The notes beneath the pieces were generated by a model that was not told the origin of the DNA, did not search any database, and saw nothing but the letters and a program-made list of their open reading frames with translations. Shown one piece after another: positions 1 through 64,000 of a stretch of DNA of 64,000 bases (within the stretch, counting starts at the first letter, position 1; every line of letters starts with the position of its first letter). The position numbers and the translations under genes were made by a program. The DNA is from Kutzneria chonburiensis. Lineage in GTDB: Bacteria > Actinomycetota > Actinomycetes > Mycobacteriales > Pseudonocardiaceae. The stretch is taken from positions 5,394,001 to 5,458,000 of the forward strand of contig NZ_CP097263.1 of assembly GCF_028622115.1 (NCBI RefSeq), in the 5' to 3' direction.

Positions 1-47
1 CCCCTCCCCGCCGGCAACCGTACGCCGGAAAACCCGGTGGGGAGGGG
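1..47 (-). terminator. GC-rich hairpin after the DUF4328 gene
   Basis: CCCCTCCCC (1-9) pairs with GGGGAGGGG (39-47). It lies just beyond the stop of the leftward DUF4328 gene. The left arm may continue outside the window, and there is no clear U-tract. Confidence 0.45.
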
Positions 48-71
48 CAAATCAGCTGTCGGTCCGGCGGG

Positions 72-644
72 TCACACCGGGGAGACGCGCTGCCACTTGC
101 TGATGCGCAGGATGATGACGATGGCCAGCACGGCGGCGGCGATCTCCAGGACGGTGGCGACGACGGCCACCGGGATCCGGTCGGCCACGCCGCGGTCGAG
201 CGCGGGCACGAGCTTGCTGGCCAGCCAGGTGATCCACCAGGCCATCACCAGGCGCTCGCCGCCATGGCCGTCGGGCGCGCTGGCCCGCCACACATCGCTC
301 ACGTACCGCGCGACCCAGGAGAACCGGGCCCAGTAACCGCGCTGCCGCGGCGCGAACCGCTGACCGGCGACGAGATGGACGTTGGCCCGGGCCCGCCGCA
401 CCCACACGATGAACACGACCGCGGCGGCGATCAGCGCGACGACGTAGAGCAGGATGTACAGCAGGGCCAGCTGGACGCGCCCGCTGACCACCGCGATGGT
501 GCGCAGGCCGGCGAGCAACGCCACCAACCCGATCAACACCGACGCGGCCATGCCCAAACCGCCGACCGGCTGCCAGCCGGTGTGGCCACGCCGGTAATCG
601 GCCGACATCGGCGCGCCGAGCGGCGGTCTGTGATTCGACTCCAC
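72..644 (-). CDS. DUF4328 membrane protein (copy 1)
   Basis: This is a small integral membrane protein of the DUF4328 family, whose function is unknown. Hydrophobic segments lie near the N-terminus and at the C-terminus, with an RARAN motif and a WRASAPD motif between them. The same landmarks appear in the next gene, so the two are tandem paralogues. I chose GTG at 644 because AAGGGGGA sits immediately upstream; ATG at 608 is possible, while the longer frame back to 704 has no ribosome site. It is probably co-transcribed with the paralogue upstream. Confidence 0.8.
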   Translation of the reverse strand: MESNHRPPLGAPMSADYRRGHTGWQPVGGLGMAASVLIGLVALLAGLRTIAVVSGRVQLALLYILLYVVALIAAAVVFIVWVRRARANVHLVAGQRFAPRQRGYWARFSWVARYVSDVWRASAPDGHGGERLVMAWWITWLASKLVPALDRGVADRIPVAVVATVLEIAAAVLAIVIILRISKWQRVSPV

Positions 645-717
645 GACTTCCCCCTTCGGGCATGAAACCCCGACCCGGAGGGCACAGTACAGCCGAAAAG
701 TCACGGATCAACCCCCG

Positions 718-1299
718 TTATGTGCGGGGCAGCGCCTGCCAGTCGCTGATTTGCCGCACGACCAGCAGGGCGAAGACGCCGGAAGCCAGATTCAAGGCGC
801 ACGACAAGAGGAGCGGGGCCACGTCGACAATGCCGACCAGCGTGATGAATCGGGTGAAAAGCCACGAAACCGCGAAAGTCATCCACCACCACACGACCAG
901 CCCGTCGCGAAGGCAGCCGCGATCGGGGGCGCTGGCCCGCCACACGTCGACCACCACCTGGTACGGGAACCAGAGGTTGACCACCGGGCAGAACCAGGAG
1001 CCGATGACCCACTCGCGGGTCAGCCGCTGGCCGTGCGGGCCGACGAGCAGTTCGGCATTGGCCCGGGCCCGCCACAGCCACCCGATGAACGCCACGCCGG
1101 CCAGCACGAACAGGCCGGCGTTGATCCACAGGACGACGTCGTCCACCGTGGCGGCGCCGGCGATGTCGGCGGCGGTCTCCACGATGTCGGTGACGAGCAC
1201 CAGCGCGATCAACACCGAGGCGATGAGCGCCGGCCGGCCGACGGCACGCCAGTTCTTGGGCAGGCGCCGACGTGCCGGCGGCGCAACCGTTCTGCTCAC
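718..1299 (-). CDS. DUF4328 membrane protein (copy 2)
   Basis: This is a paralogue of the neighbouring gene, about 193 aa, with four or more predicted membrane segments. It shares RARAN, a Trp-rich stretch (VVWWWMTF) and WRASAPD. GTG at 1299 is favoured because AGGGGAG precedes it at good spacing; the upstream in-frame ATG has none. Function is unknown. It lies 33 nt after the stop of the DasR-like gene on the same strand, so it may share that transcript. Confidence 0.8.
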   Translation of the reverse strand: MSRTVAPPARRRLPKNWRAVGRPALIASVLIALVLVTDIVETAADIAGAATVDDVVLWINAGLFVLAGVAFIGWLWRARANAELLVGPHGQRLTREWVIGSWFCPVVNLWFPYQVVVDVWRASAPDRGCLRDGLVVWWWMTFAVSWLFTRFITLVGIVDVAPLLLSCALNLASGVFALLVVRQISDWQALPRT

Positions 1300-1331
1300 A
1301 ACACTCCCCTGTCGACCCCGGGGAAACGACG

Positions 1332-2090
1332 TCACAGATTCAGCTGCGTTATGAAGCTGAAACGGTCACCGCGATACAGAGATCGCACACGCTCGATCGG
1401 AACACCGGCTTCGTCCCTGGTCAGCCGGTGCAGCAACAGCATGGGGACGGCCGGATTGGTGCCGATGAGCAGCGCTTCCCGCGGGGTGGCCAACACCGTC
1501 TCCACCCGTTCCTCGGCCTGCGCCAACACAATACCCGCCGCCTGTGTCAAATAGGCGTACAACGAGGTGGCCGGATCGAACTCCGACAACAGATCGGGAA
1601 AGCGACGGGCCGACAGATAGGTCGATTCCAGCCCGATCCGCTCCGAATCGGCCAGCAGCACCCGCTCGATGTGCAGCGCCGGGTCGCCCGGCGCGATGGC
1701 CAGGTCCTCGGCCAGCCGGTCGTCGGCGGCCATGTGCTCGGCCGTGACGAGATAGCGGCTCGGCTCGACGCCCTGGCTGCGCATGCCCTCCGTGTACGAG
1801 ACCAGGGCCAGCGGCTGCACCAGCTTGGGCGGCGCGACGAACGTGCCGGCGCCCTGCCGACGCACCAGCCGCCCCTCCAGCACGAGCTCGCTCACGGCCT
1901 GCCGGAACGTCACCCGCGACACCTCGAACCGTTCCGCCAGCTCACGTTCCGACGGCAGCGCCACGCCCTCGCCGAGCTCCTCGATCAGCCCGAGCAGCCG
2001 CGTCTTGACCGCGTAGTACCGCGGCACGCGCCCGTGCTCCGGGATGCCGGCGCGAACGGGTTCCCCTGCGCGATGCGACGGCGTTGGCAT
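1332..2090 (-). CDS. GntR/HutC-family regulator, DasR-like
   Basis: This is a 252-aa transcription factor. It has an N-terminal winged helix (about residues 24-92: LPSERELAERFEVSR, then EGRLVRRQGAGTFV) and a C-terminal UTRA ligand domain (about 100-245). Several segments match Streptomyces DasR: RVPRYYAVK, TPREALLIGT and RSLYRGDRFSFI. DasR responds to GlcN-6-P and binds dre sites in chitin and GlcNAc genes. A dre core lies at 40884-40893, upstream of the glucanase/chitinase operon in this window. Orthology to DasR rather than a sister paralogue is inferred. Its start codon interlocks with the divergent PPOX frame. Confidence 0.8.
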   Translation of the reverse strand: MPTPSHRAGEPVRAGIPEHGRVPRYYAVKTRLLGLIEELGEGVALPSERELAERFEVSRVTFRQAVSELVLEGRLVRRQGAGTFVAPPKLVQPLALVSYTEGMRSQGVEPSRYLVTAEHMAADDRLAEDLAIAPGDPALHIERVLLADSERIGLESTYLSARRFPDLLSEFDPATSLYAYLTQAAGIVLAQAEERVETVLATPREALLIGTNPAVPMLLLHRLTRDEAGVPIERVRSLYRGDRFSFITQLNL

Positions 2091-2115
2091 GGCTCACCAC
2101 CTTAGAGTGGGTCTC

Positions 2116-2562
2116 GTGGAGATCAACGAGGGGTTGCGCCGGATCACCGAGCTGGCCAGTCGCGAGCACTGGCTGGCCGTCCTGGTCACCTTGCGCGCCA
2201 ACGGAAAGCCCAGCACGTCCGTGCTCAACGCGACAGTCTTCCCGCATCCGGTCACCGGCGAGCCGACGGTGGCGTTCGTGTCCCGTGGCAACACGGCCAA
2301 GCTGGCCAACCTGCGCGGCGGCGGCGAGGCGACGCTGGTGTTCCGGGCCGGCTGGGAGTGGATCTCGGTGTCCGGCCCGACCGAGATCGCCGGTCCGGAC
2401 GACGAGCTGCCCGGCGTCACCGACCTGCCGCGGCTGCTGCGCGACATCTACCACGCGGCCGGCGGCCAGCACGACGATCTCGACGAGTACGACCGCGCGA
2501 TGGCCGAGGACCGCCGCGCGGCGGTGTTCGTGAAACCGGTGCGGTTCGCCACCAATCCCTGA
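2116..2562 (+). CDS. PPOX-class F420/FMN-binding split-barrel protein
   Basis: This is a single-domain pyridoxamine-5'-phosphate-oxidase-like split barrel of about 148 aa. The opening ITELASREHWLAVLVTLRANG and the segment PVTGEPTVAFVSRGNTAKLANL are typical of the actinobacterial F420-dependent Rv1155-like group. Substrate is unknown. GTG at 2116 gives the usual N-terminus (VEINEGLRRI). ATG at 2089 is the longer option and would overlap the divergent regulator's start codon. It ends convergently, 23 nt from the stop of the GNAT/synthetase gene. Confidence 0.75.
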   Translation: MEINEGLRRITELASREHWLAVLVTLRANGKPSTSVLNATVFPHPVTGEPTVAFVSRGNTAKLANLRGGGEATLVFRAGWEWISVSGPTEIAGPDDELPGVTDLPRLLRDIYHAAGGQHDDLDEYDRAMAEDRRAAVFVKPVRFATNP

Positions 2563-2585
2563 CCGCTACTCCGAAACCGCGCCAG

Positions 2586-5192
2586 CTACTCGGATACAAT
2601 CTGTCTCAGCCGGCGGGGGCCGGTGTCGGGTTGCGACGGCGGCTCGCCGACGGTGATCCGCGCGGAACTCACATACGCCCCCGCCGCCGAGGCCAGCACC
2701 GGTTCGAGCACCAGTTGCCGCACCTCGGGCAGGTCCTCGGCCAGCGCCGACAGCCGCAGCGCCAGGTCTTCCAGCGCGGCCAGGTCGGCGGGATGCCCGC
2801 CGCGATAGCCGGCCAGCAACGGGGCGGCCTTGGGCGCGCGGACCAGCGCCGCCGCGTCCACGTCGGTCATCGGCACGGCCCGGTAGGCCCGGTCGCCGAG
2901 CAGGTCGCTGACCACGCCACCGAGCCCGAAGCTGACCAGCGTGCCGAAGGACGGGTCGTCCTGGAGCCCCAGCTGGCAGGAGACACCCTTGGGCGCCATG
3001 CGTTGCACGTACATCTCGGTCGACCCGGAGACTTCGACCAGGTCCTGGTACGCCGCGCGGACGGCCTCCAGGCTGCCCAGATCCAGCCGTACGCCAAGGA
3101 AATCCGTACGGTGTCGAAGTTGCTCGCTGGTCGACTTGAGCACCACCGGGAAGCCCAGCTCCTCGCAGGCGGCCACGGCCGAGTCCACAGTGGACACCGT
3201 GCGGAACGGAACGACCTCGATGCCGTAGCAGGCCAGCAGAGCCACCACGTCCTCGTCGCTGGACGTCTTCAGCACCAGCTCACGGGCCCGCTCGGTGTCG
3301 ATGCCCTCCGGCCGCAGGAACTCGCCGCGCGGCCGGGACCGCCACTGCGCGTACCGCGTGGTGCGGGCCAGCGCCGACACGGCTCGTTCCGGGCTCGGAT
3401 AGGACGGCACGGAGCCGCGCGACGGCGACCCGTCCGGACCGGGCACCGCCAGCTCGTCCGGCACGCCCTCGACCGCCAAAAACGTTGTCACCACGGGCTT
3501 TCCCGTGGCGGCCTCGCGCAGCGCCTTGGCGTACGCGGCGGCCGGCATGGCGATCGGCGGCACGAACACGACCACCAGCGCGTCCACGTCCTCGCACCGC
3601 GCGGTGGACCGGACGGCCTCGGCGAACTCCTCCGGCCCGGCGTGCGCACCCACGTCGACCGGCTCCCGCGCCAGCTCCAAACCCTGCGCCAGCAACGCAT
3701 CCGCGGCCAGTAGCCCGATGGCGTTGGAGTTGCCGACGACCGCCACCCGCGGCCCGGCCGGCAGCGGCTGGTGCGCCAGCAGCAGAGCCGTGTCGAACAG
3801 CTGCCCCAGCGACTCGACGCGGATCACGCCGGTCTGCTCGAACAGCTGCTGCACGCTGGCCTCGTCCACCGCGACCGTGCCGGCGATACCGGTGTTGATC
3901 GCGTGCCGACCGGTCTTCACGGCCACGATCGGCTTGCGCCGCCCCAGCCTCCGGGCCAGCCGGGCGAACTTGCGCGGATTGCCGAACGACTCCAGGTACA
4001 GCAGCACGACATCGGTGTCGGGGTCGTCGGCCCAGTACTGCAACAGGTCGTTGCCGGAGACGTCGGCCCGGTTGCCGGCCGACACGAACGTCGACAACCC
4101 GAGGCCACGCTCCGCCGCCGTGGCCAGAATGGCGATGCCCAGCGCGCCGGACTGGCAGAAGAAGCCCGTACGGCCACGCCCCGGCAGCTTCGGCGCCAGC
4201 GTGGCGTTCAACCGCACCTCGGGATCGGTGTTCACGACGCCGAGCGCGTTCGGCCCCACGACGCGCATCCCGTGCGCCCGCGCCTGCGACACGAGCCGCC
4301 GCTCGGCCTCACGGTCCATCACCGTCGACACCACCAGGAGCGCCTTCACGCCCTTGGCCAGGCAGGCGTCCAGCACGTCCTCGATGCCGGCGGCCGGGAT
4401 CGCCACCACCGCCAGGTCGACGTCGTCGGGAATGTCGAGCACCGACGCGTACGACCGCACGCCGCGCACCGAGCGGTGCTCGGGGTTGACCGGGTACACC
4501 GGCCCGGCGAAGTCGGCCACCAGCAGGTTGGTCAGCACCGCGTGGCCGACCTTGGCGTGGTCCGTGGACGCGCCGATCAGCGCCACCGAGCGCGGCGTGA
4601 GCAGGTTGCGCACGCTGCGCGCCTCCGCCGCCTGCTCACGGGAGCGCGCGACCGCCACCGACTGCGCCGTCGGGTCCAGCGCGAACTCCAGGTGCAGCGT
4701 GCCCTCCTCGAACGACCGCGCGATCTGGTAGCCGGCGTCGCGGAACACGCGCACCATCTGGCCGTTCTCGGCCAGCACCTCGGCCACGAAGCGGGTCAGC
4801 CCGCTCTCCCGCGCCGCCGCGGCCAGGTGCTCCAGCAGGATCGACCCCAGCCCACGGCCCTGGTGCGGGTCCTCGACCACGAACGCCACCTCGGCCGAGT
4901 CCGTGTCGTGCAGCCGGTCGTAGCGGCCGACGGCGACGATGTCGTGCCCGAGCATGGCCACGAAGGCCACCCGGTCGCAGTGGTCGACCGTGCTGAACCT
5001 CTCCAGGTCGCGCTGCGGCATCCGCGGGTACGGCCCGAAGTAGCGGAAGTAGCGGGTGCGCTCGGACAGCCGGCCGTGGAAGGCCAGCAGCCGGTCCGCG
5101 TCGTCCGGGGTGATCGGTCTCAGGTGGACGGTGCCGCCGTCGGACAGCACGACGTCGGCCTCCCACTGCCGCGGGTAGTCGTACGGGTCCAC
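2586..5192 (-). CDS. GNAT acetyltransferase fused to NDP-forming acyl-CoA synthetase (Pat-like)
   Basis: This 868-aa protein has a GNAT domain at about residues 18-170 (acetyl-CoA loop QGRGLG), then a CoA-binding Rossmann domain (LLTPRSVALIGAS, about 197), a succinyl-CoA-ligase-like part (FFCQSGALG) and a C-terminal ATP-grasp domain (about 640-868). It has the parts of the Pat lysine acetyltransferases that control acetyl-CoA synthetase, but the GNAT domain is N-terminal, whereas in Salmonella Pat it is C-terminal. It starts 4 nt after the stop of acuC, so an acetylase/deacetylase operon is likely. Whether the synthetase half is catalytic is not shown here. Confidence 0.85.
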   Translation of the reverse strand: MDPYDYPRQWEADVVLSDGGTVHLRPITPDDADRLLAFHGRLSERTRYFRYFGPYPRMPQRDLERFSTVDHCDRVAFVAMLGHDIVAVGRYDRLHDTDSAEVAFVVEDPHQGRGLGSILLEHLAAAARESGLTRFVAEVLAENGQMVRVFRDAGYQIARSFEEGTLHLEFALDPTAQSVAVARSREQAAEARSVRNLLTPRSVALIGASTDHAKVGHAVLTNLLVADFAGPVYPVNPEHRSVRGVRSYASVLDIPDDVDLAVVAIPAAGIEDVLDACLAKGVKALLVVSTVMDREAERRLVSQARAHGMRVVGPNALGVVNTDPEVRLNATLAPKLPGRGRTGFFCQSGALGIAILATAAERGLGLSTFVSAGNRADVSGNDLLQYWADDPDTDVVLLYLESFGNPRKFARLARRLGRRKPIVAVKTGRHAINTGIAGTVAVDEASVQQLFEQTGVIRVESLGQLFDTALLLAHQPLPAGPRVAVVGNSNAIGLLAADALLAQGLELAREPVDVGAHAGPEEFAEAVRSTARCEDVDALVVVFVPPIAMPAAAYAKALREAATGKPVVTTFLAVEGVPDELAVPGPDGSPSRGSVPSYPSPERAVSALARTTRYAQWRSRPRGEFLRPEGIDTERARELVLKTSSDEDVVALLACYGIEVVPFRTVSTVDSAVAACEELGFPVVLKSTSEQLRHRTDFLGVRLDLGSLEAVRAAYQDLVEVSGSTEMYVQRMAPKGVSCQLGLQDDPSFGTLVSFGLGGVVSDLLGDRAYRAVPMTDVDAAALVRAPKAAPLLAGYRGGHPADLAALEDLALRLSALAEDLPEVRQLVLEPVLASAAGAYVSSARITVGEPPSQPDTGPRRLRQIVSE

Positions 5193-5196
5193 GGCT

Positions 5197-6351
5197 TCAG
5201 TCTCTCGGGTCGTCGGGGTCGAGCCCGAACAGCGGGAACGCCGCGCGGCGCGTGCCGAGCACGGCCATGTCCACCGGGTCGCCGCCGCCGCCGGACCAGC
5301 GTTGGAACGCCGTGCCGCCGCCGTCGGTCATGTCCGGCACACCCAGCCGCTGCGCCCAGTCCCCCGGCAGCGCCGTCTTCACGGGGATGTCGCGGTCCAG
5401 CGCCGTGGCCAGCAGGTGCGTCCAGGACCGTGGCACCACGCGCCGCAGCTGGTAGCCGCCACCGCCCACGGCCAGCCAACGGCCGCCGTGCTCGATGGCC
5501 AGCTCGCGCAACGCCTGGTAGATCGCACGGTGGCCGTCCACCGTCAACCCGAGGTGGGCCAGCGGGTCGTCCCGGTGCGTGTCCACGCCGCACTGCGTCA
5601 CCAGCACCTGCGGCCGGAACGCGCGCAGCAGCGACGGCACGACGGCGTGGAACGCACGGAGCCAGTGCTCGTCCGTGGTGCCCGGGGGCAGCGGCAGGTT
5701 CACCGACATGCCGTACGCGTCGCCGGCGCCCAGCTCGCGGGCGTAACCGGTGCCGGGGAACAGCGTGGCCGGGTGCTGGTGCAGGGAAATCGTCAGCACG
5801 CGCGGGTCGTCGTAGAACGCCGCCTGCACGCCGTCGCCGTGGTGCACGTCGGTGTCCACGTACGCCACGCGCTCGATGCCGCGGTCCAGCAGCCGGTCGA
5901 TCGCCCCCACGCAGTCGTTGTACACGCAAAAACCGGCAGCCGAGTCCCGCATCGCATGGTGCAGGCCGCCGCCGATGTTGACCACGCGGTCCGTCTCCCC
6001 CGACAGCAGCAGCTCGGCCGCGGCCAGCGAGGAGCCCAGCACCAGGCTCGCCGCCTCGTGCATGCCGGCGAACACCGGGTTGTCCGGTGTGCCGAGGCCG
6101 TGGCCGACGTCCACCGGCGACTCCGGCGCGGCCTTCACCGCCGCGATGTACTCGGCCGAGTGAACCCGTAAGACCTCGTCCTCGGTGGCTCGGGCCGGTC
6201 TGACCGGCTCGATCCCGTCCAGCACGCCCAGCGCCCCCGCCAGGCCCATGGTCAGGTCCAGCCGCACGGGGTTGAGCGGGTGATCGGCCCCCATGTCGTA
6301 GCCCAGCAGCGTGTCGTCCCACACGACTCCGGCAAGCTTGCCCATGACCAC
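5197..6351 (-). CDS. acuC: AcuC-type histone-deacetylase-fold protein
   Basis: This is a zinc-dependent deacetylase of the HDAC/AcuC family, 384 aa. The zinc and catalytic motifs are visible: GGGLHHAMRDSAAGFC, then YVDTDVHHGDGVQ, and the C-terminal AVGGGGY. Known AcuC proteins deacetylate, and so activate, acetyl-CoA synthetase. It is first in a two-gene operon with the GNAT/synthetase fusion (4-nt gap), so writer and eraser are co-expressed. Translation may begin at GTG 6351 or ATG 6345; neither has a clear ribosome site. Confidence 0.88.
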   Translation of the reverse strand: MVMGKLAGVVWDDTLLGYDMGADHPLNPVRLDLTMGLAGALGVLDGIEPVRPARATEDEVLRVHSAEYIAAVKAAPESPVDVGHGLGTPDNPVFAGMHEAASLVLGSSLAAAELLLSGETDRVVNIGGGLHHAMRDSAAGFCVYNDCVGAIDRLLDRGIERVAYVDTDVHHGDGVQAAFYDDPRVLTISLHQHPATLFPGTGYARELGAGDAYGMSVNLPLPPGTTDEHWLRAFHAVVPSLLRAFRPQVLVTQCGVDTHRDDPLAHLGLTVDGHRAIYQALRELAIEHGGRWLAVGGGGYQLRRVVPRSWTHLLATALDRDIPVKTALPGDWAQRLGVPDMTDGGGTAFQRWSGGGGDPVDMAVLGTRRAAFPLFGLDPDDPRD

Positions 6352-6410
6352 AAGGTAGGCGTAACGCGCCGGGGTTGCCCGGGTACGCCTGCCTGGTGGA
6401 CTCTTGAGGG

Positions 6411-6740
6411 GTGAGTGAGGAACTGATCCGCCTGGATCTCGATGAGTCCGGCGTCGGTGTCGACCTGCCCCGCCCGAACGATCAGAAGGACCAGGTGCAA
6501 GGGGTCCCCTACCGTCCCGTCGAGTTCCGGGACGACGACCTGCCCACCGCCCTCGAGCGCGCCGCGGCCTGGCTGCGGCAGGCTCAGCAGTGGCTGGGCG
6601 AGCCGATCGACGTGATCGCCATCCATCTGGACTACGACGACACGCCCAGCGCGCCGTACTACGACGTCAAGCTGCTCTGCAACGAGGAGGACCTGGCCGG
6701 CGCGCCACTGGCCCTGCGTGAACGGGAGCAGACCCCCTAG
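6411..6740 (+). CDS. conserved small actinobacterial protein, unknown function
   Basis: This acidic 109-aa protein has no signal peptide or membrane segment. It opens EELIRLDLDESG and contains AAAWLRQAQQWLGEPIDVIAIHLDYDD. GTG at 6411 follows TTGAGGG. It is transcribed away from acuC and ends at a strong bidirectional hairpin. I do not recognise a functional family. Confidence 0.65.
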   Translation: MSEELIRLDLDESGVGVDLPRPNDQKDQVQGVPYRPVEFRDDDLPTALERAAAWLRQAQQWLGEPIDVIAIHLDYDDTPSAPYYDVKLLCNEEDLAGAPLALREREQTP

Positions 6741-6750
6741 CGCCACACCG

Positions 6751-6780
6751 CCGCCGGTGGGCCGACGGGCCCACCGGCGG
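6751..6780. terminator. bidirectional terminator hairpin
   Basis: A perfect 13-bp stem, CCGCCGGTGGGCC (6751-6763) with GGCCCACCGGCGG (6768-6780), closes a 4-nt loop. It lies between two convergent genes and fits a shared terminator. Confidence 0.75.
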
Positions 6781-6785
6781 TCAGT

Positions 6786-7820
6786 TCAGCGGTCGCCGTG
6801 TACCGCCTGGTACACGGTGTCCCGCAGCGCGTTCGCGCGGGCGTCGGTCAGAGTCCGCTCCAGGTCCCGCAGCACGATCCGGAGCAGCACGTTCTTCTCG
6901 CCCGCGCGCAGTCCCAGCCGGTCGCGGGCGACCGGCGGCAGGAGTTCGCCCGGGGTCTCCGACAGGACCGTGACCTCTTCCACGACGTGCGCGTCCGGGC
7001 CCAGCGCCTCCCGTACCGCCTCGCCCAGCTGCTCCGCGTCGACGTTGTCCCCGACGGCCACGGACAGATCCCGCCGGATCGGCGGCTGTAGTGACACCGT
7101 CCGGTACTTCGTCAGATCCAGTAATTGCCGGGCGATCCGCGGCTCGGCCGAGCGCAACAGGCGGATGTCGTCGATTCCCTTGCGCAGCATGAGAAGCCGG
7201 TCAAGACCGAGGCCCATGGCCAGGCCGTGGCACAGATCAGGACGGGCCAGTCCACATTCGCCGACCTCCATCCCGTCGACCCGGATCTCCTTGCCCCGCA
7301 CCGTGTACGGGTGGTCGGACGGCGTCAGCTCGGCGTGGGCGCCCGGGATCGCCGCGTGCACGACCGCCTGAGCCATGTCGTGGAGATCCTTGTCCGCCAA
7401 GCCTTTCCGGACCAGCCAGAGATCCAGTTGGTGCGGCTGGCCGACATGCTGCCGGTCGATGGCGTCGCGGCGGTAGCACATGCCCGGCACGCTCAGCAGC
7501 GTCTCGGTCGTCGTTTCTCGCAGCAGCGGCGGAATCATCGCGGTCGTGTGCGCCCGCAGCATCAGATCCGGCCTGAGATAACGGGAATAGCGCTCGTCGC
7601 GGGCGACCGCGTCGGCGGGATAGCCGAGGCGGTCGTAGTTGTCGGCCGTCGGCACCACGGGACTGCCGCGATGCCGGCGCACCGGCAGGCCGGCCCAGCG
7701 CGACACGGCCTGCTCGATCTCGTCGAGCAGCAACTGCATCGCATGCGGGCCTTGGTTGGGGTCGGTGAGATCGCGTACGGACAGCGCCGCGCGCACCTGG
7801 TCGGCGGTCATCAGCTTCAT
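6786..7820 (-). CDS. stand-alone single-chain PheRS-like class II synthetase
   Basis: This 344-aa protein looks like a PheRS alpha catalytic core joined to a C-terminal ferredoxin-fold anticodon-binding (FDX-ACB) domain, as in the monomeric mitochondrial enzyme. Core landmarks are LMLRAHTTAMIPPLL, CYRRDAIDRQH, and motif 3 in HGLAMGLGLDRLLML (about residue 205). FDX-ACB covers about 250-344 (PIRRDLSVAV ... VLLRIVLRDLERTL). The amino-acid pocket reads HQLDLW where PheS normally has HQxEG, so the substrate may differ. Ordinary bacterial PheRS is an alpha2beta2 enzyme encoded by pheST, so this is probably an accessory synthetase or tRNA-dependent enzyme. No pheT is nearby. Confidence 0.75.
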   Translation of the reverse strand: MKLMTADQVRAALSVRDLTDPNQGPHAMQLLLDEIEQAVSRWAGLPVRRHRGSPVVPTADNYDRLGYPADAVARDERYSRYLRPDLMLRAHTTAMIPPLLRETTTETLLSVPGMCYRRDAIDRQHVGQPHQLDLWLVRKGLADKDLHDMAQAVVHAAIPGAHAELTPSDHPYTVRGKEIRVDGMEVGECGLARPDLCHGLAMGLGLDRLLMLRKGIDDIRLLRSAEPRIARQLLDLTKYRTVSLQPPIRRDLSVAVGDNVDAEQLGEAVREALGPDAHVVEEVTVLSETPGELLPPVARDRLGLRAGEKNVLLRIVLRDLERTLTDARANALRDTVYQAVHGDR

Positions 7821-7890
7821 CGGGCTTCCTGACGTGAGCTGGAGCGGTGGCCGCTAGCCCCCTCGGCTCCCGTCAGAACGCGTGACTCAA

Positions 7891-7913
7891 CGCCCTCGGG
7901 ACACCGAGGGGCG
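7891..7913 (-). terminator. hairpin between sulfurtransferase and PheRS-like gene
   Basis: CGCCCTCGG (7891-7899) pairs with CCGAGGGGCG (7904-7913) around a 4-nt loop. On the minus strand it follows the sulfurtransferase stop and precedes the PheRS-like gene. A second stretch CCCCTCGGC (about 7859-7867) could compete for one arm, so a weak attenuator is possible. No T-box motif is seen. Confidence 0.45.
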
Positions 7914-7955
7914 TCGAAATCGCCGCTGACTCACACCTTCATGGTGCGGGTCGGG

Positions 7956-8771
7956 TCAACCGGTTTCGACCGGGCGCTGCGGGTCCACGCACCAGTGCGA
8001 CCAGGAGCCGGCGTACAGCGGAGCGGTGCCGAGGCCCGCGACCTCCAGCGCCAGCACCACGGAGGACGCCGTCACGCCCGACCCGCAGTAGGCGCCGACC
8101 TGACCCTCCTGCACCTTGAGCTCGGTGAACCGGGCGTTGAGGTCCGCGGGCGAGCGCCAGCGGCCGTCCGGGCCGATGTGTCCGGCGAACGGTGCGTTCA
8201 CCGCGCCCGGGATGTGCCCAGCCCTCGGGTCGATCGGCTCGACGTCGCCGCGGTACCGCTCCGGGGCGCGGGCGTCCAGCAGCACGCCCGTACGGGCCAG
8301 CTCCGCCGCCTCGTCGGCGTCCAGGACCGGCATGTGGCCCGGGTCGACCTCGATGTCCCCCGGCTCCGGGGTGGGCGTCTCGGTGCTGGTCGGGCGGCCC
8401 TCCGCCGTCCACGCCGCGAAGCCGCCGTCCAGCACGGCCACCTGCTCGTGGCCGGCCCAGCGCAGCAGCCACCAGGCCCGGGCCGCGGTCGAGCCGTCAC
8501 CGGCGTCGTACGCCACGACCGGGTGATTTCGCCGCACGCCCGCCGTGCGCAGCGCCGCCTGGAGCTGCTCCGGGGTCGGCAGCGGGTGCCGGCCGCCTTC
8601 GCCCGGCTCGGCGGCCAGGTCGCGGTCAAGGTCCAGGAACACGGCGCCCGGCAGGTGCCCGGCCCGGTAGTCGTCGATCGCGGGCGGCCCGGCCAGCCGC
8701 CAGCGCACGTCCAGCAGCACCGGGGCCTGGTCGAGGCCGGACAGCTCGGTGGGGGTGATCAAGGCACGCAC
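7956..8771 (-). CDS. 3-mercaptopyruvate/thiosulfate sulfurtransferase (tandem rhodanese)
   Basis: This is a two-domain rhodanese-fold enzyme of 271 aa. The N-terminal inactive domain opens with VLLDVRW and DYRAGHLPGAVFLD. The C-terminal catalytic domain has VLLDARAPERYRG, DPRAGHIPGAVN and the active loop AYCGSGVTA, with catalytic Cys near residue 229. It transfers sulfane sulfur to thiophilic acceptors. I chose GTG at 8771, with AGGATGGCGA just upstream, over the longer frame to 8822. It diverges from the ideR leader region. Confidence 0.88.
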   Translation of the reverse strand: MRALITPTELSGLDQAPVLLDVRWRLAGPPAIDDYRAGHLPGAVFLDLDRDLAAEPGEGGRHPLPTPEQLQAALRTAGVRRNHPVVAYDAGDGSTAARAWWLLRWAGHEQVAVLDGGFAAWTAEGRPTSTETPTPEPGDIEVDPGHMPVLDADEAAELARTGVLLDARAPERYRGDVEPIDPRAGHIPGAVNAPFAGHIGPDGRWRSPADLNARFTELKVQEGQVGAYCGSGVTASSVVLALEVAGLGTAPLYAGSWSHWCVDPQRPVETG

Positions 8772-8897
8772 TTCGCCATCCTGCCCCGTCGCGGTGGGCC
8801 ACGACCAGGTAACCCGCCGCATAGGGCACCGACCTTGTCGGTCCCACCCACTAATATTGACGGCATACGTGCGGGAACGGCTGTGGCGACCTCGCGA

Positions 8898-8913
8898 CCC
8901 CGGAAAACCGGGG
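8898..8913 (+). other. small hairpin in the ideR leader
   Basis: CCCCGG (8898-8903), loop AAAA, CCGGGG (8908-8913). It lies 37 nt upstream of a 50-codon ORF coupled to ideR. A regulatory role is possible but not shown. Confidence 0.3.
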
Positions 8914-8950
8914 GCGCGCCCACGCCGTCCGACAAGCGAAGGAGGCGGTC

Positions 8951-9103
8951 ATGCCCACCTTGCCCGGCCGCCCTGACGCGCGCCCGGACCACCACATGTT
9001 CCGCAGCCTCCGACAGTCCCGGCCGTCCCGACGGCCCGATACCATCGGATCGGCTCCTGCCCGGCCTGCAGGCCGCAGCCTCCGCCGATTGGAGTCTTGG
9101 TGA
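8951..9103 (+). CDS. 50-aa Arg/Pro-rich leader ORF coupled to ideR
   Basis: ATG at 8951 follows GGAGGCGGTC, a strong ribosome site. The frame encodes 50 residues beginning [15 protein letters not shown] and ending RRLESW, rich in Arg and Pro. Its stop overlaps the ideR start as GTGA, a sign of translational coupling. Third-position GC is lower than in neighbouring genes, so it may be a leader peptide rather than a functional protein. Confidence 0.4.
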
Positions 9104-9798
9104 ACGACCTCATCGACACCACCGAGATGTACCTGCGCACCATCTACGAGCTCGAGGAAGAGGGTGTCGTCCCGTTGCGCGCCCGCATCGCCGAGCGGCT
9201 GGCCCAGAGCGGCCCCACGGTCAGCCAGACCGTGGCCCGCATGGAGCGTGACGGCCTGCTCGTCGTGGCCGGCGACCGCCACCTCGAGCTCACCGACGCC
9301 GGCCGCGAGCTGGCCATCGCCGTCATGCGCAAGCACCGGCTGGCCGAGCGGCTGCTGGTCGACGTGATCGGGCTGGAGTGGGAGCAGGTGCACGCCGAGG
9401 CGTGCCGCTGGGAACACGTCATGAGCGAGGCCGTCGAGCGCAAGCTCGTCGCGCTGCTCGGGCACCCCACCACCTCGCCCTACGGCAACCCCATCCCCGG
9501 GCTGGACAAGCTCGGCGAGGGCGGCAAGCCCGCCCCGAGCCCCGAGCCCGGTCTGGTCCGGGTGGACGAGGTCGCCCGGCGCGGCGGCGGGCAGGTCGAG
9601 GTCCGGCGCATCGCCGAGCACGTGCAGATCGACGAGGAGCTGATGGCGGAGTTGAAGACGGTCGGCCTGATCCCGGGCAACACCGTGCAGGTGCAGGGCG
9701 GTCCCGCCGCCGCGGCCGTGGTCGAGGTGCACGGCCTCGGCGCCGTGGCCAAGATCGACGCCGCCGTCGCCCACGCCGTTCTGGTCACCGCCCGGTGA
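9100..9798 (+). CDS. ideR: iron-dependent repressor IdeR (DtxR family)
   Basis: This 232-aa metalloregulator has an N-terminal winged helix ([26 protein letters not shown]), a metal-binding and dimerisation domain ([26 protein letters not shown]) and a C-terminal SH3-like domain (about 150-232). The first 140 residues closely follow mycobacterial IdeR, which represses iron-uptake genes when loaded with Fe(II). GTG 9100 overlaps the stop of a 50-codon leader ORF, and the stop at 9796-9798 overlaps the galK start (TGATG). No IdeR box was recognised nearby. Confidence 0.93.
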
Positions 9799-10966
9799 TG
9801 GGGGCGCAGAAGGCCGCGAAGGCGTTCACCGAGCTGCACGGCCACGCCCCCGCGGGGTGTGGTCCGCGCCCGGGCGCGTCAACCTGATCGGCGAGCACAC
9901 CGACTACAACAACGGCTTCGTGGCCCCGTTCGCGCTGCCCCACCGGGCCGCCGTCGCCGCGTCTCCGCGCACCGACGGCGTGCTGACCGTCGCCACCCTC
10001 GGCGACGACGGTCAGCTCCAGGCCGCCGACCCCGTCGACATCGCCTCCGTCGCCCCCGGCGACGTCTCCGGCTGGGCCGCCTACCCCGCCGGCGTCGCGT
10101 GGGCGCTGCGTGAGCACGGCATCTCGTTGTCCGGCGCCGACCTCGTCGTCTCCGGCAACGTGCCCACCGGCGCCGGTCTCTCGTCCTCGCACGCGTTGGA
10201 GTGCGCCACCGCGTTGGCCCTGCTCGGCCTGGCCGGCCGTGAGGTCGACCAGTCCGGCTCCCCCACGCGGCCCGAGATCGCGCGGATCGTCCAGCGCACC
10301 GAGAACGAGTTCGTCGGCGCCATGACGGGGTTGTTGGACCAGACCGCGTCCCTGTGCTGCGTGGCCGGGCACGTGCTGTTCCTCGACGTCCGGTCGGGCG
10401 AGTCCGAGCAGGTCCCGTTCGACGCCGAGGCCGCCGGTCTCGAGGTGTTGGTGATCGACACCCGGGCCAAGCACGCCCTCGTCGACTCCGGCTACGGCGA
10501 CCGCCGCCGCGGCTGCGAGGAGGCCGCCTCGCTGTTGGGTCTGCCGTCTCTCCGTGAGATCGAGGACCTCTCTGCCGCCTTGGCCGCTCTCCCCGCCGAG
10601 CTCCAGCCCTTGGTCCGGCACGTGGTGACCGAGAACGCCCGGGTCCTGTCGGTCGTCGGCAAGCTCAAGTCCGGCCAGCTTGCCGAGATCGGCCCCGAGC
10701 TCACCGCCTCCCACGTCAGCCTGCGCGATGACTACCAGGTCTCCTGCCTTGAGCTCGACGTCGCCGTCGACGCCGCCCTCTCCGCCGGCGCCCTCGGCGC
10801 CCGCATGATCGGCGGCGGCTTCGGCGGCTCCGCCATCGCGCTCGTACAGGCCTCGTCGCGCGCCGCCGTCGAGCAGGCCGTTGTCGACGCCTACGCCACC
10901 CACTCCCTCACCCCGCCCCGCCTCTTCGTCGGCGTGCCCTCCCCCGGCGCCGGCCGCGACGAGTAA
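9798..10966 (+). pseudogene. galK: galactokinase galK with apparent 1-nt frameshift near the 5' end
   Basis: This is a GHMP kinase that phosphorylates galactose (Leloir pathway). The body runs from GTG 9857 and has the signature APGRVNLIGEHTDYN, the ATP loop PTGAGLSSSHALE and DQTASLCC. The expected N-terminus ([20 protein letters not shown]) is encoded from ATG 9798, which overlaps the ideR stop, but in another frame. One extra G in the G-run at 9854-9857 would join the two. Either the sequence has a homopolymer error or the gene is damaged. A rescue start at GTG 9857 would lose only about 20 residues and keep all the motifs. Confidence 0.8.
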
Positions 10967-10977
10967 GACATGGCCAC

Positions 10978-11005
10978 GTGGGGACCCCCGTTCGGCGGTC
11001 CCCAC
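10978..11005 (+). terminator. hairpin downstream of galK
   Basis: GTGGGGACC (10978-10986) pairs with GGTCCCCAC (10997-11005), 11 nt after the galK stop. There is no U-tract. Confidence 0.55.
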
Positions 11006-11086
11006 CGCCACGCCGCGAGTTCCCGACCCACAACCGAAACCGGATCCGGCCACCATCGGGCCGCGCCCATGCCGAATCGGGACCCA

Positions 11087-11329
11087 TCCCACAACTGAAC
11101 TGGTCCCCGGCCACCACCTGGACCAGCTCCACGACACCGGGATCCGCGCCCGCATCGCCCGGCCCGGCTCCGTCGTCGACAACCCGACCCTGGTCCTCTC
11201 GCCACCTCCGGGCCGGCACCCGGCAGACTGAACCTGGATGCCCGGTCCGCTCCCGGCAACGGGCCCGGGTCCCCGCCCCACCACCGGACCCGCACCCGGC
11301 AGACTGGACCCCGGATCCCACAACTGAAT
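11087..11329. repeat. degenerate short direct repeats between galK and galE
   Basis: The 409-nt galK-galE gap has no convincing gene. CACCCGGCAGACTG occurs at 11217-11230 and 11293-11306. ATCCCACAACTGAA-like segments occur at 11086-11099 and 11315-11328, and a related CCCACAACCGAA lies near 11030. The repeats look like decayed duplications; function is unknown. Confidence 0.5.
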
Positions 11330-11375
11330 CCCTTCTTTCTCGTCCCACACACCTGAATCGAGAGGCGGAACCCTC

Positions 11376-12353
11376 GTGAAGCTGGTCGTCACCGGCGGAG
11401 CTGGCTATGTCGGAAGCGTGAGCGCCGCCCGGATGCTCGAGGCCGGCCACGAGGTTGTCGTGGTGGACGACCTGTCCACCGGGCACGCCGACGCCGTCCC
11501 GGCGGGGGCACGTTTCGTCGAGGGCGACATCGCCGAGGTGGCCGGGCCGCTGCTGGCCGAGGGCTTCGACGGCGTGCTGCACTGCGCGGCCAAGTCGCTG
11601 GTCGGCGAGTCGATGCAGGACCCGGCCAAGTACTGGAACGGCAACGTGGTCACCTCGCTGCGGCTGCTGGAGGCCATGCGGGACAACGGCACCCAGCGGC
11701 TGGTGTTCTCCTCGACCGCCGCCACCTACGGCGAACCCGAGCAGGTGCCGATCGTGGAGACCGCGCCGACCCGCCCCACCAACACCTACGGCGCCAGCAA
11801 GCTGGCCATCGACTTCGCCATCACCTCGTTCGCCGCCGCCCACGGCCTGGCCGGCGTGAGCCTGCGCTACTTCAACGTGGCCGGCGCCTACGTGGCCCCG
11901 GACGTGCAGCAACTCGGCGAGCGGCACGCCGTGGAGACGCACCTGATCCCGATCGTGCTCCAGGTCGCGCTCGGCCAGCGCGAGAAGGTGCAGATGTACG
12001 GCGACGACTGGCCGACCGAGGACGGCACCTGCGTCCGCGACTACATCCACGTGCTGGACCTGGCCGAGGCGCACCTGCTGGCCATGGAGCACGCCAAGGC
12101 GGGCCGGCACAGCATCTACAACCTGGGCAGCGGCTTCGGCTTCTCGGTCAAGCAGGTCATCGACACCTGCCGCCAGGTCACCGGGCACGAGATCCCGGCC
12201 GAGGTGGCGCCGCGCCGTGCCGGCGACCCGGCCGTGCTGGTCGCGTCCAGCGAGCGGGCCCGGCAGGAGCTGGGCTGGCAGCCCAAGCACGAGGACCTGG
12301 CGTCGATCGTCGGCGACGCGTGGGCGTTCGCCAGCGCCGGTCGGGGGGAATGA
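11376..12353 (+). CDS. galE: UDP-glucose 4-epimerase
   Basis: This 325-aa extended SDR interconverts UDP-Gal and UDP-Glc (Leloir pathway). It shows the NAD-binding GGAGYVGS at the N-terminus, catalytic Ser in [14 protein letters not shown] (Tyr/Lys pair) and [11 protein letters not shown] 11376 follows GAGAGGCGG. Its stop overlaps an ATG of the downstream S9 peptidase frame (ATGA), so the two are probably one transcript. With galK upstream it forms a partial galactose gene set; no galT is present. Confidence 0.93.
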
Positions 12354-12355
12354 TC

Positions 12356-14382
12356 ATGACTGATTTCGCTGATCTGGATGCCGTGGCCAAGCTGCCGCGG
12401 ATCGGTTCGCTGGCGCTGTCCCCGGACGGCGGCCGGCTCGTCGCCACCGTCTCCGAGCTCGCGCCGGACGGCAAGACCTGGCAGGCCGCGCTGTGGGAGG
12501 TCGACCCGGCCGGCTCTCGCCCGGCGCGTCGCCTCACCCGGGCGGCCAAGGGCGAGTCCTCGCCCGTGTTCACGCCCGACGGCTCCGTGCTGTTCGTGAC
12601 CTCCCGTGCCGACGCCGAGTCCAAGCCCGGCGACGAGAAGGAGGCCTCCGCGCTGTGGCTGCTGCCGCCGGCCGGTGAGGCCCGGCAGGTGTACGCCCCG
12701 CGTGGCGGCGTCTCCGCCGTGTCCGTCGCCCGCGACGCCGGCACTCTCGTCATCACCACCGCCGCCCTGCACGGCACCGCCGTCGGCGACGAGGACAAGG
12801 AGCGCCGCAAGGCCCGCGAGGACGCCGGCGTGACCGCGATCCTGCACGAGGCCTACCCGATCCGGTACTGGGATCATGACCTGGGGCCCGACAAGCCGCG
12901 CGTCGTGTCCGCTCCCGCCATCACCGGCGACGAGCGCGTCACCGACGTCGTCGAGCTCACCCGGGACGTCCCGTCCCCCGTGTCCGGCGCCGCCGTCAGC
13001 CTCGACGGCCAGTGGGTCGTCTACACCGCCGACGAGGTGCTTTCCGCCGCCTACGGCGCCCGCGACACGCTCCGGGTCGTACGCACCGACGGCACCGGCG
13101 ACCGCGAGCTGGCCGCCGACCGCAGCCTCGGCGACGGTCCCGCCTACGGCTACTTCGCCGCCACCTGGCTGCCCGACTCCTCCGGCGTCATCGCCATTCG
13201 GGCCACCGAGTCCACCGAGCAGGAGTGCCCGCACATCGAGCTGGTGCTCATCACGCTGGCCGACGGCTCCGTACGGCGGCTCACGCCCGACTTCCCCGAC
13301 TGGGCCGAGGGTCCCGTCGTGTCGGCCGACGGGCAGGCCGTGTACTTCACCGCCGACCGGGGCGGTCGGCGGCCCGTGTGGCGGGTCGAGGTGGCGTCCG
13401 GTGAGATCACCCGGCTCACCGGCGAGGGTCACTACACCGACGTCTGCGTCGCCTCCGACGGCTCCGCCGTCTATGCGCTTCGGGACTCGTACGCCCATCC
13501 CGCCCAGCCCGTTCGGCTCGACCCCGTCGCCGCCGAGCAGGATCCCGTCGCGCTGCCCGCTCCCGGCGTCGTCGACTCGCTGCCCGGCACCCTCACCGAG
13601 ATCGACACCACCGTCGCCGACGGCCGTACCGTCCGGGCTTGGCTCGCCTTGCCCCACGGAGCCGCCGCCGATTCCCCCGCCCCGCTGCTGCTCTGGATCC
13701 ATGGCGGGCCCATGATGAGCAGCAACGGTTGGTCGTGGCGGTGGAACCCGTGGCTGATGGTCGCCCGGGGCTATGCCGTGCTCATGCCCGACCCCGCCTT
13801 GTCCACCGGCTACGGCCGGGACATGATCCAGGCCGGTTGGGGCTCTTGGGGCGGCGCGCCTTTCACCGACTTGATGGCCATCACCGACACCGCCGTCGAG
13901 CGCCCCGACATCGACGAGGGCCGCACCGCCGCCATGGGCGGTTCTTTCGGCGGGTACATGGCCAACTGGGTCGCCACCCAGACCGACCGCTTCGACGCCA
14001 TCGTCACCCATGCGTCCCTGTGGAACCTCGACGCCTTCACCGGCACCACCGACGCGTCGTTCTACTGGATGCGGGAGATGACCGATCCTTTGCGTTCCAC
14101 CGAGCGCATCATCGCCAACTCCCCCACCTGCGGGCCGCCGACATCAGCACCCCCATGCTCGTCATCCACGGCGACAAGGACTACCGCGTCCCCATCGGCG
14201 AGGGCATCCGCCTGTACTTCGACCTCGTCCGCCACGGCGTGCCCGCCAAGTTCCTCTACTACCCCACCGAGAACCACTGGATCCTCACGCCCGGCAACTC
14301 CAAGGTCTGGTACGAGACCGTGCTGGCCTTCCTCGCCGAGCACGTTCTCGGCGAGAAGTGGGAACGCCCCGCCCTGATCTGA
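12356..14382 (+). pseudogene. S9-family prolyl oligopeptidase-like peptidase with apparent 1-nt frameshift
   Basis: This serine peptidase has an N-terminal beta-propeller (about residues 1-430; repeats such as SLALSPDGGRLVATVS) and a C-terminal alpha/beta-hydrolase domain. The nucleophile is in GGSFGGYMAN (about residue 530). After ERIIANSP the frame breaks at a C-run (14121-14125). The correct continuation (LRAADISTPMLVIHGDKDY ... ENHWI), which holds the catalytic Asp and His, is one frame over and ends at 14382. One extra C restores a normal protein of about 675 aa; as read, the enzyme lacks its Asp/His. ATG 12356 follows GGGGGGAA at good spacing. Confidence 0.85.
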
Positions 14383-14407
14383 TCGCCGAACCAATCCCAG
14401 CACCCCC

Positions 14408-14435
14408 AAGGCCCGCCGGCCACCCGGCGGGCCTT
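14408..14435 (+). terminator. strong terminator after the S9 peptidase
   Basis: A perfect 12-bp stem, AAGGCCCGCCGG (14408-14419) with CCGGCGGGCCTT (14424-14435), closes a 4-nt loop. It lies 26 nt after the peptidase stop. Confidence 0.8.
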
Positions 14436-14600
14436 GTGCTGTCACCCAAGCCCGGCCACCTCCTCCAGCAGACCTCCAGCTGGCTGCCCGCAGGCCTTGC
14501 GCTGCCACACCAAGTCCAGCCGACCAATCCCGGTCGGCCTCGAGCTCTCCCCAGCCGGCTGCCCCGCGGACCTTGAGCTGTCGCCAAGCCCGGCTGGCTG
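14426..14600. repeat. array of degenerate ~30-nt repeats
   Basis: The 346-nt gap after the peptidase contains segments resembling GCCTTGNGCTGTCNCCAAGC at about 14432, 14493 and 14570, with a weaker one at about 14536. They look like decayed duplications of the terminator tail. The rest of the gap to the PadR stop (14601-14728) shows nothing else convincing. Confidence 0.4.
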
Positions 14601-14728
14601 ATTCCGGCGGATCTTCCCTGGTCCAGGCCAGGTCCCGCTACGCCTTCGCGAGGCCCCACCCGCGCACGCTGCCCTCGCAACGTGGCCCCGCCGCCGAGGC
14701 CGCCACGCTCATTCCCTTGGCGTACCGG

Positions 14729-15310
14729 CTATTCCGCGGCAGCGTCCCGCATCTCCGCTCCCCAGCGGGCCCGGATCAGCGCCGCGCTGCGGCGGCACCA
14801 GTCCAGGTTCTCCTGCTCGAACCGCCAGCCCCGCAGGCAGGTCAGGTAGGGGCCGATGCGGTCACCGGTCGCGAGGAAGGCGGCCTCGTCCAGGTCGCCG
14901 CGCAGGGCCCGCAGCGTGCCGTCGAACAGCTCGGCCTTGGCCGCAGCCTGCACGGCACGCTCCTCCAGCCTCGCGACCACCGCCGCCGCGTCGGTCCGAT
15001 CCACCGCGTGCACCTTGACCAACAGGTCGTCCCGAATCACCGCCGGCTTCGCCTCCGCCTCGGCGAACCGCACCAGCTCGGCGACCCCCGCTTCGGTCAC
15101 GGAGTACACCCGCTTGTTCGGCCGATCGAGCTGGATCACCAGCTGCCCGTCGACCAACCCGGCCCGCTCCAGCTTGGTCAGCTCGGTGTACAGCTGCTGC
15201 GGCGAGGCATACCAGAAGTTGGCCACCCCGGTGTCGAACACCTTGGCCAGCTGATACCCGCTGAACTCGCCCCCCAGCAGCACAGCCAGCACCGCATGCC
15301 GCAACGCCAT
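14729..15310 (-). CDS. PadR-family transcriptional regulator
   Basis: This 193-aa regulator has an N-terminal winged helix (LRHAVLAVLLGGEFSGYQLAK ... QLYTELTKLERAGLV), a wing reading DRPNKRVYSVTEAG, and a C-terminal helical dimerisation segment (about 100-190). PadR proteins repress genes for phenolic acids, drugs or detoxification. It diverges from the SnoaL-like/F420-oxidoreductase pair, and an AT-rich inverted repeat in between is a plausible operator. The ligand is unknown. Confidence 0.88.
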   Translation of the reverse strand: MALRHAVLAVLLGGEFSGYQLAKVFDTGVANFWYASPQQLYTELTKLERAGLVDGQLVIQLDRPNKRVYSVTEAGVAELVRFAEAEAKPAVIRDDLLVKVHAVDRTDAAAVVARLEERAVQAAAKAELFDGTLRALRGDLDEAAFLATGDRIGPYLTCLRGWRFEQENLDWCRRSAALIRARWGAEMRDAAAE

Positions 15311-15428
15311 CGGCCGCCTCCCTCTCCTCCGACCCCGGTCCCCGAACCGCCGTCGCCATCCCTACCTCGAGCCATCCCGAGTCGTTCCGATCCTTGACCG
15401 GCGCGGCCACCCTACGCAAGACTGAGAC

Positions 15429-15446
15429 TAGTCAATTTTATGACTA
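15429..15446. promoter_or_regulatory. inverted repeat in the PadR divergent region
   Basis: TAGTCA-ATTTTA-TGACTA is a perfect 6-bp inverted repeat in an unusually AT-rich patch between the PadR start (15310) and GTG 15472. It is a candidate PadR operator for the divergent gene pair. This is inference from position and symmetry. Confidence 0.5.
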
Positions 15447-15471
15447 TGGACGGCGCACAGGGAGGCCCACC

Positions 15472-15960
15472 GTGTCCACCACCCCAGCGGTCGAGACCCA
15501 CACCGCGGACCCCGCGGCCGCGGACACGCCGGCGGCCCGGACGGCTGCCCGCCTGCGTGCGGCGGTCGAACAGGGCGACCACGCCGCGATCGTCGGCCTG
15601 TTCCGCGACGACATCGTCTTCCACAGCCCGGTGAAGTTCCGCCCGTTCGAGGGCATCGCCACCGTCGGCGCGCTCTTCGCGGTGCTGATGCGCACGTTCG
15701 AGGACTTCCGCTACGTCGGCGACCTGACCGGCGACCTCGAGGGCGACGCCGACTCACGCGTGCTGGTCTTCCGCGCCAGGGTCGGCGACAAGCAGATCCA
15801 CGGCGTCGACATGCTCCAGTTCGACGACGAGGGCAGGATCGGCACGTTCACCGTGATGGTGCGGCCGCAGTCCGCCGCCATGGCGCTGAGCGAGGCCGTG
15901 TTCGCCGGCCTCGTGGCCGACGGCGTGGTGCCCGCCCCGCAGGCAGGAGGTCAGCAGTGA
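15472..15960 (+). CDS. SnoaL/NTF2-like protein
   Basis: This is an NTF2-like alpha+beta barrel of about 162 aa with a disordered Ala/Thr N-terminus. Landmarks are LRAAVEQGDHAAIVGLFRDD and FHSPVKFRPFEGIATV. Such proteins act as isomerases, cyclases or hydrolases on small molecules; this substrate is unknown. GTG 15472 follows GGAGG (15461-15465). Its stop overlaps the start of the F420 oxidoreductase (GTGA), so the two are co-translated and probably act together. Confidence 0.8.
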   Translation: MSTTPAVETHTADPAAADTPAARTAARLRAAVEQGDHAAIVGLFRDDIVFHSPVKFRPFEGIATVGALFAVLMRTFEDFRYVGDLTGDLEGDADSRVLVFRARVGDKQIHGVDMLQFDDEGRIGTFTVMVRPQSAAMALSEAVFAGLVADGVVPAPQAGGQQ

Positions 15961-16979
15961 AGCTCGGCTACCACACCGGCTACTGGTCGTCCGGTCCGCC
16001 GGCGGGCGTCGCCGAGGCCGTGATCGAGGCCGACCGCCTCGGTTTCGACTCGGTCTGGACCGCCGAGGCCTACGGCTCCGACGCGCTCACCCCGCTGGCC
16101 TGGTGGGGCGCGGCGACCAAGAACATCAAGCTGGCCACCAACATCATGCAGATGTCGGCCCGCACCCCGGCCGCCGCCGGCATGGCCGCGATCACCCTGG
16201 ACCACCTGTCCGGCGGCCGCTTCATGCTCGGCCTCGGCGCCTCCGGCCCCCAGGTCGTGGAGGGCTGGTACGGCCAGCCCTATCCGCGTCCGCTGGCCCG
16301 GACCCGCGAGTACATCGACATCGTGCGCAAGGTCGTGGCCCGCGAGACCGTCGAGCACCAGGGCGAGTTCTTCCAGCTGCCCTACCCGGGCGGCGCCGGC
16401 CTGGGCAAGCCGCTCAAGTCGACGGTGCACCCGCTGCGCCCGGAGGTCCCGATCTTCCTGGCCGCCGAGGGCCCGAAGAACGTGGCCCTGGCCGCCGAGA
16501 TCGCCGACGGCTGGCTGCCGCTGTTCTACTCGCCCAAGGTCGACGGCTTCTTCCGAGCCGCGCTGGCCGAGGGCTTCGGCCGCCCCGGCGCCCGGCACAC
16601 CCTCGACGACTTCGAGGTCGCCGCGAGCGTGCCGGTGCTGGTGCACGACGACGTGGAGCAGGCCGCGGACTTCATCCGCCCCATGCTCGCCCTCTACATC
16701 GGCGGCATGGGCGCGAAGGGCGCCAACTTCCACCGTGACGCCATCGCCCGCCTGGGCTACGAGGCCGAGTGCGACCGGATCCAGGACCTGTACCTGGCCG
16801 GCGACAAGAAGTCGGCGATCGCCGCCGTGCCCACCAGGATGGTCGAGGACCTGGCACTGATCGGCCCCGCCGCGAAGATCCGCGACGAGCTGCCGGCCTG
16901 GGAGGAGACCGTGATCACCACCCTGCTGGTGCAGGGCGACGTGAATGCCGTGCGCAAGGTCGCCGAGCTGTTCTCCTGA
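15957..16979 (+). CDS. LLM-class F420-dependent oxidoreductase
   Basis: This is a TIM-barrel luciferase-like oxidoreductase of 340 aa, of the actinobacterial F420 type. It opens VKLGYHTGYWSSGPPAG and has AEAYGSDALTPLAWWG, the substrate-loop region QMSARTPAAAGMAAITLDHLSGGR and FMLGLGASGPQVVEGW. It probably uses F420 for hydride transfer to or from an unknown substrate. It is coupled by GTGA to the SnoaL-like gene and followed by a strong terminator. Confidence 0.88.
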   Translation: MKLGYHTGYWSSGPPAGVAEAVIEADRLGFDSVWTAEAYGSDALTPLAWWGAATKNIKLATNIMQMSARTPAAAGMAAITLDHLSGGRFMLGLGASGPQVVEGWYGQPYPRPLARTREYIDIVRKVVARETVEHQGEFFQLPYPGGAGLGKPLKSTVHPLRPEVPIFLAAEGPKNVALAAEIADGWLPLFYSPKVDGFFRAALAEGFGRPGARHTLDDFEVAASVPVLVHDDVEQAADFIRPMLALYIGGMGAKGANFHRDAIARLGYEAECDRIQDLYLAGDKKSAIAAVPTRMVEDLALIGPAAKIRDELPAWEETVITTLLVQGDVNAVRKVAELFS

Positions 16980-17008
16980 CGCACCACCACCTTTCTCGCG
17001 AGGTGTGC

Positions 17009-17040
17009 CCGGGGCCCGTCCGTCGCCGGACGGGCCCCGG
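17009..17040 (+). terminator. strong terminator after the F420 oxidoreductase
   Basis: A perfect 14-bp stem (17009-17022 with 17027-17040) closes a TCGC loop, 29 nt after the stop codon. Confidence 0.8.
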
Positions 17041-17260
17041 TCCGTCCCGGCCCGCCGCCGTGGCAGGAGAAGGGACCACGGTGACGGGCCGAGCCGTCCG
17101 ACCGAGGCCCGCAGTCACCCGCGTGCAGGCCTCGGCCCACCGGTCCACCGCACGCCGCGACGAGCGCACACCGCGACGACGATGTCCCCGGTCAGTTCCC
17201 CACCAGCGAGATCACCCCACCGGCCGGGAAGCCTCAGCGGTCCACAGTGGACCGGCAAGA

Positions 17261-17909
17261 TGGGGATCCCGCTCCGACTGATCAGCGGGATCCCCACCGG
17301 TCCCGGACCTCACCGGCAAAGGGGCGCCGGCGACCCGAGGTCCGGAACCTCATCCGCCGGCTGACCAGGCCGGCGGAAGACACAACGCCGAACAGCAACC
17401 ACTCTGGGCAGCGCTCGGGGACGTCCTCCACGAGCGCCCCCGGTGAGTGGGTGTGGTGGGGACCCCGCAACGGCTCGAGACCCCCACCGGCCCTGGCCCA
17501 TCCCATCGGCAAGGAGAAACCGACAGCGTGTGTACCCAGGACCCCTCTGCCGGGTGACCAGCCGGCAGAAGTCATCGCGCGATCCGCTCACCTGAGGCGA
17601 AGGAGCGGGAGTGGTGGGGATCCCGCCTTGCACGGGATCCCCACCGGTCCCGGACACCGCCGGCGAGGGGGTTGCCGGCGACAGTGGTCCGGGACTTCGA
17701 CTGCCGACTGACCAGGCCGACAGACGACACTGAGGCGCACACCGCGCTCCGGCGGCAGGCAGCCCCACATGCGTTGGGGTGGTGGCGGGGATCCCGGTCA
17801 CCTCATCAGGAGATCCCCGCCGCCCCGAACCGGGCACGTCGGCGAAGGGGTGCCGACGAACTCGGGTCCGGGACCGCATCCGCCGGTGGAGCGAACCGGC
17901 GAATGACGT
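17261..17909. repeat. four tandem copies of a structured ~125-nt repeat
   Basis: Copies begin at about 17261, 17454, 17613 and 17781. Each has three hairpins in the same order. The first is GGTGGGG/CCCCACC-like: 17262-17273 with 17284-17295; 17455-17461 with 17482-17488; 17613-17625 with 17633-17645; 17784-17793 with 17812-17821. The middle one is nested, with an inner stem such as GCCGGC/GCCGGC or GTCGGC/GCCGAC. The third often has a TGACCAG loop (17354-17361 with 17369-17376; 17547-17553 with 17562-17568). Paired positions change together (GGTGGGG/CCCCACC versus GGCGGGG/CCCCGCC; CCG/CGG versus CTG/CAG), so the folded form appears to be maintained. No convincing gene overlaps. Confidence 0.7.
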
Positions 17910-18036
17910 CATGGCCAGCGACACCGGTGATCCGAGGACCACTCACCCAGATCCGGTCCGCACTGCTTCCGGGGCGAGAAGCAGCCGCTGCCGTTGGCGG
18001 CGACAGGAAGGATCTGATCCGGCGTCGAGGGTGAGG

Positions 18037-18072
18037 GGCCGGGACCCGTCGGGCGGGGGACGGGTCCCGGCC
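18037..18072. terminator. 14-bp hairpin in the repeat-rich gap
   Basis: GGCCGGGACCCGTC (18037-18050) pairs with GACGGGTCCCGGCC (18059-18072) around an 8-nt loop. It ends the structured region. It could terminate transcripts in either direction. Confidence 0.6.
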
Positions 18073-18135
18073 GGCCCCGAGCCGTTCGCGGCGAACTGGC
18101 TGCGGCAGTCGCGGGCGGGCGCGGCTCGGGGCGGT

Positions 18136-18164
18136 TGCCTGCCGGGGCGCGCGGCCGGCAGGCA
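18136..18164 (-). terminator. terminator hairpin for the DUF4192 gene
   Basis: TGCCTGCCGG (18136-18145) pairs with CCGGCAGGCA (18155-18164), 12 nt beyond the DUF4192 stop on the minus strand. Confidence 0.65.
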
Positions 18165-18176
18165 GCTGGAAAGAAC

Positions 18177-19247
18177 TCAGGGGGACATGTCGGAAGCCTC
18201 CGGGGAGTCACGATCGCCGTCGATGTCGATCTGTGCGTCGACGGCGGCGTCGGTCAGGACCAGCCGGAGCTGCTCCATGGGCACGCCGTAGCTGATGGCG
18301 CCGTACAGCAGACCGGCGAGGCTGTGCCCGGGTTGGACGGACCAGGCCTCTTCCAGGGCGATGTTGGCCATCGCCCCGTCGCCGCGCATGTAGGCGGACA
18401 CACCGAGCAGGACGGCGGCCTCGGCCCGTTCGGGCGGCGGCAGGGAGCGGGTGAGCTCGAGCCACAGGCGCTCGGCCGCGGGGACTTCCTTGCTGTCCAA
18501 CGCATAGCGGAGGCACACGTCGCGGACGCGATAGTCGGACAGCGCCAGACCGAACCGGACGAACTCCTCGTCCGTCGTGGGCAGGGTGGCGGCGGCGATC
18601 GCGTCGCGCAGGACGGCCAGGTGCTCGGCGCTGGTGGTGCGATCGGACCGGATGGCCGTGTCGAGCAGGTCGGCGAGTTTGATCGTGCGGTTGAGGTCGG
18701 GCGGTTCGAGCTGTCGGACCAGATCCTCGCGACGGTCGAAGGTCACCAGGCCGGACTGGACCACCGCGGCGGCGAACTCGCTGGCGGAGCTGTCGGGCAC
18801 CTCGCCTTCGCAGTCATCGTGCAGGTAGCAACGCCACCGCACGCCAGCCTCGGCGGACGGCATCCCGATCGCGTGCCAGACCGACACGCTGATCCGCGTC
18901 AGCGCGGCGAAGGCTCGCCGTATCAGGTCTTCATGCCGCGGATCGGCTTGTTCGCACACTACGAAGAGCACGGCAATCCGCGCGTCGGTCTGGCGCAGAG
19001 ATCTCACGAGGCTGGCGACGAGTCCGCTGTACAGCGAGGGCGGGGCCAGGTCGATCCGGGCGGTGGGCCCGATCAGGCCGTCGCCCCGCATCGTCACCGC
19101 GATGAGCGAGCCTTCGGGATGAAAGCCCAGCAGCGACGGGATCGCGGCGGCGAGCTCGCCGATGTCGGCGAGCCTGACGACGTGATCCTCGTCAGGGTGA
19201 TGTTCCTGATCGGGGTGATCCGGGTCGGGGTGAGCGGCGGTGTGCAT
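18177..19247 (-). CDS. DUF4192 family protein
   Basis: This 356-aa cytoplasmic protein belongs to the actinobacterial DUF4192 family, of unknown function. It opens with a His/Asp-rich stretch (HPDPDHPDQEHHPDEDH). The family core follows (LADIGELAAAIPSLLGFHPEGSLIAVTM), and a helical region sits near the C-terminus (AAVLLGVSAYMRGDGAMANIALEEAW). It has no signal peptide or membrane segment. Its 3' end faces the structured-repeat region. Confidence 0.82.
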   Translation of the reverse strand: MHTAAHPDPDHPDQEHHPDEDHVVRLADIGELAAAIPSLLGFHPEGSLIAVTMRGDGLIGPTARIDLAPPSLYSGLVASLVRSLRQTDARIAVLFVVCEQADPRHEDLIRRAFAALTRISVSVWHAIGMPSAEAGVRWRCYLHDDCEGEVPDSSASEFAAAVVQSGLVTFDRREDLVRQLEPPDLNRTIKLADLLDTAIRSDRTTSAEHLAVLRDAIAAATLPTTDEEFVRFGLALSDYRVRDVCLRYALDSKEVPAAERLWLELTRSLPPPERAEAAVLLGVSAYMRGDGAMANIALEEAWSVQPGHSLAGLLYGAISYGVPMEQLRLVLTDAAVDAQIDIDGDRDSPEASDMSP

Positions 19248-19361
19248 GGCGCCACTGTGCTCGGTCGCGGGGCTCGGCGGAGACGACGAAGATCAAGGTG
19301 TGGACAACTCGGTTTTGTCCACAGGGTTGGTCTGGCGCGGGTTTTCGGGCCGGGCGGTGTG

Positions 19362-19811
19362 CTATACGGCGAGGTGCCCGGTGGACGGACGGGACCGGTG
19401 CAGCTCGAGGCCGGTGTCCACCAGGTCGACGCGGGCCAGCGAGGCCACCTCGGGCAGCGGGATCCAGGCCGCCTTGTCGGTCGAACCGTCGATTTCGTCG
19501 CGCAGCTCGCCGCCGACGATCCGGGCCTCGTAGACGATGCGCAGCGCATGGAAATCCGTCTCGCCACCGAACCTTCGGGCGTACCGGCGGCGCATGGTGT
19601 GCACGCCGAGCAGGCTCTGCACCTCGGCCTGATAGCCGGTCTCCTCGGCGACCTCGCGAAGCACCGCGTCGAACGGGTCCTCGCCGTGGTCGATGCCGCC
19701 ACCGGGCAGTGTCCACAGCTTGCCCTCCGGCCCCACCCACCTGGCCAGCAGCACCGCGCCGTCACGCACGCAGACCGCGTAGGCCGCGACCCTCAACCGC
19801 TCGTACGCCAT
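19362..19811 (-). CDS. Nudix hydrolase
   Basis: This Nudix hydrolase of about 149 aa has a complete Nudix box, GGGIDHGEDPFDAVL followed by REVAEETGY, which binds the divalent metals used to cleave nucleoside diphosphate-X bonds. The substrate cannot be told. ATG 19811 is chosen because GGAGGTGGGA lies directly upstream; the longer frame to 19850 has no ribosome site. It is oriented like DUF4192, which follows 114 nt downstream. Confidence 0.85.
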   Translation of the reverse strand: MAYERLRVAAYAVCVRDGAVLLARWVGPEGKLWTLPGGGIDHGEDPFDAVLREVAEETGYQAEVQSLLGVHTMRRRYARRFGGETDFHALRIVYEARIVGGELRDEIDGSTDKAAWIPLPEVASLARVDLVDTGLELHRSRPSTGHLAV

Positions 19812-19952
19812 TCCCACCTCCGTGTGTCCACCCACGGGTTGATACCGCATTCAACCCGGCTCCCACCTGGGGACCGACGAAATCCGCGTCGCCGGAGACG
19901 AGTCTTGGACCCGTGCCGGAGCGGCACCCGGAGATCGAGGAGAGAAGAGCCC

Positions 19953-20441
19953 ATGTCCACGTTGGTGTTGGTCCTGGTCGGCGCGCTGGTGGTGCTGCGG
20001 GTGCTGGGCAAGCAGCTGACGGGGTCGTTCGTCACCGCCAGGTCGCTGGTGCTGATGCCGGCCATCCTGATCGTCATCGGGTTCGGCGGCGCGGCCGCCG
20101 CGGTGAGCGTCGCACGGCCCGGCGAGATCGTGTTCTTCCTGGTCGACGCGCTGATCGTGGTGGGGCTGGGGCTGGCCCGCGGCGCCTCCACCCGGCTCAG
20201 CATGCGGGACGGCAGCCTGTTCCAGAAGGGCACCGCGCTGACGATCGTGCTGTGGCTGACGACGATCGCGGTGCGGGTCGGCGCCGGCTTCCTCGGGCAC
20301 GCGCTGGGTATCGAGGGCGGCCTGACCGCGGCCTCCGCGCTGATGCTGTTCGGCATCACCATCGCCGCCCAGAACGCGGTGATCTACCTCCGGGCGCAGC
20401 AGCAGCGGCTGCCGCTCGCGGTGGCCGCGCCCCGCCGCTAG
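19953..20441 (+). CDS. DUF1453/CcdC-like membrane protein
   Basis: This 162-aa protein has about five hydrophobic segments (first: STLVLVLVGALVVLRVLG). A short polar loop contains RLSMRDGSLFQKGTAL, a pattern of DUF1453 proteins often found beside NarL-type sensor kinases. ATG 19953 follows GAGGAGAGAAG. It is first in a run with the kinase, regulator and deaminase genes (9 nt to the kinase), so it may take part in signal perception. That role is inferred from context. Confidence 0.75.
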   Translation: MSTLVLVLVGALVVLRVLGKQLTGSFVTARSLVLMPAILIVIGFGGAAAAVSVARPGEIVFFLVDALIVVGLGLARGASTRLSMRDGSLFQKGTALTIVLWLTTIAVRVGAGFLGHALGIEGGLTAASALMLFGITIAAQNAVIYLRAQQQRLPLAVAAPRR

Positions 20442-20449
20442 AACCTGCG

Positions 20450-21637
20450 ATGATGACGACCATGTTCGACGATCAGGGCTTCGTACCTTCGGACCGGAGG
20501 TACGGAGCCCTGTCGTTCGTCCGGTTGATGCCGTCGGTGTTCGCACTGACGCTGTTCCTGCCCCAAGGGTGGGTGCTGGCCGGCACGCCGCTCCAGACGT
20601 CGGAACTGCCGTGGCTGATCCCGCTGGTGCTGATCGTCGTCGCCGGCAACATCATGGTGCTGCCGTTCTCATGGGCGGCGCTGCGGTCGCCGCTGGTATT
20701 GCAGGTCGGCTTGCTCGCCGTCACGCTGGCGTCGAGCGGGATCCTGCTGCTGCACCCGAACGGCGTGGTGTACGCGCTGCCGTTCTGGACGGCGCGGCTG
20801 GCGGTCCGCTACCGCGGTCCCAGGCCGTTCAGCTACATCGTGATCGGCCTGTCCATGCTCGGCGGGGCGCTTCCGCAGCTGGTCAGGGACTTCCAGTGGC
20901 TGGCCGGGCTGGGCATCGCGCTCGGCGTGCTGGCCCTGGTGCTGCTCACGGCCAACCGCCAGGGCCGCGAGGAGCGTCTGGAGCAGGCCGAGCTGCTGGT
21001 CGCGCGGCGGCAGCAGGTGATCGAGGAGCACGCCCGCGCGGCAGCGCTGGCCGAGCGTGCGCGGATCGCGCGCGAGGTGCACGACGTGCTGGCGCACTCG
21101 CTGGCGGGACTGTCACTGACGTTGCAGGGCACGCGCCTGATGCTGCAACGGGACAACGCGTCGCAGGAGGTCATCGACCAGGTGACCAAGGCGCAGCGGC
21201 TGGCTGCGGACGGTCTCGCGGAGGCACGGCGCGCAGTCGCGGCGCTGCGCGAGGACAAGGTGCCGGATGCACGGGCGATCGCCGACCTGGTCACGGCGTT
21301 CCGACTGGAGTCCGGCGCGGCCGCGGAGCTGGTCGTCAACGGCGAGCCACGCGATCTGCCGGCGGAGGCCGCCGCGGCGCTGTACCGCACGGCGCAGGAG
21401 GCGCTCACCAACGCCCGTAAGCACGCGCCGGGGGCGCCCGTGGAAGCGGTGCTGGACTTTGAGGACGGACGCACGGTGCTCACGGTCACTGACCACCCGG
21501 GAAAGCCGCCGGCACACGCGACGAACGGCGGCTACGGTCTGTTGGGGATGCGGGAACGGGCCGAGCTGATCGGCGGAGAACTGGAGACTGGGCCCATGGA
21601 GGACGGGTGGCGCGTGCGACTGGTGGTGCCGGCGTGA
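20450..21637 (+). CDS. sensor histidine kinase, HisKA_3 type
   Basis: This 395-aa kinase has an N-terminal membrane domain of about five or six segments (residues 20-165) and a coiled linker. HisKA_3 carries the phospho-acceptor in REVHDVLAHSLAGLS (about residue 210), and HATPase_c has the N-box ALTNARKHA and GYGLLGMRER. It partners the response regulator that follows with a GTGA overlap. Alternative starts are ATG 20453 and 20462. The N-terminal domain has no extracellular sensor, suggesting detection in or near the membrane. Confidence 0.88.
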   Translation: MMTTMFDDQGFVPSDRRYGALSFVRLMPSVFALTLFLPQGWVLAGTPLQTSELPWLIPLVLIVVAGNIMVLPFSWAALRSPLVLQVGLLAVTLASSGILLLHPNGVVYALPFWTARLAVRYRGPRPFSYIVIGLSMLGGALPQLVRDFQWLAGLGIALGVLALVLLTANRQGREERLEQAELLVARRQQVIEEHARAAALAERARIAREVHDVLAHSLAGLSLTLQGTRLMLQRDNASQEVIDQVTKAQRLAADGLAEARRAVAALREDKVPDARAIADLVTAFRLESGAAAELVVNGEPRDLPAEAAAALYRTAQEALTNARKHAPGAPVEAVLDFEDGRTVLTVTDHPGKPPAHATNGGYGLLGMRERAELIGGELETGPMEDGWRVRLVVPA

Positions 21638-22290
21638 GCGATCTGCGGGTGGTGCTGGCGGACGACCAGACGGTGGTGCGCGAGGGTCTCGTGACACTGC
21701 TGAAGCTGCTGCCTGGAGTGGAGGTCGTGGGGGCGGCGGCCGACGGGGAGCAGGCGGTGGCGTTGGTGGCGGAGCAGCGGCCCGACGTGTTGCTGGTGGA
21801 CCTGAGGATGCCTCGGTGTGACGGGGTTGAGGCGACGCGGCGGGTGCGGGAGCAGTACCCGGAGACCGAGGTCGTGGTGCTGACGACGTATACCGACGAC
21901 GACAGCGTGCTGTCGGCTTTGCGGGCCGGGGCAAGGGGATTCCTGACCAAGGACGCGGATGCGGAGGCGATCGCGCGGGCCCTGCACGCGGCTGCGGCGG
22001 GGCAGTCCACGGTGGACGGCGAGGTGCAGCGGCGGCTGGTGGAGGCGGCGATGGGCGGCGGCCAGCCGAACAAGCCGTCCGCGGAGCCGGCGGACGGGCT
22101 GACGCCGCGGGAGATCGATGTGCTGCGGCTGATCGCGGCGGGCATGTCGAACACGGAGATCGCCCGCAAGCTGGTGGTGACCGAGGCGACGGTGAAGACG
22201 CACGTGAACCACCTGTTCGCCAAGGCCAACCTCCGTGACCGGGCGCAGGCGGTGGCGTACGCCTACAAGACGGGCCTGGTGACTGACTGA
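21634..22290 (+). CDS. NarL/LuxR-type response regulator
   Basis: This 218-aa regulator has a receiver domain (acidic pair in LADDQ; phospho-acceptor Asp in VLLVDLRMP; Lys in LTKDA) and a C-terminal LuxR helix-turn-helix (LTPREIDVLRLIAAGMSNTE, TVKTHVNHLFAK). GTG 21634 overlaps the kinase stop, so the pair is coupled. The deaminase-family gene starts directly after its stop codon, which makes that gene a likely operon member rather than a regulated target. Confidence 0.9.
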   Translation: MSDLRVVLADDQTVVREGLVTLLKLLPGVEVVGAAADGEQAVALVAEQRPDVLLVDLRMPRCDGVEATRRVREQYPETEVVVLTTYTDDDSVLSALRAGARGFLTKDADAEAIARALHAAAAGQSTVDGEVQRRLVEAAMGGGQPNKPSAEPADGLTPREIDVLRLIAAGMSNTEIARKLVVTEATVKTHVNHLFAKANLRDRAQAVAYAYKTGLVTD

Positions 22291-23313
22291 ATGGACATCG
22301 AGGCGTTCATCGCAGCCCTGCCCAAGGCCGAACTGCATGTGCACCTGGTCGGCGCGGCGTCACTGGACACGGTGTTGGAGCTGGCGCGCCGCCATCCCAC
22401 GACCCGGGTGCCGAAGGATCGCGTCGAGCTCGCGAGGTACTACGAGTTCACGGACTTCCCGCACTTCATCTCCGTCTACAGCGCGGTGAACAAGCTGGTC
22501 ACGACACCCGACGACGTGCAGACGCTGCTGCTGGGCCTGGCGCGTGACCTCGCCGCGAACAACGTCCGGTACGCCGAGGTGACGGTGTCGGCGATCGCGC
22601 ATTTCCCTTACGGCGTCGATCCGGACGCGCTGTCCGAGGCGCTGGTCGCCGGCCGCAAACGGGCGCTCGCGGAGCACGGCGTCGAGCTGGCGTGGATCTT
22701 CGACGTGCCGATGCCGTCCGATCTCCGCGAGGGCTACAGCACCCTGGAATACGTGCTCGACCAGCGGCCGGAGGGCACCGTCGGCCTTGGGCTCGCCGGT
22801 CTGGAGGCACCATACCCACGCGCAGGGTTCAAAGCTGCCTTCCACGACGCGAAGGCGGCCGGGCTGCGCAGCATCCCGCACGCCGGTGAGACAACCGGCC
22901 CGGAGGAGATCTGGGCGGCGCTGCACGACCTCGGCGCGGAGCGGATCGGGCACGGCGTCAGCGCGGCCACCGACGAGAAGTTGCTCAAGCACCTCGCCGA
23001 GACCGGAATCCCGCTGGAGGTGTCGCTGACCTCCAACATCTGCACGAAGGCGGTGCCGTCGCTGGCTGAGCACCCGCTGCCCCGACTCTTGGACGCCGGC
23101 GTGACGGTCACGCTGAACACCGACGACCCGGGCATGTTCGGCACGAACCTCAACCGCGAGTACCTGCTGGCCCATCAGCTGTTCGGCCTGGGGCGACCCG
23201 AGCTGGCGGAGCTGGCGCGCAACGCGGCGCGGGCGGCGTTCTGCTCGGAGCAGACGAGGTCACGCCTGCTCGACGGCATCGACGCGGTCGAGCGCGCGGC
23301 GGCCGACCAGTAG
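22291..23313 (+). CDS. adenosine deaminase-family hydrolase
   Basis: This 340-aa metal-dependent aminohydrolase has the family motifs in order: ELHVHLVGA (zinc His pair; canonical HLEG reads HLVG), HAGET (zinc His, catalytic Glu), GHGV, SLTSN and LNTDDPGMFGT. It deaminates adenosine or a related compound such as aminofutalosine; the sequence alone does not decide. Its ATG directly follows the response-regulator stop with no gap. Its 3' end overlaps the convergent DedA gene by 54 nt. Confidence 0.83.
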   Translation: MDIEAFIAALPKAELHVHLVGAASLDTVLELARRHPTTRVPKDRVELARYYEFTDFPHFISVYSAVNKLVTTPDDVQTLLLGLARDLAANNVRYAEVTVSAIAHFPYGVDPDALSEALVAGRKRALAEHGVELAWIFDVPMPSDLREGYSTLEYVLDQRPEGTVGLGLAGLEAPYPRAGFKAAFHDAKAAGLRSIPHAGETTGPEEIWAALHDLGAERIGHGVSAATDEKLLKHLAETGIPLEVSLTSNICTKAVPSLAEHPLPRLLDAGVTVTLNTDDPGMFGTNLNREYLLAHQLFGLGRPELAELARNAARAAFCSEQTRSRLLDGIDAVERAAADQ

Positions 23314-23850
23314 CAGGCCACCGATCAGCACGACCCCGACCACGACGGCCAGCCAGGACCAGCGCTGGTACGCCTCGCTGGCGCCGTAACCGACCGCCAC
23401 CCACACCAGGCCCCATATCGCCGCCGACGGCAGGTTCCACGGCAGGAACCGTCGGTACGACAGCCCGGCCGCGGCGGCGAACCGGGGCGTGAGCGTCCGC
23501 GCCCCGACCACCCACTGTCCGACCAGCACCGCGGAGCCGCCGTAGCGGCCCAGCACTGCCCGCGCCCGCTGCCCCTTGGCGCTTGTCAGCCACCGGCTGC
23601 TGAGCGCGCCGGGACGGTAGCGGCCGGCGGCGAAGGACAGATTGCTGCCGACCAACGCCGCGACCGTGCCGACGGCGAGCGCCACCGGCAGCGCCACCAG
23701 GCCGCTGTCGGCGAAGACGCCGAGCGTCAGCAGGGCACTGGAGCCGGGCAGCACGACCCCGACGACCAGCGCCGCCTCCGCGACCACGAGCAGGCCGATA
23801 GCCAGCACGACCAGCGGCCCGGGCAGGCCGACCAGCAGGTCAGCCAGCAT
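23260..23850 (-). CDS. DedA/SNARE-associated family membrane protein
   Basis: This 196-aa polytopic membrane protein belongs to the DedA family, thought to act in lipid carrier or phospholipid translocation. It shows EAALVVGVVLPGSSALLTLG near the N-terminus and the family-like VGARTLTPRFAAAAGLSYRRFL, with about five membrane segments. It overlaps the upstream methyltransferase by 11 nt, so the two are co-translated and may both act on membrane lipids (inference). Confidence 0.85.
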   Translation of the reverse strand: MLADLLVGLPGPLVVLAIGLLVVAEAALVVGVVLPGSSALLTLGVFADSGLVALPVALAVGTVAALVGSNLSFAAGRYRPGALSSRWLTSAKGQRARAVLGRYGGSAVLVGQWVVGARTLTPRFAAAAGLSYRRFLPWNLPSAAIWGLVWVAVGYGASEAYQRWSWLAVVVGVVLIGGLLLVGRRALDRVDAVEQA

Positions 23851-24463
23851 CGTCGCCCATGGTCGGCCGCCGGCAGACGTAGCTGATCGCGGGCGGCACG
23901 TTGGCCCACACCACCCGGGACACGATCACCTCGTCGAAGCTGCGGTCCAGCAGCGCACGGAACTGCCGCGCCTGCCGCATGCCCAACGCGTGCACGTACG
24001 CGAACGTGGTGAACGCGCCCGCGGGCGTCAGCACCGAGCCGACCTGGCGCAGGATGGCCCGCTGCAGATCCTGCGGGAACAGCGCCCACGGCAGGCCGCT
24101 GATCACGGCGTCGACCTGCTCGACACCGCGGTCGGCCAGCAGTTTGCCCAGCTCGGCCGCGTCCCCGTGCACCACGTCCAGCCGCGGGTACGTGGTCCGC
24201 AGGTGCTCCACCAGCGTGCCGTCGAGCTCAACGGCCATATGCCGGCCGCCGGCCGGGATCCGACGCTGCACGGCCTTCGACGCCGATCCAGTGCCCGGCC
24301 CCAGCTCGACCACGGTCGGTGTGCCGGTGCTGGGCACGACCGTGGCCAGCAGGCCGGCGAGGGCGGGTCCGCTGGGGGCGATCGCGCCGACCGCGGACGG
24401 CTGGCGGCGAACGGCCCCGAGGAAGACCCGGAGGTCATGGAACGGCTGCGTCATGGCGACCAT
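23840..24463 (-). CDS. SAM-dependent methyltransferase (phospholipid methyltransferase-like)
   Basis: This Rossmann-fold methyltransferase of about 207 aa has the SAM loop VVELGPGTGSASKAV, the acidic motif AVELD and the post-I motif VVHGDAAEL. The opening VGAIAPSGPALA is typical of enzymes annotated as phospholipid N-methyltransferases in actinobacteria and rhizobia. The substrate is not proven. ATG 24454 is an alternative start. It is co-transcribed with DedA. Confidence 0.8.
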   Translation of the reverse strand: MVAMTQPFHDLRVFLGAVRRQPSAVGAIAPSGPALAGLLATVVPSTGTPTVVELGPGTGSASKAVQRRIPAGGRHMAVELDGTLVEHLRTTYPRLDVVHGDAAELGKLLADRGVEQVDAVISGLPWALFPQDLQRAILRQVGSVLTPAGAFTTFAYVHALGMRQARQFRALLDRSFDEVIVSRVVWANVPPAISYVCRRPTMGDDAG

Positions 24464-24517
24464 GGTGCCCGGTCCCGTGCTGTGCTCGCGTCAAACCCCG
24501 GTCGCGCGTCGGCCCCG

Positions 24518-24533
24518 CTGAGATCATCCTCAG
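24518..24533. promoter_or_regulatory. inverted repeat upstream of the SDR gene
   Basis: CTGAG-ATCATC-CTCAG (16 nt) lies between the divergent methyltransferase and SDR genes, followed by a TTGACC (24536-24541) that could be a -35 element. It is a candidate operator with no assigned regulator. Confidence 0.35.
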
Positions 24534-24589
24534 GGTTGACCCCGGGAAAACCGGTCGCCATCCGCCGTCCCGTGATCCAGATTGGCCCT

Positions 24590-25345
24590 ATGAGCGCACG
24601 GGGAACGGCACTGGTGACGGGGGTCGGCCGGTCGGCCGGCATCGGTGCGACGGTGGCCGCTGACCTGGCCGAAGCCGGCTGGGACGTCGCGATCAGCCAC
24701 TGGCGGCCCTACGACGAGAAGATGCCGTGGGGCGGTGACCCGGACGCGCAGCGGGAGCTGACCGACCGGATGACGGCCGCCGGCGCGCGGTCGGTGGCGA
24801 TCGAGGCCGACCTGGGCGATGCGGCCGTGCCGGCACGGCTGTTCGACGAGGTCGAACGCGAGCTGGGCGCCGTCACCGCGCTGGTGATGTGCCACTGCGA
24901 GAGCGTCGACTCGGGACTGCTCGACAGTTCAGTCGATAGCTTCGACCTCCATTTCGCGGTCAATGCCAGGGCGACCTGGCTGCTGATCAAGGAATTCGGG
25001 CAGCGGTTCCGCGGTGACCACGGCAGCGGCCGGATCGTGGCGTTCACCAGCGACCACACCGTCCACAACATGCCCTACGGCGCCAGCAAGGGCGCACTGG
25101 ACCGGATCACGCTCGCCGCCACCCACGAGTTCGCACACCTGGGCATTACCGCCAACGTGATCAACCCAGGGCCGAACGACACCGGGTGGATGACCCCGCA
25201 ACAGCTGTCCGACGTCACACGGGCCACGCCGCTCGGCCGGGTCGGCACGCCACAGGACTCCGCGAACCTGGTGACGTTCCTCTGCTCGCCCAAGGGCGGC
25301 TGGATCAATGGCCAGCTGCTCTACAGCAACGGCGGCGTCAAGTAG
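24590..25345 (+). CDS. short-chain dehydrogenase/reductase
   Basis: This 251-aa SDR has the nucleotide loop TGVGRSAGIGA, the catalytic Tyr/Lys in YGASK, and a Ser about 13 residues earlier (AFTSDHTVHNM). The C-terminus GGWINGQLLYSNGG matches FabG-like SDRs. The substrate is unknown. It overlaps the convergent hydrolase gene by 25 nt. Confidence 0.85.
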   Translation: MSARGTALVTGVGRSAGIGATVAADLAEAGWDVAISHWRPYDEKMPWGGDPDAQRELTDRMTAAGARSVAIEADLGDAAVPARLFDEVERELGAVTALVMCHCESVDSGLLDSSVDSFDLHFAVNARATWLLIKEFGQRFRGDHGSGRIVAFTSDHTVHNMPYGASKGALDRITLAATHEFAHLGITANVINPGPNDTGWMTPQQLSDVTRATPLGRVGTPQDSANLVTFLCSPKGGWINGQLLYSNGGVK

Positions 25346-26103
25346 CGCCGGAACCAGTCACTGAACGCCTCGTCCACGCGGCGGGCGTCGTCGTTGCCCG
25401 GCGCCAGCTCGGTGGCCAGGGCGTGGTCCAGGCCCGGGATGTCGATCAATTCGGCGTCCAGCGCCTTGGCCAGTCGGCCCAGCGGCTCACGGAACTCCGG
25501 CTCGTCCTCGTCGCCGCGGACGAGCAGCAACGCCAGTTCGGGGTGCCGCCGACGGAGTTCGTCGGCACGCGCGACGAAGTCCAGCCGAGCCGCGGCGGCC
25601 CGCGACTCGTAGCACCATCGAAAGGGCGTGCCGAACCAGTTCGCCGTGCTGTCGGCGACCGGCTCCAGTTGCGCGATCGGATTCACCAGCGCGACCGCGC
25701 CCACATCGACGTCCTGCTCGGTGAGCACTTGCAACGCCACCGCGCCACCGGCGGAGCCGCCGAAAAAACCGAGGGGTCCATCAGTTTCGAGCTGGGATCG
25801 CAGTTGTGACAACGCCGTCGGAAACATGCCGGACGCGGTGCTGACCATGGGGTCGATGAGCATGAGCACGTAGTCCTCGGCGGCCCGACGATCGGTGTCG
25901 TCGCACTCGGGCAGTCGCATGTAGACACGCCAGGCCGGCACGTCGGCCATCGGCAGCGCGGCCGCCATCGCCGTTTCGGTGCGCGGCGGATCCAACATGT
26001 GCCAGCCGACCAGCAGTGGCGTGCGGTCGGTCGGGTGTTCGGGCGGGCGGGCCAGAAACGGTACTCCGGCGGCGGTGCCGCGGATCATTTCGTCCATGAG
26101 CAC
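25321..26103 (-). CDS. alpha/beta hydrolase
   Basis: This 260-aa hydrolase has the nucleophile elbow GFFGGSAGGAVALQ (Ser near residue 117), a late Asp region (LLLVRGDEDEP) and a catalytic His in DHALATEL. It is probably an esterase or carboxylesterase of unknown substrate. Several start codons lie within 20 nt (26103, 26097 and further in). No signal peptide is seen. Confidence 0.75.
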   Translation of the reverse strand: MLMDEMIRGTAAGVPFLARPPEHPTDRTPLLVGWHMLDPPRTETAMAAALPMADVPAWRVYMRLPECDDTDRRAAEDYVLMLIDPMVSTASGMFPTALSQLRSQLETDGPLGFFGGSAGGAVALQVLTEQDVDVGAVALVNPIAQLEPVADSTANWFGTPFRWCYESRAAAARLDFVARADELRRRHPELALLLVRGDEDEPEFREPLGRLAKALDAELIDIPGLDHALATELAPGNDDARRVDEAFSDWFRRYLTPPLL

Positions 26104-26244
26104 ACCATGGCAGACGAGCCTGACAATCCCGCCCGGGTAGCTTCGCGGTCACCGCCCGGAGCCGTTCCTAAGAGCTTCGTGAAATGACTCTGTCGGTTCC
26201 CAGTCGATGGGGATGGACGGCGCTCGCACCCCGTTTGACCAGGC

Positions 26245-27165
26245 ATGAGACGTCTTCCGGCGACCTTGGCGCTGCTCACGGCGACAGTAGCAGTGGGTAT
26301 CGCGCTGCTCGCGTCAACCCCGGTCACCGCCACCCTCGCCGCGGAGCGCCAAACCGTCCCGCCGCCCACGACGACAACGGTCCCGACAACGACCACGACC
26401 ACCATGACGACGACCACGACGCCCGCCCCGACGGTGGCGCCGGAGGTCGTCGGCGAACTCGTGGACAAGGCCGCCAACAGCGTCGTCCCGGGTACGACCG
26501 TTGGCGTGCTGGCGGTCGACACCGACAGCGGCGAGACAGTGGCCAGCTACAACGCGACCGAGCCGATGTACACCGCGTCGGTGGTGAAGCTGCTGATCGC
26601 CATCGACCTGCTGCACAGCGAGAACTGGCAGCCGGACGACGCGACGGCGGCCCGGCTGGAGCAGATGATCTCCTACAGCGACGACGACATCGCCAACGCC
26701 CTGTGGGACGAGGACGGCGGCAACTCGATCGTCACGCGGGCGGCCGCGCTGATCGGCCTCACCGAGACGCAGCCGCCGGACGATCCGGCGCAGTGGGGCG
26801 AGGCGATGATGTCCGCGCAGGACGTCGTCAAGACGTACCAGTACATCCAGGACGAGATCCCGGCGCAGGCGCAGGACGTGCTGATGACCGGCATGCGCAA
26901 CGCCGCCGCGACCGCCGCCGACGGATTCCAGCAGTACTTCGGCATCCCGGACGGCCTGCCGGGCACCTCGTGGGCCATCAAACAGGGCTGGATGCTGCTG
27001 ATGTCGACGACCGTGCTGAACACCACCGGCATGGTCGGTCTGGGCCCAACCATGCCCTACGCGGTGGCCATCATGACCGAACTGCCGGCCGGAACCTCGT
27101 GGGCGGATGGAATGAATGCGGTTTCCGTGGCGTCTGGCGCAATCAAAGCGGCTTTCGTTCGCTGA
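26245..27165 (+). CDS. secreted serine hydrolase of the class A beta-lactamase fold
   Basis: This 306-aa exported protein has a signal peptide (about residues 1-33) and a Thr/Pro linker (about 36-65). The catalytic domain has SVVKL (SxxK; nucleophile Ser) and an SDD triplet in YSDDDIANALW in place of the usual SDN. The last KTG-like motif is hard to assign (AIKQGW is a candidate). This fits the actinobacterial penicillin-binding or beta-lactamase-like proteins rather than a proven lactamase. It ends 23 nt inside the convergent ABC gene. Confidence 0.78.
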   Translation: MRRLPATLALLTATVAVGIALLASTPVTATLAAERQTVPPPTTTTVPTTTTTTMTTTTTPAPTVAPEVVGELVDKAANSVVPGTTVGVLAVDTDSGETVASYNATEPMYTASVVKLLIAIDLLHSENWQPDDATAARLEQMISYSDDDIANALWDEDGGNSIVTRAAALIGLTETQPPDDPAQWGEAMMSAQDVVKTYQYIQDEIPAQAQDVLMTGMRNAAATAADGFQQYFGIPDGLPGTSWAIKQGWMLLMSTTVLNTTGMVGLGPTMPYAVAIMTELPAGTSWADGMNAVSVASGAIKAAFVR

Positions 27166-27967
27166 CGAGGTCCGCGGTCGTGACGCCGGACAGGGCACCC
27201 CGCAACGTCGGCACCGCCTGGACCAGCTGCCGGGTGTACGGATGCCGCGGCTCGCGGTAGATCTGTTCCACATCACCGATTTCCACCAGTTCGCCGGACC
27301 GCAGCACGGCCACCGTGTCGCAGACGTGGCGGACCACGGACAGGTCGTGGGAGACGAAGACCAGCGTCAGCGCGAACTGGTCGACCAGCTCGGCCAACAG
27401 ATTGAGGATCTGCGCCCGCACCGACACGTCCAGCGCGCTCACGGGCTCGTCGGCGACCACGACGCGGGGCTTCGGCGCCAGGGCCCGGGCCAGCGAGATC
27501 CGTTGCCGCTGGCCGCCGGAGAACTGGTGCGGGAACCGCCGGCCGGCGTCGACCGGAAGGCCGACGGCCGCCAGCAGCTCGGCGACACGCTCGTCCTGGC
27601 CAGGGATTCGTTGCGCGACAAGAGGTTCGGCGATGATGTCCCGCACCCGCATCCGCGGGTCGAGTGAGCCCATCGGGTCCTGGAACACAACCTGAAGATC
27701 GCGTCGAAGGAAGGACAGCTGCCGCTCGGAACGTCCGTCCACCCGCCGGCCGTCGAACGTGACAGTGCCCGAGGTCGGCTGGTCGAGGCCGGCGAGCAGC
27801 CGGACCAGCGTGGACTTGCCCGAGCCCGACTCGCCTACGATGCCGAAGCGCCGGCCCGACTCGATCTCGAACGACACGTCGCGCAGCGCGTGCACCTCCG
27901 CCCGCGGCCCGAATGCCGACGTCCGCGCGCGACGGTAGACGCGACTCAGGTTCTCCACCTTGATCAT
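27143..27967 (-). CDS. Opp/Dpp-type ABC transporter ATPase (OppF-like)
   Basis: This ATPase of about 274 aa has Walker A GESGSGKST, signature FSGGQRQRISLARAL, Walker B VVADEPVSALD and an H-loop in VFVSHDLSV. The start at 27967 overlaps the upstream ATPase stop (ATGA); the longer frame has no support. It is last of a five-gene import operon and lacks most of the long C-terminal extension of OppF proteins. The substrate is presumably the oligomer bound by the lipoprotein at the head of the operon. Confidence 0.88.
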   Translation of the reverse strand: MIKVENLSRVYRRARTSAFGPRAEVHALRDVSFEIESGRRFGIVGESGSGKSTLVRLLAGLDQPTSGTVTFDGRRVDGRSERQLSFLRRDLQVVFQDPMGSLDPRMRVRDIIAEPLVAQRIPGQDERVAELLAAVGLPVDAGRRFPHQFSGGQRQRISLARALAPKPRVVVADEPVSALDVSVRAQILNLLAELVDQFALTLVFVSHDLSVVRHVCDTVAVLRSGELVEIGDVEQIYREPRHPYTRQLVQAVPTLRGALSGVTTADLVSERKPL

Positions 27968-28920
27968 TCGTCGCCTCCGACCGGGTGCCAGCACGCGTGC
28001 CCGCGTGTCGACTCGCCGAACCAGGGCGGCTGCACGCGGCACTGGTCGTCGGCGCGCGGGCAGCGGTTGCGGAACACGCAGCCGCTCGGGAACTGCCCGG
28101 CGGCCGGCACCGCGCCGGCGATGGCGTGCAGGCGGCCTTGCTCGTCGACAGCCTCCAGATCGGACGCGTCGAGCAACCCCTTGGTGTAGCGGTGTTTCGG
28201 CTCAGTCAGCACGTCGGCGACCGGTCCTGACTCGACGATCCGGCCGCCGTACATCACCAGCACCCGTTCGCAAACCGTTGCCACGACTGCGAGATCGTGC
28301 GTGATGAACAGCAGCGCGGCGTCCCTTTCCTTTACTCCCTTGGCAATCAGGTCGAGCAACTGCGCCTGGACCGTGACGTCGAGAGCAGTGGTAGGCTCGT
28401 CGCAGATGAGCACATCCGGGTCATTGGCGAGAGCGATGGCCAACAGCACGCGTTGCCGTTGCCCGCCGGAAAGTTGGTGCGGATAGGCATTCCCCAGTTC
28501 AGCGACATCCCGCAGGCGCACCTGCTCGAGCAGCCGCAAGGCATCCCGGTGCGCGGCGGCGCGATCCCTCGCCGTGCGGTGGATCAACCGGGCTTCCGCG
28601 ACCTGGTCGACGATCCGCATGGACGGGTTCAACGCCGTCATCGGCTCCTGGAACACCATGGCCAGCCGCGAGCCACGCAACGTCGAGAGGAGGTTTTCCG
28701 TTGCCCCCACAAGGTCTTCCGGCACGCCGTCGAGCCGGACCGACCCCGTGGCCGTGACGTCGTCGGGCAGCAGGCCGAACACCGCCGACGCGGTCAGCGA
28801 CTTGCCCGAACCCGACTCGCCGATCAGGCCGACCCGTTCACCGCCCCCGACCGTGAAGGAGACATCGCTGACCAGCGGCAGCTCGCCGGCCGCCACGCAC
28901 AGTCCGTCAACCTCGAGCAC
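27964..28920 (-). CDS. Opp/Dpp-type ABC transporter ATPase (OppD-like)
   Basis: This 318-aa ATPase has Walker A GESGSGKSL, signature LSGGQRQRVLLAIAL, Walker B LICDEPTTALD, and the C-terminal Cys-containing OppD tail (CVFRNRCPRADDQCR, ending in HACW) that often binds an Fe-S cluster or zinc. GTG 28920 follows GGAGGG and overlaps the permease by 14 nt. Together with the OppF-like partner it powers uptake. Confidence 0.88.
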   Translation of the reverse strand: MLEVDGLCVAAGELPLVSDVSFTVGGGERVGLIGESGSGKSLTASAVFGLLPDDVTATGSVRLDGVPEDLVGATENLLSTLRGSRLAMVFQEPMTALNPSMRIVDQVAEARLIHRTARDRAAAHRDALRLLEQVRLRDVAELGNAYPHQLSGGQRQRVLLAIALANDPDVLICDEPTTALDVTVQAQLLDLIAKGVKERDAALLFITHDLAVVATVCERVLVMYGGRIVESGPVADVLTEPKHRYTKGLLDASDLEAVDEQGRLHAIAGAVPAAGQFPSGCVFRNRCPRADDQCRVQPPWFGESTRGHACWHPVGGDE

Positions 28921-29722
28921 GACGGCCCTCCAACCTGGGGTCGAAGCGATCACGCAGGCCGTCGCCCAACAACGTGAAACCCAGCACCGCGACGGCGATC
29001 GCCACGCCCGGCACGATCAGCAGCCTCGGCTGCACGGCCAGGAGTTCCTGGGACTCCTGCAGCATGCGCCCCCATGACGGCGTCGGCGGCTGCGTGCCGA
29101 GACCGAGGTAGGACAGCGCCGCCTCGGCCAGCACCGCGATGCCGAACGACACCGAGCACTGCACGATCACCAGCCCGGCGATGTTCGGCAGCACATGCCG
29201 CACCGCGATCGCCGGCCCGGACCGGCCGGCCGACCGCGCCGCCAGCACGTACTCCGTGTTCAGCACCTGCAGGGCGGAGCCGCGGGCCAGGCGGGCGAAG
29301 GACGGCACGGTGGCGATGCCGATGGCGATCATGGCGGTCAGCGTGCTGGCCCCGAACGCGGCGCCGAACATGATCGCCAGCAGCAGCGCCGGGAACGCCA
29401 GCACGATGTCGTTGGCCCGCAACACGATCTCGCCCAGCCAACGCGGACCGGCCGCCGCGAAGACACCGAGTGGCGTGCCGACGACCGCGGCGACGCCGAC
29501 GGCGACCACGCCGACGTACAGCGTGGTTCGCGCGCCGACCATGAGCTGGCTGACGAGGTCCCGGCCGAACCGGTCGGTGCCCAGCCAGTGGGCGCCGCTC
29601 GGGCCTTGCAACCGCAGCGCCGCGTCGACCTGAGTCGGGTCGAACGGCGTCCACAGAAAGGAGAGCAGCGCCGCCAGCACGATCAGCCCGACCAGCACGG
29701 CCCCGATCACGAGGTTCCTCAC
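28907..29722 (-). CDS. Opp/Dpp-type ABC permease (OppC-like)
   Basis: This 271-aa permease has about six membrane segments, an N-terminal OppC-type stretch (HWLGTDRFGRDLVSQLMVG) and an EAA loop near SALQVLNTEYVLAARSAGRS. GTG 29722 overlaps the stop of the partner permease (GTGA). Confidence 0.9.
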   Translation of the reverse strand: MRNLVIGAVLVGLIVLAALLSFLWTPFDPTQVDAALRLQGPSGAHWLGTDRFGRDLVSQLMVGARTTLYVGVVAVGVAAVVGTPLGVFAAAGPRWLGEIVLRANDIVLAFPALLLAIMFGAAFGASTLTAMIAIGIATVPSFARLARGSALQVLNTEYVLAARSAGRSGPAIAVRHVLPNIAGLVIVQCSVSFGIAVLAEAALSYLGLGTQPPTPSWGRMLQESQELLAVQPRLLIVPGVAIAVAVLGFTLLGDGLRDRFDPRLEGRRARG

Positions 29723-30660
29723 CGCGCCCTCCGCAGCCTCGGGTCAACGACCGTGTAGAGCACGTCGACGAGGAGGTTGACCACCAGCACCGCCGCCACC
29801 AACACCATCACCACGTCCTGCACGACGATCAGGTCGCGACTGCCGACGGCGTCCAGCAGCATGCTGCCGAGGCCGGGGATGACGAAGACCCGTTCCACCA
29901 CCACGGCCCCGATCAGCAGTGTCGCCAGTTGCAGGCCGAGCACCGTCACGACGGGCACCGCCGCGTTGCGCAGACCGTGCCGTACCAGGGCCTGCGTGGG
30001 CTTGAGGCCCTTCGCCCTCGCGGTGCGGAGGTAGTCCTCGCGGAGCACGTCCAGCACGGCCGAGCGGACGTACCGGGTCAGCACCGCCGCCTGGACCAGG
30101 CCGAGCGACAGTGCCGGCAGCACAAGGCCTTTCAGAAACGCCACCGGGTCGGCGTCCGGCGGTGTCCACCCACCCGACGGGAGGATGTGTAGCGACACAG
30201 CGAAGATCTCGACCAGGACGATGCCGGCCAGGAACGCGGGAACCGCCGCGCCGAGCTGGCTGAGGCCGGACACGACCGTGCCGGACGCCGTGCGGTGCTT
30301 GGCCGCGGCGAGCGTGCCGAGTGGGATGGCGACCAGCACCGCCACCACCGTCGCCGCACCGACCAGCCACAGGGTCACCTCGAAGCGGTCGAGGAGCTGG
30401 GGGCCAATCGCGTCGCCGGTGACGTAGGAACGGCCGAAGTCGCCGGTGAACAGGCCGCCGATCCAGTCGAGGTACTGCACCGGCAGCGGCCGGTCGATGC
30501 CAAAGGCGTGCCGGGTCTGGGCAAGGAGCTCGGGCGTGGCGTTGACGCCCAGCGCCACCTGCGCGGGATCACCGGGCAGGACGGCCATGAACGCGAACAC
30601 GACAAGGGAGGCGATCGCCAGTGTGAGCAGGAAGATGCCGGCCCGGCGGAGCAGCGCCAT
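29719..30660 (-). CDS. Opp/Dpp-type ABC permease (OppB-like)
   Basis: This 313-aa permease has six membrane segments, the family segment MAVLPGDPAQVALG near residue 27 and an EAA loop near VLREDYLRTARAKGL. ATG 30660 shares bases with the binding-protein stop (TGATG), so translation is coupled. Confidence 0.9.
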   Translation of the reverse strand: MALLRRAGIFLLTLAIASLVVFAFMAVLPGDPAQVALGVNATPELLAQTRHAFGIDRPLPVQYLDWIGGLFTGDFGRSYVTGDAIGPQLLDRFEVTLWLVGAATVVAVLVAIPLGTLAAAKHRTASGTVVSGLSQLGAAVPAFLAGIVLVEIFAVSLHILPSGGWTPPDADPVAFLKGLVLPALSLGLVQAAVLTRYVRSAVLDVLREDYLRTARAKGLKPTQALVRHGLRNAAVPVVTVLGLQLATLLIGAVVVERVFVIPGLGSMLLDAVGSRDLIVVQDVVMVLVAAVLVVNLLVDVLYTVVDPRLRRAR

Positions 30661-32153
30661 CACGACCGTCCCAGTGCTGAGAGGTCGAAGGCCTCGCCCA
30701 CCTGGTTGGGCGGCAGGCCGGTGATGCCCTTCTTGGCCACGATCAAGTTGGGCAGCAGGAATAGCCAGTCCGCGGCGGCGTCGGCGTTGATGGTGCGAGC
30801 CACCTGCTTCATGTCGGCAATCTGCTGCTGTGGTGTGCCGGCGTCGGCCTCGGCCAGCAGCTGGGTGACGGCCGGGTTGCGGTAGCCCCAGTAGTACTTG
30901 GGGTTGCCGAAGGTCGCGATGTCACGGGCCTCGACGTGGGCGACGATCGACATGTCGAAGTCGTGGCCGGTGAACACCTGTTTCAGCCAGACCGCGGGAA
31001 AGTCCAGCTCCTCGATGGTCACCGTGACGCCGATCGCGGCGAGCTGGGAGCGGATCACCTGCGCGGAGTCCACGGCGTAAGGGAGGTTGGGTATACGCAG
31101 CCGTAGCGTGAGGTGCTGGTGGCCGGCGTCGGCCAGCAGCTGCCGAGCCTTGGCCGGGTCGTACGGATAGACGGTGGACAGATCCTCGTACCAGGGGTCC
31201 GAGGGCGGGACCATGCTGCCGATCAGCAGGCCCTTGCCCGCCCACGCGGTGTCCAGCAGGGCCTTGCGGTCGATGCCGTAGGTGAGGGCCTGACGGACGC
31301 GCTTGTCGTTCAGTGGCGCCACGGCGTTGTTGAAGGACAGCACCACCTCGGCGGTGGTCGTGCCCTGGATCGTGGTGAACCGTTCGTCGCTGGCGAACTG
31401 GGCCAGGGAGTCGGGCGCCTGCACTGAGCTGATCACGTCGATGCCGTTGCTCAGCAGGGCGTTGTTCAGAGCGGTCGGGTCCTGGAAGTACTTCAGGACG
31501 ACCCGGCGGTAGGCCGGTTTCGGGCCCCAGTAGCCCGGATTCGCCTTCAGCACGAGGGAATCGCCGCGGTTGAAGCGGTCCAGCTGGTACGGGCCGGTGC
31601 CGATCGGGGTGGTAGCCAGCTGCCGCACGCCGCCCGGCGCGAACATCGCGCCGACGCGGCCGGTCATGGAGAACAGCCAGCCGTTGCTGGGCTGCTTCAG
31701 GACCACGTGGGCATGCGCCGGGTCGACGACCTCGACGTGGTCGACCACGTCCATCTGCGACTTCAGCGAGATGGTCCAGTCGGTGTGGACGCGGTCGATG
31801 CTGAACTTGACCGCATCGGCGGTGAAGGGCTCGCCGTCGGTGAAGGTCACGCCGGTGCGGAGCTGGAAGTCGTAGGTGCGGCGGTCGGGGCTCACGGTCC
31901 AGGACGTCGCCAGTTGCGGCACGATCGCGCCGTTGGCGTCGAGACGGACGAGGCCCTGGTAGACGTTGTCCAGCAGGGCCTGTGGGATCGCGGCGCCGTC
32001 GGTGTGGGTGAAGTCCAGGTTCGCGGGTGCGGCGCTGGCGCCGATGGTGATCGAGTCGGCGCTGGGTGACGAGTACGCGGTCGAGCCCGCCGAGCAGCCG
32101 GCGAGGGCGGCGACCAGCGTCAAGGCGAGCAGCGCGCGGAGCACGGTGATCAC
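30660..32153 (-). CDS. family 5 extracellular solute-binding lipoprotein
   Basis: This 497-aa lipoprotein has a signal peptide with lipobox LAGC (Cys20) and the SBP_bac_5 fold. Its peptide/oligosaccharide-type landmarks are ATSWTVSPDRRTYDFQLRTG, FTADAVKFSIDR and RVRQALTYGIDRKALL. Members bind peptides, nickel or oligosaccharides. It lies 48 nt after the LacI gene and close to a GH51 arabinofuranosidase, which favours an arabino-oligosaccharide substrate (inference). The start region contains hairpin-forming GGTGATCACC (32145-32154) and CACCCT/AGGGTG (32151-32166). Confidence 0.86.
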   Translation of the reverse strand: MITVLRALLALTLVAALAGCSAGSTAYSSPSADSITIGASAAPANLDFTHTDGAAIPQALLDNVYQGLVRLDANGAIVPQLATSWTVSPDRRTYDFQLRTGVTFTDGEPFTADAVKFSIDRVHTDWTISLKSQMDVVDHVEVVDPAHAHVVLKQPSNGWLFSMTGRVGAMFAPGGVRQLATTPIGTGPYQLDRFNRGDSLVLKANPGYWGPKPAYRRVVLKYFQDPTALNNALLSNGIDVISSVQAPDSLAQFASDERFTTIQGTTTAEVVLSFNNAVAPLNDKRVRQALTYGIDRKALLDTAWAGKGLLIGSMVPPSDPWYEDLSTVYPYDPAKARQLLADAGHQHLTLRLRIPNLPYAVDSAQVIRSQLAAIGVTVTIEELDFPAVWLKQVFTGHDFDMSIVAHVEARDIATFGNPKYYWGYRNPAVTQLLAEADAGTPQQQIADMKQVARTINADAAADWLFLLPNLIVAKKGITGLPPNQVGEAFDLSALGRS

Positions 32154-32201
32154 CCTAGCCAGGGTGACGGGCGGTGTCCCGCCATGTGGGCGGCCGGCTC
32201 G

Positions 32202-33230
32202 TCACATCGGGCAGCGGGCCCCGGCGACGGTGTTCGTGCTTTCGCGGACCTGGAGCGCGTGGGGGGCGATGACCTCGCGGGGCGGGGCGTCGAGGCCGTT
32301 CACACGTTCCAGGAGCATGGTCACGGCCGCCTCGGCGATCTGGGTCTTGTCCGGGGCGACGGTGGTCAGCGTGGGAGTGCTGAAGCGGCCGTCCTCGATG
32401 TCGTCGACGCCGACGATGGCGACGTCCGCCGGCACTCGCAGGCCGGCGGCCAGCAGGGTGCGGAGGGCGCCGAGGGCCAGCAGGTCGTTGAAGCAGAACA
32501 CGGCGTCCGGCGGGTCGGCCAGGGACAGCAGCAGGCGCATGGCGGCGGCGCCGTCGGGTCGATGGTACGACTCGGCCGGCACCACCAGGTCGGGGTCGTA
32601 GGCGATGCCGGCCGCGGCCAGCGCCTCCCGGTAGCCCTGGAGCCGCACGTTGGCGGTGCCGGCGGCGGACACGCGCTGGTCGCCGATGGCGGCGACGCGG
32701 CGTCGCCCGAGGCCGAGCAGGTGCTCGGTGGCCTCGCGGGCGGCGGTCACGTTGTCGATCGCGACCAGGTCGGCGATGCCGGGGCCGACCTGCTCGCCCA
32801 GCAGCACCAGTGGCAGGTCGGCGCGCATGGCCGTGAGGAACTCGGCGTCCAGGGCGAGCGGGCTGATGATCAGGCCGTCGATGGTCCGGGACCGGGCCCC
32901 GGAGGAGGTGAGGCGTTCACGGTCGCCACGGCCGTCGGTCTGGTCGATGAGCACCGACCAGGACTCGCGCTCGGCGGCGGCAATGACCTCCTCGGCCAGT
33001 TCGGCGAAGTACGGGATGCCGAGCTCGGGCAGGGCCAGGCCGATGATGCCGGAGCGGCCGTAGCGCAGGTGCCGGGCAGTGAGGTTGGGCCGGTAGCCGA
33101 GCTGGTCGATGGCCTCGCGGACGCGGCTGCGGGTGGCCGCGCTGACATGCCGGTACTCGTTGACCACGTTGGAGACGGTCTTGACCGAGACCCCGGCCAG
33201 CTTGGCCACGTCCTTCAGGCTGGCGCCCAC
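32202..33230 (-). CDS. LacI-family regulator of the ABC importer and arabinofuranosidase
   Basis: This 342-aa regulator has an N-terminal LacI helix-turn-helix and hinge (SLKDVAKLAGVSVKTVSNVV, residues 4-60) and a periplasmic-binding-like sensor domain. It sits between the importer operon, which it precedes, and the divergent GH51 gene. A near-perfect 20-bp palindrome (33296-33315) in the divergent gap is its likely operator. The inducer is probably arabinose or an arabino-oligosaccharide (inference). Confidence 0.88.
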   Translation of the reverse strand: MGASLKDVAKLAGVSVKTVSNVVNEYRHVSAATRSRVREAIDQLGYRPNLTARHLRYGRSGIIGLALPELGIPYFAELAEEVIAAAERESWSVLIDQTDGRGDRERLTSSGARSRTIDGLIISPLALDAEFLTAMRADLPLVLLGEQVGPGIADLVAIDNVTAAREATEHLLGLGRRRVAAIGDQRVSAAGTANVRLQGYREALAAAGIAYDPDLVVPAESYHRPDGAAAMRLLLSLADPPDAVFCFNDLLALGALRTLLAAGLRVPADVAIVGVDDIEDGRFSTPTLTTVAPDKTQIAEAAVTMLLERVNGLDAPPREVIAPHALQVRESTNTVAGARCPM

Positions 33231-33295
33231 CCACGCTCCTCCTGCCGCGGTCGTCTTCCCTGCTGCCGACTGTACGGCTACCCTCGCGTAGGGCC

Positions 33296-33315
33296 GGTTT
33301 ACAACGTTGGAAACC
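33296..33315. promoter_or_regulatory. LacI-type operator in the lacI-GH51 gap
   Basis: GGTTTACAACGTTGGAAACC is a 20-bp palindrome with a central CG and only one mismatched pair, as in LacI-family operators. It lies 66 nt upstream of the regulator and 181 nt upstream of the GH51 gene. Confidence 0.7.
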
Positions 33316-33496
33316 GAGGAGGCCCGCCCTGAACCAGGGGAAACTGTTCAGCGGTGGCCACGGCTGCCGCATGACGGGAGTTCCTACGGAGTCCGGTACG
33401 CCCAGGTGCCGGCCGCCGCTCTGCGGAGCGGGCCGCCGTTGGTGGCCCGCTCCGGCCGGCGGCGGCTGGTGACCGCGATCGAAGGATGACAACACG

Positions 33497-35020
33497 GTGC
33501 GACAGGCACGACTGACGCTCGACCCCGGCTTCGCCGTCGGCGAGGTGGACCCGCGGCTGTTCGGCTCGTTCGTGGAACACATGGGCCGCTGCGTGTACAC
33601 CGGCATCTACGAGCCGGGGCATCCGGCCGCCGACGAGGACGGCTTCCGCGCCGACGTGCTGGACCTGGTGCGGGAGCTGGGTGTCACGGTGGTCCGCTAT
33701 CCCGGCGGCAACTTCGTCTCCGGCTACCGCTGGGAGGACGGGGTGGGGCCGCGCGGTGAGCGCCCCAGCCGGTTCGACCTGGCGTGGCGGCAGATCGAGA
33801 CGAACGAGTTCGGGCTGAACGAGTTCATGAAGTGGTCACGCAAGACCGGCGTGGCGCCGATGATGGCGGTGAACCTGGGGACGCGCGGCGTCCGTGAGGC
33901 GGCTGACCTGGTCGAGTACTGCAACTTTCCCGGCGGCACCGCGCTTTCCGACCTGCGGGCCAAGCACGGCAATCCGGAGCCGCACGGGATCTCGTTGTGG
34001 TGCCTCGGGAACGAGCTCGACGGCCCGTGGCAGATGGGCCACAAGACGGCCGACGAGTACGGCCGGCTGGCCAACGAGGCCGCGAAGGCCATGCGCATGG
34101 TGGACCCGAGCATCGAGCTGGTGGCGTGCGGGAGTTCGAGCAGCGGCATGCCCACGTTCGGGTCGTGGGAGGCGACCGTGCTGGAGCACACGTACGACAA
34201 CGTCGACTACGTGTCGCTGCATGCCTACTACGAGGAGCACGACGGCGACCTCGGCAGTTTCCTGGCCAGCGCGGTGGACATGGACCGGTTCATCGACGCC
34301 GTGGTGGCGACCTGCGACCACGTGGGCGCGAAACTGCGCAACCGCAAGCAGATCCGGCTGTCGTTCGACGAGTGGAACGTCTGGTACATGCAGCGTTTCG
34401 TCGGCGAGAAGAACCTCGTCGCGGAGCGGGTGCCGCGGTTGATCGAGGACAACTACCACGTGGCCGACGCTGTGGTGGTCGGCTCGCTGCTGATCACCTT
34501 GCTGCGCCACGCCGACCGCGTCGGCGTGGCGTGCCAGGCGCAGCTGGCCAACGTGATCGCGCCGATCCTCACCGAGCCCGACGGCGGTGCGTGCCGGCAG
34601 ACCATCTTCTTCCCGTTCGCCCATGCCGCACGCCATGCGCGTGGGCGGGTGCTGCGCGTCGAGCCGGATTCGCCGCGTTACGACACCAAGCGGTTCGGTG
34701 ACGTGCCGTTGCTGGAGGCCGTGGCCACTCAGGACGGCGACGAGGTGGTGCTGTTCGCCGTGAACCGTTCGGTCGAGGATTCGTTGGCGTTGACCGCGAA
34801 CGTGCGTGCGCTGCCCGGCCTGTCGGTGGTGGAGCACGTCGTGCTGGCGTCGGAGGACCGGTCGCTCACCAACACCGTCGCCGAGCCGGATCGGGTGCTG
34901 CCGCGGCGGATCGACGGCGCGTCGGTTGTGGACGGTGAGCTGACCGCCGAGCTGCCGGCGCTGTCGTGGAACATGATCCGCATGAGCAGCCCCCGAATCC
35001 AGCCTAGCGCCCAGGACTGA
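33497..35020 (+). CDS. GH51 alpha-L-arabinofuranosidase
   Basis: This is a cytoplasmic retaining arabinofuranosidase of 507 aa. It opens in GH51 style (VDPRLFGSFVEHMGRCVYTG) and has GGNFVSGYRWEDG, the acid/base Glu in LGNELDG (about residue 172) and the nucleophile Glu in SFDEWNVWY (about 291). It releases terminal arabinose from arabino-oligosaccharides. GTG 33497 follows GAAGGA. The last 11 residues (SSPRIQPSAQD) lie beyond the usual GH51 end (LSWNMIR) and are encoded by a fragment of the family B repeat. Confidence 0.92.
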   Translation: MRQARLTLDPGFAVGEVDPRLFGSFVEHMGRCVYTGIYEPGHPAADEDGFRADVLDLVRELGVTVVRYPGGNFVSGYRWEDGVGPRGERPSRFDLAWRQIETNEFGLNEFMKWSRKTGVAPMMAVNLGTRGVREAADLVEYCNFPGGTALSDLRAKHGNPEPHGISLWCLGNELDGPWQMGHKTADEYGRLANEAAKAMRMVDPSIELVACGSSSSGMPTFGSWEATVLEHTYDNVDYVSLHAYYEEHDGDLGSFLASAVDMDRFIDAVVATCDHVGAKLRNRKQIRLSFDEWNVWYMQRFVGEKNLVAERVPRLIEDNYHVADAVVVGSLLITLLRHADRVGVACQAQLANVIAPILTEPDGGACRQTIFFPFAHAARHARGRVLRVEPDSPRYDTKRFGDVPLLEAVATQDGDEVVLFAVNRSVEDSLALTANVRALPGLSVVEHVVLASEDRSLTNTVAEPDRVLPRRIDGASVVDGELTAELPALSWNMIRMSSPRIQPSAQD

Positions 35021-35033
35021 CAGCTTGGATTCT
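34974..35033. repeat. family B repeat, partial copy in the GH51 3' end
   Basis: CATGATCCGCATGAGCAGC followed by CCCCGAATCCA resembles the left end of the complete family B copies. GAATCCA pairs with TGGATTC near 35025. It supplies the C-terminal codons of the GH51 gene. Confidence 0.5.
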
Positions 35034-35034
35034 T

Positions 35035-35161
35035 GATCGAATCGAGCAGCCCCCGTTTCCATCCAACCAGATCAACCTGGGAGCCGGCCCCGGCCGAGTG
35101 GTGGCCGGGCCGACGAACGCCGGTTGCCAGGTTCGTGTGGTTGGATGGAAACGGGGGCTGC
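35035..35161. repeat. family B hairpin repeat, copy 1
   Basis: A 24-bp perfect stem pairs 35046-35069 with 35138-35161. A 4x4 internal loop and a further AACCTGG/CCAGGTT stem (35074-35080 with 35127-35133) follow, with a loop of about 46 nt. The stem carries TTTCCATCC/GGATGGAAA where copies 2 and 3 carry AATCAATCC on the left arm. It lies between the GH51 and epoxide hydrolase genes and runs into the latter's frame. Confidence 0.8.
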
Positions 35162-36421
35162 ATTTTTCGGGGCCGCGCGGACGGTCGCGGTCACGAAATC
35201 GGTCGGGTTGGCCGCTGCGGTCGCCTGGCCAACGGATCGCCTTCGGAATCGACCCAAGAAGTCACGAGGATCGGTCCGAAGCGGGCGGAAGAACTCGCGG
35301 ATCTCGGTGACCAGGTCGTCGGGACGCTCGAGGGCGGCGAAGTGGCCGCCACGGGGGAACGCGGTGAAACGCTGGAGGTTGTAGGCCCGCTCGACCCACG
35401 AACGAGGCGGGACGAAGTTGTCATGGGCGAAAGCGGCGAAACCGGTGGGAACCGAGACGTAGCCGGGAGTGTGACGGCCGAGCATGCCCTCGGTGTGCAT
35501 GGTCTCGTAGTAGAGCCGAGCGGACGTGGTGATGGAGTTGGTCAACCAGTACAGGGTGATGTCGGTGAGCAGCTCGTCCTTGCTGAACACGGACTCCACG
35601 TCACCGCCGCAGTCGCTCCACGCCCGGAACTTCTCGACGATCCACGCGGCGAGCCCGGCCGGCGAATCGGACAGGCCGGCGCCGAGGGTGGCGGGCCGGG
35701 TGCCCTGAATCTGCGCGTAGGCGCCCTGGGCGGAGAAGAATTCCGAAGCCTGGTCAAGGAATTTCTGCTCGACGGAGGTGACCGGCGAAGAGACGACCGG
35801 AGTCGCGCCCATCAGGTTCAGGTGGATGCCGATGACGGAGGAGGCGTGATCGCGGCCGATGCGGCTGGTGATCTGGGCGCCGAAATCGCCGCCCTGCGCG
35901 CCGTACCGCGAATAGCCGAGCACCTCGGTCATGAGCCTGTGAAACAGGCCGGCGATGGCGGTGGGGTTGATGCCGGACGTGCCGGGGTGCGGCGAGAAAC
36001 CGAAGCCGGGCAGGCTGGGCGCGACGACGGTGAAAGCGTCGGCCGGGTCACCGCCATGGGCGGCGGGGTCGGTCAACGGACCGAGAATCTTGTGCACCTC
36101 GAAGAACGAGCCGGGCCAGCCGTGGGAGAACAGCAGCGGCAGCGGACGGGGACCAACACCCTTGGCGTGTACGAAATGCAGGGTGGTGTCGTCGAACGAA
36201 GCCAGGAACTGCGGCATCTCGTTGAGCCGCTTCTCGGCGGCGAGCCAGTCGAATGAGGTACACCAGTACGTCACCAGTTCAGCGAGGTAGCCCGGTGGAG
36301 TGCCGTGCGTCCAGTCCTCTCCGGACAGTGCCGGCGCGAACCGGGTGCGGGCGAGCCGCTCCCCCAGGTCCACGAGCTGCTCCTCGCTGGTGACACTCTG
36401 AAATGGACGAACCTGCGCCAT
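35072..36421 (-). CDS. epoxide hydrolase family protein (EHN domain)
   Basis: This is an alpha/beta hydrolase with the N-terminal EHN cap region (about 1-110) seen in microsomal-type epoxide hydrolases. HGWPGSF forms the oxyanion side, the nucleophile Asp is in YGAQGGDFGAQI (about residue 180), and the C-terminal HFAALERPDDL carries the catalytic His. The family normally ends soon after EIREFFRPL (about residue 380). This frame runs about 67 residues longer, and its last part (APVSIQPHEPGN) is read from the family B repeat, so the tail is probably acquired. The substrate is unknown. Confidence 0.82.
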   Translation of the reverse strand: MAQVRPFQSVTSEEQLVDLGERLARTRFAPALSGEDWTHGTPPGYLAELVTYWCTSFDWLAAEKRLNEMPQFLASFDDTTLHFVHAKGVGPRPLPLLFSHGWPGSFFEVHKILGPLTDPAAHGGDPADAFTVVAPSLPGFGFSPHPGTSGINPTAIAGLFHRLMTEVLGYSRYGAQGGDFGAQITSRIGRDHASSVIGIHLNLMGATPVVSSPVTSVEQKFLDQASEFFSAQGAYAQIQGTRPATLGAGLSDSPAGLAAWIVEKFRAWSDCGGDVESVFSKDELLTDITLYWLTNSITTSARLYYETMHTEGMLGRHTPGYVSVPTGFAAFAHDNFVPPRSWVERAYNLQRFTAFPRGGHFAALERPDDLVTEIREFFRPLRTDPRDFLGRFRRRSVGQATAAANPTDFVTATVRAAPKNAAPVSIQPHEPGNRRSSARPPLGRGRLPG

Positions 36422-36502
36422 TGTCCTGCCCCTCTCGAACGGCCTCTATGGAGAGCATGGCGCGGTCACGAGGTGCGAGCTGGCAGAAAAACGACATCAG
36501 AT

Positions 36503-37825
36503 TCAAGACAGGTACTGGCCAGCATAGGCTCGCCAGGGTCGCCAAGTGGTGGAATGCGTTGCCAGATCGGTGATGCCGAGCTTTCGGACGCCGCACCGGA
36601 TCGCGGGATCGGCGGCGCTGAAGGCGTCGGGATCACCCAACGCGCGCTTGGCGATCGTCTCCACGGTCACGACGTCGATGCCCAGAGCCGAGAGTTGCTC
36701 ACGAGCTTGAAACCAGTCGCTGCCCACGCCGAGATCCACCTCGGCCAGCGCCCGGGCGATGGGAAGATCGAGCGAGGCCAAGTCGGGGAAAACATGCGTG
36801 AGGCCGCCGGCCGGATCCGAGATCGGGGTCCCGTAGCCGACCACGCCCGAGCCGACAATTGCCCGCACGGCGAACTCCTCGGCTGACACGGTTCGCGGCA
36901 CGCGGCGGCCGGGATCCTTGTCCACCAACGGGGTCAGCACGGGATCGGCCCGTAGCGCCTCGTCCACGGCGACCGGATCGGCGTCCAGGTCAAGCAGCCG
37001 GCGGCAGCGGGTGATCGCCGTGGACAGGTCACGGAGATCGGCCAGCGTGAGCCGGCACTCGATGTGCTCGGGCAGCGGGCGCAACGCCACAATGCCGTGA
37101 CCGTGTGGCAATCCGAGCGTCCGCCGGTACGCGCCGTCGCGCCACTCCTCCACGCCGGGCAGCATCTCGGCCTTGAGCCGGGCGAACAGATCGTCGGCAT
37201 CGAGCGGCTGACGGAACGGGAGTCGCAGGGTCAAGGTGCCCGGTGCCGCCGACTGCTGACGGCTGCGCGCCCGCAGGCGCAGCTCGCTCGGCGTCTGGGC
37301 GAAGATCTCGCGCACGGTGTCGTTGAACGTCCGCACGCTGGCGAATCCCGCCGCGAAGGCCACGTCGCCCAACGGCACCGGCGTCGTTTCGATCAGCAGC
37401 CGCGCCGTTTGCGCCCGTTGCGCACGGGCGATCGCCAGCGGCCCCGCGCCCAGTTCCGCCAGCAGTTGACGTTGGATCTGCCGCACGCTGTAGCCCAACT
37501 TGGACGCCAGGCCTGGCACGCCGCCCCGGTCCACGACGCCGTCCGCGATCAGCCGCATCGCGCGGGCCACCAGGTCCGCGCGCTCGTTCCACTGGGGCGA
37601 GCCCGGGCTGGCGTCGGGCCGACAGCGCCGGCACGCCCGGAAACCGGCCTGTTGTGCCGCTGCCGCGCTGGGAAAGAAGCGGAGGTTCGCGCTCTTCGGC
37701 GGCGTCACCGGGCAGCTCGGTCGGCAGTAGATGCCGGTGGTGATCACCGCGGCGTAGAACCAGCCGTCGAAGCGGGCGTCCTTGGCGCGGACGGCCCGCA
37801 GGCAGCTCTGCGTGTCCTTGTGCAC
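36503..37825 (-). CDS. Ada/AraC-AlkA fusion for alkylation damage (HhH degenerate)
   Basis: This protein of about 440 aa has an N-terminal Ada zinc domain with four Cys (34, 38, 65, 68; GIYCRPSC and FRACRRCRP). An AraC-type helix-turn-helix follows (LASKLGYSVRQIQRQL, DVAFAAGFASVRTFNDTVRE), then an AlkA-like 3-methyladenine glycosylase domain (about 175-440). The glycosylase hairpin expected as GIGPWTA reads GIDVVTVETIA, though the following RALGDPDAFSAAD keeps the likely catalytic Asp. Cys34 is the expected methyl acceptor. GTG 37825 gives the family N-terminus (VHKDTQSCLRAV); the longer frame begins in a repeat. Confidence 0.8.
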   Translation of the reverse strand: MHKDTQSCLRAVRAKDARFDGWFYAAVITTGIYCRPSCPVTPPKSANLRFFPSAAAAQQAGFRACRRCRPDASPGSPQWNERADLVARAMRLIADGVVDRGGVPGLASKLGYSVRQIQRQLLAELGAGPLAIARAQRAQTARLLIETTPVPLGDVAFAAGFASVRTFNDTVREIFAQTPSELRLRARSRQQSAAPGTLTLRLPFRQPLDADDLFARLKAEMLPGVEEWRDGAYRRTLGLPHGHGIVALRPLPEHIECRLTLADLRDLSTAITRCRRLLDLDADPVAVDEALRADPVLTPLVDKDPGRRVPRTVSAEEFAVRAIVGSGVVGYGTPISDPAGGLTHVFPDLASLDLPIARALAEVDLGVGSDWFQAREQLSALGIDVVTVETIAKRALGDPDAFSAADPAIRCGVRKLGITDLATHSTTWRPWRAYAGQYLS

Positions 37826-37879
37826 GTGTACAGCATCGTCGCTGGTCGGGGGCTTCGCCAGCGGAAATGCGACGGGGCG

Positions 37880-38016
37880 GGGCATGATCGAAATGAGGCG
37901 CCCCCGAATCAATCCAACCAGGTCGGCCGGGGAACGCGGGGTGGGCGAGGTCGACCAAGATCGCGAAAAGCCCGACTGCCAGGTTCGTGTGGTTGGATTG
38001 ATTCGGGGGCTGCGTT
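37880..38016. repeat. family B hairpin repeat, copy 2
   Basis: CCCCCGAATCAATCCAACCA (37901-37920) pairs perfectly over 20 bp with 37990-38009. It shares the left flank GGGGCATGATCGAAATGAG with copy 3 and the right-arm core CCAGGTTCGTGTGG with copy 1. It fills the gap between ada-alkA and the second chitinase stop. Confidence 0.8.
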
Positions 38017-38024
38017 GATCGGGT

Positions 38025-38954
38025 CTACTTGAATGCGTCGGCGAAGGCCAACGGGCTCTGGCTGACGCCGCTGCACGTGGGCGAAGCCTGGGGTGAGAAG
38101 GCCGAGCAGGACTGGTCGCGGTTGATCGACCAGAAGGCCAGTCGGCCGATGCCGTTGGAGTCGGCCCACGACTTCACGGTGCGGGCGTTGTCCAACGAGA
38201 ACGTGGAGTTGTCGTCGTTGGTGCCGATCATGGGCGTGATGCCCACATTCCCGTACCCGTAGCCGGAATCGACGGACTGGAGCTGGGCCAGGGTGTGCTG
38301 GGTGGCCTGGATGGCGGCCTGGCCCATGTCCTGGTTGCCGGCGTAGTAGTCCATGGTCATCAGATTCACGTTGTCGACCTTCACCCCGGCCTGGTGCGCG
38401 GCCTTGATCAGGTTGACGCCGTCGCCAGTGAGACCGCTGGGCAGCACGGGCAGGGTGAGCGAGAAGGTGAGTCCGGGGTTGCCGGCCTTGAGGTGCGAGA
38501 TCGCCGTCATCTGACGAGCCGCCGCGGCGGCGTCGGCGATGGCGGCGCCCTCGATGTCGAAGTCGAGCGACGTCACGCCGTAGCTGCTGATGATCTTCTG
38601 GTAGCCATCGTCGATCTTCCCTTGGTCGGTGCAGGTCCAGGCCAGCGGCTCGCCGGCGGCGCCGCCGGAGGAGATGATCACCGACGCCCCGGCGGCCTTG
38701 GCCTTGCTGATGGCGCCGTCGGTGGCGGGATCGTTGCCGACGGGCAGGGTGTCGCCCCAGATCTGGTCGCACCCGGAGCCGATGACGAACGCGGCGGTGA
38801 ACGCCTTGACGCCGTGCTGGCTGACGGCGGTGTCCAACATGCCGGGGTTGGTCATGTCGACGTACGGGACGAACTGGTCGGCGGTCACGGCCTGGGCGGG
38901 CGCGGCCGCGAAAACCAGCCCGACAGCGGCGAGGACGGGAACCAGGCGCTTCAC
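38025..38954 (-). CDS. secreted GH18 chitinase (second of pair)
   Basis: This 309-aa exported enzyme has a signal peptide (about 1-22) and a single GH18 TIM barrel. The catalytic DxxDxDxE-type motif reads SLDFDIEG (acid Glu135), preceded by VIISSGG and followed by VNLMTMDYYAG. It has no chitin-binding module. GTG 38954 overlaps the stop of the first chitinase (GTGA). The two are paralogues from an old duplication and sit in a three-gene secreted glycosidase operon. Confidence 0.88.
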   Translation of the reverse strand: MKRLVPVLAAVGLVFAAAPAQAVTADQFVPYVDMTNPGMLDTAVSQHGVKAFTAAFVIGSGCDQIWGDTLPVGNDPATDGAISKAKAAGASVIISSGGAAGEPLAWTCTDQGKIDDGYQKIISSYGVTSLDFDIEGAAIADAAAAARQMTAISHLKAGNPGLTFSLTLPVLPSGLTGDGVNLIKAAHQAGVKVDNVNLMTMDYYAGNQDMGQAAIQATQHTLAQLQSVDSGYGYGNVGITPMIGTNDDNSTFSLDNARTVKSWADSNGIGRLAFWSINRDQSCSAFSPQASPTCSGVSQSPLAFADAFK

Positions 38955-39886
38955 GCGGCACCACCACCGATCTGGTTGAAGATCTTCGAATACGCGTAGC
39001 CGGTGGCCTTGTCATAGCTGGCGACCTCCCAGAAGGCCAGCAGCTGCACACCGTTGGACTTGGCGAAGTCGGCCAGCTTCGAGGCGTCGTCCTGGCTGAA
39101 GGTCTCGTTGTCGTCGTTCTTGCCGGCGATGGGCGTGACACCGAGCCGCCCGTACGCCTCGTCACCGGAAATCCCGTACAGGCCAGCAAGTTGGGCACTG
39201 GTGGCCTTGGCCGCCGACAATGCGTCGTTCAGGGCGTTCTCGCCGTCGCCGAAGTCCATGGCCATGATGTCAACCGTGGAAACGTTGACACCCTTGGCTT
39301 TGGCGTCCTGAAGCACGCCCATCTCAGTGCCGGGCAAACCATCCGGCGCTACCGCGAGGGTGTAATCCACCTGTACTTCCGGGTTCTGTTGCTGCAAGGC
39401 GGCCAGCGCCTGGTTGCGACGCTCGTTGGCCGCGGAGTCGCCGAGCACGTCGCCCTCGATGTCGAAGTCCAGCCGGTTCACGCCGTACGTCTTGACCACG
39501 TTGGCGTAGGCGGCGGTCAGGTCCTCGACGGAGGTGCAGGTCTGGGCCAGCTCGCCACCCTGCGCGCCACCGAAGGAGATGATCACGTCGCCGCCCTTGG
39601 ACTGGAGATCCTTGATCTCCGAGGCATACGCCCCGACCGGCGTGCCGCCGGCCTCCCACTGCGGGGTGCAGCCGTTCTGCGGTATCAGGAACGCCAACGT
39701 GTAATGGCTGACGCCGCTGGACTGCATGTCCTCGGCCATGAGGCCGGCGCTGGAGTCGGACAGCTCCAGGTACGGCGCGGCGAAGTGCGCGGGCAGCGTG
39801 TGTGGCGCGGCGTGGGCGGCCGGCGCGGCGAGGCCGACCAGCCCCAGCGCCAGCGCGCTGGTGAGCAGGGATCGCGTGCAGGGCAT
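38951..39886 (-). CDS. secreted GH18 chitinase (first of pair)
   Basis: This 311-aa protein has a signal peptide (about 1-26, ending AAHAA) and a GH18 barrel with VIISFGGAQGGE, RLDFDIEGD (catalytic Glu144) and VDIMAMDFG. There is no binding module, so it may act on colloidal or already accessible chitin. It lies between the glucanase (72-nt gap) and the second chitinase (overlap). Control is probably from the promoter with the dre core. Confidence 0.88.
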   Translation of the reverse strand: MPCTRSLLTSALALGLVGLAAPAAHAAPHTLPAHFAAPYLELSDSSAGLMAEDMQSSGVSHYTLAFLIPQNGCTPQWEAGGTPVGAYASEIKDLQSKGGDVIISFGGAQGGELAQTCTSVEDLTAAYANVVKTYGVNRLDFDIEGDVLGDSAANERRNQALAALQQQNPEVQVDYTLAVAPDGLPGTEMGVLQDAKAKGVNVSTVDIMAMDFGDGENALNDALSAAKATSAQLAGLYGISGDEAYGRLGVTPIAGKNDDNETFSQDDASKLADFAKSNGVQLLAFWEVASYDKATGYAYSKIFNQIGGGAA

Positions 39887-39958
39887 GGGTTTTCTCCAGG
39901 TGTGCAGGGATCAAGGCTCCGCCGCCGGGCAGGGGGCGGCGGCGCGGTTCGGGGGAAG

Positions 39959-40807
39959 TCAGCCGGTCGTCACGTGCACGTAGTCGACGACGAGCTGCTG
40001 CGGGAAGGACGTGCTGCCGTCCGGGTCGCCGGGCCAGTAGCCGCCGACGGCCAGGTTGAGAATGATGTAGAAGGGATGGTCGAACACCCACTGGTTGCCG
40101 CTGATGTCGGCCGGGGTGCGGGTCTCGTAGACGTTGCCGTCGACCGACCACTGGATCTGGTTGGGCGACCAGTCGATCGCGTAGGTGTGGAAGTCGTCGG
40201 CGAACACCGGGCCGTTGTAGGCCGCGCCGACGCCGGCCGAGCCGGAGTAGCCGGGGCCGTGGATGGTGCCGTGCACGGTGTTCGGCTCGTTGCCGACGTT
40301 CTCCATGATGTCGATCTCGCCGCACTGCGGCCAGCCGACGTTCGGCTCGCCGATGTTGTCGCCGAGCATCCAGAACGCCGGCCACATGCCCTGGCCGCGC
40401 GGGATCTTCATGCGGGTCTCGACGTGCCCGTAGGCCTGGGTGAACTGGCCCGCCGTCGACAGCCGGGCCGAGGTGTACTCACACGACCCGTACCAGCACT
40501 GGTAGTTGCCCGGATTTTCCTTTTTGGCGGTGATGACCAGGTGGCCCTGTCCGTCCAGCGCGGCGTTGTCGGTGCCGGACGTGTACCACTCGCGTTCGTG
40601 GTTGTTGACGTTGTCGCCGGTCTCGAAGTGCCACTTGCCGGTGTCGACGCCTGCCCCAGCGGGCCCGTCGAAGTCGTCGGTGAACGAAGCGTCTAATGGT
40701 TGCGCGACAACCGAAGCGTTACCCGATAACGCGAGCGCCACCGTGAACAGGACGGCGAGGCCGGCGCGGGCCCGCAGTGGACGTGAGCGCCGCAGGGAAG
40801 GCGTCAC
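39959..40807 (-). CDS. secreted GH16 beta-1,3-glucanase
   Basis: This 282-aa exported enzyme has a signal peptide (about 1-36) and a GH16 jelly roll. The catalytic motif GEIDIMENVG holds nucleophile Glu164, Asp166 and acid/base Glu169; the extra Met in ExDxxE marks the laminarinase branch. It cleaves beta-1,3-glucan, a fungal wall polymer. It leads an operon with two chitinases, so the three together are suited to fungal wall breakdown. A DasR-type site lies 77 nt upstream of the start. Confidence 0.9.
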   Translation of the reverse strand: MTPSLRRSRPLRARAGLAVLFTVALALSGNASVVAQPLDASFTDDFDGPAGAGVDTGKWHFETGDNVNNHEREWYTSGTDNAALDGQGHLVITAKKENPGNYQCWYGSCEYTSARLSTAGQFTQAYGHVETRMKIPRGQGMWPAFWMLGDNIGEPNVGWPQCGEIDIMENVGNEPNTVHGTIHGPGYSGSAGVGAAYNGPVFADDFHTYAIDWSPNQIQWSVDGNVYETRTPADISGNQWVFDHPFYIILNLAVGGYWPGDPDGSTSFPQQLVVDYVHVTTG

Positions 40808-40883
40808 AGTCGATCACCTCTCAGATCAAGTTCCGATGCTCCCTCATGATTGATCCGTGGCGGCGGTCCCAGCGAGTATCCGA

Positions 40884-40893
40884 GGTCTAGACC
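40884..40893 (-). promoter_or_regulatory. dre (DasR-responsive) core upstream of the glucanase/chitinase operon
   Basis: GGTCTAGACC is a perfect palindrome within CGAGGTCTAGACCATC. The Streptomyces dre consensus is about ACTGGTCTAGACCACT, so GGTCTAGACCA matches exactly. CTAG is rare at this GC content, and no other copy was found in the window. It sits just upstream of the operon's first gene. Confidence 0.72.
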
Positions 40894-40965
40894 ATCAATG
40901 GCAAGGGGCTTCGTGCAAGTCGCGCGAGAACTGCTCACACGGGGTAGGGTGCGCCCGCCGCGCGG

Positions 40966-41823
40966 TCAGTCGAGCAGCGTCCCCACGAGACGTTCACCGG
41001 CGTCGACCAGCCATTTCGGACCGTGCCGGTGCCCCAACAGCACGGCACGGGCGGTGCGCACCAGCGCCCAGCGCCGCGCCCGTTCGCGATCGATTTCCGC
41101 CGCCTCGCAGAAGATGTCCAACGCCCGCAGATGGCCGGATGTGAGCAACAGGCGGGGACTGTGGATCACGGTGAAGGCGTCGTAGGCCGGATCGCCGGCC
41201 AGCCCCTTGGGATCGATGGCCAGCCAGGGTTCACGGTCCGAGGACAACACGTTGGCGTCGTGCAGATCGCCGTGCACCACGGTGTCGGGATGATCGAGTT
41301 CGCGCAGCGCGGCGACGGCCGCATCAACCACGCGTCGGGGCAGGGACGAGGCGGCCAGGATCTCGGCCTCCCAGCCGGCGACCTCGTCCCGGATCCGCGG
41401 CAGCCCGGGCGGCGCGGGGACGGCCAGCCGCCGCGACAATTCGCCCAGCGTAGTAACGGCCTTGTCGTTATCTGCGACGTCGGCGAGCGAACCGGGCCCG
41501 GCCCGTTCGAGCAGCATCGCGAACCGGGCGTCGTCACGCTCGTACAGACGGACCGCGCCGCGACCATTCCACGCGGCGAAGGCGTCGGGCTGGTCGACGT
41601 TGCCGGGGTGTGGAAAGGACACCTTGATCGCGGCCGATGAGCCGTTCCGACGTACCGGCAGCACCACCCCGACGGCACCATGGCGAACCGGCCCGTCGAG
41701 CACGCATGACCAGCGTTGCAGCAGGTCAGCGGCAATATTCGGCAGTGCGCGGAGCCAAGCCCGACCGGCCTCGCCCGCACGCTCAGCCGTCGAGCGGGCG
41801 AAGGCCTCCGGCACATCGATCAT
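40966..41823 (-). CDS. aminoglycoside/hydroxyurea-type antibiotic kinase (APH(6)-like)
   Basis: This 285-aa small-molecule kinase belongs to the APH_6_hur group (streptomycin 6-kinase-like). It shows the catalytic loop VVHGDLHDANVL, the metal-binding IDPKGLAGDPAYDAF and an N-terminal lobe with AAIKVSFPH (ATP Lys). The substrate may be an antibiotic or a metabolite. It diverges from the nitrilase gene across 35 nt. Its 3' end is 159 nt from the start of the glucanase gene. Confidence 0.83.
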   Translation of the reverse strand: MIDVPEAFARSTAERAGEAGRAWLRALPNIAADLLQRWSCVLDGPVRHGAVGVVLPVRRNGSSAAIKVSFPHPGNVDQPDAFAAWNGRGAVRLYERDDARFAMLLERAGPGSLADVADNDKAVTTLGELSRRLAVPAPPGLPRIRDEVAGWEAEILAASSLPRRVVDAAVAALRELDHPDTVVHGDLHDANVLSSDREPWLAIDPKGLAGDPAYDAFTVIHSPRLLLTSGHLRALDIFCEAAEIDRERARRWALVRTARAVLLGHRHGPKWLVDAGERLVGTLLD

Positions 41824-41858
41824 GGCCCCGAGAGTAGATCGGCAGGTAGCGTCGCGGC

Positions 41859-42770
41859 ATGGCCAAGTTGACCGCCGCCGTCGTGCAGGCCGCCGCCCCG
41901 CTGTTCGACACGCGCGGGGCGTTATCCCGGGCCGAGAGTCTCATCCGCGAGGCCCGGGCGGAGGTGGTGGTGCTGCCGGAGGCGTTCCTCGGCGGTTACC
42001 CCAAGGGCCTGGACTTCGACATCACCGTCGGCCGGCGCACCGACGCCGGCCGTGAGCTGTTCCGGCGCTACCTCGAAGCGGCCATCGAGATCCCCGGCCC
42101 CGAGGTCGACGCGCTCGCTGCCGTCACCCGCGACCTGCGCTGCCACGCCGTGGTCGGCGCGGTCGAACGGCGCGGCGCGACCCTGTACTGCGTGGCGCTG
42201 TTCTTCGGGCCGACCGGCTATCTCGGTCTGCACCGCAAGCTGATGCCGACCGCCGCCGAGCGTTACCTGTGGGGGCAGGGCGACGGCTCCACCCTTCCCG
42301 TGATCGACACCGGCGCGGCGAGGCTGGGCGCGGCGATCTGCTGGGAGAACTACATGCCGCTGTTCCGCACCACCATGTACGCCAAGGGCGTCGACCTGTG
42401 GTGCGCGCCGACCGTTGATGATCGCGACCAGTGGCAGGCCAGCATGCGGCACGTCGCGTTGGAGGGTCGGTGCTTCGTGTTGAGCGCCAACCAGTTCCTG
42501 CGCCGCGAGGGCGTTCCCGCCGAGCTGCACCGGCACGACATGGGGCCGGTGCTGATCAACGGCGGGTCGGTGATCGTGTCCCCGCTCGGCGAGGTGCTGG
42601 CCGGTCCGCTGCGGGACTGCGAGGGCATCCTCACCGCCGAGCTCGACCTCGACGACCTGCCGCGCGCCCGCTTCGACTTCGACGCCGTCGGCCACTACGC
42701 CCGGCCGGACGTGTTCAGCCTGCGGGTGGACGAGACGGCGCGAAACGCGGTGACCGGCCTCGGGGCATGA
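41859..42770 (+). CDS. nitrilase/carbon-nitrogen hydrolase
   Basis: This 303-aa nitrilase-superfamily enzyme has a complete Glu-Lys-Cys triad: Glu41 in LPEAFLGGYPKG, Lys127 in HRKLMPT and Cys161 in ICWENYMPL. The CWENYMP signature is that of true nitrilases and cyanide hydratases rather than amidases. It converts a nitrile to the acid and ammonia; the natural substrate is unknown. Its stop lies in the left end of family B copy 3. Confidence 0.88.
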   Translation: MAKLTAAVVQAAAPLFDTRGALSRAESLIREARAEVVVLPEAFLGGYPKGLDFDITVGRRTDAGRELFRRYLEAAIEIPGPEVDALAAVTRDLRCHAVVGAVERRGATLYCVALFFGPTGYLGLHRKLMPTAAERYLWGQGDGSTLPVIDTGAARLGAAICWENYMPLFRTTMYAKGVDLWCAPTVDDRDQWQASMRHVALEGRCFVLSANQFLRREGVPAELHRHDMGPVLINGGSVIVSPLGEVLAGPLRDCEGILTAELDLDDLPRARFDFDAVGHYARPDVFSLRVDETARNAVTGLGA

Positions 42771-42895
42771 TCGAAATGAGCATCCCCCGAATCAATCCAA
42801 CCAGATCAACCTGGGAACAGGGGTCGGGCGGGGTTCGGCAAGATCACGAAAACCGGGTCTGCCAGGTTCGGCGAGTAGAATTGAATTATGGGGGA
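42767..42895. repeat. family B hairpin repeat, copy 3
   Basis: The left arm CCCCCGAATCAATCCAACCA (42784-42803) is identical to copy 2, and the following AGATCAACCTGGGA matches copy 1. The right arm is partly decayed (AATTGAATTATGGGGGAT, 42879-42896). It directly follows the nitrilase stop. Confidence 0.7.
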
Positions 42896-42948
42896 TCCCA
42901 GGGAAGTTGATCTAGGCGCGCGCATTCGGCCGGGTACTTGTCTTGGGC

Positions 42949-43000
42949 GCCACATGCGCTTCCCATGTGCGTCCTGATGCCACATAGGAAGCGCATGTGC
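42949..43000. repeat. family C palindrome, copy 1
   Basis: GCCACATGCGCTTCCCATGTGC (42949-42970) pairs with 42979-43000 with one mismatch around an 8-nt loop. Together with copy 2 it flanks a gene remnant. Confidence 0.75.
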
Positions 43001-43011
43001 CAGGGGTTGAG

Positions 43012-43206
43012 CTAATCGGCGAGCAGCGGGATCTGGGCGGCCGTCACCGCGCCGACGTGCGCGGGCGGCGGATCTGACAGGCAGCGACCGCTCCGCGGCA
43101 CCAGATCGGGCCGTAGCCGCGGGTCCGTGCCGTCGGCGGTATTCGCCGTGACGGCAAACATCATTGGCTCGATCCGGCCGCCCGTGCCGCTGGAGCACAA
43201 CGCCAC
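43012..43206 (-). pseudogene. C-terminal gene remnant between two palindromes
   Basis: This minus-strand frame has strongly coding-like third positions (mostly G or C). It reads CSSGTGGRIEPMMFAVTAN and ends QIPLLAD, with no ribosome site. Its 5' end runs into family C copy 2. It looks like the last 60 or so codons of a lost gene. I do not recognise the parent protein. Confidence 0.4.
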
Positions 43207-43253
43207 ATGCGCTTCCTATGTGGCATCTGATGCCACATAGGAAGCGCATGTGG
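43203..43253. repeat. family C palindrome, copy 2 (perfect)
   Basis: Arms of 25 nt (43203-43227 and 43229-43253) are perfectly complementary around a single T. The arm reads CCACATGCGCTTCC then TATGTGGCATC. It begins 8 nt from the stop of the leftward methyltransferase gene, so it may terminate that transcript. Confidence 0.85.
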
Positions 43254-43261
43254 GGAACCTG

Positions 43262-44506
43262 TCACGCCTGCGGGGGTTCCCAATTGGGGCGCAGGGGCAT
43301 GTGCGAGGTGGTGCCGTCCAGCTTCACGCCGAGAATCTGGTGCAGCTGGATGTTGTTGGCGTCGAAGCCCCACTGGCATGCGGCCAGGTAGAGGCGCCAG
43401 ATGCGGGCCTTGGGCAGCCCGACCTCCTCGACGGCCTCGTCCCAGTGCGCGTCCAGGTTGGCGCACCAGCCGCCGAGCGTCTTGGCGTAGTGCTCCCGGA
43501 TGTTCTCCGAGTGCCGGATCTCGAAGCCGGCCTCGTTCATCCGCGACATCAGGTAGCCGGGGCCCTCGAGCTCGCCGTCCGGGAAGATGTAGCGGGTGAT
43601 GAAACCGCCGGCCTTGAACGGGAAGTCATCGCTTGGCCGGGTGATGCAGTGGTTGAGCAGCCGCCCGCCGGTACGCAGCTTGTCGTACAGCGAAGAGAAG
43701 TACGACGGCAGGTTGGCCGCGCCGATGTGCTCGGTGAGGCCGATGGAGCTGATCGCGTCGAAGCCGCTCTCGGGCACGTCGCGGTAGTCCATGAACCGGA
43801 CCTCGGCCAGGTCCTGCAGACCCCGCTCGACGATGGCCTTCTGCGCCCACTCGGCCTGCGAACGGGACAGCGTGACACCGAGGGCCTTGACGCCGTAGTG
43901 CTCGGCGGCGTGCATGACCATGCCGCCCCAGCCGCAGCCGACGTCCAGCAGCCGCATGCCCTCGGTCAGCCCGAGCTTGCGCGACACCAGGTCGAACTTG
44001 GTGAACTGGGCGGTCTCCAGCGAGGCATCGTCGGTCGGGTACACCGCGCAGGTGTAGGCCATGGACGGCCCGAGCACCCACTCGTAGAACCGGTTGGACA
44101 CGTCGTAGTGGTGCGAGATGGCCTGCGCGTCCCGGCTCTTGGAGTGCCGCCACCCCTTCTGCCGGGCCTCGTACGGCGGCGGGCTGACCGGCCACCAGAA
44201 CCGGTGCTTGGCCAGCAGCGCCACCAGCTCCATGGTGGTCTTGGCGTCCAGCTTGCCCAGCTCGATGTCGCCGAGCATGTGGAACGTCTTGTACAGGTCG
44301 CCGACCACCTCGAGGTGCCCGGTCACGTACGCCCGCGCCAGACCGAGCTCGCCGGGCGCGGATGCCAGGTACGACAGCGCGAACGGGGACCTGATCTCGA
44401 TGCGGACCTCGGCGTCGGCCGGTCCGGACCGGCTGCCGTCGTAGGCGACGAACTCGATCCGGCCGTCCGCCTTGAGCGTCCGGCTGAACAGCTCCGCTAG
44501 CCGCAT
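43262..44506 (-). CDS. tmsB: CFA-synthase-like fatty-acid C-methyltransferase (TmsB-like)
   Basis: This 414-aa SAM-dependent methyltransferase of the cyclopropane fatty acid synthase family has the SAM loop LLDVGCGWGGMVMHAA, SHHYDVSNRFYEWVLGPSMAYTCA and SSIGLTEHIG. In actinomycetes, a CFA-like methyltransferase paired with an FAD oxidoreductase (tmsA/tmsB, also called bfaA/bfaB) makes 10-methyl-branched fatty acids from oleate-type acyl chains. Here the oxidoreductase is directly upstream on the same strand (32-nt gap). ATG 44506 follows GAGAGGGG; the longer frame has none. Confidence 0.85.
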   Translation of the reverse strand: MRLAELFSRTLKADGRIEFVAYDGSRSGPADAEVRIEIRSPFALSYLASAPGELGLARAYVTGHLEVVGDLYKTFHMLGDIELGKLDAKTTMELVALLAKHRFWWPVSPPPYEARQKGWRHSKSRDAQAISHHYDVSNRFYEWVLGPSMAYTCAVYPTDDASLETAQFTKFDLVSRKLGLTEGMRLLDVGCGWGGMVMHAAEHYGVKALGVTLSRSQAEWAQKAIVERGLQDLAEVRFMDYRDVPESGFDAISSIGLTEHIGAANLPSYFSSLYDKLRTGGRLLNHCITRPSDDFPFKAGGFITRYIFPDGELEGPGYLMSRMNEAGFEIRHSENIREHYAKTLGGWCANLDAHWDEAVEEVGLPKARIWRLYLAACQWGFDANNIQLHQILGVKLDGTTSHMPLRPNWEPPQA

Positions 44507-44538
44507 GCGCGACCCCTCTCTATCCACGCCCCCGGGTG

Positions 44539-45924
44539 CTAGCGCCCTCGGACACACTTGTCATACAGGTCGGGCAGGCGGTTCGCCGGGTCGTAGTCCC
44601 GCTTCACCGCCCGGTACGCCTCGCCGTTGTAGAACCGCCAGAACTCCTCCGGCGGGTAGTACGAGTCGGAGTACAGCGACTTGTGCCCGCCGAGCTCGGC
44701 GACCACCCGCTCGATGCGCCGGTTGTAGACGCCCTCCTCGTCGCCGAACCCGAGCCGCACGCCCGACCAGAACCCCACGTTGACGTACAGCGTCTTCGGG
44801 TCGAGCGGGTACAGCGGCCACGGCCGGTCGTCGGTGACCTGGAGCGGGCACAGCCACACCGGGCTGATGCCGATCTCCTTGTCGAAGAACTCCAGGAACT
44901 CGGGCAGCCGGTCCACCGGCACCTCGATGTCCTGGATCACCGGCTCACTGGGATACCCGTGCAGCAGGGTCTCCACGCGCCGGCTCAGGCCGTAGTGCCG
45001 GTCCAACGCGACGATCTTGCGGTAGACGTCGGAGCGCAGGTACTTGCGCGGCACGAACCGGCGCACGAACGGGTCCTGCACGCCCAGCGCCTTGGAGCAC
45101 CAGAACCAGTCGGTGTCCCAGCGCCACAGATAGTCCCGCACGGTCAGGTAATCGGTCTGCTTGAACGGGATGGACTTGTAGTAGATCTGCTGACCGGTGT
45201 AGTCGCTGGTGTACGGGGCGGTGTCGACGAAGTCGCCCAGCGTCAGGAACATCGCGCCGCGGCTGAACACGGTGCCGTCGATGAATTCGACGGCTTCGCC
45301 GTCGTACGAGCGCTCGGCGCAGATGCGGGCGATCGCGGCGGCGCAGTCGTGGGCGTTGTCGAAACGCACGTGCCGCAGCCGCACGAACGGCTTGACCGGC
45401 TGGAGGTCGATCTCCAGGCGCAGCGAGTAGCCGAGCGTGCCGTACGAGTTGGGGAAGCCGGAGAACAGCTCGGCGTGCTCGTTGTCGGCCCGGGCGACCA
45501 CGACCCGGCCGTCGCCGGTGAGGATCTCCATCTCGCGCACGGACTCGTGCGGCAGGCCGTTGCGGAAGGAGGAGGACTCGATACCGAGGCCGGAGACGGC
45601 GCCACCGAGCGTGATCGTCTTCAGCTGCGGCACCACGTGCGGCATCAGGCCGTGCCGCAAGGTCGCGTCGGCCAGGTCCTCGTACGTGGTCATGCCGCCG
45701 ACCTGGGCGGTGCGCGTCGAAGGGTCGACGCTCAGCACCTGGTTGAACCGGCTGACGTCCAGCCCGGGATGGGCGTTGGCGTCACGGAACCGGAACAGGT
45801 TCGAGGTCGGCTTGCGCAGCCGCACCGGTGTGCCCGGCGGCAGCGCGTCGTACTGCGCCCGCAACGCCGCGACGTCCGCGGCATGTCGGTCGGAAATCGC
45901 CGTCCCACCTGCTTGGTTGCCCAC
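44539..45924 (-). CDS. tmsA: FAD-binding oxidoreductase (TmsA-like, 10-methyl fatty acid formation)
   Basis: This 461-aa protein has an FAD_binding_4 (BBE/VAO-like) domain: VGGMTTYEDLADATLRHGLMP and TITLGGAVSGLGIESSSFRNG. A C-terminal half resembles DHCR24-type reductases. With the adjacent methyltransferase it fits the pair that methylates and then reduces the methylene bridge to give tuberculostearic-type acids. No TmsC-like protein is nearby. It diverges from a PPOX-fold gene. Confidence 0.83.
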   Translation of the reverse strand: MGNQAGGTAISDRHAADVAALRAQYDALPPGTPVRLRKPTSNLFRFRDANAHPGLDVSRFNQVLSVDPSTRTAQVGGMTTYEDLADATLRHGLMPHVVPQLKTITLGGAVSGLGIESSSFRNGLPHESVREMEILTGDGRVVVARADNEHAELFSGFPNSYGTLGYSLRLEIDLQPVKPFVRLRHVRFDNAHDCAAAIARICAERSYDGEAVEFIDGTVFSRGAMFLTLGDFVDTAPYTSDYTGQQIYYKSIPFKQTDYLTVRDYLWRWDTDWFWCSKALGVQDPFVRRFVPRKYLRSDVYRKIVALDRHYGLSRRVETLLHGYPSEPVIQDIEVPVDRLPEFLEFFDKEIGISPVWLCPLQVTDDRPWPLYPLDPKTLYVNVGFWSGVRLGFGDEEGVYNRRIERVVAELGGHKSLYSDSYYPPEEFWRFYNGEAYRAVKRDYDPANRLPDLYDKCVRGR

Positions 45925-46040
45925 GGCAACCGACTCTATTGGGCCGGGTGCCCCACGTCACCTCGGAATAACGTGATCCGTTGTCATCCTCGACACACGC
46001 TGCCCGGACGGGCGGGGTGTGAACTGCGATACTCGACGAC

Positions 46041-46523
46041 ATGCTTGCGCTCAGTGAGATCGCACCCGCATTCGTGGCCATGGCTCACCGGATCGTGTGG
46101 TGCACGGTGTCGACCGTGGACGGCGCCAACCGGCCCCGCTCGCGCGTGCTGCACCCGTTCTGGGAGTGGGACGGGGCCCGCCTGACCGGCTGGATCGCCA
46201 CCATGCAGACCGGGCCGAAGAAGGCTCACCTGGAACACAGCGCGTACACGGCGTGCAACTACTGGGCCCAGGACCATGACACCTGTCTGGCCGAGTGCCG
46301 GGCGACCTGGGAGCAGGACGCGGTGGTCAAGGAGCGGGTGTGGCGGCTGTTCGCCGACGCCCCCGAGCCGCTGGGCTACGACCCCGGCGGCATCGGCGTG
46401 CCGGGCTGGGACGGCCCTTCCTCGCCGGCGTTCTCGGTGCTGAGGCTGGATCCGTGGCGGATCCGGGTGCTCACCGGCGAGCAGCTGGCGACCGGCAAGA
46501 AGGCGGCGGTGTGGCGGGGTTGA
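46041..46523 (+). CDS. PPOX-fold flavin-binding protein
   Basis: This 160-aa split-barrel protein has VWCTVSTVDGANRPRSRVLHPFWEWDG and SPAFSVLRLDPWRIRV, typical of actinobacterial pyridoxamine-phosphate-oxidase-like proteins that bind FMN or F420. The substrate is unknown. Its stop lies inside the frame of the next gene, so the two may be coupled. Confidence 0.75.
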   Translation: MLALSEIAPAFVAMAHRIVWCTVSTVDGANRPRSRVLHPFWEWDGARLTGWIATMQTGPKKAHLEHSAYTACNYWAQDHDTCLAECRATWEQDAVVKERVWRLFADAPEPLGYDPGGIGVPGWDGPSSPAFSVLRLDPWRIRVLTGEQLATGKKAAVWRG

Positions 46524-46996
46524 GACGGGCGCTGGTGTTCGGCCTAGCGGCCCTTGCACTGGCCGGCTGTTCGGCGACTTCTGACGCGAACCCGGCCCCG
46601 GTGAAACTGGACGATCTCGACCTGAAGCCCTACGTGGCCAAGCCGTGCTCGCTGCTGACCGATGACCAGCGGTCGGATCTGGGCCTGACCAGGCCGCCGG
46701 TGGATCACTCGACCGGGCCGGGCATCGGGACCTGTTTCCTGACCGCGGGCGAGACGGACCGGACAGTGACCCTGGAGGTGGCGACCGACTGGCCCGATCC
46801 GTCGAAGATCCCGGACAAGATCAAGATTGCCGGCTACCCGGCGGTGGAGATCAAGGGCCCCACCACCTGCAAGGTCCAGGTGAGCGTGGGCGGCAAGCAG
46901 CAGATCTCCGGGTTCGCCACCGGACCGAAAGCCTGCCATTCGGCTGAAAACGTTGCGACTTCGGCGATAGGGACGATCAAACAGCACAGCCCGTGA
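46511..46996 (+). CDS. DUF3558-type lipoprotein
   Basis: This exported lipoprotein of about 161 aa has the lipobox LAGC (Cys20). Its mature part matches DUF3558: LKPYVAKPCSLLTDDQRSDLGL and GIGTCFLT with paired Cys. The family is common in Pseudonocardiaceae and mycobacteria; function is unknown. GTG 46511 follows AAGGCGG; TTG 46520, which overlaps the previous stop as TTGA, is the alternative. Confidence 0.75.
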   Translation: MAGLRRALVFGLAALALAGCSATSDANPAPVKLDDLDLKPYVAKPCSLLTDDQRSDLGLTRPPVDHSTGPGIGTCFLTAGETDRTVTLEVATDWPDPSKIPDKIKIAGYPAVEIKGPTTCKVQVSVGGKQQISGFATGPKACHSAENVATSAIGTIKQHSP

Positions 46997-47023
46997 CCAT
47001 GCGTGGGGGATGATGGGACCGCT

Positions 47024-47737
47024 GTGGAACCGCAACCGGAAGACCTCAACGCCTGGGTGAACGCGGGGTTCGCTCGGGGAGAAGCGGCTGTCTGGCGCCG
47101 CTGGGGCTTCACGGTGGCGACCGCGCGGGCCTGGATCTCGGCCGGCGTGACCACGGGTCTGACGGCGGCGCAGTGGGCGATCGCGGGCGTCACGCCGAGC
47201 ACGGTGCCGGGCTGGCGGGACGCGGGCATCAGCCCGGCGGACGCGGTGCGCTGGCACGAGTTCGGCGTCGGCCTGCGGGCGGCGGCGGAGTTCCGGTCCC
47301 GCGGCATCTCGCCGGAGCAGGCGTGGTCGCAGCGCACGCACGGCACCGACGACCCGGCGGACATCGAGGTGGTGCAGCGCTGGCGCGAGGCCGGCGTGGC
47401 GGGCCCGGTGCTGAGCTCGTACCTGCTGCGGCAGTGGCTGGACGACCAGGCGCTGGAGTGGGCCCGCCAGGGCGTGGACGCGGCGGACGCGATGGGGTGG
47501 CGCGAGCTGGGCCTGTCCCCGGCCGAGGGCGGCGAGCTGGCCCGCGGCGGCCGGCGGCCGGTGGCGGAGCTGCGCGAGTGGTGGCGGGTCGGCATCCCGT
47601 TCGAGGAGGTCGCCGACTGGCTGGGCGCGGGCCTCGGCCCGGATGAGGCGGCCGGGCACCGGGCCAACGGCGTCACCGTCGAGCAGGCGGCGCGGCTGCG
47701 GGATCAGCGCCGTCGCCGCCGCGAACGGGAGTCATGA
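47024..47737 (+). CDS. protein of 13-residue Trp/Gly repeats
   Basis: This protein of about 237 aa is built almost wholly of a 13-residue unit, W-x3-G-(I/V/L/F)-(S/T)-x3-A-x2. Examples are WVNAGFARGEAAV, WRRWGFTVATARA, WAIAGVTPSTVPG, WRDAGISPADAVR, WARQGVDAADAMG and WLGAGLGPDEAAG; I count about a dozen, some interrupted. It ends in a very basic tail (RDQRRRRRERES). It has no signal peptide or membrane segment. Short helical repeats like this often make a binding scaffold, but I know of no function. GTG 47003 is an alternative start. Its stop overlaps the ATG of a 17-codon ORF. Confidence 0.7.
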   Translation: MEPQPEDLNAWVNAGFARGEAAVWRRWGFTVATARAWISAGVTTGLTAAQWAIAGVTPSTVPGWRDAGISPADAVRWHEFGVGLRAAAEFRSRGISPEQAWSQRTHGTDDPADIEVVQRWREAGVAGPVLSSYLLRQWLDDQALEWARQGVDAADAMGWRELGLSPAEGGELARGGRRPVAELREWWRVGIPFEEVADWLGAGLGPDEAAGHRANGVTVEQAARLRDQRRRRRERES

Positions 47738-47787
47738 CCGAACACGGGTCACCCTCGGAGTGGGCACCCGTTTACTCTTTCGACTGA
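47734..47787 (+). CDS. 17-aa ORF overlapping the repeat-protein stop
   Basis: ATG 47734 overlaps the preceding stop as ATGA and follows GGGAG. The peptide is MTEHGSPSEWAPVYSFD. It lies 61 nt upstream of the split LanB genes, so it may be a short RiPP precursor or a coupling peptide. The DNA under it also holds an ACGGGT/ACCCGT hairpin followed by a T-rich run, so a terminator could explain part of this sequence. Confidence 0.3.
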   Translation: MTEHGSPSEWAPVYSFD

Positions 47788-47848
47788 CGGAACGGCCCCA
47801 TCCAGCGCACATCACTTACCGTCATCACGGGGTGACGAGAAAGGTGAC

Positions 47849-48787
47849 GTGCGGGTGGGGTCGATCGAACCCATGGTATCGGTGGCCGGCCGCCGCGTGC
47901 CGCTGGCCGAGTTCATCGCCGACTGCCTCGACCCCGCCGGGGACGAGGAGCTGGTCGCGGCCCGGCTGACCTTCCTGGCCGGCGGGCTGGACGCGCTGCG
48001 CACGGCGGGCGCGCCGCGCTGGACGCAGGTCGGCCTGGCCGGCATCGCCGCCGGGCTGTACCCGGCGCTGCGCGACGACGTCGAGCAGCTGCTGGCCGAC
48101 GGCGAGATCACCGACTTCCTGTTCACGCACGGATCGCCGGGCATGCGGGTGCGGTTCGCGGCCGCGCCGGGTCGGGCCACTCAGGTACGGGCCGAGGTGC
48201 GTCGGCTGGCGGCGCGCTGGCGGCGGCGCGGTCTGGTGGCCGAGGCGGTGCCCGGCGTGTACGAGCCGGAGGCGCACCTGTTCGGCGGCCCCGATTCGAT
48301 GCGGCACGCCTATCAGCTGTTCACCGTGGATTCGCTGTTCTGGCTTCGTCTGCACAGTGCTGATGGCTTCGGGTCCCTCAGCGACAGCGCACCGGCCTGG
48401 GTGGTGTCGTTGCGCATGCTGCGCGCGGTCTTCGACGGCCTCCAGATCACCGGCTGGGAGGACCGTGACGTGTGGGCCCGGGTACGGGAGATCACCGGCG
48501 GCGAGGCCGGGATGCCCACCGAGGAGCTGGTCGGTTGGTGGACCGGCGACGAGGACCTGCTGTCCCGGCTGCCCGAGCCGACCCGGGAGCTGTTGGCCCG
48601 GCACGAGGAACGGGTGACGCCGGTGCTGGACCGGTGGCGGGCCGAGTACTTCGCCACCGACCAGGCCCGGGTCGGGCCGCGCGAGGCGGCGGCGTACCAC
48701 GTGGTGCAGCACTGGAACCGAGCCAAGCTCGGTCCGGCGCGACAGGCCCGCATCCTGGACGCACTGGTCGGTCGCCGTGCCGGATGA
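47849..48787 (+). CDS. stand-alone LanB C-terminal (SpaB_C, elimination-type) domain protein
   Basis: This 312-aa protein matches the thiopeptide-type/SpaB C-terminal domain of class I lanthipeptide dehydratases, which eliminates glutamate from glutamylated Ser/Thr to give dehydroamino acids. Landmarks are FLFTHGSPGMRVRFAA near residue 90, VPGVYEPEAHLFGGPDSM and AAYHVVQHWNRAKLG. GTG 47849 follows AAAGGTGA. The 11-nt overlap with the following LanB N-terminal protein indicates a split dehydratase working as a complex. Confidence 0.82.
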   Translation: MRVGSIEPMVSVAGRRVPLAEFIADCLDPAGDEELVAARLTFLAGGLDALRTAGAPRWTQVGLAGIAAGLYPALRDDVEQLLADGEITDFLFTHGSPGMRVRFAAAPGRATQVRAEVRRLAARWRRRGLVAEAVPGVYEPEAHLFGGPDSMRHAYQLFTVDSLFWLRLHSADGFGSLSDSAPAWVVSLRMLRAVFDGLQITGWEDRDVWARVREITGGEAGMPTEELVGWWTGDEDLLSRLPEPTRELLARHEERVTPVLDRWRAEYFATDQARVGPREAAAYHVVQHWNRAKLGPARQARILDALVGRRAG

Positions 48788-51263
48788 CGCGTTGACCATC
48801 GGCGCCGGCGGCCTGCTGCGCGTCGCCGGCCTGCCGGCCCGGCTGTGGACCGCAGTCGGCAACCCGGAGCTGTTCACCTTCCTCCGCGAGCGAGAATGCG
48901 AGCAAACCTCGTATGCCCGGTTCGCCGACACGCTGGCCGGGCGGCTGGGCGCGGAGCTGGTGCCGCACCCGTACCTGGAGCCCGAGGAGCGGGCCGAGCT
49001 GCTGGCGCTGCGGCGGCTGCTGCACCGCGGCGAGCCCGTGCCCGAGGAGGACTGCTACCGCGTCGCCGCCTCGGTCGTGGGGCTGTCGCCGGAGCTGGCC
49101 GACGATCTCACGCACGCCGGCGACTGGTCGACGGCGATGGTCGGGCGGCTGGTCGAGGCCGAGAAGGCTCTCGCCACGGAACGTGAGCGTCTTTCCGATC
49201 TGCCCTGGCGGCTGGTGAACTCCTCGGAGTTCGCCATGCGGGCGGTCACCGAGGCCGCGCCGGGCATGGTCGACGACATCCGGCGGCGGCTGTCGTTCGG
49301 CGAGACCTGGGACAGCAAACGCTTGCGACACCGGTCGGACTATCTGCTTCGCGTGCTCGCGCGCGGCGCGGCCAAGCCGACGCCGCGGGACTGGCTCGGG
49401 CACGTGGCGCTGCTCGGCGTCGGCCGTCGGGCCGGCGCGTGGACGACCGTCGGCGAGTCAGCGGCCAATCGCGTGGCCGCGACGCGGGGCGACCGCGCGC
49501 TGCCGGACCTCATCGGCGCGACCGTGAGCCTCACGGGACTGAACTGGGTCGAGGGCGATCACTTGTGTTGCTGGGTGGTGGATCCCGTCGACAGCGGCAC
49601 CATGCGCCGCGTGAAGGTCCGCCGCACGCCCGCGCTGGACTCGATCCGGCGCGCGCTGTCGACCGGCGCGTTCGAGGCGGACGAGCTCGTCATGCGGCTG
49701 TCCCCCGACGCACCGGACGTGTTGCGCAACTACCTGCGCCACTTGGCCGGACTGGGCGTGTTGGTGGTATCCGCGCCGCCGTCGAGCGAGCTGACCGGCT
49801 GGGGGCCGACGGCCGCCGCGCCGCCCAAGCCCGGCTTCGTCGACGTGTACCGCAAAGCCGGCGGCACGATGCCCACCGAGGCCGCGTCACGGCTCCAGAC
49901 CCTGCTGGGCCAGGCCGGCCGCGTCGGCGCGATTCTGGCCGACGCCGCCGGGCCCGCGCCGGAACACCCCATCCTGGCGTTGGTCGGCCCGCAGCCGCGG
50001 CCGGTGACCGAGGTGCTGGCCGAGTTCCTGGGCAAGCACGAGGACTCCCGCGAGCCGGCGCTGCACGACTGGGACAGCGGCCTGCCGCGGCAGCGGCCCG
50101 GCTGGCCGGCGGCACCGTCCGATGTGGACAGCCCGTACGGCCGCCTGCTGGCGCTGCTCGACACCGACGCGGACCAGGTTCTGTTGACGCCGCAACAGTT
50201 GGACGCGATCGGCGCGCCACCGGCGACCATCCCGGCCTGGCCGGTGGACTGCCTGGTGCGGCCGATCGGCGTCGGCGGCGGTCACGGGGCAGTGCTGGAA
50301 GGTGCCGCGCCGGCCGGTGTGGTGGATGCCCGGTTCGTCGAAGCGCTTCGACATCTGCACGGCGAACTTCCCCACGTGACCGCCTATCGCGCGTTTCTGG
50401 ACGAACTTGGCCGGCGCTGTGGGGCCGAGACCGTGGAGATCCTGGTGCCGCCGCAGGACGCCCAGGCCGCCGGGGCGGTGCGCCGGCCGCGCTATTGTCC
50501 GATGTGGACCGGCGACGCCGATTCGTCCGCCTACCAACCGGCTGGCGGCCGCTACCTGGCGCTGGACCGGATCACCGTGCGGCGGGTGGGCGACCGGATC
50601 GTGGCCGAGGACGCCGACGGGCCCGACGGCCTTGCCCTGTGGCCGATGTACCACTCGGCCCGAGCACCCCTCGCCCCGTGGGGCTTACTCGTGACACTTC
50701 TGACCGCCGCGTCGCCGGTGCGACGCCTGGCCGGACCGGTGGCGCTGGGCAACCCCCTGGCCGCGCTGCCCGGCCGCAATCGATTGCCACGCTTGGTTCT
50801 CGCCGGTGGGCTGGTGCTGTCCGGGGCCCAGTGGCGGATCGCCCGCGAGCAGCTGCCGGCGGCCGATCTCGCGCCGACCGAACGGATCCGAACCATTGCC
50901 GCGCTGCGCATCGGCACCGGCATCCCACGCTGGGTGTTCGCCCGCTCGCAGGGCGGCCACCAGCCGCGGCCGGTCGACCTCGACTGCCTGTCCGCGGTGC
51001 GGGCACTGGACAAACTCCTCGCCGACGACCCGGAATCCGGCCTGGTGTTCGAGGAGATGCTGCCCGATCCGCACCACTTCCCGCTGCGTGACGCCGACGG
51101 CGAGCCGGTCGCCGGACAGCTGCTGGCGCGACTGCCGGTGGACGCGACGCCGGGACGCCTGGCCGCGCGGGCGATGTTGGCCTGGAACGGGGTCGTCACC
51201 GCCGAACAGGAACGGGCACTCCCCCGACAGCGTGACAACACGGGCAGCAAGGTGCCGGCATGA
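48777..51263 (+). CDS. LanB N-terminal (tRNA-Glu-dependent glutamylation) domain protein
   Basis: This 828-aa protein resembles the lantibiotic dehydratase N-terminal domain, which transfers Glu from Glu-tRNA to Ser/Thr of a precursor peptide. Visible segments are the start IGAGGLLRVAGLPARLW, SSEFAMRAVTEAAPGMV, YLLRVLARGAAKPTPRDWLGH and a C-terminal RPRYCPMW ... YLALDRITV region. It overlaps the stand-alone elimination-domain gene. No cyclase (LanC) or transporter is adjacent, and no Cys-rich precursor was found. Its stop overlaps a 16-codon ORF as ATGA. Confidence 0.82.
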   Translation: MPDDALTIGAGGLLRVAGLPARLWTAVGNPELFTFLRERECEQTSYARFADTLAGRLGAELVPHPYLEPEERAELLALRRLLHRGEPVPEEDCYRVAASVVGLSPELADDLTHAGDWSTAMVGRLVEAEKALATERERLSDLPWRLVNSSEFAMRAVTEAAPGMVDDIRRRLSFGETWDSKRLRHRSDYLLRVLARGAAKPTPRDWLGHVALLGVGRRAGAWTTVGESAANRVAATRGDRALPDLIGATVSLTGLNWVEGDHLCCWVVDPVDSGTMRRVKVRRTPALDSIRRALSTGAFEADELVMRLSPDAPDVLRNYLRHLAGLGVLVVSAPPSSELTGWGPTAAAPPKPGFVDVYRKAGGTMPTEAASRLQTLLGQAGRVGAILADAAGPAPEHPILALVGPQPRPVTEVLAEFLGKHEDSREPALHDWDSGLPRQRPGWPAAPSDVDSPYGRLLALLDTDADQVLLTPQQLDAIGAPPATIPAWPVDCLVRPIGVGGGHGAVLEGAAPAGVVDARFVEALRHLHGELPHVTAYRAFLDELGRRCGAETVEILVPPQDAQAAGAVRRPRYCPMWTGDADSSAYQPAGGRYLALDRITVRRVGDRIVAEDADGPDGLALWPMYHSARAPLAPWGLLVTLLTAASPVRRLAGPVALGNPLAALPGRNRLPRLVLAGGLVLSGAQWRIAREQLPAADLAPTERIRTIAALRIGTGIPRWVFARSQGGHQPRPVDLDCLSAVRALDKLLADDPESGLVFEEMLPDPHHFPLRDADGEPVAGQLLARLPVDATPGRLAARAMLAWNGVVTAEQERALPRQRDNTGSKVPA

Positions 51264-51310
51264 GGGTCCGACTCACGTTCACTTTCAACAGCCATCCGAG
51301 CGAAACGTGA
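51260..51310 (+). CDS. 16-aa ORF coupled to the LanB stop
   Basis: ATG 51260 overlaps the LanB stop (ATGA), with AAGG 7 nt upstream. The product is MRVRLTFTFNSHPSET, which has three Thr, two Ser and no Cys. Its stop in turn overlaps GTG 51307. Third-position GC is about 73%, lower than in the LanB genes. It is a candidate precursor or coupling peptide only. Confidence 0.3.
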   Translation: MRVRLTFTFNSHPSET

Positions 51311-51405
51311 CTCATGCGCCGACGGAATCGCCTGGTCAGAACGTGGGCGTGGGCAACAAGTCGCAACACTTTCGGCGGTTGGGCTTTCAGCCGGCGACCA
51401 AGTAA
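51307..51405 (+). CDS. 32-aa ORF, candidate RiPP precursor
   Basis: GTG 51307 overlaps the stop of the 16-codon ORF (GTGA). The 32-aa product begins VTHAPTESPGQNVGVG and ends RRLGFQPATK. It has two Ser and three Thr as possible dehydration sites and no Cys, so it could not form lanthionines. There is no strong ribosome site apart from coupling. Two terminator hairpins follow, which fits the end of the operon. Confidence 0.35.
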   Translation: MTHAPTESPGQNVGVGNKSQHFRRLGFQPATK

Positions 51406-51491
51406 CGTAGAGTCGTAATCGGTGCGGTTCTAGTAACAACGATCTTGCTCGAACGATGTGACCGGAACGCGGCGCCCACAACCACAGACAC

Positions 51492-51517
51492 CCCGCTACT
51501 CCTCCCCCGGTAGCGGG
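51492..51517 (+). terminator. terminator hairpin with T-run after the LanB operon
   Basis: CCCGCTAC (51492-51499) pairs with GTAGCGGG (51510-51517), followed by TTTAGC. It lies about 90 nt beyond the 32-codon ORF. Confidence 0.65.
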
Positions 51518-51521
51518 TTTA

Positions 51522-51564
51522 GCGAGACCCCCGTCCACCTCCCCCTCTGGGACGGGGGTCTCGC
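51522..51564. terminator. 15-bp terminator hairpin
   Basis: GCGAGACCCCCGTCC (51522-51536) pairs perfectly with GGACGGGGGTCTCGC (51550-51564), followed by CCTGTTTAAT. It is the second of two consecutive hairpins. Confidence 0.75.
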
Positions 51565-51625
51565 CCTGTTTAATGGCGCCGCCTCCGGCGGCGCGGCTCG
51601 GCCGCTCGTGACCCCCGCCTCGCCC

Positions 51626-51702
51626 TTGCTGGATTTTTCGAGGCCCGCATCGGGCTCGGGTGGTGGGGCGCGTCTGGTGGCGGACCTCGAAAAATCCAGC
51701 AA
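51626..51702. repeat. 18-bp AT-rich inverted repeat upstream of hxlR
   Basis: TTGCTGGATTTTTCGAGG (51626-51643) is perfectly complementary to 51685-51702 across a 41-nt loop. The arms are far richer in A/T than the surroundings. It may be an operator, a terminator for leftward transcription or a mobile-element end. The rest of the 51406-51811 gap contains GC-rich hairpins (for example GCGCCGCC/GGCGGCGC near 51577) and no convincing gene. Confidence 0.6.
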
Positions 51703-51811
51703 CCGTGCGAAGCAGGGGCGCGGCCGAGCGATCTTCGGCGTGGCGGCGAAGCAAGGAGCGCGGCCAGGCCTATCAGTTGGAAAATCGGACTGACGGCGTA
51801 GACTTCGAGCT

Positions 51812-52264
51812 ATGGCTCGGGACTGTTCCATTGCCAATGCGCTTGAGGTGCTGGGCGAGCGGTGGACGCTGCTGGCGCTGCGCGAGGTGCTGCTGGGGCA
51901 GCGGCGGTTCGACCAGATCGTGCAGCAAACGGGGGCGAGCCGGGACATCCTGGCGACCCGGCTGCGCAAGCTGGAAGCGGCGGGCCTGCTGGAGCGGCGG
52001 CAGTACGAACAGCACCCACCGCGCTACGAGTACCACCCGACGGACGCGGCGAAGCAGCTGCACACGGTGCTGCTGACGCTGATGGACTGGGGCGACCGGC
52101 ACATCACGCAAGGCCCGCCGCCGACGGTGTGGGAGCACAGCTGCGGTCACGAACTGCACGCCAAGGTCGTGTGCGAGCACTGCGGCCAGCCGGTAGAACT
52201 GGGGGAAAGCCGGGCGGTGCGGCTCGGCGGACAGCCCGTCGAGAGGACGGTGTCGAATGGTTAG
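51812..52264 (+). CDS. HxlR-family transcriptional regulator
   Basis: This 150-aa regulator has the HxlR/MarR-like winged helix with the conserved opening Cys (CSIANALEVLGERWTLLALRE), RFDQIVQQTGASRDILATRLRKLEAAGLL and YEYHPTDAAKQL. A C-terminal extension carries a CGHELHAKVVCEHCG Cys/His cluster that could bind zinc, which is unusual for this short family. HxlR proteins sense reactive electrophiles or redox change. It overlaps or abuts the F420 oxidoreductase gene and may control it. Confidence 0.87.
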   Translation: MARDCSIANALEVLGERWTLLALREVLLGQRRFDQIVQQTGASRDILATRLRKLEAAGLLERRQYEQHPPRYEYHPTDAAKQLHTVLLTLMDWGDRHITQGPPPTVWEHSCGHELHAKVVCEHCGQPVELGESRAVRLGGQPVERTVSNG

Positions 52265-52268
52265 GGCA

Positions 52269-53171
52269 ATGCGCTTCTCCGTCGCCATCCCGCAGTTCGC
52301 CGTCGACCCGCGCGAGGTGCGCCGGTTCCTGGTCCGAGCCGAGGAGCTCGGCTTCGACGGGGCCTGGACGCAGGAGCAGATCATCGGCAGCAAGCCGGTG
52401 ATCAGCCCGCTCGAGCTGCTGGCCTACGCCGCTGCCTGCACGGAGCGCATCCGCCTTGGTTGCGCGGTGTTCGTGACGCCGCTGCGCAACCCGGTGCACC
52501 TGGCCAAGAGCATCACCTCGCTGGACCAGCTCAGCGGCGGCCGCATCGACGTCGGTGTGGGCACGGGCGGCAAGTTCCGGCCGTTCGCGGCCTTCGACTC
52601 GAGCCCCGAGCACCTGGTCACCCGCTTCACCGAGGGCCTCGACCTGATGAAACGGCTGTGGACCGAACCTTCGGTGACCTTCGACGGCCAGTTCTGGCAG
52701 CTCAAGGACGCGCCCATGGAGCCGAAGCCGGTCCAGCGCCCGCACCCGCCGGTGTGGTTCGGGGCCAACCACCCCAACGCCGTGCGCCGGGCCGTGCGGC
52801 TGGGCAACGGCTTCATCGGCGCGGGGTCGTCCACCACGGCCAAGTTCACCGAGCTGGTGCCGATCGCCCGCGCGGCGATGCAGGAGTACGGGCGACCCGA
52901 CTTCCAGATCGCCAAGCGGGTCTACCTGGCGGTCGACGACGACGCCGCCCGCGCGAAAACCCGTATCGGCGAGGCCCTCGGGGCCCTGTACGCCGGTTTC
53001 CCGCTCGGCGACCTGACCTCGGTGGCCGTCCACGGCACGCCCGACGACGTCGTGCGCGGGCTGCGGGAGGTCAAGGACGCCGGCGCGGAGATGATCCTGC
53101 TCAACCCGATGTTCGACGAGCTGGAGCAGATGGAGCGGCTGAGCAAGGACGTGCTGCCTCAGCTCACCTGA
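52269..53171 (+). CDS. LLM-class F420-dependent oxidoreductase
   Basis: This is a luciferase-like TIM barrel of about 300 aa: MRFSVAIPQFAVDPREVRRF, GAWTQEQIIGSKPVISPLELL, GCAVFVTPLRNPVHLAKSI and TSLDQLSGGRIDVGVGTGG. F420 rather than FMN use is typical for the actinobacterial subgroup. The substrate is unknown. ATG 52257, inside the hxlR end, is the alternative start; both genes probably share a transcript. Confidence 0.87.
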   Translation: MRFSVAIPQFAVDPREVRRFLVRAEELGFDGAWTQEQIIGSKPVISPLELLAYAAACTERIRLGCAVFVTPLRNPVHLAKSITSLDQLSGGRIDVGVGTGGKFRPFAAFDSSPEHLVTRFTEGLDLMKRLWTEPSVTFDGQFWQLKDAPMEPKPVQRPHPPVWFGANHPNAVRRAVRLGNGFIGAGSSTTAKFTELVPIARAAMQEYGRPDFQIAKRVYLAVDDDAARAKTRIGEALGALYAGFPLGDLTSVAVHGTPDDVVRGLREVKDAGAEMILLNPMFDELEQMERLSKDVLPQLT

Positions 53172-53221
53172 GCCGTCACCGGCCAGCCCCCAGCTGAGCG
53201 TAGCAACCCCCGCACCCCCTT

Positions 53222-53278
53222 CTGCCACATGCGCTTCCTACTTGCGCCCTGGTGCCACATAGGAAGCGCATGTGGCAG
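53222..53278. repeat. family C palindrome, copy 3
   Basis: CTGCCACATGCGCTTCCTA (53222-53240) pairs perfectly over 19 bp with 53260-53278. The arms match the copies at 42.9 and 43.2 kb. It lies 11 nt beyond the stop of the leftward racemase gene and 50 nt after the F420 oxidoreductase, at the meeting point of two convergent genes. Confidence 0.8.
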
Positions 53279-53289
53279 AAGAGGGGTGT

Positions 53290-54405
53290 TCAGCCGAGGG
53301 TGGCGATATCCTCATCGGTGTAACCGAGTTCCGACAACACTTCGGCGGTGTGCTCGCCGGAGAACGCCGGCGGGCCGGGTGTTGCCGACGGCGTGCGGCC
53401 GAATCTCGGGGCCGGCGCGGGCTGCACGATGCCGGCCAGCTCGACGAACGACTCCCGGGCCTTGTTGTGCGGATGCTGCGGTGCCTCGTCGGGGGCCAGG
53501 ATCGGGGCCAGGCAGGCGTCGCTGCCAACCGACAGCGCGGCCCATTCGTCACGGGTGCGTCGGCGCACGGCAGCGGCGATCTGTGAGCGGAGCTCAGGCC
53601 AGTTGGCCGGATCGTGCCGGTTCGAAGGCAACAGCGCCGGGTCGAGCTCCAGCAGCGTCACCAGTTCGGCGTAGAACTTCTCCTCGAGAGCGCCGATGGC
53701 CACGAACTTGTCGTCGGCGGTGACGTAGGTGTCGTAGTACGGCGCGCCGCCGTCGAGCAGGTTTCCGCCGCGGGGCTGGGAAAGGGCCCCGTTGCCCTTG
53801 AGCCCGTAGACGAAGGTCGAGAGCATGGCGGCCCCGTCGACCATGGCGGCGTCGATGACCTGGCCCAGACCGGATTGTGAGCGTTCATGCAGCGCGGCCA
53901 GGATGCCGGTGGCCATCAGCAGGCCGCCGCCGGCGAAGTCGCCGATCAGGTTCAACGGCGGAACCGGCCGACCCCCGTTCTGCCCAATGGGTTCCAGCGC
54001 ACCGGCGATGGCGATGTAGTCGATGTCGTGCCCGGCGGTGTCGGCCAGCGGCCCGGACTGGCCCCACCCGGTCATCCGCGCGTAGATCAACCGGGGGTTG
54101 CGGGCCTGGCAGTCCGCCGGCCCGATGCCGAGCCTTTCCGTTACGCCGGGCCGAAATCCCTCCACCAGGACGTCGCTGCGTTCGACCAGTCGGAGCACCG
54201 CCTCGATCGCCGCCGGCTTCTTCAGGTCGAGGGACACGGAACGGCGGCCGCGGGTCAGCGGGTCGTTGGGCACGGGCGGCGGCGCGCCGGGCCGGTCGAT
54301 GCGGATGACGTCCGCCCCCATGTCGGCCAACACCATGCAGCCGAACGGAGCCGGTGCCAGACCGGCGAGTTCGATCACACGAAGTCCAGTCAGCGGCCCG
54401 TTCAT
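53290..54405 (-). CDS. CaiB/BaiF CoA-transferase family, alpha-methylacyl-CoA racemase-like
   Basis: This 371-aa protein shows ELAGLAPAPFGCMVLADMGADVIRIDRP, FRPGVTERLGIGP, and GHDIDYIAIAGALEPIG with the His expected in the racemase active site; DAAMVDGAAML follows. The LAxLAPAPFC-type opening with GHDI/NY separates the AMACR/Mcr branch from formyl-CoA transferases. It racemises 2-methyl-branched acyl-CoAs before beta-oxidation. It is coupled by ATGA to an acyl-CoA dehydrogenase, suggesting a branched-chain or sterol side-chain breakdown step. Confidence 0.85.
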   Translation of the reverse strand: MNGPLTGLRVIELAGLAPAPFGCMVLADMGADVIRIDRPGAPPPVPNDPLTRGRRSVSLDLKKPAAIEAVLRLVERSDVLVEGFRPGVTERLGIGPADCQARNPRLIYARMTGWGQSGPLADTAGHDIDYIAIAGALEPIGQNGGRPVPPLNLIGDFAGGGLLMATGILAALHERSQSGLGQVIDAAMVDGAAMLSTFVYGLKGNGALSQPRGGNLLDGGAPYYDTYVTADDKFVAIGALEEKFYAELVTLLELDPALLPSNRHDPANWPELRSQIAAAVRRRTRDEWAALSVGSDACLAPILAPDEAPQHPHNKARESFVELAGIVQPAPAPRFGRTPSATPGPPAFSGEHTAEVLSELGYTDEDIATLG

Positions 54406-55550
54406 AGGGACCGCCCGATGATTTCCTTCATGATCTCGTTGGTGCCGCCGTAGATCTTCTGCACGCGGGCGTCGGCCCAGATCCGCGCGATCGGGTACTC
54501 CTTCATATAGCCGTAGCCGCCGAACAGCTGGAGACAGCGGTCGGCCACCCGGCAGAGCCGCTCGGTGGTCCACATCTTGGCCATCGCGGCGGTCGGCACG
54601 TCCAGCCGGCCCTCGACGTGCTGCTCGATGCACTGGTCGAGGAAGGCCCGCGCGACGGCGACCTCGGTGGCGCACTCGGCCAGCTCGAACTTGGTGTTCT
54701 GGAACTTGATCAGCTCACGGCCGAAGGCCTGCCGCTGCTTGACGTAGTCAAGGGTCAGTTCCAGTGCCGTCTCCATGCCGGCGACCGCGGCCACGGCGAT
54801 GAGCAGCCGTTCCTGCGGCAGCTGCTGCATGAGCTGGACGAAGCCCTGCCCCTCCTGCTCCCCCAGCAGATTGCCGACCGGCACCCGCACGTCGTCGAAG
54901 AACAGCTCGGAGGTGTCCTGGCCCTCCAGCCCCAGCTTGTCCAGCACCCGCCCGCGCCGGAAGCCCTCGACCTCGGCCGTCTCCACGACGATCAGGGAGA
55001 TGCCGTGCGCGCCCTGGTCGGCGTCGGTCTTGGCGACGACGATGATCAGCTCGGCCTGGGCTCCGTTGGTGATGAAGGTCTTGGCCCCGTTGATCACGTA
55101 CTCGTCGCCGTTGCGCACCGCCCTGGTCCGCACGGCCTGGAGGTCGGAGCCGGCGCCGGGCTCGCTCATGGCGATCGCCGCGACGAGATCGCCGCTGGCC
55201 AGGCGGGGCAGCCAGCGCCGTTTCTGCTCCTCGGAGCCGTAATTCCGCAGGTAGTGGGCGACGATGCCGCTGTGCACGCTGTTGCCCCATGAGCTATCCA
55301 GCGCCCGCGCCTGCTCCTCGATCAGCACGGCCTCGTGCGCGAACGTGCCGCCACCGCCGCCGTACTCCTCGGGGATGCTGATGCAGACCAGCCCGAGCTC
55401 GCCGAACCGCCGCCACAGGTCCCGGTCGACCTCATGCTGCTCGGCGAAGCGCTCCTGGTGCGGCGTCAGCTCCTTGGCGAACACGTCCCGGGCCAGCGAA
55501 CGCAGCTGGTCGAGGTCCTCGGTCATCCAGGACGAGCGGTGCTTGGCCAC
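54402..55550 (-). CDS. acyl-CoA dehydrogenase
   Basis: This 382-aa flavoenzyme has IPEEYGGGGG, AMSEPGAGSDLQAV (FAD/substrate loop), INGAKTFITNGAQA, RQAFGRELIKFQ and the C-terminal YGGTNEIMKEIIGR. It introduces the alpha-beta double bond in acyl-CoA. It leads a two-gene operon with the racemase and diverges from a TetR gene across a large palindrome, so it is probably TetR-repressed. Confidence 0.9.
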   Translation of the reverse strand: MAKHRSSWMTEDLDQLRSLARDVFAKELTPHQERFAEQHEVDRDLWRRFGELGLVCISIPEEYGGGGGTFAHEAVLIEEQARALDSSWGNSVHSGIVAHYLRNYGSEEQKRRWLPRLASGDLVAAIAMSEPGAGSDLQAVRTRAVRNGDEYVINGAKTFITNGAQAELIIVVAKTDADQGAHGISLIVVETAEVEGFRRGRVLDKLGLEGQDTSELFFDDVRVPVGNLLGEQEGQGFVQLMQQLPQERLLIAVAAVAGMETALELTLDYVKQRQAFGRELIKFQNTKFELAECATEVAVARAFLDQCIEQHVEGRLDVPTAAMAKMWTTERLCRVADRCLQLFGGYGYMKEYPIARIWADARVQKIYGGTNEIMKEIIGRSL

Positions 55551-55569
55551 GGGCGACCTCCGTCACAGA

Positions 55570-55612
55570 AACAATCAGGCCTGCCGGTAAACTTACCGGC
55601 AGCCTGGATTGT
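55570..55612. promoter_or_regulatory. TetR operator between acyl-CoA dehydrogenase and tetR
   Basis: The centre is two 10-bp arms, CTGCCGGTAA and TTACCGGCAG, separated by AC (55581-55602). AAACAATC on the left and GATTGTTT on the right extend the dyad to more than 40 nt. Position and symmetry fit autoregulation by the adjacent TetR. Confidence 0.75.
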
Positions 55613-55640
55613 TTGTGAAGACCTCGCTAGCATCGGCCGG

Positions 55641-56240
55641 GTGACCAGGCCACGGCTGACCCAGCAGGAGCGCACCGAACGCACGCGTGAGCTGCTGCTG
55701 GACGCCACCGTCGACTGCCTGGTCGAGCTGGGCTACGCCAAGACCTCGACCAACGAGATCTGCCGGCGGGCCGGCGTGTCGCGGGGCGCCCAGCAGCACC
55801 ATTTCGCCACCAAGGCCGAGCTGATGGCCGATGCCATCGAGCACCTGGTCAGCAAGCTGCTGGCCAGCATGAGCGAGCACCCGCCGTCGTCACTGCCCGG
55901 CCCGGACCGGGTGGCCATGGGCATCGACATGCTCTGGCAGGGCTATTCGGGCTCGCTGTCCACCGCCGTGATGGAGCTGTGGGTGGCCGCCCGCACCGAC
56001 CCCGAGCTGCGGGCGGCGATGCACCCGATCGACAAGGGCCTGGCCCGCCGGACCTCGGAGCTGTTCCGGGAGATGCTGGGCGATGGCGTGACCCTGGACC
56101 AGCCCGACGTGCCGCTGTGGCTGACGGTGAACCTGATCCGGGGCCTCGCCCTGGACGCCATGCTCGGCGGCGATCCGGTCCGCCGCGATCAACTGCTCCA
56201 GGAATGGAAGACGATCGCCGTCAAAACCTACGGCGTTTAG
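55641..56240 (+). CDS. TetR-family repressor
   Basis: This 199-aa repressor has an N-terminal helix-turn-helix (RTRELLLDATVDCLVELGYAKTS, EICRRAGVSRGAQQHHFATKAEL) and a C-terminal ligand domain. GTG 55641 is the first good start after the operator. It probably senses an acyl-CoA or related ligand and controls the divergent dehydrogenase/racemase operon. Its stop meets the convergent lipase stop. Confidence 0.87.
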   Translation: MTRPRLTQQERTERTRELLLDATVDCLVELGYAKTSTNEICRRAGVSRGAQQHHFATKAELMADAIEHLVSKLLASMSEHPPSSLPGPDRVAMGIDMLWQGYSGSLSTAVMELWVAARTDPELRAAMHPIDKGLARRTSELFREMLGDGVTLDQPDVPLWLTVNLIRGLALDAMLGGDPVRRDQLLQEWKTIAVKTYGV

Positions 56241-57484
56241 CAGTGCCTCCGCGGCGCCTTGAGCGTGTCCAGCAGCCGGGCCAGCACGTTCGGGTTGCCC
56301 GGCAATGAGAAGTGGTCGACACCTGGGTTGTCGTTGAGCACGTAGCTGTGGCACTTCATCGCCGCCCACACCCGGTTGGCGTTGTTGGTGATGTCCTCCT
56401 GATTGCTGTCGCCGCTCATCGTGATGAACTGACTCTGGTCGACCAGCTGGCCGATCTTCAGGTTCGGCAGCGCCGCGCCGACAATGGTCGGCAGACCGGA
56501 ACCCTTTTCGGCGGTCACGTCCACATCCGGGAAATATTTCGGCGTGCTGAACCGGACAAAACCGATGTAGTACCGGGCGATCTCGGCTTCCGTGGTCAAC
56601 CCGGCATCGCGCAGCAGCTGCGGCCAGTCCCGCGGGGTGTAGCTCTTCCCGGTTGAATTGTCCTTGATGACCGTCTCCCGGTCACCGAAGATCGTCGGGT
56701 CGGAGGCGCTCAGATAGGTCGACGGCGCGGTGAGGTACAGCTGGGCGCTGCTGACCGCGTTCTCGATCGTCTTCGGATAACCGAAGTCCGGCACGTTCAA
56801 TCCGGTGAACAACACGGAGTAGAGCAGCCCCTGGCCCGGGAAGTTGCCGGCCAACGGGGTGAAGCCGTGGATGTAGGTGTCACGCCAGGCCTTGCTGGTG
56901 TGGGTCAGCAGGTACTGGATGTAGATCGGCCCGTTGGAATGGCCGATCAGCTGCACCGGCCGGTTGCCGTTCTGGTGGTACGTCTGCTCGACCAGCGCCT
57001 TGGCCCGGGCGAGAAAGCCGCCCTGGTCGGGCGTGAGCCGGGCGTCGTAGCCGGCCACCCGGATGTCCCGGTTCCGGGTGTAGCCGGCCGATTCCAGGGT
57101 CTTGTACAGCGGCTCGTAGAACGGCGCGCTCTCGGTCCGGCCGTAGTCGATCACGTTGACCCGCACGCCCTGCTGCTCGGCGAAGCGCAGCGGCATCGGC
57201 TTGGCCGGATTGTCGTCGTAGCGCAGGGTTTCCAGCTCGTCCTGGCACACCTGGCTGAACGCGCTGGGCTGGTCGTTCTGGAACCAGTCCTGGAAGCCGC
57301 CCGAGCGTGGGCAGTTCGGGTCGGTGGTCTGGTTCCGCACCGTCACCTGGAGCTTGGTCAGGTGGAAGGCCGGGAACAGCACGACCGGCGTGCGGCCGGG
57401 TGAGGATGCCTCGGCCACACCCGGCAGCACGGCGAGCGCGACGGCGGCGGCCACCACCGCGCGGAGGAGGAACCTGGGGGTCAT
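56237..57484 (-). CDS. secreted LCAT-like lipase/acyltransferase
   Basis: This exported alpha/beta hydrolase of about 415 aa has a signal peptide (about 1-25) and PVVLFPAFHLTKLQV near the mature N-terminus. The nucleophile elbow is in LIGHSNGPIYIQYLL, a glycine-rich PLAGNFPGQG follows, and DHFSLPGNPNVL carries the likely His. It fits the lecithin:cholesterol acyltransferase family, whose bacterial members act on lipids. ATG 57496 is four codons upstream. It is oriented like the ABC exporter operon, 40 nt downstream of it. Confidence 0.78.
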   Translation of the reverse strand: MTPRFLLRAVVAAAVALAVLPGVAEASSPGRTPVVLFPAFHLTKLQVTVRNQTTDPNCPRSGGFQDWFQNDQPSAFSQVCQDELETLRYDDNPAKPMPLRFAEQQGVRVNVIDYGRTESAPFYEPLYKTLESAGYTRNRDIRVAGYDARLTPDQGGFLARAKALVEQTYHQNGNRPVQLIGHSNGPIYIQYLLTHTSKAWRDTYIHGFTPLAGNFPGQGLLYSVLFTGLNVPDFGYPKTIENAVSSAQLYLTAPSTYLSASDPTIFGDRETVIKDNSTGKSYTPRDWPQLLRDAGLTTEAEIARYYIGFVRFSTPKYFPDVDVTAEKGSGLPTIVGAALPNLKIGQLVDQSQFITMSGDSNQEDITNNANRVWAAMKCHSYVLNDNPGVDHFSLPGNPNVLARLLDTLKAPRRHC

Positions 57485-57523
57485 GCCGGCCAACATAACG
57501 CCGGCCGGCCGGGCGAGCAGTCC

Positions 57524-59188
57524 TCAGTGCGTGACGGGGAAGGAAAGTCGGTCCGGCAGGTGGACGACCCTGTCCGCCAACGCCACCAACCGCGGGTCGT
57601 GGGTGATCAGGATGGTGCTGCGGCCGCCGGCCAGCCGCCGCAGCGGCTCGATCACGCGCCGCGCCGCCGGCCCGTCCAGGCTCGACGTCGGCTCGTCCAG
57701 CACGAGCACCGGTGCGTCGGCCAGCAGCGCCCGAGCAATGGCGATGCGCTGCCGCTGTCCGCCGGACAGGCGATACCCGCGGTCGCCGACGAGCGTGTCG
57801 TAGCCGTCGGGCAGGCTCTGCACGAAATCCTCGGCATCGGCGGCCCTCGCCGCCGCGACGATCTCGTCGCGGGTGGCGTCCGGCCGGCCGTAGGCGATGT
57901 TGTCCGCGATGGTGCCGTGGAACATCAACGTCTCCTGGCTGAGCAGCGATATGTCTCGACGGAGCGCGGCCAGCGGCAGCGTCCGGACGTCCACGCCGTC
58001 CAGCCGCACGGTGCCCTCGGACGTGTCGTAGAACCGCAGCAGCAGCCTGGCCACCGTGGATTTGCCGGCGCCGCTCTCCCCGGTCACGGCCACCAGTTCA
58101 CCGGGCCGCACGATCAGCCGGAAGCCGTCGAGCACCGGCTCGTCCGTGTCGGGATAGCGGAAACCCACGTCGTGGAAGGAAACCAGGCCCTTCGCGCGAC
58201 CCGGATCGACCGCGGTCGGCTCGTCGCGGACGGTCGGCTCGGCGTCCAGCAGCTCCAGCAGGCGCGCCGAACCGCTGGTGGCCTGCGCGACGGTCAGCGA
58301 CAGTTGGCCGAGCGCCCGGATCGGCGGATACAGGTAGCCGAGGAAGGCGGCGAACGCGAAAAGACCGCCAATCGTGAGCCGGTGCTGGGCGATCTCCCAC
58401 GCGCCGAAACCGATCACCGCCAGCACGCTCACCGTCTCCATCACGTACACCATGGCCGGGTACAGCGCGCCGAACCGGGCCAGCGCGAGCTTGCTGCGCA
58501 TCCAGCCGAGGCCGAGCTCGCCGACCCGTCCGGGCCGGCCGTGTACCTGGACCAGCGCCATGTTGGCCAGGTCCTCCTCGATCACGCCCGTGAGCAGGCC
58601 GTGCCGGGCCCGTTCGACCTGGGCCAGCTTCGTCACCCGGCGGGCGAACCAGCGGGCGAGCAGCACGAAACCCGGGATCACCGCGACTGCCGCGAGGGCC
58701 AGCTCCCAGCTCAGCAGCACCGCGGCCGCCGCGAAGAACACCACGCTGACCAGCGAGGTGAACGTCTGCACGACGCCGGAGCCGACCAGCGCCTCCACCG
58801 ACTCGACGTCACTGGTCAGACGGGCGACCAGGTCGCCGCGCTGCCGCTTGGCGAAGAAGTCCGGCGACAACGTCCGCAGATGGGCAAACACCTTGTCACG
58901 CAAGGAAAGCAGGAACCGCTCGCCGGCCAGCGCGGTCAGGTACTGGCCGACGGAGCCGACCACGCCGGACAGCAGCGCCACGCCGGCCCACACCGCCGCC
59001 GGCCGCCAGAACGCGGCCAGATCCCCGTTCTTCAGCACGGTGTCGGTGATGCCGGAGAACAGCCAGATGGCCGTCGTGTCACAGCCGGCTGCCGCCACCA
59101 GCAGCAGCGCGGCGGCGCCGAGCAGCCGGCGGTTGGACCGGGCCAACGGCCAGAACCGGGCGAAGACCACCCGTGCCGGTGCCAGCAC
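57524..59188 (-). CDS. ABC half-transporter (exporter type) next to the small-peptide gene
   Basis: This half-transporter of about 554 aa has a six-helix ABC membrane domain (residues 15-310) and a nucleotide-binding domain: Walker A GESGAGKST, LSGGQRQRIAIARALL and VLVLDEPTSSLD. It has no peptidase-C39 domain, so it would not cleave a leader itself. AAGGAGGG precedes GTG 59188, which I prefer over 59203. It lies downstream of a 48-codon gene, separated by a hairpin, and of a two-component system on the same strand. Export or self-protection for the peptide is the natural inference. Confidence 0.85.
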   Translation of the reverse strand: MLAPARVVFARFWPLARSNRRLLGAAALLLVAAAGCDTTAIWLFSGITDTVLKNGDLAAFWRPAAVWAGVALLSGVVGSVGQYLTALAGERFLLSLRDKVFAHLRTLSPDFFAKRQRGDLVARLTSDVESVEALVGSGVVQTFTSLVSVVFFAAAAVLLSWELALAAVAVIPGFVLLARWFARRVTKLAQVERARHGLLTGVIEEDLANMALVQVHGRPGRVGELGLGWMRSKLALARFGALYPAMVYVMETVSVLAVIGFGAWEIAQHRLTIGGLFAFAAFLGYLYPPIRALGQLSLTVAQATSGSARLLELLDAEPTVRDEPTAVDPGRAKGLVSFHDVGFRYPDTDEPVLDGFRLIVRPGELVAVTGESGAGKSTVARLLLRFYDTSEGTVRLDGVDVRTLPLAALRRDISLLSQETLMFHGTIADNIAYGRPDATRDEIVAAARAADAEDFVQSLPDGYDTLVGDRGYRLSGGQRQRIAIARALLADAPVLVLDEPTSSLDGPAARRVIEPLRRLAGGRSTILITHDPRLVALADRVVHLPDRLSFPVTH

Positions 59189-59206
59189 GACACCCTCCTT
59201 CATGGT

Positions 59207-59242
59207 GGTGGGGCCGGTCCCCCGACGGACACCGGCCCCACC
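59207..59242 (-). terminator. attenuator-like hairpin between peptide gene and exporter
   Basis: GGTGGGGCCGGT (59207-59218) pairs perfectly with ACCGGCCCCACC (59231-59242). It lies between the 48-codon gene and the exporter, close to the exporter ribosome site. It could make the short gene more highly expressed than the exporter. Confidence 0.65.
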
Positions 59243-59257
59243 GTCACCGGATCCGGC

Positions 59258-59404
59258 TCAGCGGCGGCGCGCCGGCACGAAGATCACGCCCTGGGCCGGC
59301 CGGCCCAGCACCACGGTCGCCCAGCCGGGGCCGCACGGCAGACCCGGGATCGTGGTGACCGGCGCCGCCACGACCGGAACGGTGGGAATGCAGTTCGCTG
59401 CCAT
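59258..59404 (-). CDS. 48-aa peptide between two-component system and exporter
   Basis: ATG 59404 follows GAAGGAG at ideal spacing. The 48-residue product begins MAANCIPTVPVVAAPV and ends VFVPARRR (preceded by I). It has Cys5 and Cys24, many Val/Pro/Gly and a basic tail. It has no signal peptide, so release would need a transporter, and an exporter gene follows. The promoter carries the direct repeats shared with the response-regulator and 68-aa peptide promoters. It could be a signalling peptide, bacteriocin or RiPP precursor; I do not recognise a family. Confidence 0.6.
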   Translation of the reverse strand: MAANCIPTVPVVAAPVTTIPGLPCGPGWATVVLGRPAQGVIFVPARRR

Positions 59405-59440
59405 GGGAAACTCCTTCTCGTTGTCGGATCGACAAGAGAA

Positions 59441-59474
59441 ACGCTATGCGGCAACGCCTTTCCACGATGTTTCC
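59441..59474 (-). promoter_or_regulatory. response-regulator-type promoter of the 48-aa peptide gene
   Basis: On the minus strand it reads GGAAAC-N5-GGAAAG-N11-TAGCGT. The 11-nt period of the half-sites is typical of OmpR-family tandem binding. The leader holds GAAGGAG. Confidence 0.7.
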
Positions 59475-59501
59475 AGCGACTGAGAAGTATCTGAGTGAAG
59501 C

Positions 59502-60608
59502 TCAGGTGAACTCGACCCGGACGGTGAGGCCGCCGTCGCGGCGGGCCTTGGCGTGCACCCGGCCGCCGTGGGCCCGCACGATGGACTGCACAATGGAAAG
59601 ACCCAGTCCGGTGCCCTCGTCGCTGGTCCGACCGCCGCCGCGCCGGAACGGCTCGAACAGCTCGGCCACCTGGTCGGGATCCACCACCGGCCCCGAATTG
59701 GACACGACCAGCCCACGCGCGGGATCGGTGCGCACCCGCAGTTCACCGCCGTCCACGTTGTGCCGCACGGCATTGCCGATGAGATTGCCGACCAGTTGCC
59801 GCAGCAGCATGGAATCCCCGAGCACCTCGCACGGCACCAACTGCTCGGTCACCGTGAGCCGGCGGCGCTGGATCGCCTCGGTCTGCTCGCCCAGCTGCTC
59901 CTCGACCAGGGCGTGCAGCGCGACCGGCTCCCGGTGCTCCAGTCCACGATCGCTGCGGGCCAACAACAACAGCCCGTCGATCAGCCGTTCGCTGCGCCGG
60001 TTCGCGTCCAGCAACTTCTGCACCACGTCCGGATCGGCGTCGGCCAGGCCGATCTGCACCGCCGCCCGCTGGATGGCCAGCGGCGTGCGCAGCTCGTGCG
60101 AGGCGTTGGCGATGAACCGGCGCTGGCTCTCGAACGCCGCCTCCAGCCGGGCCAGCATGTCGTCGAAGGTGCTGGCCAGCTCGGTCAGTTCGTCGGCCGG
60201 GCCGGCCAACGCGATGCGCTCGTGCAGGTTGTCCGAGGACAGCCGCCGCGCGGTGGCGCTGATCCGGTGCAGCGGGGCGAGCACCCGCCCGGAGACCCAC
60301 CAGCCGACGGCGATCGCCAGCACGGCCAGCACCGGCAGCGACACCGCCGACACCACCAGCAGCTTGTCCAGCACGGTCTGACTGGAGACCTCGGCGATCT
60401 GGGCCGGCGTCACCGTCACGTCGTAGGGCTCGGTCTCGACCGGCACGCCATCGCCGAAGACGACCCCCTCCGCGCCGACCGCCGAGGACAGCTGAGACAC
60501 CAGGTTGTTGCCCAGCAACAGGTACACCACGACCATCAGCACCAGGCCCGCGGCGAACACCAGCAGCCCGTACAGGGCGGTCAGTCTGGTTCGGACGGTC
60601 AGCCGCAC
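59502..60608 (-). CDS. HAMP sensor histidine kinase
   Basis: This 368-aa kinase has TM1 (about 13-35), an extracytoplasmic sensor of about 50 residues, TM2 (about 84-105), HAMP, HisKA (NASHELRTPLA, about residue 170) and HATPase_c (NLIGNAVRHN, DEGTGLGLSIVQSI). GTG 60608 overlaps the response-regulator end by 10 nt. The small sensor could read a peptide or envelope stress. It probably controls the small-peptide regulon. Confidence 0.9.
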   Translation of the reverse strand: MRLTVRTRLTALYGLLVFAAGLVLMVVVYLLLGNNLVSQLSSAVGAEGVVFGDGVPVETEPYDVTVTPAQIAEVSSQTVLDKLLVVSAVSLPVLAVLAIAVGWWVSGRVLAPLHRISATARRLSSDNLHERIALAGPADELTELASTFDDMLARLEAAFESQRRFIANASHELRTPLAIQRAAVQIGLADADPDVVQKLLDANRRSERLIDGLLLLARSDRGLEHREPVALHALVEEQLGEQTEAIQRRRLTVTEQLVPCEVLGDSMLLRQLVGNLIGNAVRHNVDGGELRVRTDPARGLVVSNSGPVVDPDQVAELFEPFRRGGGRTSDEGTGLGLSIVQSIVRAHGGRVHAKARRDGGLTVRVEFT

Positions 60609-61264
60609 GGGACGACCCGGTACCCGACACCGGGCACGGTCTCGATCGGCGGCGGGTCGCCGAGTTTGGCCCGCAGCTTGGACATCGCCACCCGAACCGC
60701 GTTGGTGAACAGGTCGGCATGCTCGTCCCAGGCCTGAGCCAGCAGCTGCTCGGTGCTGACCACGGTGCCGCCGGCCCGCATCAGCACCTCGAGCACGGCG
60801 AACTCCTTGGGCGTCAAGCGAATCCGCCGGCCGCCTCGCGTGACGGCATGGTTGGCCGGATCCAGCACCAGGTCCGCAGCGTGCAGCACCGGCGGCAGCG
60901 CCACCGGCGACCGCCGGCCCAGCGCCCGTACTCGGGCCAGCAGCTCGGGGTACTCGAACGGCTTGGTGAGATAGTCGTCCGCGCCGAGCTCGAGGCCGTC
61001 CACCCGATCATCCAAAGTAGACGACGCGGTGAGCATCAGCACCCTGGTCCGGGAGCCCCGTGCGACCAGCTCGCCGCACAGCACGTCGCCGTGCACACCG
61101 GGCAGGTCCCGGTCCAGCACCACCACGTCGTAGTCGTGGACGCCGAGGCGTACCTGGGCAGCCAGGCCGTCATAGCAGACGTCCACCGCCATCGCGGCCG
61201 CGCGCAGCCCGGACGCCACCAGGTCGGCGAGCACCCGCTCGTCCTCGACCACCAGCACTCGCAT
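60599..61264 (-). CDS. OmpR/PhoB-family response regulator
   Basis: This 221-aa regulator has a receiver domain (VVEDE, VVVLDRDLPG with the phospho-acceptor Asp, YLTKPF) and a winged-helix output domain (LTPKEFAVLEVLMRAGG, TNAVRVAMSKLRAKLG). ATG 61264 follows GGGAGGCGAG. Its own promoter carries the same direct repeats as two small-peptide promoters, so it is probably autoregulated. Confidence 0.92.
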   Translation of the reverse strand: MRVLVVEDERVLADLVASGLRAAAMAVDVCYDGLAAQVRLGVHDYDVVVLDRDLPGVHGDVLCGELVARGSRTRVLMLTASSTLDDRVDGLELGADDYLTKPFEYPELLARVRALGRRSPVALPPVLHAADLVLDPANHAVTRGGRRIRLTPKEFAVLEVLMRAGGTVVSTEQLLAQAWDEHADLFTNAVRVAMSKLRAKLGDPPPIETVPGVGYRVVPCG

Positions 61265-61279
61265 CTCGCCTCCCGCGCG

Positions 61280-61313
61280 AGGGTATCCCGCACCACCTTT
61301 CCAGAATGTTTCC
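61280..61313 (-). promoter_or_regulatory. autoregulated promoter of the response regulator
   Basis: On the minus strand it reads GGAAAC-N5-GGAAAG-N11-TACCCT. This matches the spacing of the two small-peptide promoters exactly. The start codon is 15 nt beyond the -10. Confidence 0.7.
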
Positions 61314-61321
61314 GAACCGGC

Positions 61322-61354
61322 GAAACGTTCCGGAAACACCGCCTCGGCTAGAAC
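61322..61354 (+). promoter_or_regulatory. promoter of the 68-aa secreted peptide
   Basis: The plus strand reads GAAAC-N5-GGAAAC-N11-TAGAAC, with ATG 61361 only 6 nt after the -10, so the transcript is probably leaderless. With the opposite site (61298-61313) it forms a large inverted repeat between divergent genes. Confidence 0.68.
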
Positions 61355-61360
61355 CGGTCC

Positions 61361-61567
61361 ATGAGAACCGTCGTGCAGGCGCTGGCGATCGTGCCCGTGC
61401 TGGCGGCTGCCCTGGCGCTGGGCTCCCTGCTGGGCAACGGCGCCGCCCCGGCGCGGTCGTCGGACATCGCCCGGTGCATCCGCGGGCTGCCGGCTGGACA
61501 CAAGGCGCATCAGGCGGTCGCGGCGTGTGTGCAGTCCTCGCCCGTCATCAGGAAGCCGCGCCACTGA
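61361..61567 (+). CDS. 68-aa secreted or membrane-anchored small peptide
   Basis: The 68-aa product has an N-terminal hydrophobic segment (TVVQALAIVPVLAAALALG, residues 3-21) that looks like a signal peptide or anchor. The mature part has Cys39 and Cys56, which could form a disulfide (SSDIARCIRGLPAGH ... VAACVQSS). It is divergent from the response regulator and shares its promoter architecture. It could be the sensed signal, an accessory protein or a secreted effector; no family is recognised. Confidence 0.6.
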   Translation: MRTVVQALAIVPVLAAALALGSLLGNGAAPARSSDIARCIRGLPAGHKAHQAVAACVQSSPVIRKPRH

Positions 61568-61571
61568 GGGC

Positions 61572-62996
61572 TCAGCGCAGTCGCCGCCGGCCCCGCCACA
61601 CGGAAGCCAACCGCTGCACGCCCTCCAACACGGCATCCGGGCCGGCGGCGAACGACACACGTACCCGATCGAGCTGGCCGTCCGTGGCCGAGAACACCGA
61701 TCCCGGCGTGATCAGCACGCCGCCCCGCCGTGCGGCCTCGGCCACCGCCAGGGCGTTGCCCTCGGGCAGCCGCACCCAGAGCGACGCGCCGCCGTCCGGC
61801 TCCACCCAGGTCCAGTCGGGCAGGTGGGTGGCCAGCAGGTCGGACGTCCACTCGTAGCCGGCGCGCAGCTGGCCGGCCCGGGTCCGCCGCGCCCTCGGCA
61901 CGTACTCCAGCAGCCGCAGCGCGGCCAGCTGGCTCGGCACCGAGCTGCCCATGTCGGCCGACGACCGGTAGGTCGCCAGCTGCTTGACGAAGTCCACAGT
62001 GGACCGGATCCAGCCGACCCTGAGCCCGCCCCAGAACAGCTTGGACAGCGAGCCGATGGACAGCACGGCCGCGTCCGGGGCCAGCGAGGCCATCGACGGC
62101 GGCGGCGGGCCGGTGAACAGCGTGTCCACTGAGGACAGATCCTCGATCAGCGCGGTGCCGGTCTCGGCGACCGCGGCGGCGATCACCTTGGCCACCGCCG
62201 GCCGCAGGTTCACGCCGACCGGATTGTGCACGGTCGGGGCCAGGTACAGCAGCCGCGGCCGACGGCTGCGCAGCAGGCGGACCAGCACGTCCGCGTCCAC
62301 CCCGTCGTCGCGCAGCGGAATCGTGCGCAGCCGCGCGCCCCGGTCCCGAAACGCGTCCAGCGCGCCCCAATTGGTCGGATCCTCCACCAGCACTTCGTCG
62401 CCGGGCGCCAGCATCGCGGTGGCGATCAGCTGCAACGCCTGCTGCGAGCCACTGGTCACCAACACCTGGTCCGGTTCGGAAATCAGGCCGTCCTCGGTGC
62501 AGTGCCGGGCAATCGCGGTGCGCAGCTGCGGCAGGCCGGCCGGATGGTAGCCGTGGCCGCGAACCCAGCGGCGCAGATCGTCCGGGCTGACCGAGCCGAC
62601 CACATCGGCCACCCAGTCCTGGCCGGGCAGCGCCGCGCCGGACAGGTCGATCACCGAGCTGTCGGCCGCGCCGCTCAACGGGTTGAGCCGGGTGGCCGAG
62701 CCGGGCAGCCGCGGCTGGGACACGCCGCGCACCCGGGTTCCGCTGCCCTGCCGCGAATCCAGTAAACCGAGTGATCGCAGCGTGGTGTACGCGGTGACCA
62801 AGGTGCCGCGGCTGACCGCAAGGGTGCTCGCCAGTGCCCGTTCGGACGGCAGCAGGGTGCCCGGCGGCAGTTCGCCGGAGGAGATCAACGCGGTCAGCGC
62901 GGCGGCGAGCTGACGGTGCAGCGATTCGCGCGCGTCGGTGCACCAGCCGTCGAGCAGCCGGGCCAACGCGGCCTCGCCGATTCTGGGGTTGTCCAA
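61572..62996 (-). CDS. MocR-type GntR regulator with aminotransferase domain
   Basis: This 474-aa protein has a GntR winged helix (about 25-95: LPPGTLLPSERALASTLAVSR) fused to a fold-type I aminotransferase domain (about 120-470). The PLP Lys is in SIGSLSKLFWGGLRVGW, and SSGSQQAL-like (TSGSQQALQLI) and PTVHNPVGVN motifs are present. MocR proteins bind PLP and external amines and control vitamin B6, GABA or taurine genes. It diverges from the prim-pol gene across a gap with GTCCAA/TTGGAC elements (about 62994-63028) that could be binding sites. Confidence 0.88.
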   Translation of the reverse strand: MDNPRIGEAALARLLDGWCTDARESLHRQLAAALTALISSGELPPGTLLPSERALASTLAVSRGTLVTAYTTLRSLGLLDSRQGSGTRVRGVSQPRLPGSATRLNPLSGAADSSVIDLSGAALPGQDWVADVVGSVSPDDLRRWVRGHGYHPAGLPQLRTAIARHCTEDGLISEPDQVLVTSGSQQALQLIATAMLAPGDEVLVEDPTNWGALDAFRDRGARLRTIPLRDDGVDADVLVRLLRSRRPRLLYLAPTVHNPVGVNLRPAVAKVIAAAVAETGTALIEDLSSVDTLFTGPPPPSMASLAPDAAVLSIGSLSKLFWGGLRVGWIRSTVDFVKQLATYRSSADMGSSVPSQLAALRLLEYVPRARRTRAGQLRAGYEWTSDLLATHLPDWTWVEPDGGASLWVRLPEGNALAVAEAARRGGVLITPGSVFSATDGQLDRVRVSFAAGPDAVLEGVQRLASVWRGRRRLR

Positions 62997-63087
62997 GAGA
63001 CGTCGTCCACTTTCACCGAATTGGACTCACCCGGGCGGCCGGAATAGGGCGAGTCTTGACCATGACGGTAGCGCCCATCATGAGGAG

Positions 63088-63129
63088 ATGATCATGGAGT
63101 CCACCGGTCCCGCCGAGACCGGGTCGTGA
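63088..63129 (+). CDS. 13-aa leader ORF coupled to the prim-pol gene
   Basis: ATG 63088 follows GAGGAG. The 13 codons read MIMESTGPAETGS, and the stop overlaps GTG 63126 as GTGA. It is probably a leader that delivers ribosomes to the next gene, which has no ribosome site of its own. Confidence 0.4.
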   Translation: MIMESTGPAETGS

Positions 63130-63707
63130 GCGGGTCCCGGCTGCGTCCGGCCGATCCCGGGCAGCAGCGGACCCTCAGGAGCGCCGCGCTGTGCTACGCG
63201 GCGCACGGGTGGCCGGTTGTGCCGGCCGCTTTCTTCGACGGCACACGGTACGCCTGTGTGCAGGCGGACTGCGTCGAGGACGGTCCGCATCCGGTGTGGC
63301 GGCTCTGGCAGGGGCGCGCCAGCACCGATCCCGACGTCGTGGCCAGCTGGTACCGGCTGTTCTCGTTCGCCGTCGCGCTGCCGACCGGCGTCGTCTTCGA
63401 CGTCGTGGAGATTCCCGAGCCGGCCGCGGTTCGCGTGCAGGACGCACTCGTCCGCCACCGCACACCGACCCCGATCGCGGTGTGGCGGGAGCGCGGCGTG
63501 CGCCTGTTCTGGGTCAGCCGTGGGCTTTCCGCTGATCACCGGCTGCGCGCGGTGAGCGCACGCATTCGCGGCGAGGGCGGTTGGGTGCCCGCCCCGCCGA
63601 CGCCGACCAGACGTGGTCCGGTGCACTGGTCGCTCGCGCCCGAACAGGCCGACTGGGGCATCGTGGCCCACGCCGATCTGGCCGCCGCACTGGACGCGGT
63701 GAACTGA
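63126..63707 (+). CDS. prim-pol (bifunctional DNA primase/polymerase) domain protein
   Basis: This 193-aa protein resembles the N-terminal prim-pol domain found in actinobacterial chromosomes and mobile elements: LRSAALCYAAHGWPVVPAAFFDG, TDPDVVASWYRLFSFAVALPTG and VFDVVEIPE, where the expected catalytic DxD/DVD region is weak. It has no helicase domain and no phage genes nearby. Short stand-alone members are common in Pseudonocardiaceae with no known role; this one may be catalytically inactive. Confidence 0.7.
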   Translation: MSGSRLRPADPGQQRTLRSAALCYAAHGWPVVPAAFFDGTRYACVQADCVEDGPHPVWRLWQGRASTDPDVVASWYRLFSFAVALPTGVVFDVVEIPEPAAVRVQDALVRHRTPTPIAVWRERGVRLFWVSRGLSADHRLRAVSARIRGEGGWVPAPPTPTRRGPVHWSLAPEQADWGIVAHADLAAALDAVN

Positions 63708-63869
63708 GCCGTATCCCGGCGGCGCACTCCGTCGTTGGACCTGACTGAGTCGCTCGCGTCGCCCATTGCTCACACAGCCTGTCACCAGGCCGTTTTGTCA
63801 ATTACACGAAGCGGCAATCAAGGCCGCGGATGGAGGGACCGAGCGCTTATACCGGGCGTGACTGAACCC

Positions 63870-63900
63870 CCGATCGGTCGATGTTCCGGCATCGAATCGG
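63870..63900. promoter_or_regulatory. dyad upstream of the last, partial gene
   Basis: CGATG-TTCCGG-CATCG, flanked by CCGAT and ATCGG, makes a nested inverted repeat 53 nt before ATG 63954. It is a candidate operator. Confidence 0.4.
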
Positions 63901-63953
63901 TAACCGTTCTGGCGGTGCTTTTCGACCGTGACCGGGACGTAGGTTCACTCGCC

Positions 63954-64000
63954 ATGACCGCCCCCACTGGATGCCCTGTCGCCCACGAGCCGGTCGATGT
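63954..64000 (+). CDS. partial CDS at window end, possibly cytochrome P450 N-terminus
   Basis: ATG 63954 opens MTAPTGCPVAHEPVD and runs off the window. The early GCPVAH segment is common at the N-termini of actinobacterial P450s, but 15 residues cannot prove it. No strong ribosome site is seen. Confidence 0.35.
   Translation, partial: MTAPTGCPVAHEPVD

What the first reader, a model, noticed from the sequence alone, without database searches (positions are those of the whole stretch)
57524..61567. Two-component regulon with two small peptides, an exporter and three matching promoters
Three promoters share an exact layout: GGAAAC-N5-GGAAAG-N11-TACCCT before the response regulator, GGAAAC-N5-GGAAAG-N11-TAGCGT before a 48-aa peptide gene, and GAAAC-N5-GGAAAC-N11-TAGAAC before a divergent 68-aa secreted peptide. 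Tandem half-sites at an 11-nt period fit OmpR-type regulators. The 48-aa gene is followed by an attenuator-like hairpin and an ABC exporter. Kinase, regulator, two Cys-pair peptides and exporter together look like a compact peptide signalling or bacteriocin/immunity system. I do not know it as a described family.
Basis: partly seen in the sequence, partly recalled or inferred. Interest (0 to 1): 0.88.

Follow-up and report, generated by a model that had tools for sequence, protein, structure and literature searches.

The report
Exported peptide operon under two-component control
This soil-bacterium locus appears to make a tiny peptide together with its own membrane exporter, under a sensor-regulator pair that shares a DNA code; it belongs to a widespread, apparently undescribed family of peptide-exporter pairs whose peptides tend to share a short head but have very different tails.

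Summary
The three promoter repeats are the only matches in the window (0.02 expected) and in the 10.4-Mb genome. The layout recurs at orthologous promoters in two other genomes; in one (G022, another genus) all three promoter types carry it, including one before a related 43-aa peptide gene and exporter. A variant precedes four paralogous peptide genes.

The larger finding lies outside the window. The ABC exporter belongs to a supported clade found in Pseudonocardiaceae, Streptomyces, Actinomadura, Nonomuraea and others. Nearly every fetched member is preceded by a 25-68-aa peptide gene, usually with a strong stem-loop between. Many peptides share a head (about M-[STAG]-[FLI]-x-[KRQ]-[LIV]-x-P); low-complexity tails differ by exporter subclade: Pro/Lys, Gly/Trp, Arg/Trp/Cys, His/Asp/Gly, Pro/Arg. 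pN/pS is 0.29 in the head and 0.73 in the tail, but 0.89 overall in the window's own Pro/Arg branch. None of 13 tested peptides passes a Pfam or NCBIfam cut-off.

Best reading: the exporter secretes the peptide, and this branch is switched on by an autoregulated OmpR-type system. An antimicrobial role is plausible, untested. The 68-aa gene has no detectable homologue; it stands where relatives have a lipoprotein gene. A classical attenuator found no support.

The parts
60599..61264 (-). OmpR-family response regulator, 221 aa
   Evidence: Response_reg and Trans_reg_C; orthologues 79% in G005 and 77% in G022
59502..60608 (-). Sensor histidine kinase (HAMP, HisKA, HATPase_c); its start overlaps the end of the regulator gene by 10 nt
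   Evidence: orthologues 65% in G005 and 55% in G022
59258..59404 (-). 48-aa peptide gene with ribosome-binding site (AGAAGGAG)
   Evidence: positional counterpart of a 43-aa gene in G022 and of short peptide genes before exporters of the same clade
59207..59242 (-). 15-bp stem-loop between peptide stop and exporter start
   Evidence: z -3.7; no Rfam match in 57000-62000
57524..59203 (-). ABC exporter (membrane domain + ATPase, no peptidase domain found); likelier start GTG 59188
61280..61313 (-). Regulator promoter: GGAAAC 61313-61308, GGAAAG 61302-61297, -10 TACCCT 61285-61280
59441..59474 (-). Peptide-exporter promoter: GGAAAC 59474-59469, GGAAAG 59463-59458, -10 TAGCGT 59446-59441
61321..61354 (+). 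Divergent promoter: CGAAAC 61321-61326, GGAAAC 61332-61337, -10 TAGAAC 61349-61354
61361..61567 (+). 68-aa ORF with signal-peptide-like start and two Cys; probably leaderless; at the place of the lipoprotein gene in relatives

Best explanation
The 48-aa gene and the exporter form one transcription unit. The peptide is the product and the exporter secretes it, probably recognising the peptide's N-terminal head (inferred from the family). The stem-loop ends most transcripts after the peptide gene, so much peptide and little exporter is made (inferred). The kinase-regulator pair senses an outside signal; the phosphorylated regulator binds two half-sites 11 nt apart that stand in for a -35 box, and activates its own operon, the peptide-exporter operon and the divergent secreted-protein gene (the sites and their conservation are shown; binding and activation are inferred). 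The tails look like secreted antimicrobial or surface-active peptides, so a stress- or competitor-induced effector is the most likely role (inferred, weak).
For: Shared promoter layout in the window, in G022 at all three promoter types (12-13 of 14 positions, p at most 0.002) and in G005 at both tested promoters (13 and 11 of 14), and as a variant at four paralogous peptide promoters (11 of 14, p 0.006-0.02). Exporter clade 100/100 in a tree of 49 members and 13 outgroups that I chose, with peptide type following subclade. Peptide gene upstream in 44 of 57 clade loci by rule, 11 more by eye; 9 of 52 other exporters by rule, none of them low-complexity. Head motif in 37 of 105 distinct peptides against a mean of 0.06 in residue shuffles. 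pN/pS 0.29 in codons 2-10 and 0.73 beyond, over 32 peptides in five groups. Stem of 8 bp or more after 51 of 57 peptide genes. Tandem peptide genes in three loci (L059, L066, L185), z after the first 0.2, 1.0, -1.1 and after the second -3.4, -2.0, -3.0. No maturase among ten neighbours scanned; neighbours differ between lineages.
Against: No expression, export or activity data. The window's own peptide fits the head motif only loosely (MAANCIP) and has no close homologue by sequence (best hit elsewhere E 0.0018). The Pro/Arg group, the window's paralogues, has pN/pS 0.89 over four peptides, so selection on the protein is not shown for this branch. The Gly/Trp group shows no lower pN/pS in its head (0.87 vs 0.73). 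Peptide promoters of six other lineages lack the operator, and the regulator promoters of the four paralogous systems fit poorly (8-9 of 14, not significant). Six of 57 genes lack an 8-bp stem and 14 of 57 do not reach z -2. Four His/Asp/Gly peptides of Streptomyces are net negative (-5 to -7), unlike most antimicrobial peptides.
Confidence: 0.55

Rival explanations
1. The peptide is a pheromone: exported, sensed by the adjacent kinase, and amplifying its own operon, as in peptide quorum sensing.
For: Same operator at the kinase-regulator operon and the peptide operon; regulator and kinase beside peptide and exporter in five loci (window, L046, L047, L048, L166).
Against: Of 29 exporter loci searched, 20 have no related regulator or kinase in the fetched stretch and four Streptomyces loci have only a distant regulator (36-39%) some kilobases away; the tails are long, repetitive and fast-evolving; the same kinase family in G005 and G022 stands beside a MacAB-like cassette.
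Confidence: 0.18
2. The small ORF is a leader peptide whose translation controls read-through into a drug exporter.
For: A stem-loop follows the ORF in most loci; Pro-, Arg- and Lys-rich runs can slow ribosomes (recall); weak protein-level selection in the window's branch.
Against: No competing antiterminator pairing (mean z 0.06; 1 of 51 below -2); head conserved at protein level in four of five groups; tandem peptide genes share one final stem; no Rfam match in 57000-62000.
Confidence: 0.12
3. The exporter is a general drug or lipid exporter of an envelope-stress regulon, and the peptide is a small helper protein that stays with it.
For: Best-scoring solved relatives are P-glycoprotein types, with MsbA types further down; the regulator family elsewhere stands beside a MacAB-like cassette.
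Against: Clade-specific low-complexity tails and tandem peptide genes are unusual for a subunit; the peptides have no evident membrane segment (inspection only).
Confidence: 0.12

Closest known systems
Nisin-type autoregulated bacteriocin operons (NisRK, recall)
   Same: Small peptide gene, stem-loop with presumed read-through, ABC exporter, OmpR-type regulator and kinase, presumed autoregulation
   Different: No modification enzyme, protease or immunity gene recognised beside it; much shorter head; most loci lack the two-component genes
Double-glycine bacteriocins with C39-peptidase exporters (recall)
   Same: Conserved N-terminal part and variable C-terminal part, dedicated exporter
   Different: No C39 domain found on the exporter; no double-glycine leader seen in the head
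Streptomyces PhoP PHO boxes (PMC7866108, passages seen)
   Same: OmpR/PhoB-family regulator with 11-nt direct-repeat units
   Different: Half-site GGAAA(C/G), 11-nt spacing to the -10, and different targets
Actinobacterial two-component systems with an accessory lipoprotein, such as CseABC (PMC9739842, passages seen)
   Same: Lipoprotein gene next to regulator and kinase; one with a MacAB-like cassette is divergent in G005 and G022
   Different: In the window the cassette is absent from that place and only a 68-aa ORF stands there

Membership tests
OmpR/PhoB-type two-component system | Receiver plus winged-helix regulator, HisKA/HATPase kinase in one operon | tested here: met
OmpR/PhoB-type two-component system | Direct-repeat operators of 10-11 nt period at target promoters, conserved in relatives | tested here: met
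   not seen at six peptide promoters of other lineages, and not significant at the regulator promoters of the paralogous systems
OmpR/PhoB-type two-component system | Regulator binds these sites | not testable with these tools
   needs footprinting
Double-glycine class II bacteriocin | C39 peptidase domain on the exporter | tested here: not met
   membrane and ATPase domains, no peptidase match at E up to 1
Double-glycine class II bacteriocin | Double-glycine leader | tested here: inconclusive
   none seen in the heads by inspection; no leader model was run
Modified peptides (RiPP) | Maturation enzyme near the precursor | tested here: inconclusive
   None among ten neighbours scanned from seven loci nor recurring in 15 neighbourhoods compared with each other; the other neighbours were not scanned and distant enzymes are not excluded
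Leader-peptide attenuator | Competing antiterminator structure | tested here: not met
Known protein family | Match of the peptide to Pfam or NCBIfam | tested here: not met
   13 peptides: the 48-aa, six, six; only one weak Pfam hit (LCE, E 0.089, below cut-off)
Antimicrobial peptide | Kills or inhibits other cells | not testable with these tools
   composition only

The most novel reading that the evidence does not exclude
Across actinomycetes one ABC exporter clade carries a single large class of secreted peptides: a fixed head of about eight residues that the exporter reads, and an interchangeable, fast-evolving tail that has separately become Pro/Arg-, Pro/Lys-, Gly/Trp-, Arg/Trp/Cys- or His/Asp/Gly-rich, the same compositions as animal host-defence peptides. 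The window shows one branch under dedicated two-component control.
Probability: 0.4. Interest if true: 0.86.

Novelty: new variant of a known kind. Interest (0 to 1): 0.72.

Why it matters
If true, it adds an unnamed peptide-exporter class. The exporter occurs in 51 of 199 sampled genomes of a genus inferred to be Streptomyces and in 57 of 297 of the window's own family. Gene finders and searches for modified peptides could miss the peptides because they are short, low-complexity and lack recognised maturases. It offers ready-made head-tail designs to test as secreted antimicrobials, and a compact regulon with a readable operator.

Tried and rejected
A 48-aa protein search of relatives found nothing beyond chance-like hits; the family came only through the exporter. 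The 68-aa ORF: 8 of 150 genomes had matches, but apart from the window's own none was better than E 0.002 and all seven lay in longer frames; similarity to the lipoproteins is only suggestive (E 0.036 for one comparison), and tblastn against related loci gave nothing better than E 0.096. Attenuator tested and not supported. Solved structures gave only the general exporter fold. A plasmid search gave one record, unannotated there. Paper searches found no description of the peptide-exporter family; they are word searches of open papers, seen as listings, and cannot prove absence.

Rows dropped and choices by eye: all 107 peptides entered (105 distinct) were picked by eye from candidate lists. 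Of the 50 later ones, 14 were not the rule's first choice (L229, L230, L231, L233, L239, L253, L255, L257, L259, L262, L268, L269, L273, L276). In L066, L187 and L190 a leading double Met was shortened by one residue. These choices may favour the head motif, and related sequences inflate its count. Of the 55 loci L229-L283 I left out: L244 (no peptide seen), L254 (not assessed then; a MSFHK-type peptide was seen), L232 (same as L231), L277 (same as L084), L264 and L270 (start unsure). In one search the rule's hit for L199 is doubtful and its best pick for L204 is not the peptide used; L056 is cut by its contig end; L191 has none; the 52 comparison exporters are 52 of the 75 other loci. The tree used 49 of the 57 clade loci and 13 of those 75 (a 14th, L099, was skipped for stops).
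Full report
Check of the observation. The three promoter-like elements are present where stated. Allowing one mismatch, the pattern has three hits in the window against 0.02 expected. Without mismatches the whole 10.4-Mb genome has only these three, and 33 of 36 other genomes searched have none. The regulator (60599-61264) is an OmpR-family protein, the kinase (59502-60608) has HAMP, HisKA and HATPase domains, and the exporter (57524-59203) has membrane and ATPase domains but no peptidase match. The 48-aa and 68-aa ORFs match nothing in Pfam or NCBIfam. The genus looks like Kutzneria; that name is recall and comes from no call.

Conservation of the promoter code. I scored 14 positions in 150-nt upstream regions against 500 dinucleotide shuffles each. 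The window promoters score 14, 14 and 13. In G022, another genus, an orthologous regulator (77%) lies about 7 kb from a 43-aa peptide gene and an exporter 64% identical to the window's. Its regulator, divergent lipoprotein and peptide promoters score 12, 13 and 13 (p at most 0.002; the regulator's -10 sits one base further off). In G005 the regulator promoter (orthologue 79%) scores 13 and the divergent lipoprotein promoter 11 (p 0.012). In a paralogous branch (own genome second copy, G003, G002, G309; regulators 58-60%) all four peptide promoters carry a variant, about yGAGAC-N5-yGAAAC-N11-TAACGT (11 of 14; p 0.006-0.02), but the four regulator promoters there score only 8 or 9 and are not significant. 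Further regulator promoters: L014 (73% regulator) 12, p 0.004; L019 (71-72%) 10, p 0.086; L016 (65%) 9, not significant. The divergent secreted-protein promoter of G006 scores 10 (p 0.116). Six peptide genes of other lineages (G248, G293, G146, G018, G617, G498) score 9 or 10, not significant. So the code is real and conserved near the window's system, weaker in paralogues, and not a feature of the wider peptide family.

The 68-aa gene. In G005 and G022 the divergent gene is a lipoprotein-like protein of 168 and 178 aa with Cys-containing repeats, followed by MacA-like and MacB-like genes (MacB_PCD and FtsX in G022, a peptidoglycan-binding domain in the G005 MacA-like protein; the lipoproteins themselves have no Pfam match). 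The window ORF starts in the same place after the same type of promoter, but has no lipobox and only weak similarity. I read it as a reduced counterpart; that is inference.

The peptide-exporter family. Upstream of exporters related to the window's there is almost always a short peptide gene. Genomes with such an exporter: 57 of 297 in the window's family (E at most 1e-130), 19 of 394 across the class (1e-125; 15 of 296 in an overlapping draw), 51 of 199 in the genus of G617 (inferred Streptomyces; 1e-120), 29 of 150 in the family of G448 (inferred Streptosporangiaceae; 1e-120). Peptides were looked for only at fetched loci. Named examples are Actinomadura craniellae, Streptomyces misionensis and three other Streptomyces and Nonomuraea gerenzanensis. 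By a fixed rule 44 of 57 clade loci have a candidate against 9 of 52 other exporters, and low-complexity candidates are 26 against 0. Eleven Gly/Trp peptides were missed by the rule for weak ribosome-binding sites and were seen by eye; one locus is cut by its contig end and one has none. Of the later 55 loci (L229-L283), 54 have a candidate and one has none seen; these were judged by eye. Regulator and kinase of the window's kind stand beside the pair in 5 of 29 loci; four Streptomyces loci have a distant regulator some kilobases off, and 20 have neither in the fetched stretch. G022 is among the 20 because its pair lies just beyond that stretch.

The peptides. Compositions range from Pro/Arg and Pro/Lys through Gly/Trp, Arg/Trp/Cys and His/Asp/Gly, and follow exporter subclades. 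The clade is separated from 13 outgroup exporters, chosen by me, with 100/100 support. A head of the form M-[STAG]-[FLIV]-x-[KRQ]-[LIVMF]-(x)-P occurs in 37 of 105 distinct peptides, with a mean of 0.06 in shuffled residues; a looser form in 76 of 105 against 16. Relatedness and choice of starts by eye inflate these counts. Over 32 peptides in five groups, pN/pS is 0.29 for codons 2-10 and 0.73 beyond; four groups show the contrast, the Gly/Trp group does not. Whole-gene ratios are 0.45-0.55 in four groups, 0.72 in the Gly/Trp group, 0.22 in one close pair and 0.89 in the four Pro/Arg peptides nearest the window's branch, so protein-level constraint is not shown for that branch. A stem of at least 8 bp follows 51 of 57 peptide genes, and 43 of 57 have z below -2. 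Three loci have two tandem peptide genes, with the stem after the second. The neighbourhoods of 15 loci share nothing beyond local synteny and a distant regulator; ten neighbours scanned against Pfam are ordinary enzymes, a helicase, a polymerase and the like, or unmatched, with no RiPP maturase.

Mechanism. Shown: recurring unit of peptide, stem and exporter; conserved head in most groups; diverging tails; shared operator in the window's branch. Inferred: export by the adjacent transporter, head recognition, partial termination, activation by the regulator, and an effector role. The attenuator reading predicts pairing that competes with the stem; none was found (mean z 0.06, 1 of 51 below -2). 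A pheromone role for the window branch remains open.

Comparison with the known. It works like autoregulated bacteriocin operons (recall), but lacks the C39 exporter of double-glycine bacteriocins, and no maturase was recognised. The operator resembles PHO boxes in period only (PMC7866108, passages seen; PMC9739842, passages seen). Ten paper searches found no description (listed under Tried and rejected). PMC12797237, seen as passages, concerns other peptides.

Noticed in passing
L086, L087, L088 upstream of the peptide gene: In three Streptomyces loci the peptide-exporter pair follows genes that read like a ferric-reductase-type membrane protein, an FMN-binding protein and an ApbE-like protein (read by eye, no family search).
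   Followed up: no
L169:7898-9757 and the similar gene in L172: A prolyl-oligopeptidase-family gene (Peptidase_S9) lies on the other strand beside the pair in Pro-rich peptide loci (81% alike in the two); it may be synteny or a partner.
   Followed up: partly
L046 (own genome, C1:117000-131000): A second, paralogous peptide-exporter operon divergent from its own regulator-kinase pair, with a 41-aa Pro/Arg-rich peptide.
   Followed up: partly
L199 (G487): By eye, a divergent low-complexity ORF (His, Lys, Pro/Thr/Val repeats) lies upstream of the exporter instead of a co-directional one.
   Followed up: no
L043:6173-6433 and L044: Regulators 72-73% identical to the window's stand beside small secreted-type proteins (86 aa in L043, no Pfam match), another variant of the divergent partner.
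   Followed up: partly
window 61572-62996: MocR-type regulator (GntR plus aminotransferase domains) next to the 68-aa gene.
   Followed up: no
window 56237-57496: Lecithin:cholesterol-acyltransferase-family protein downstream of the exporter.
   Followed up: no
G739, G772, G788, G825, G845, G880, G881: Some genomes carry three or four exporters of this clade, suggesting several peptide systems in one strain.
   Followed up: no
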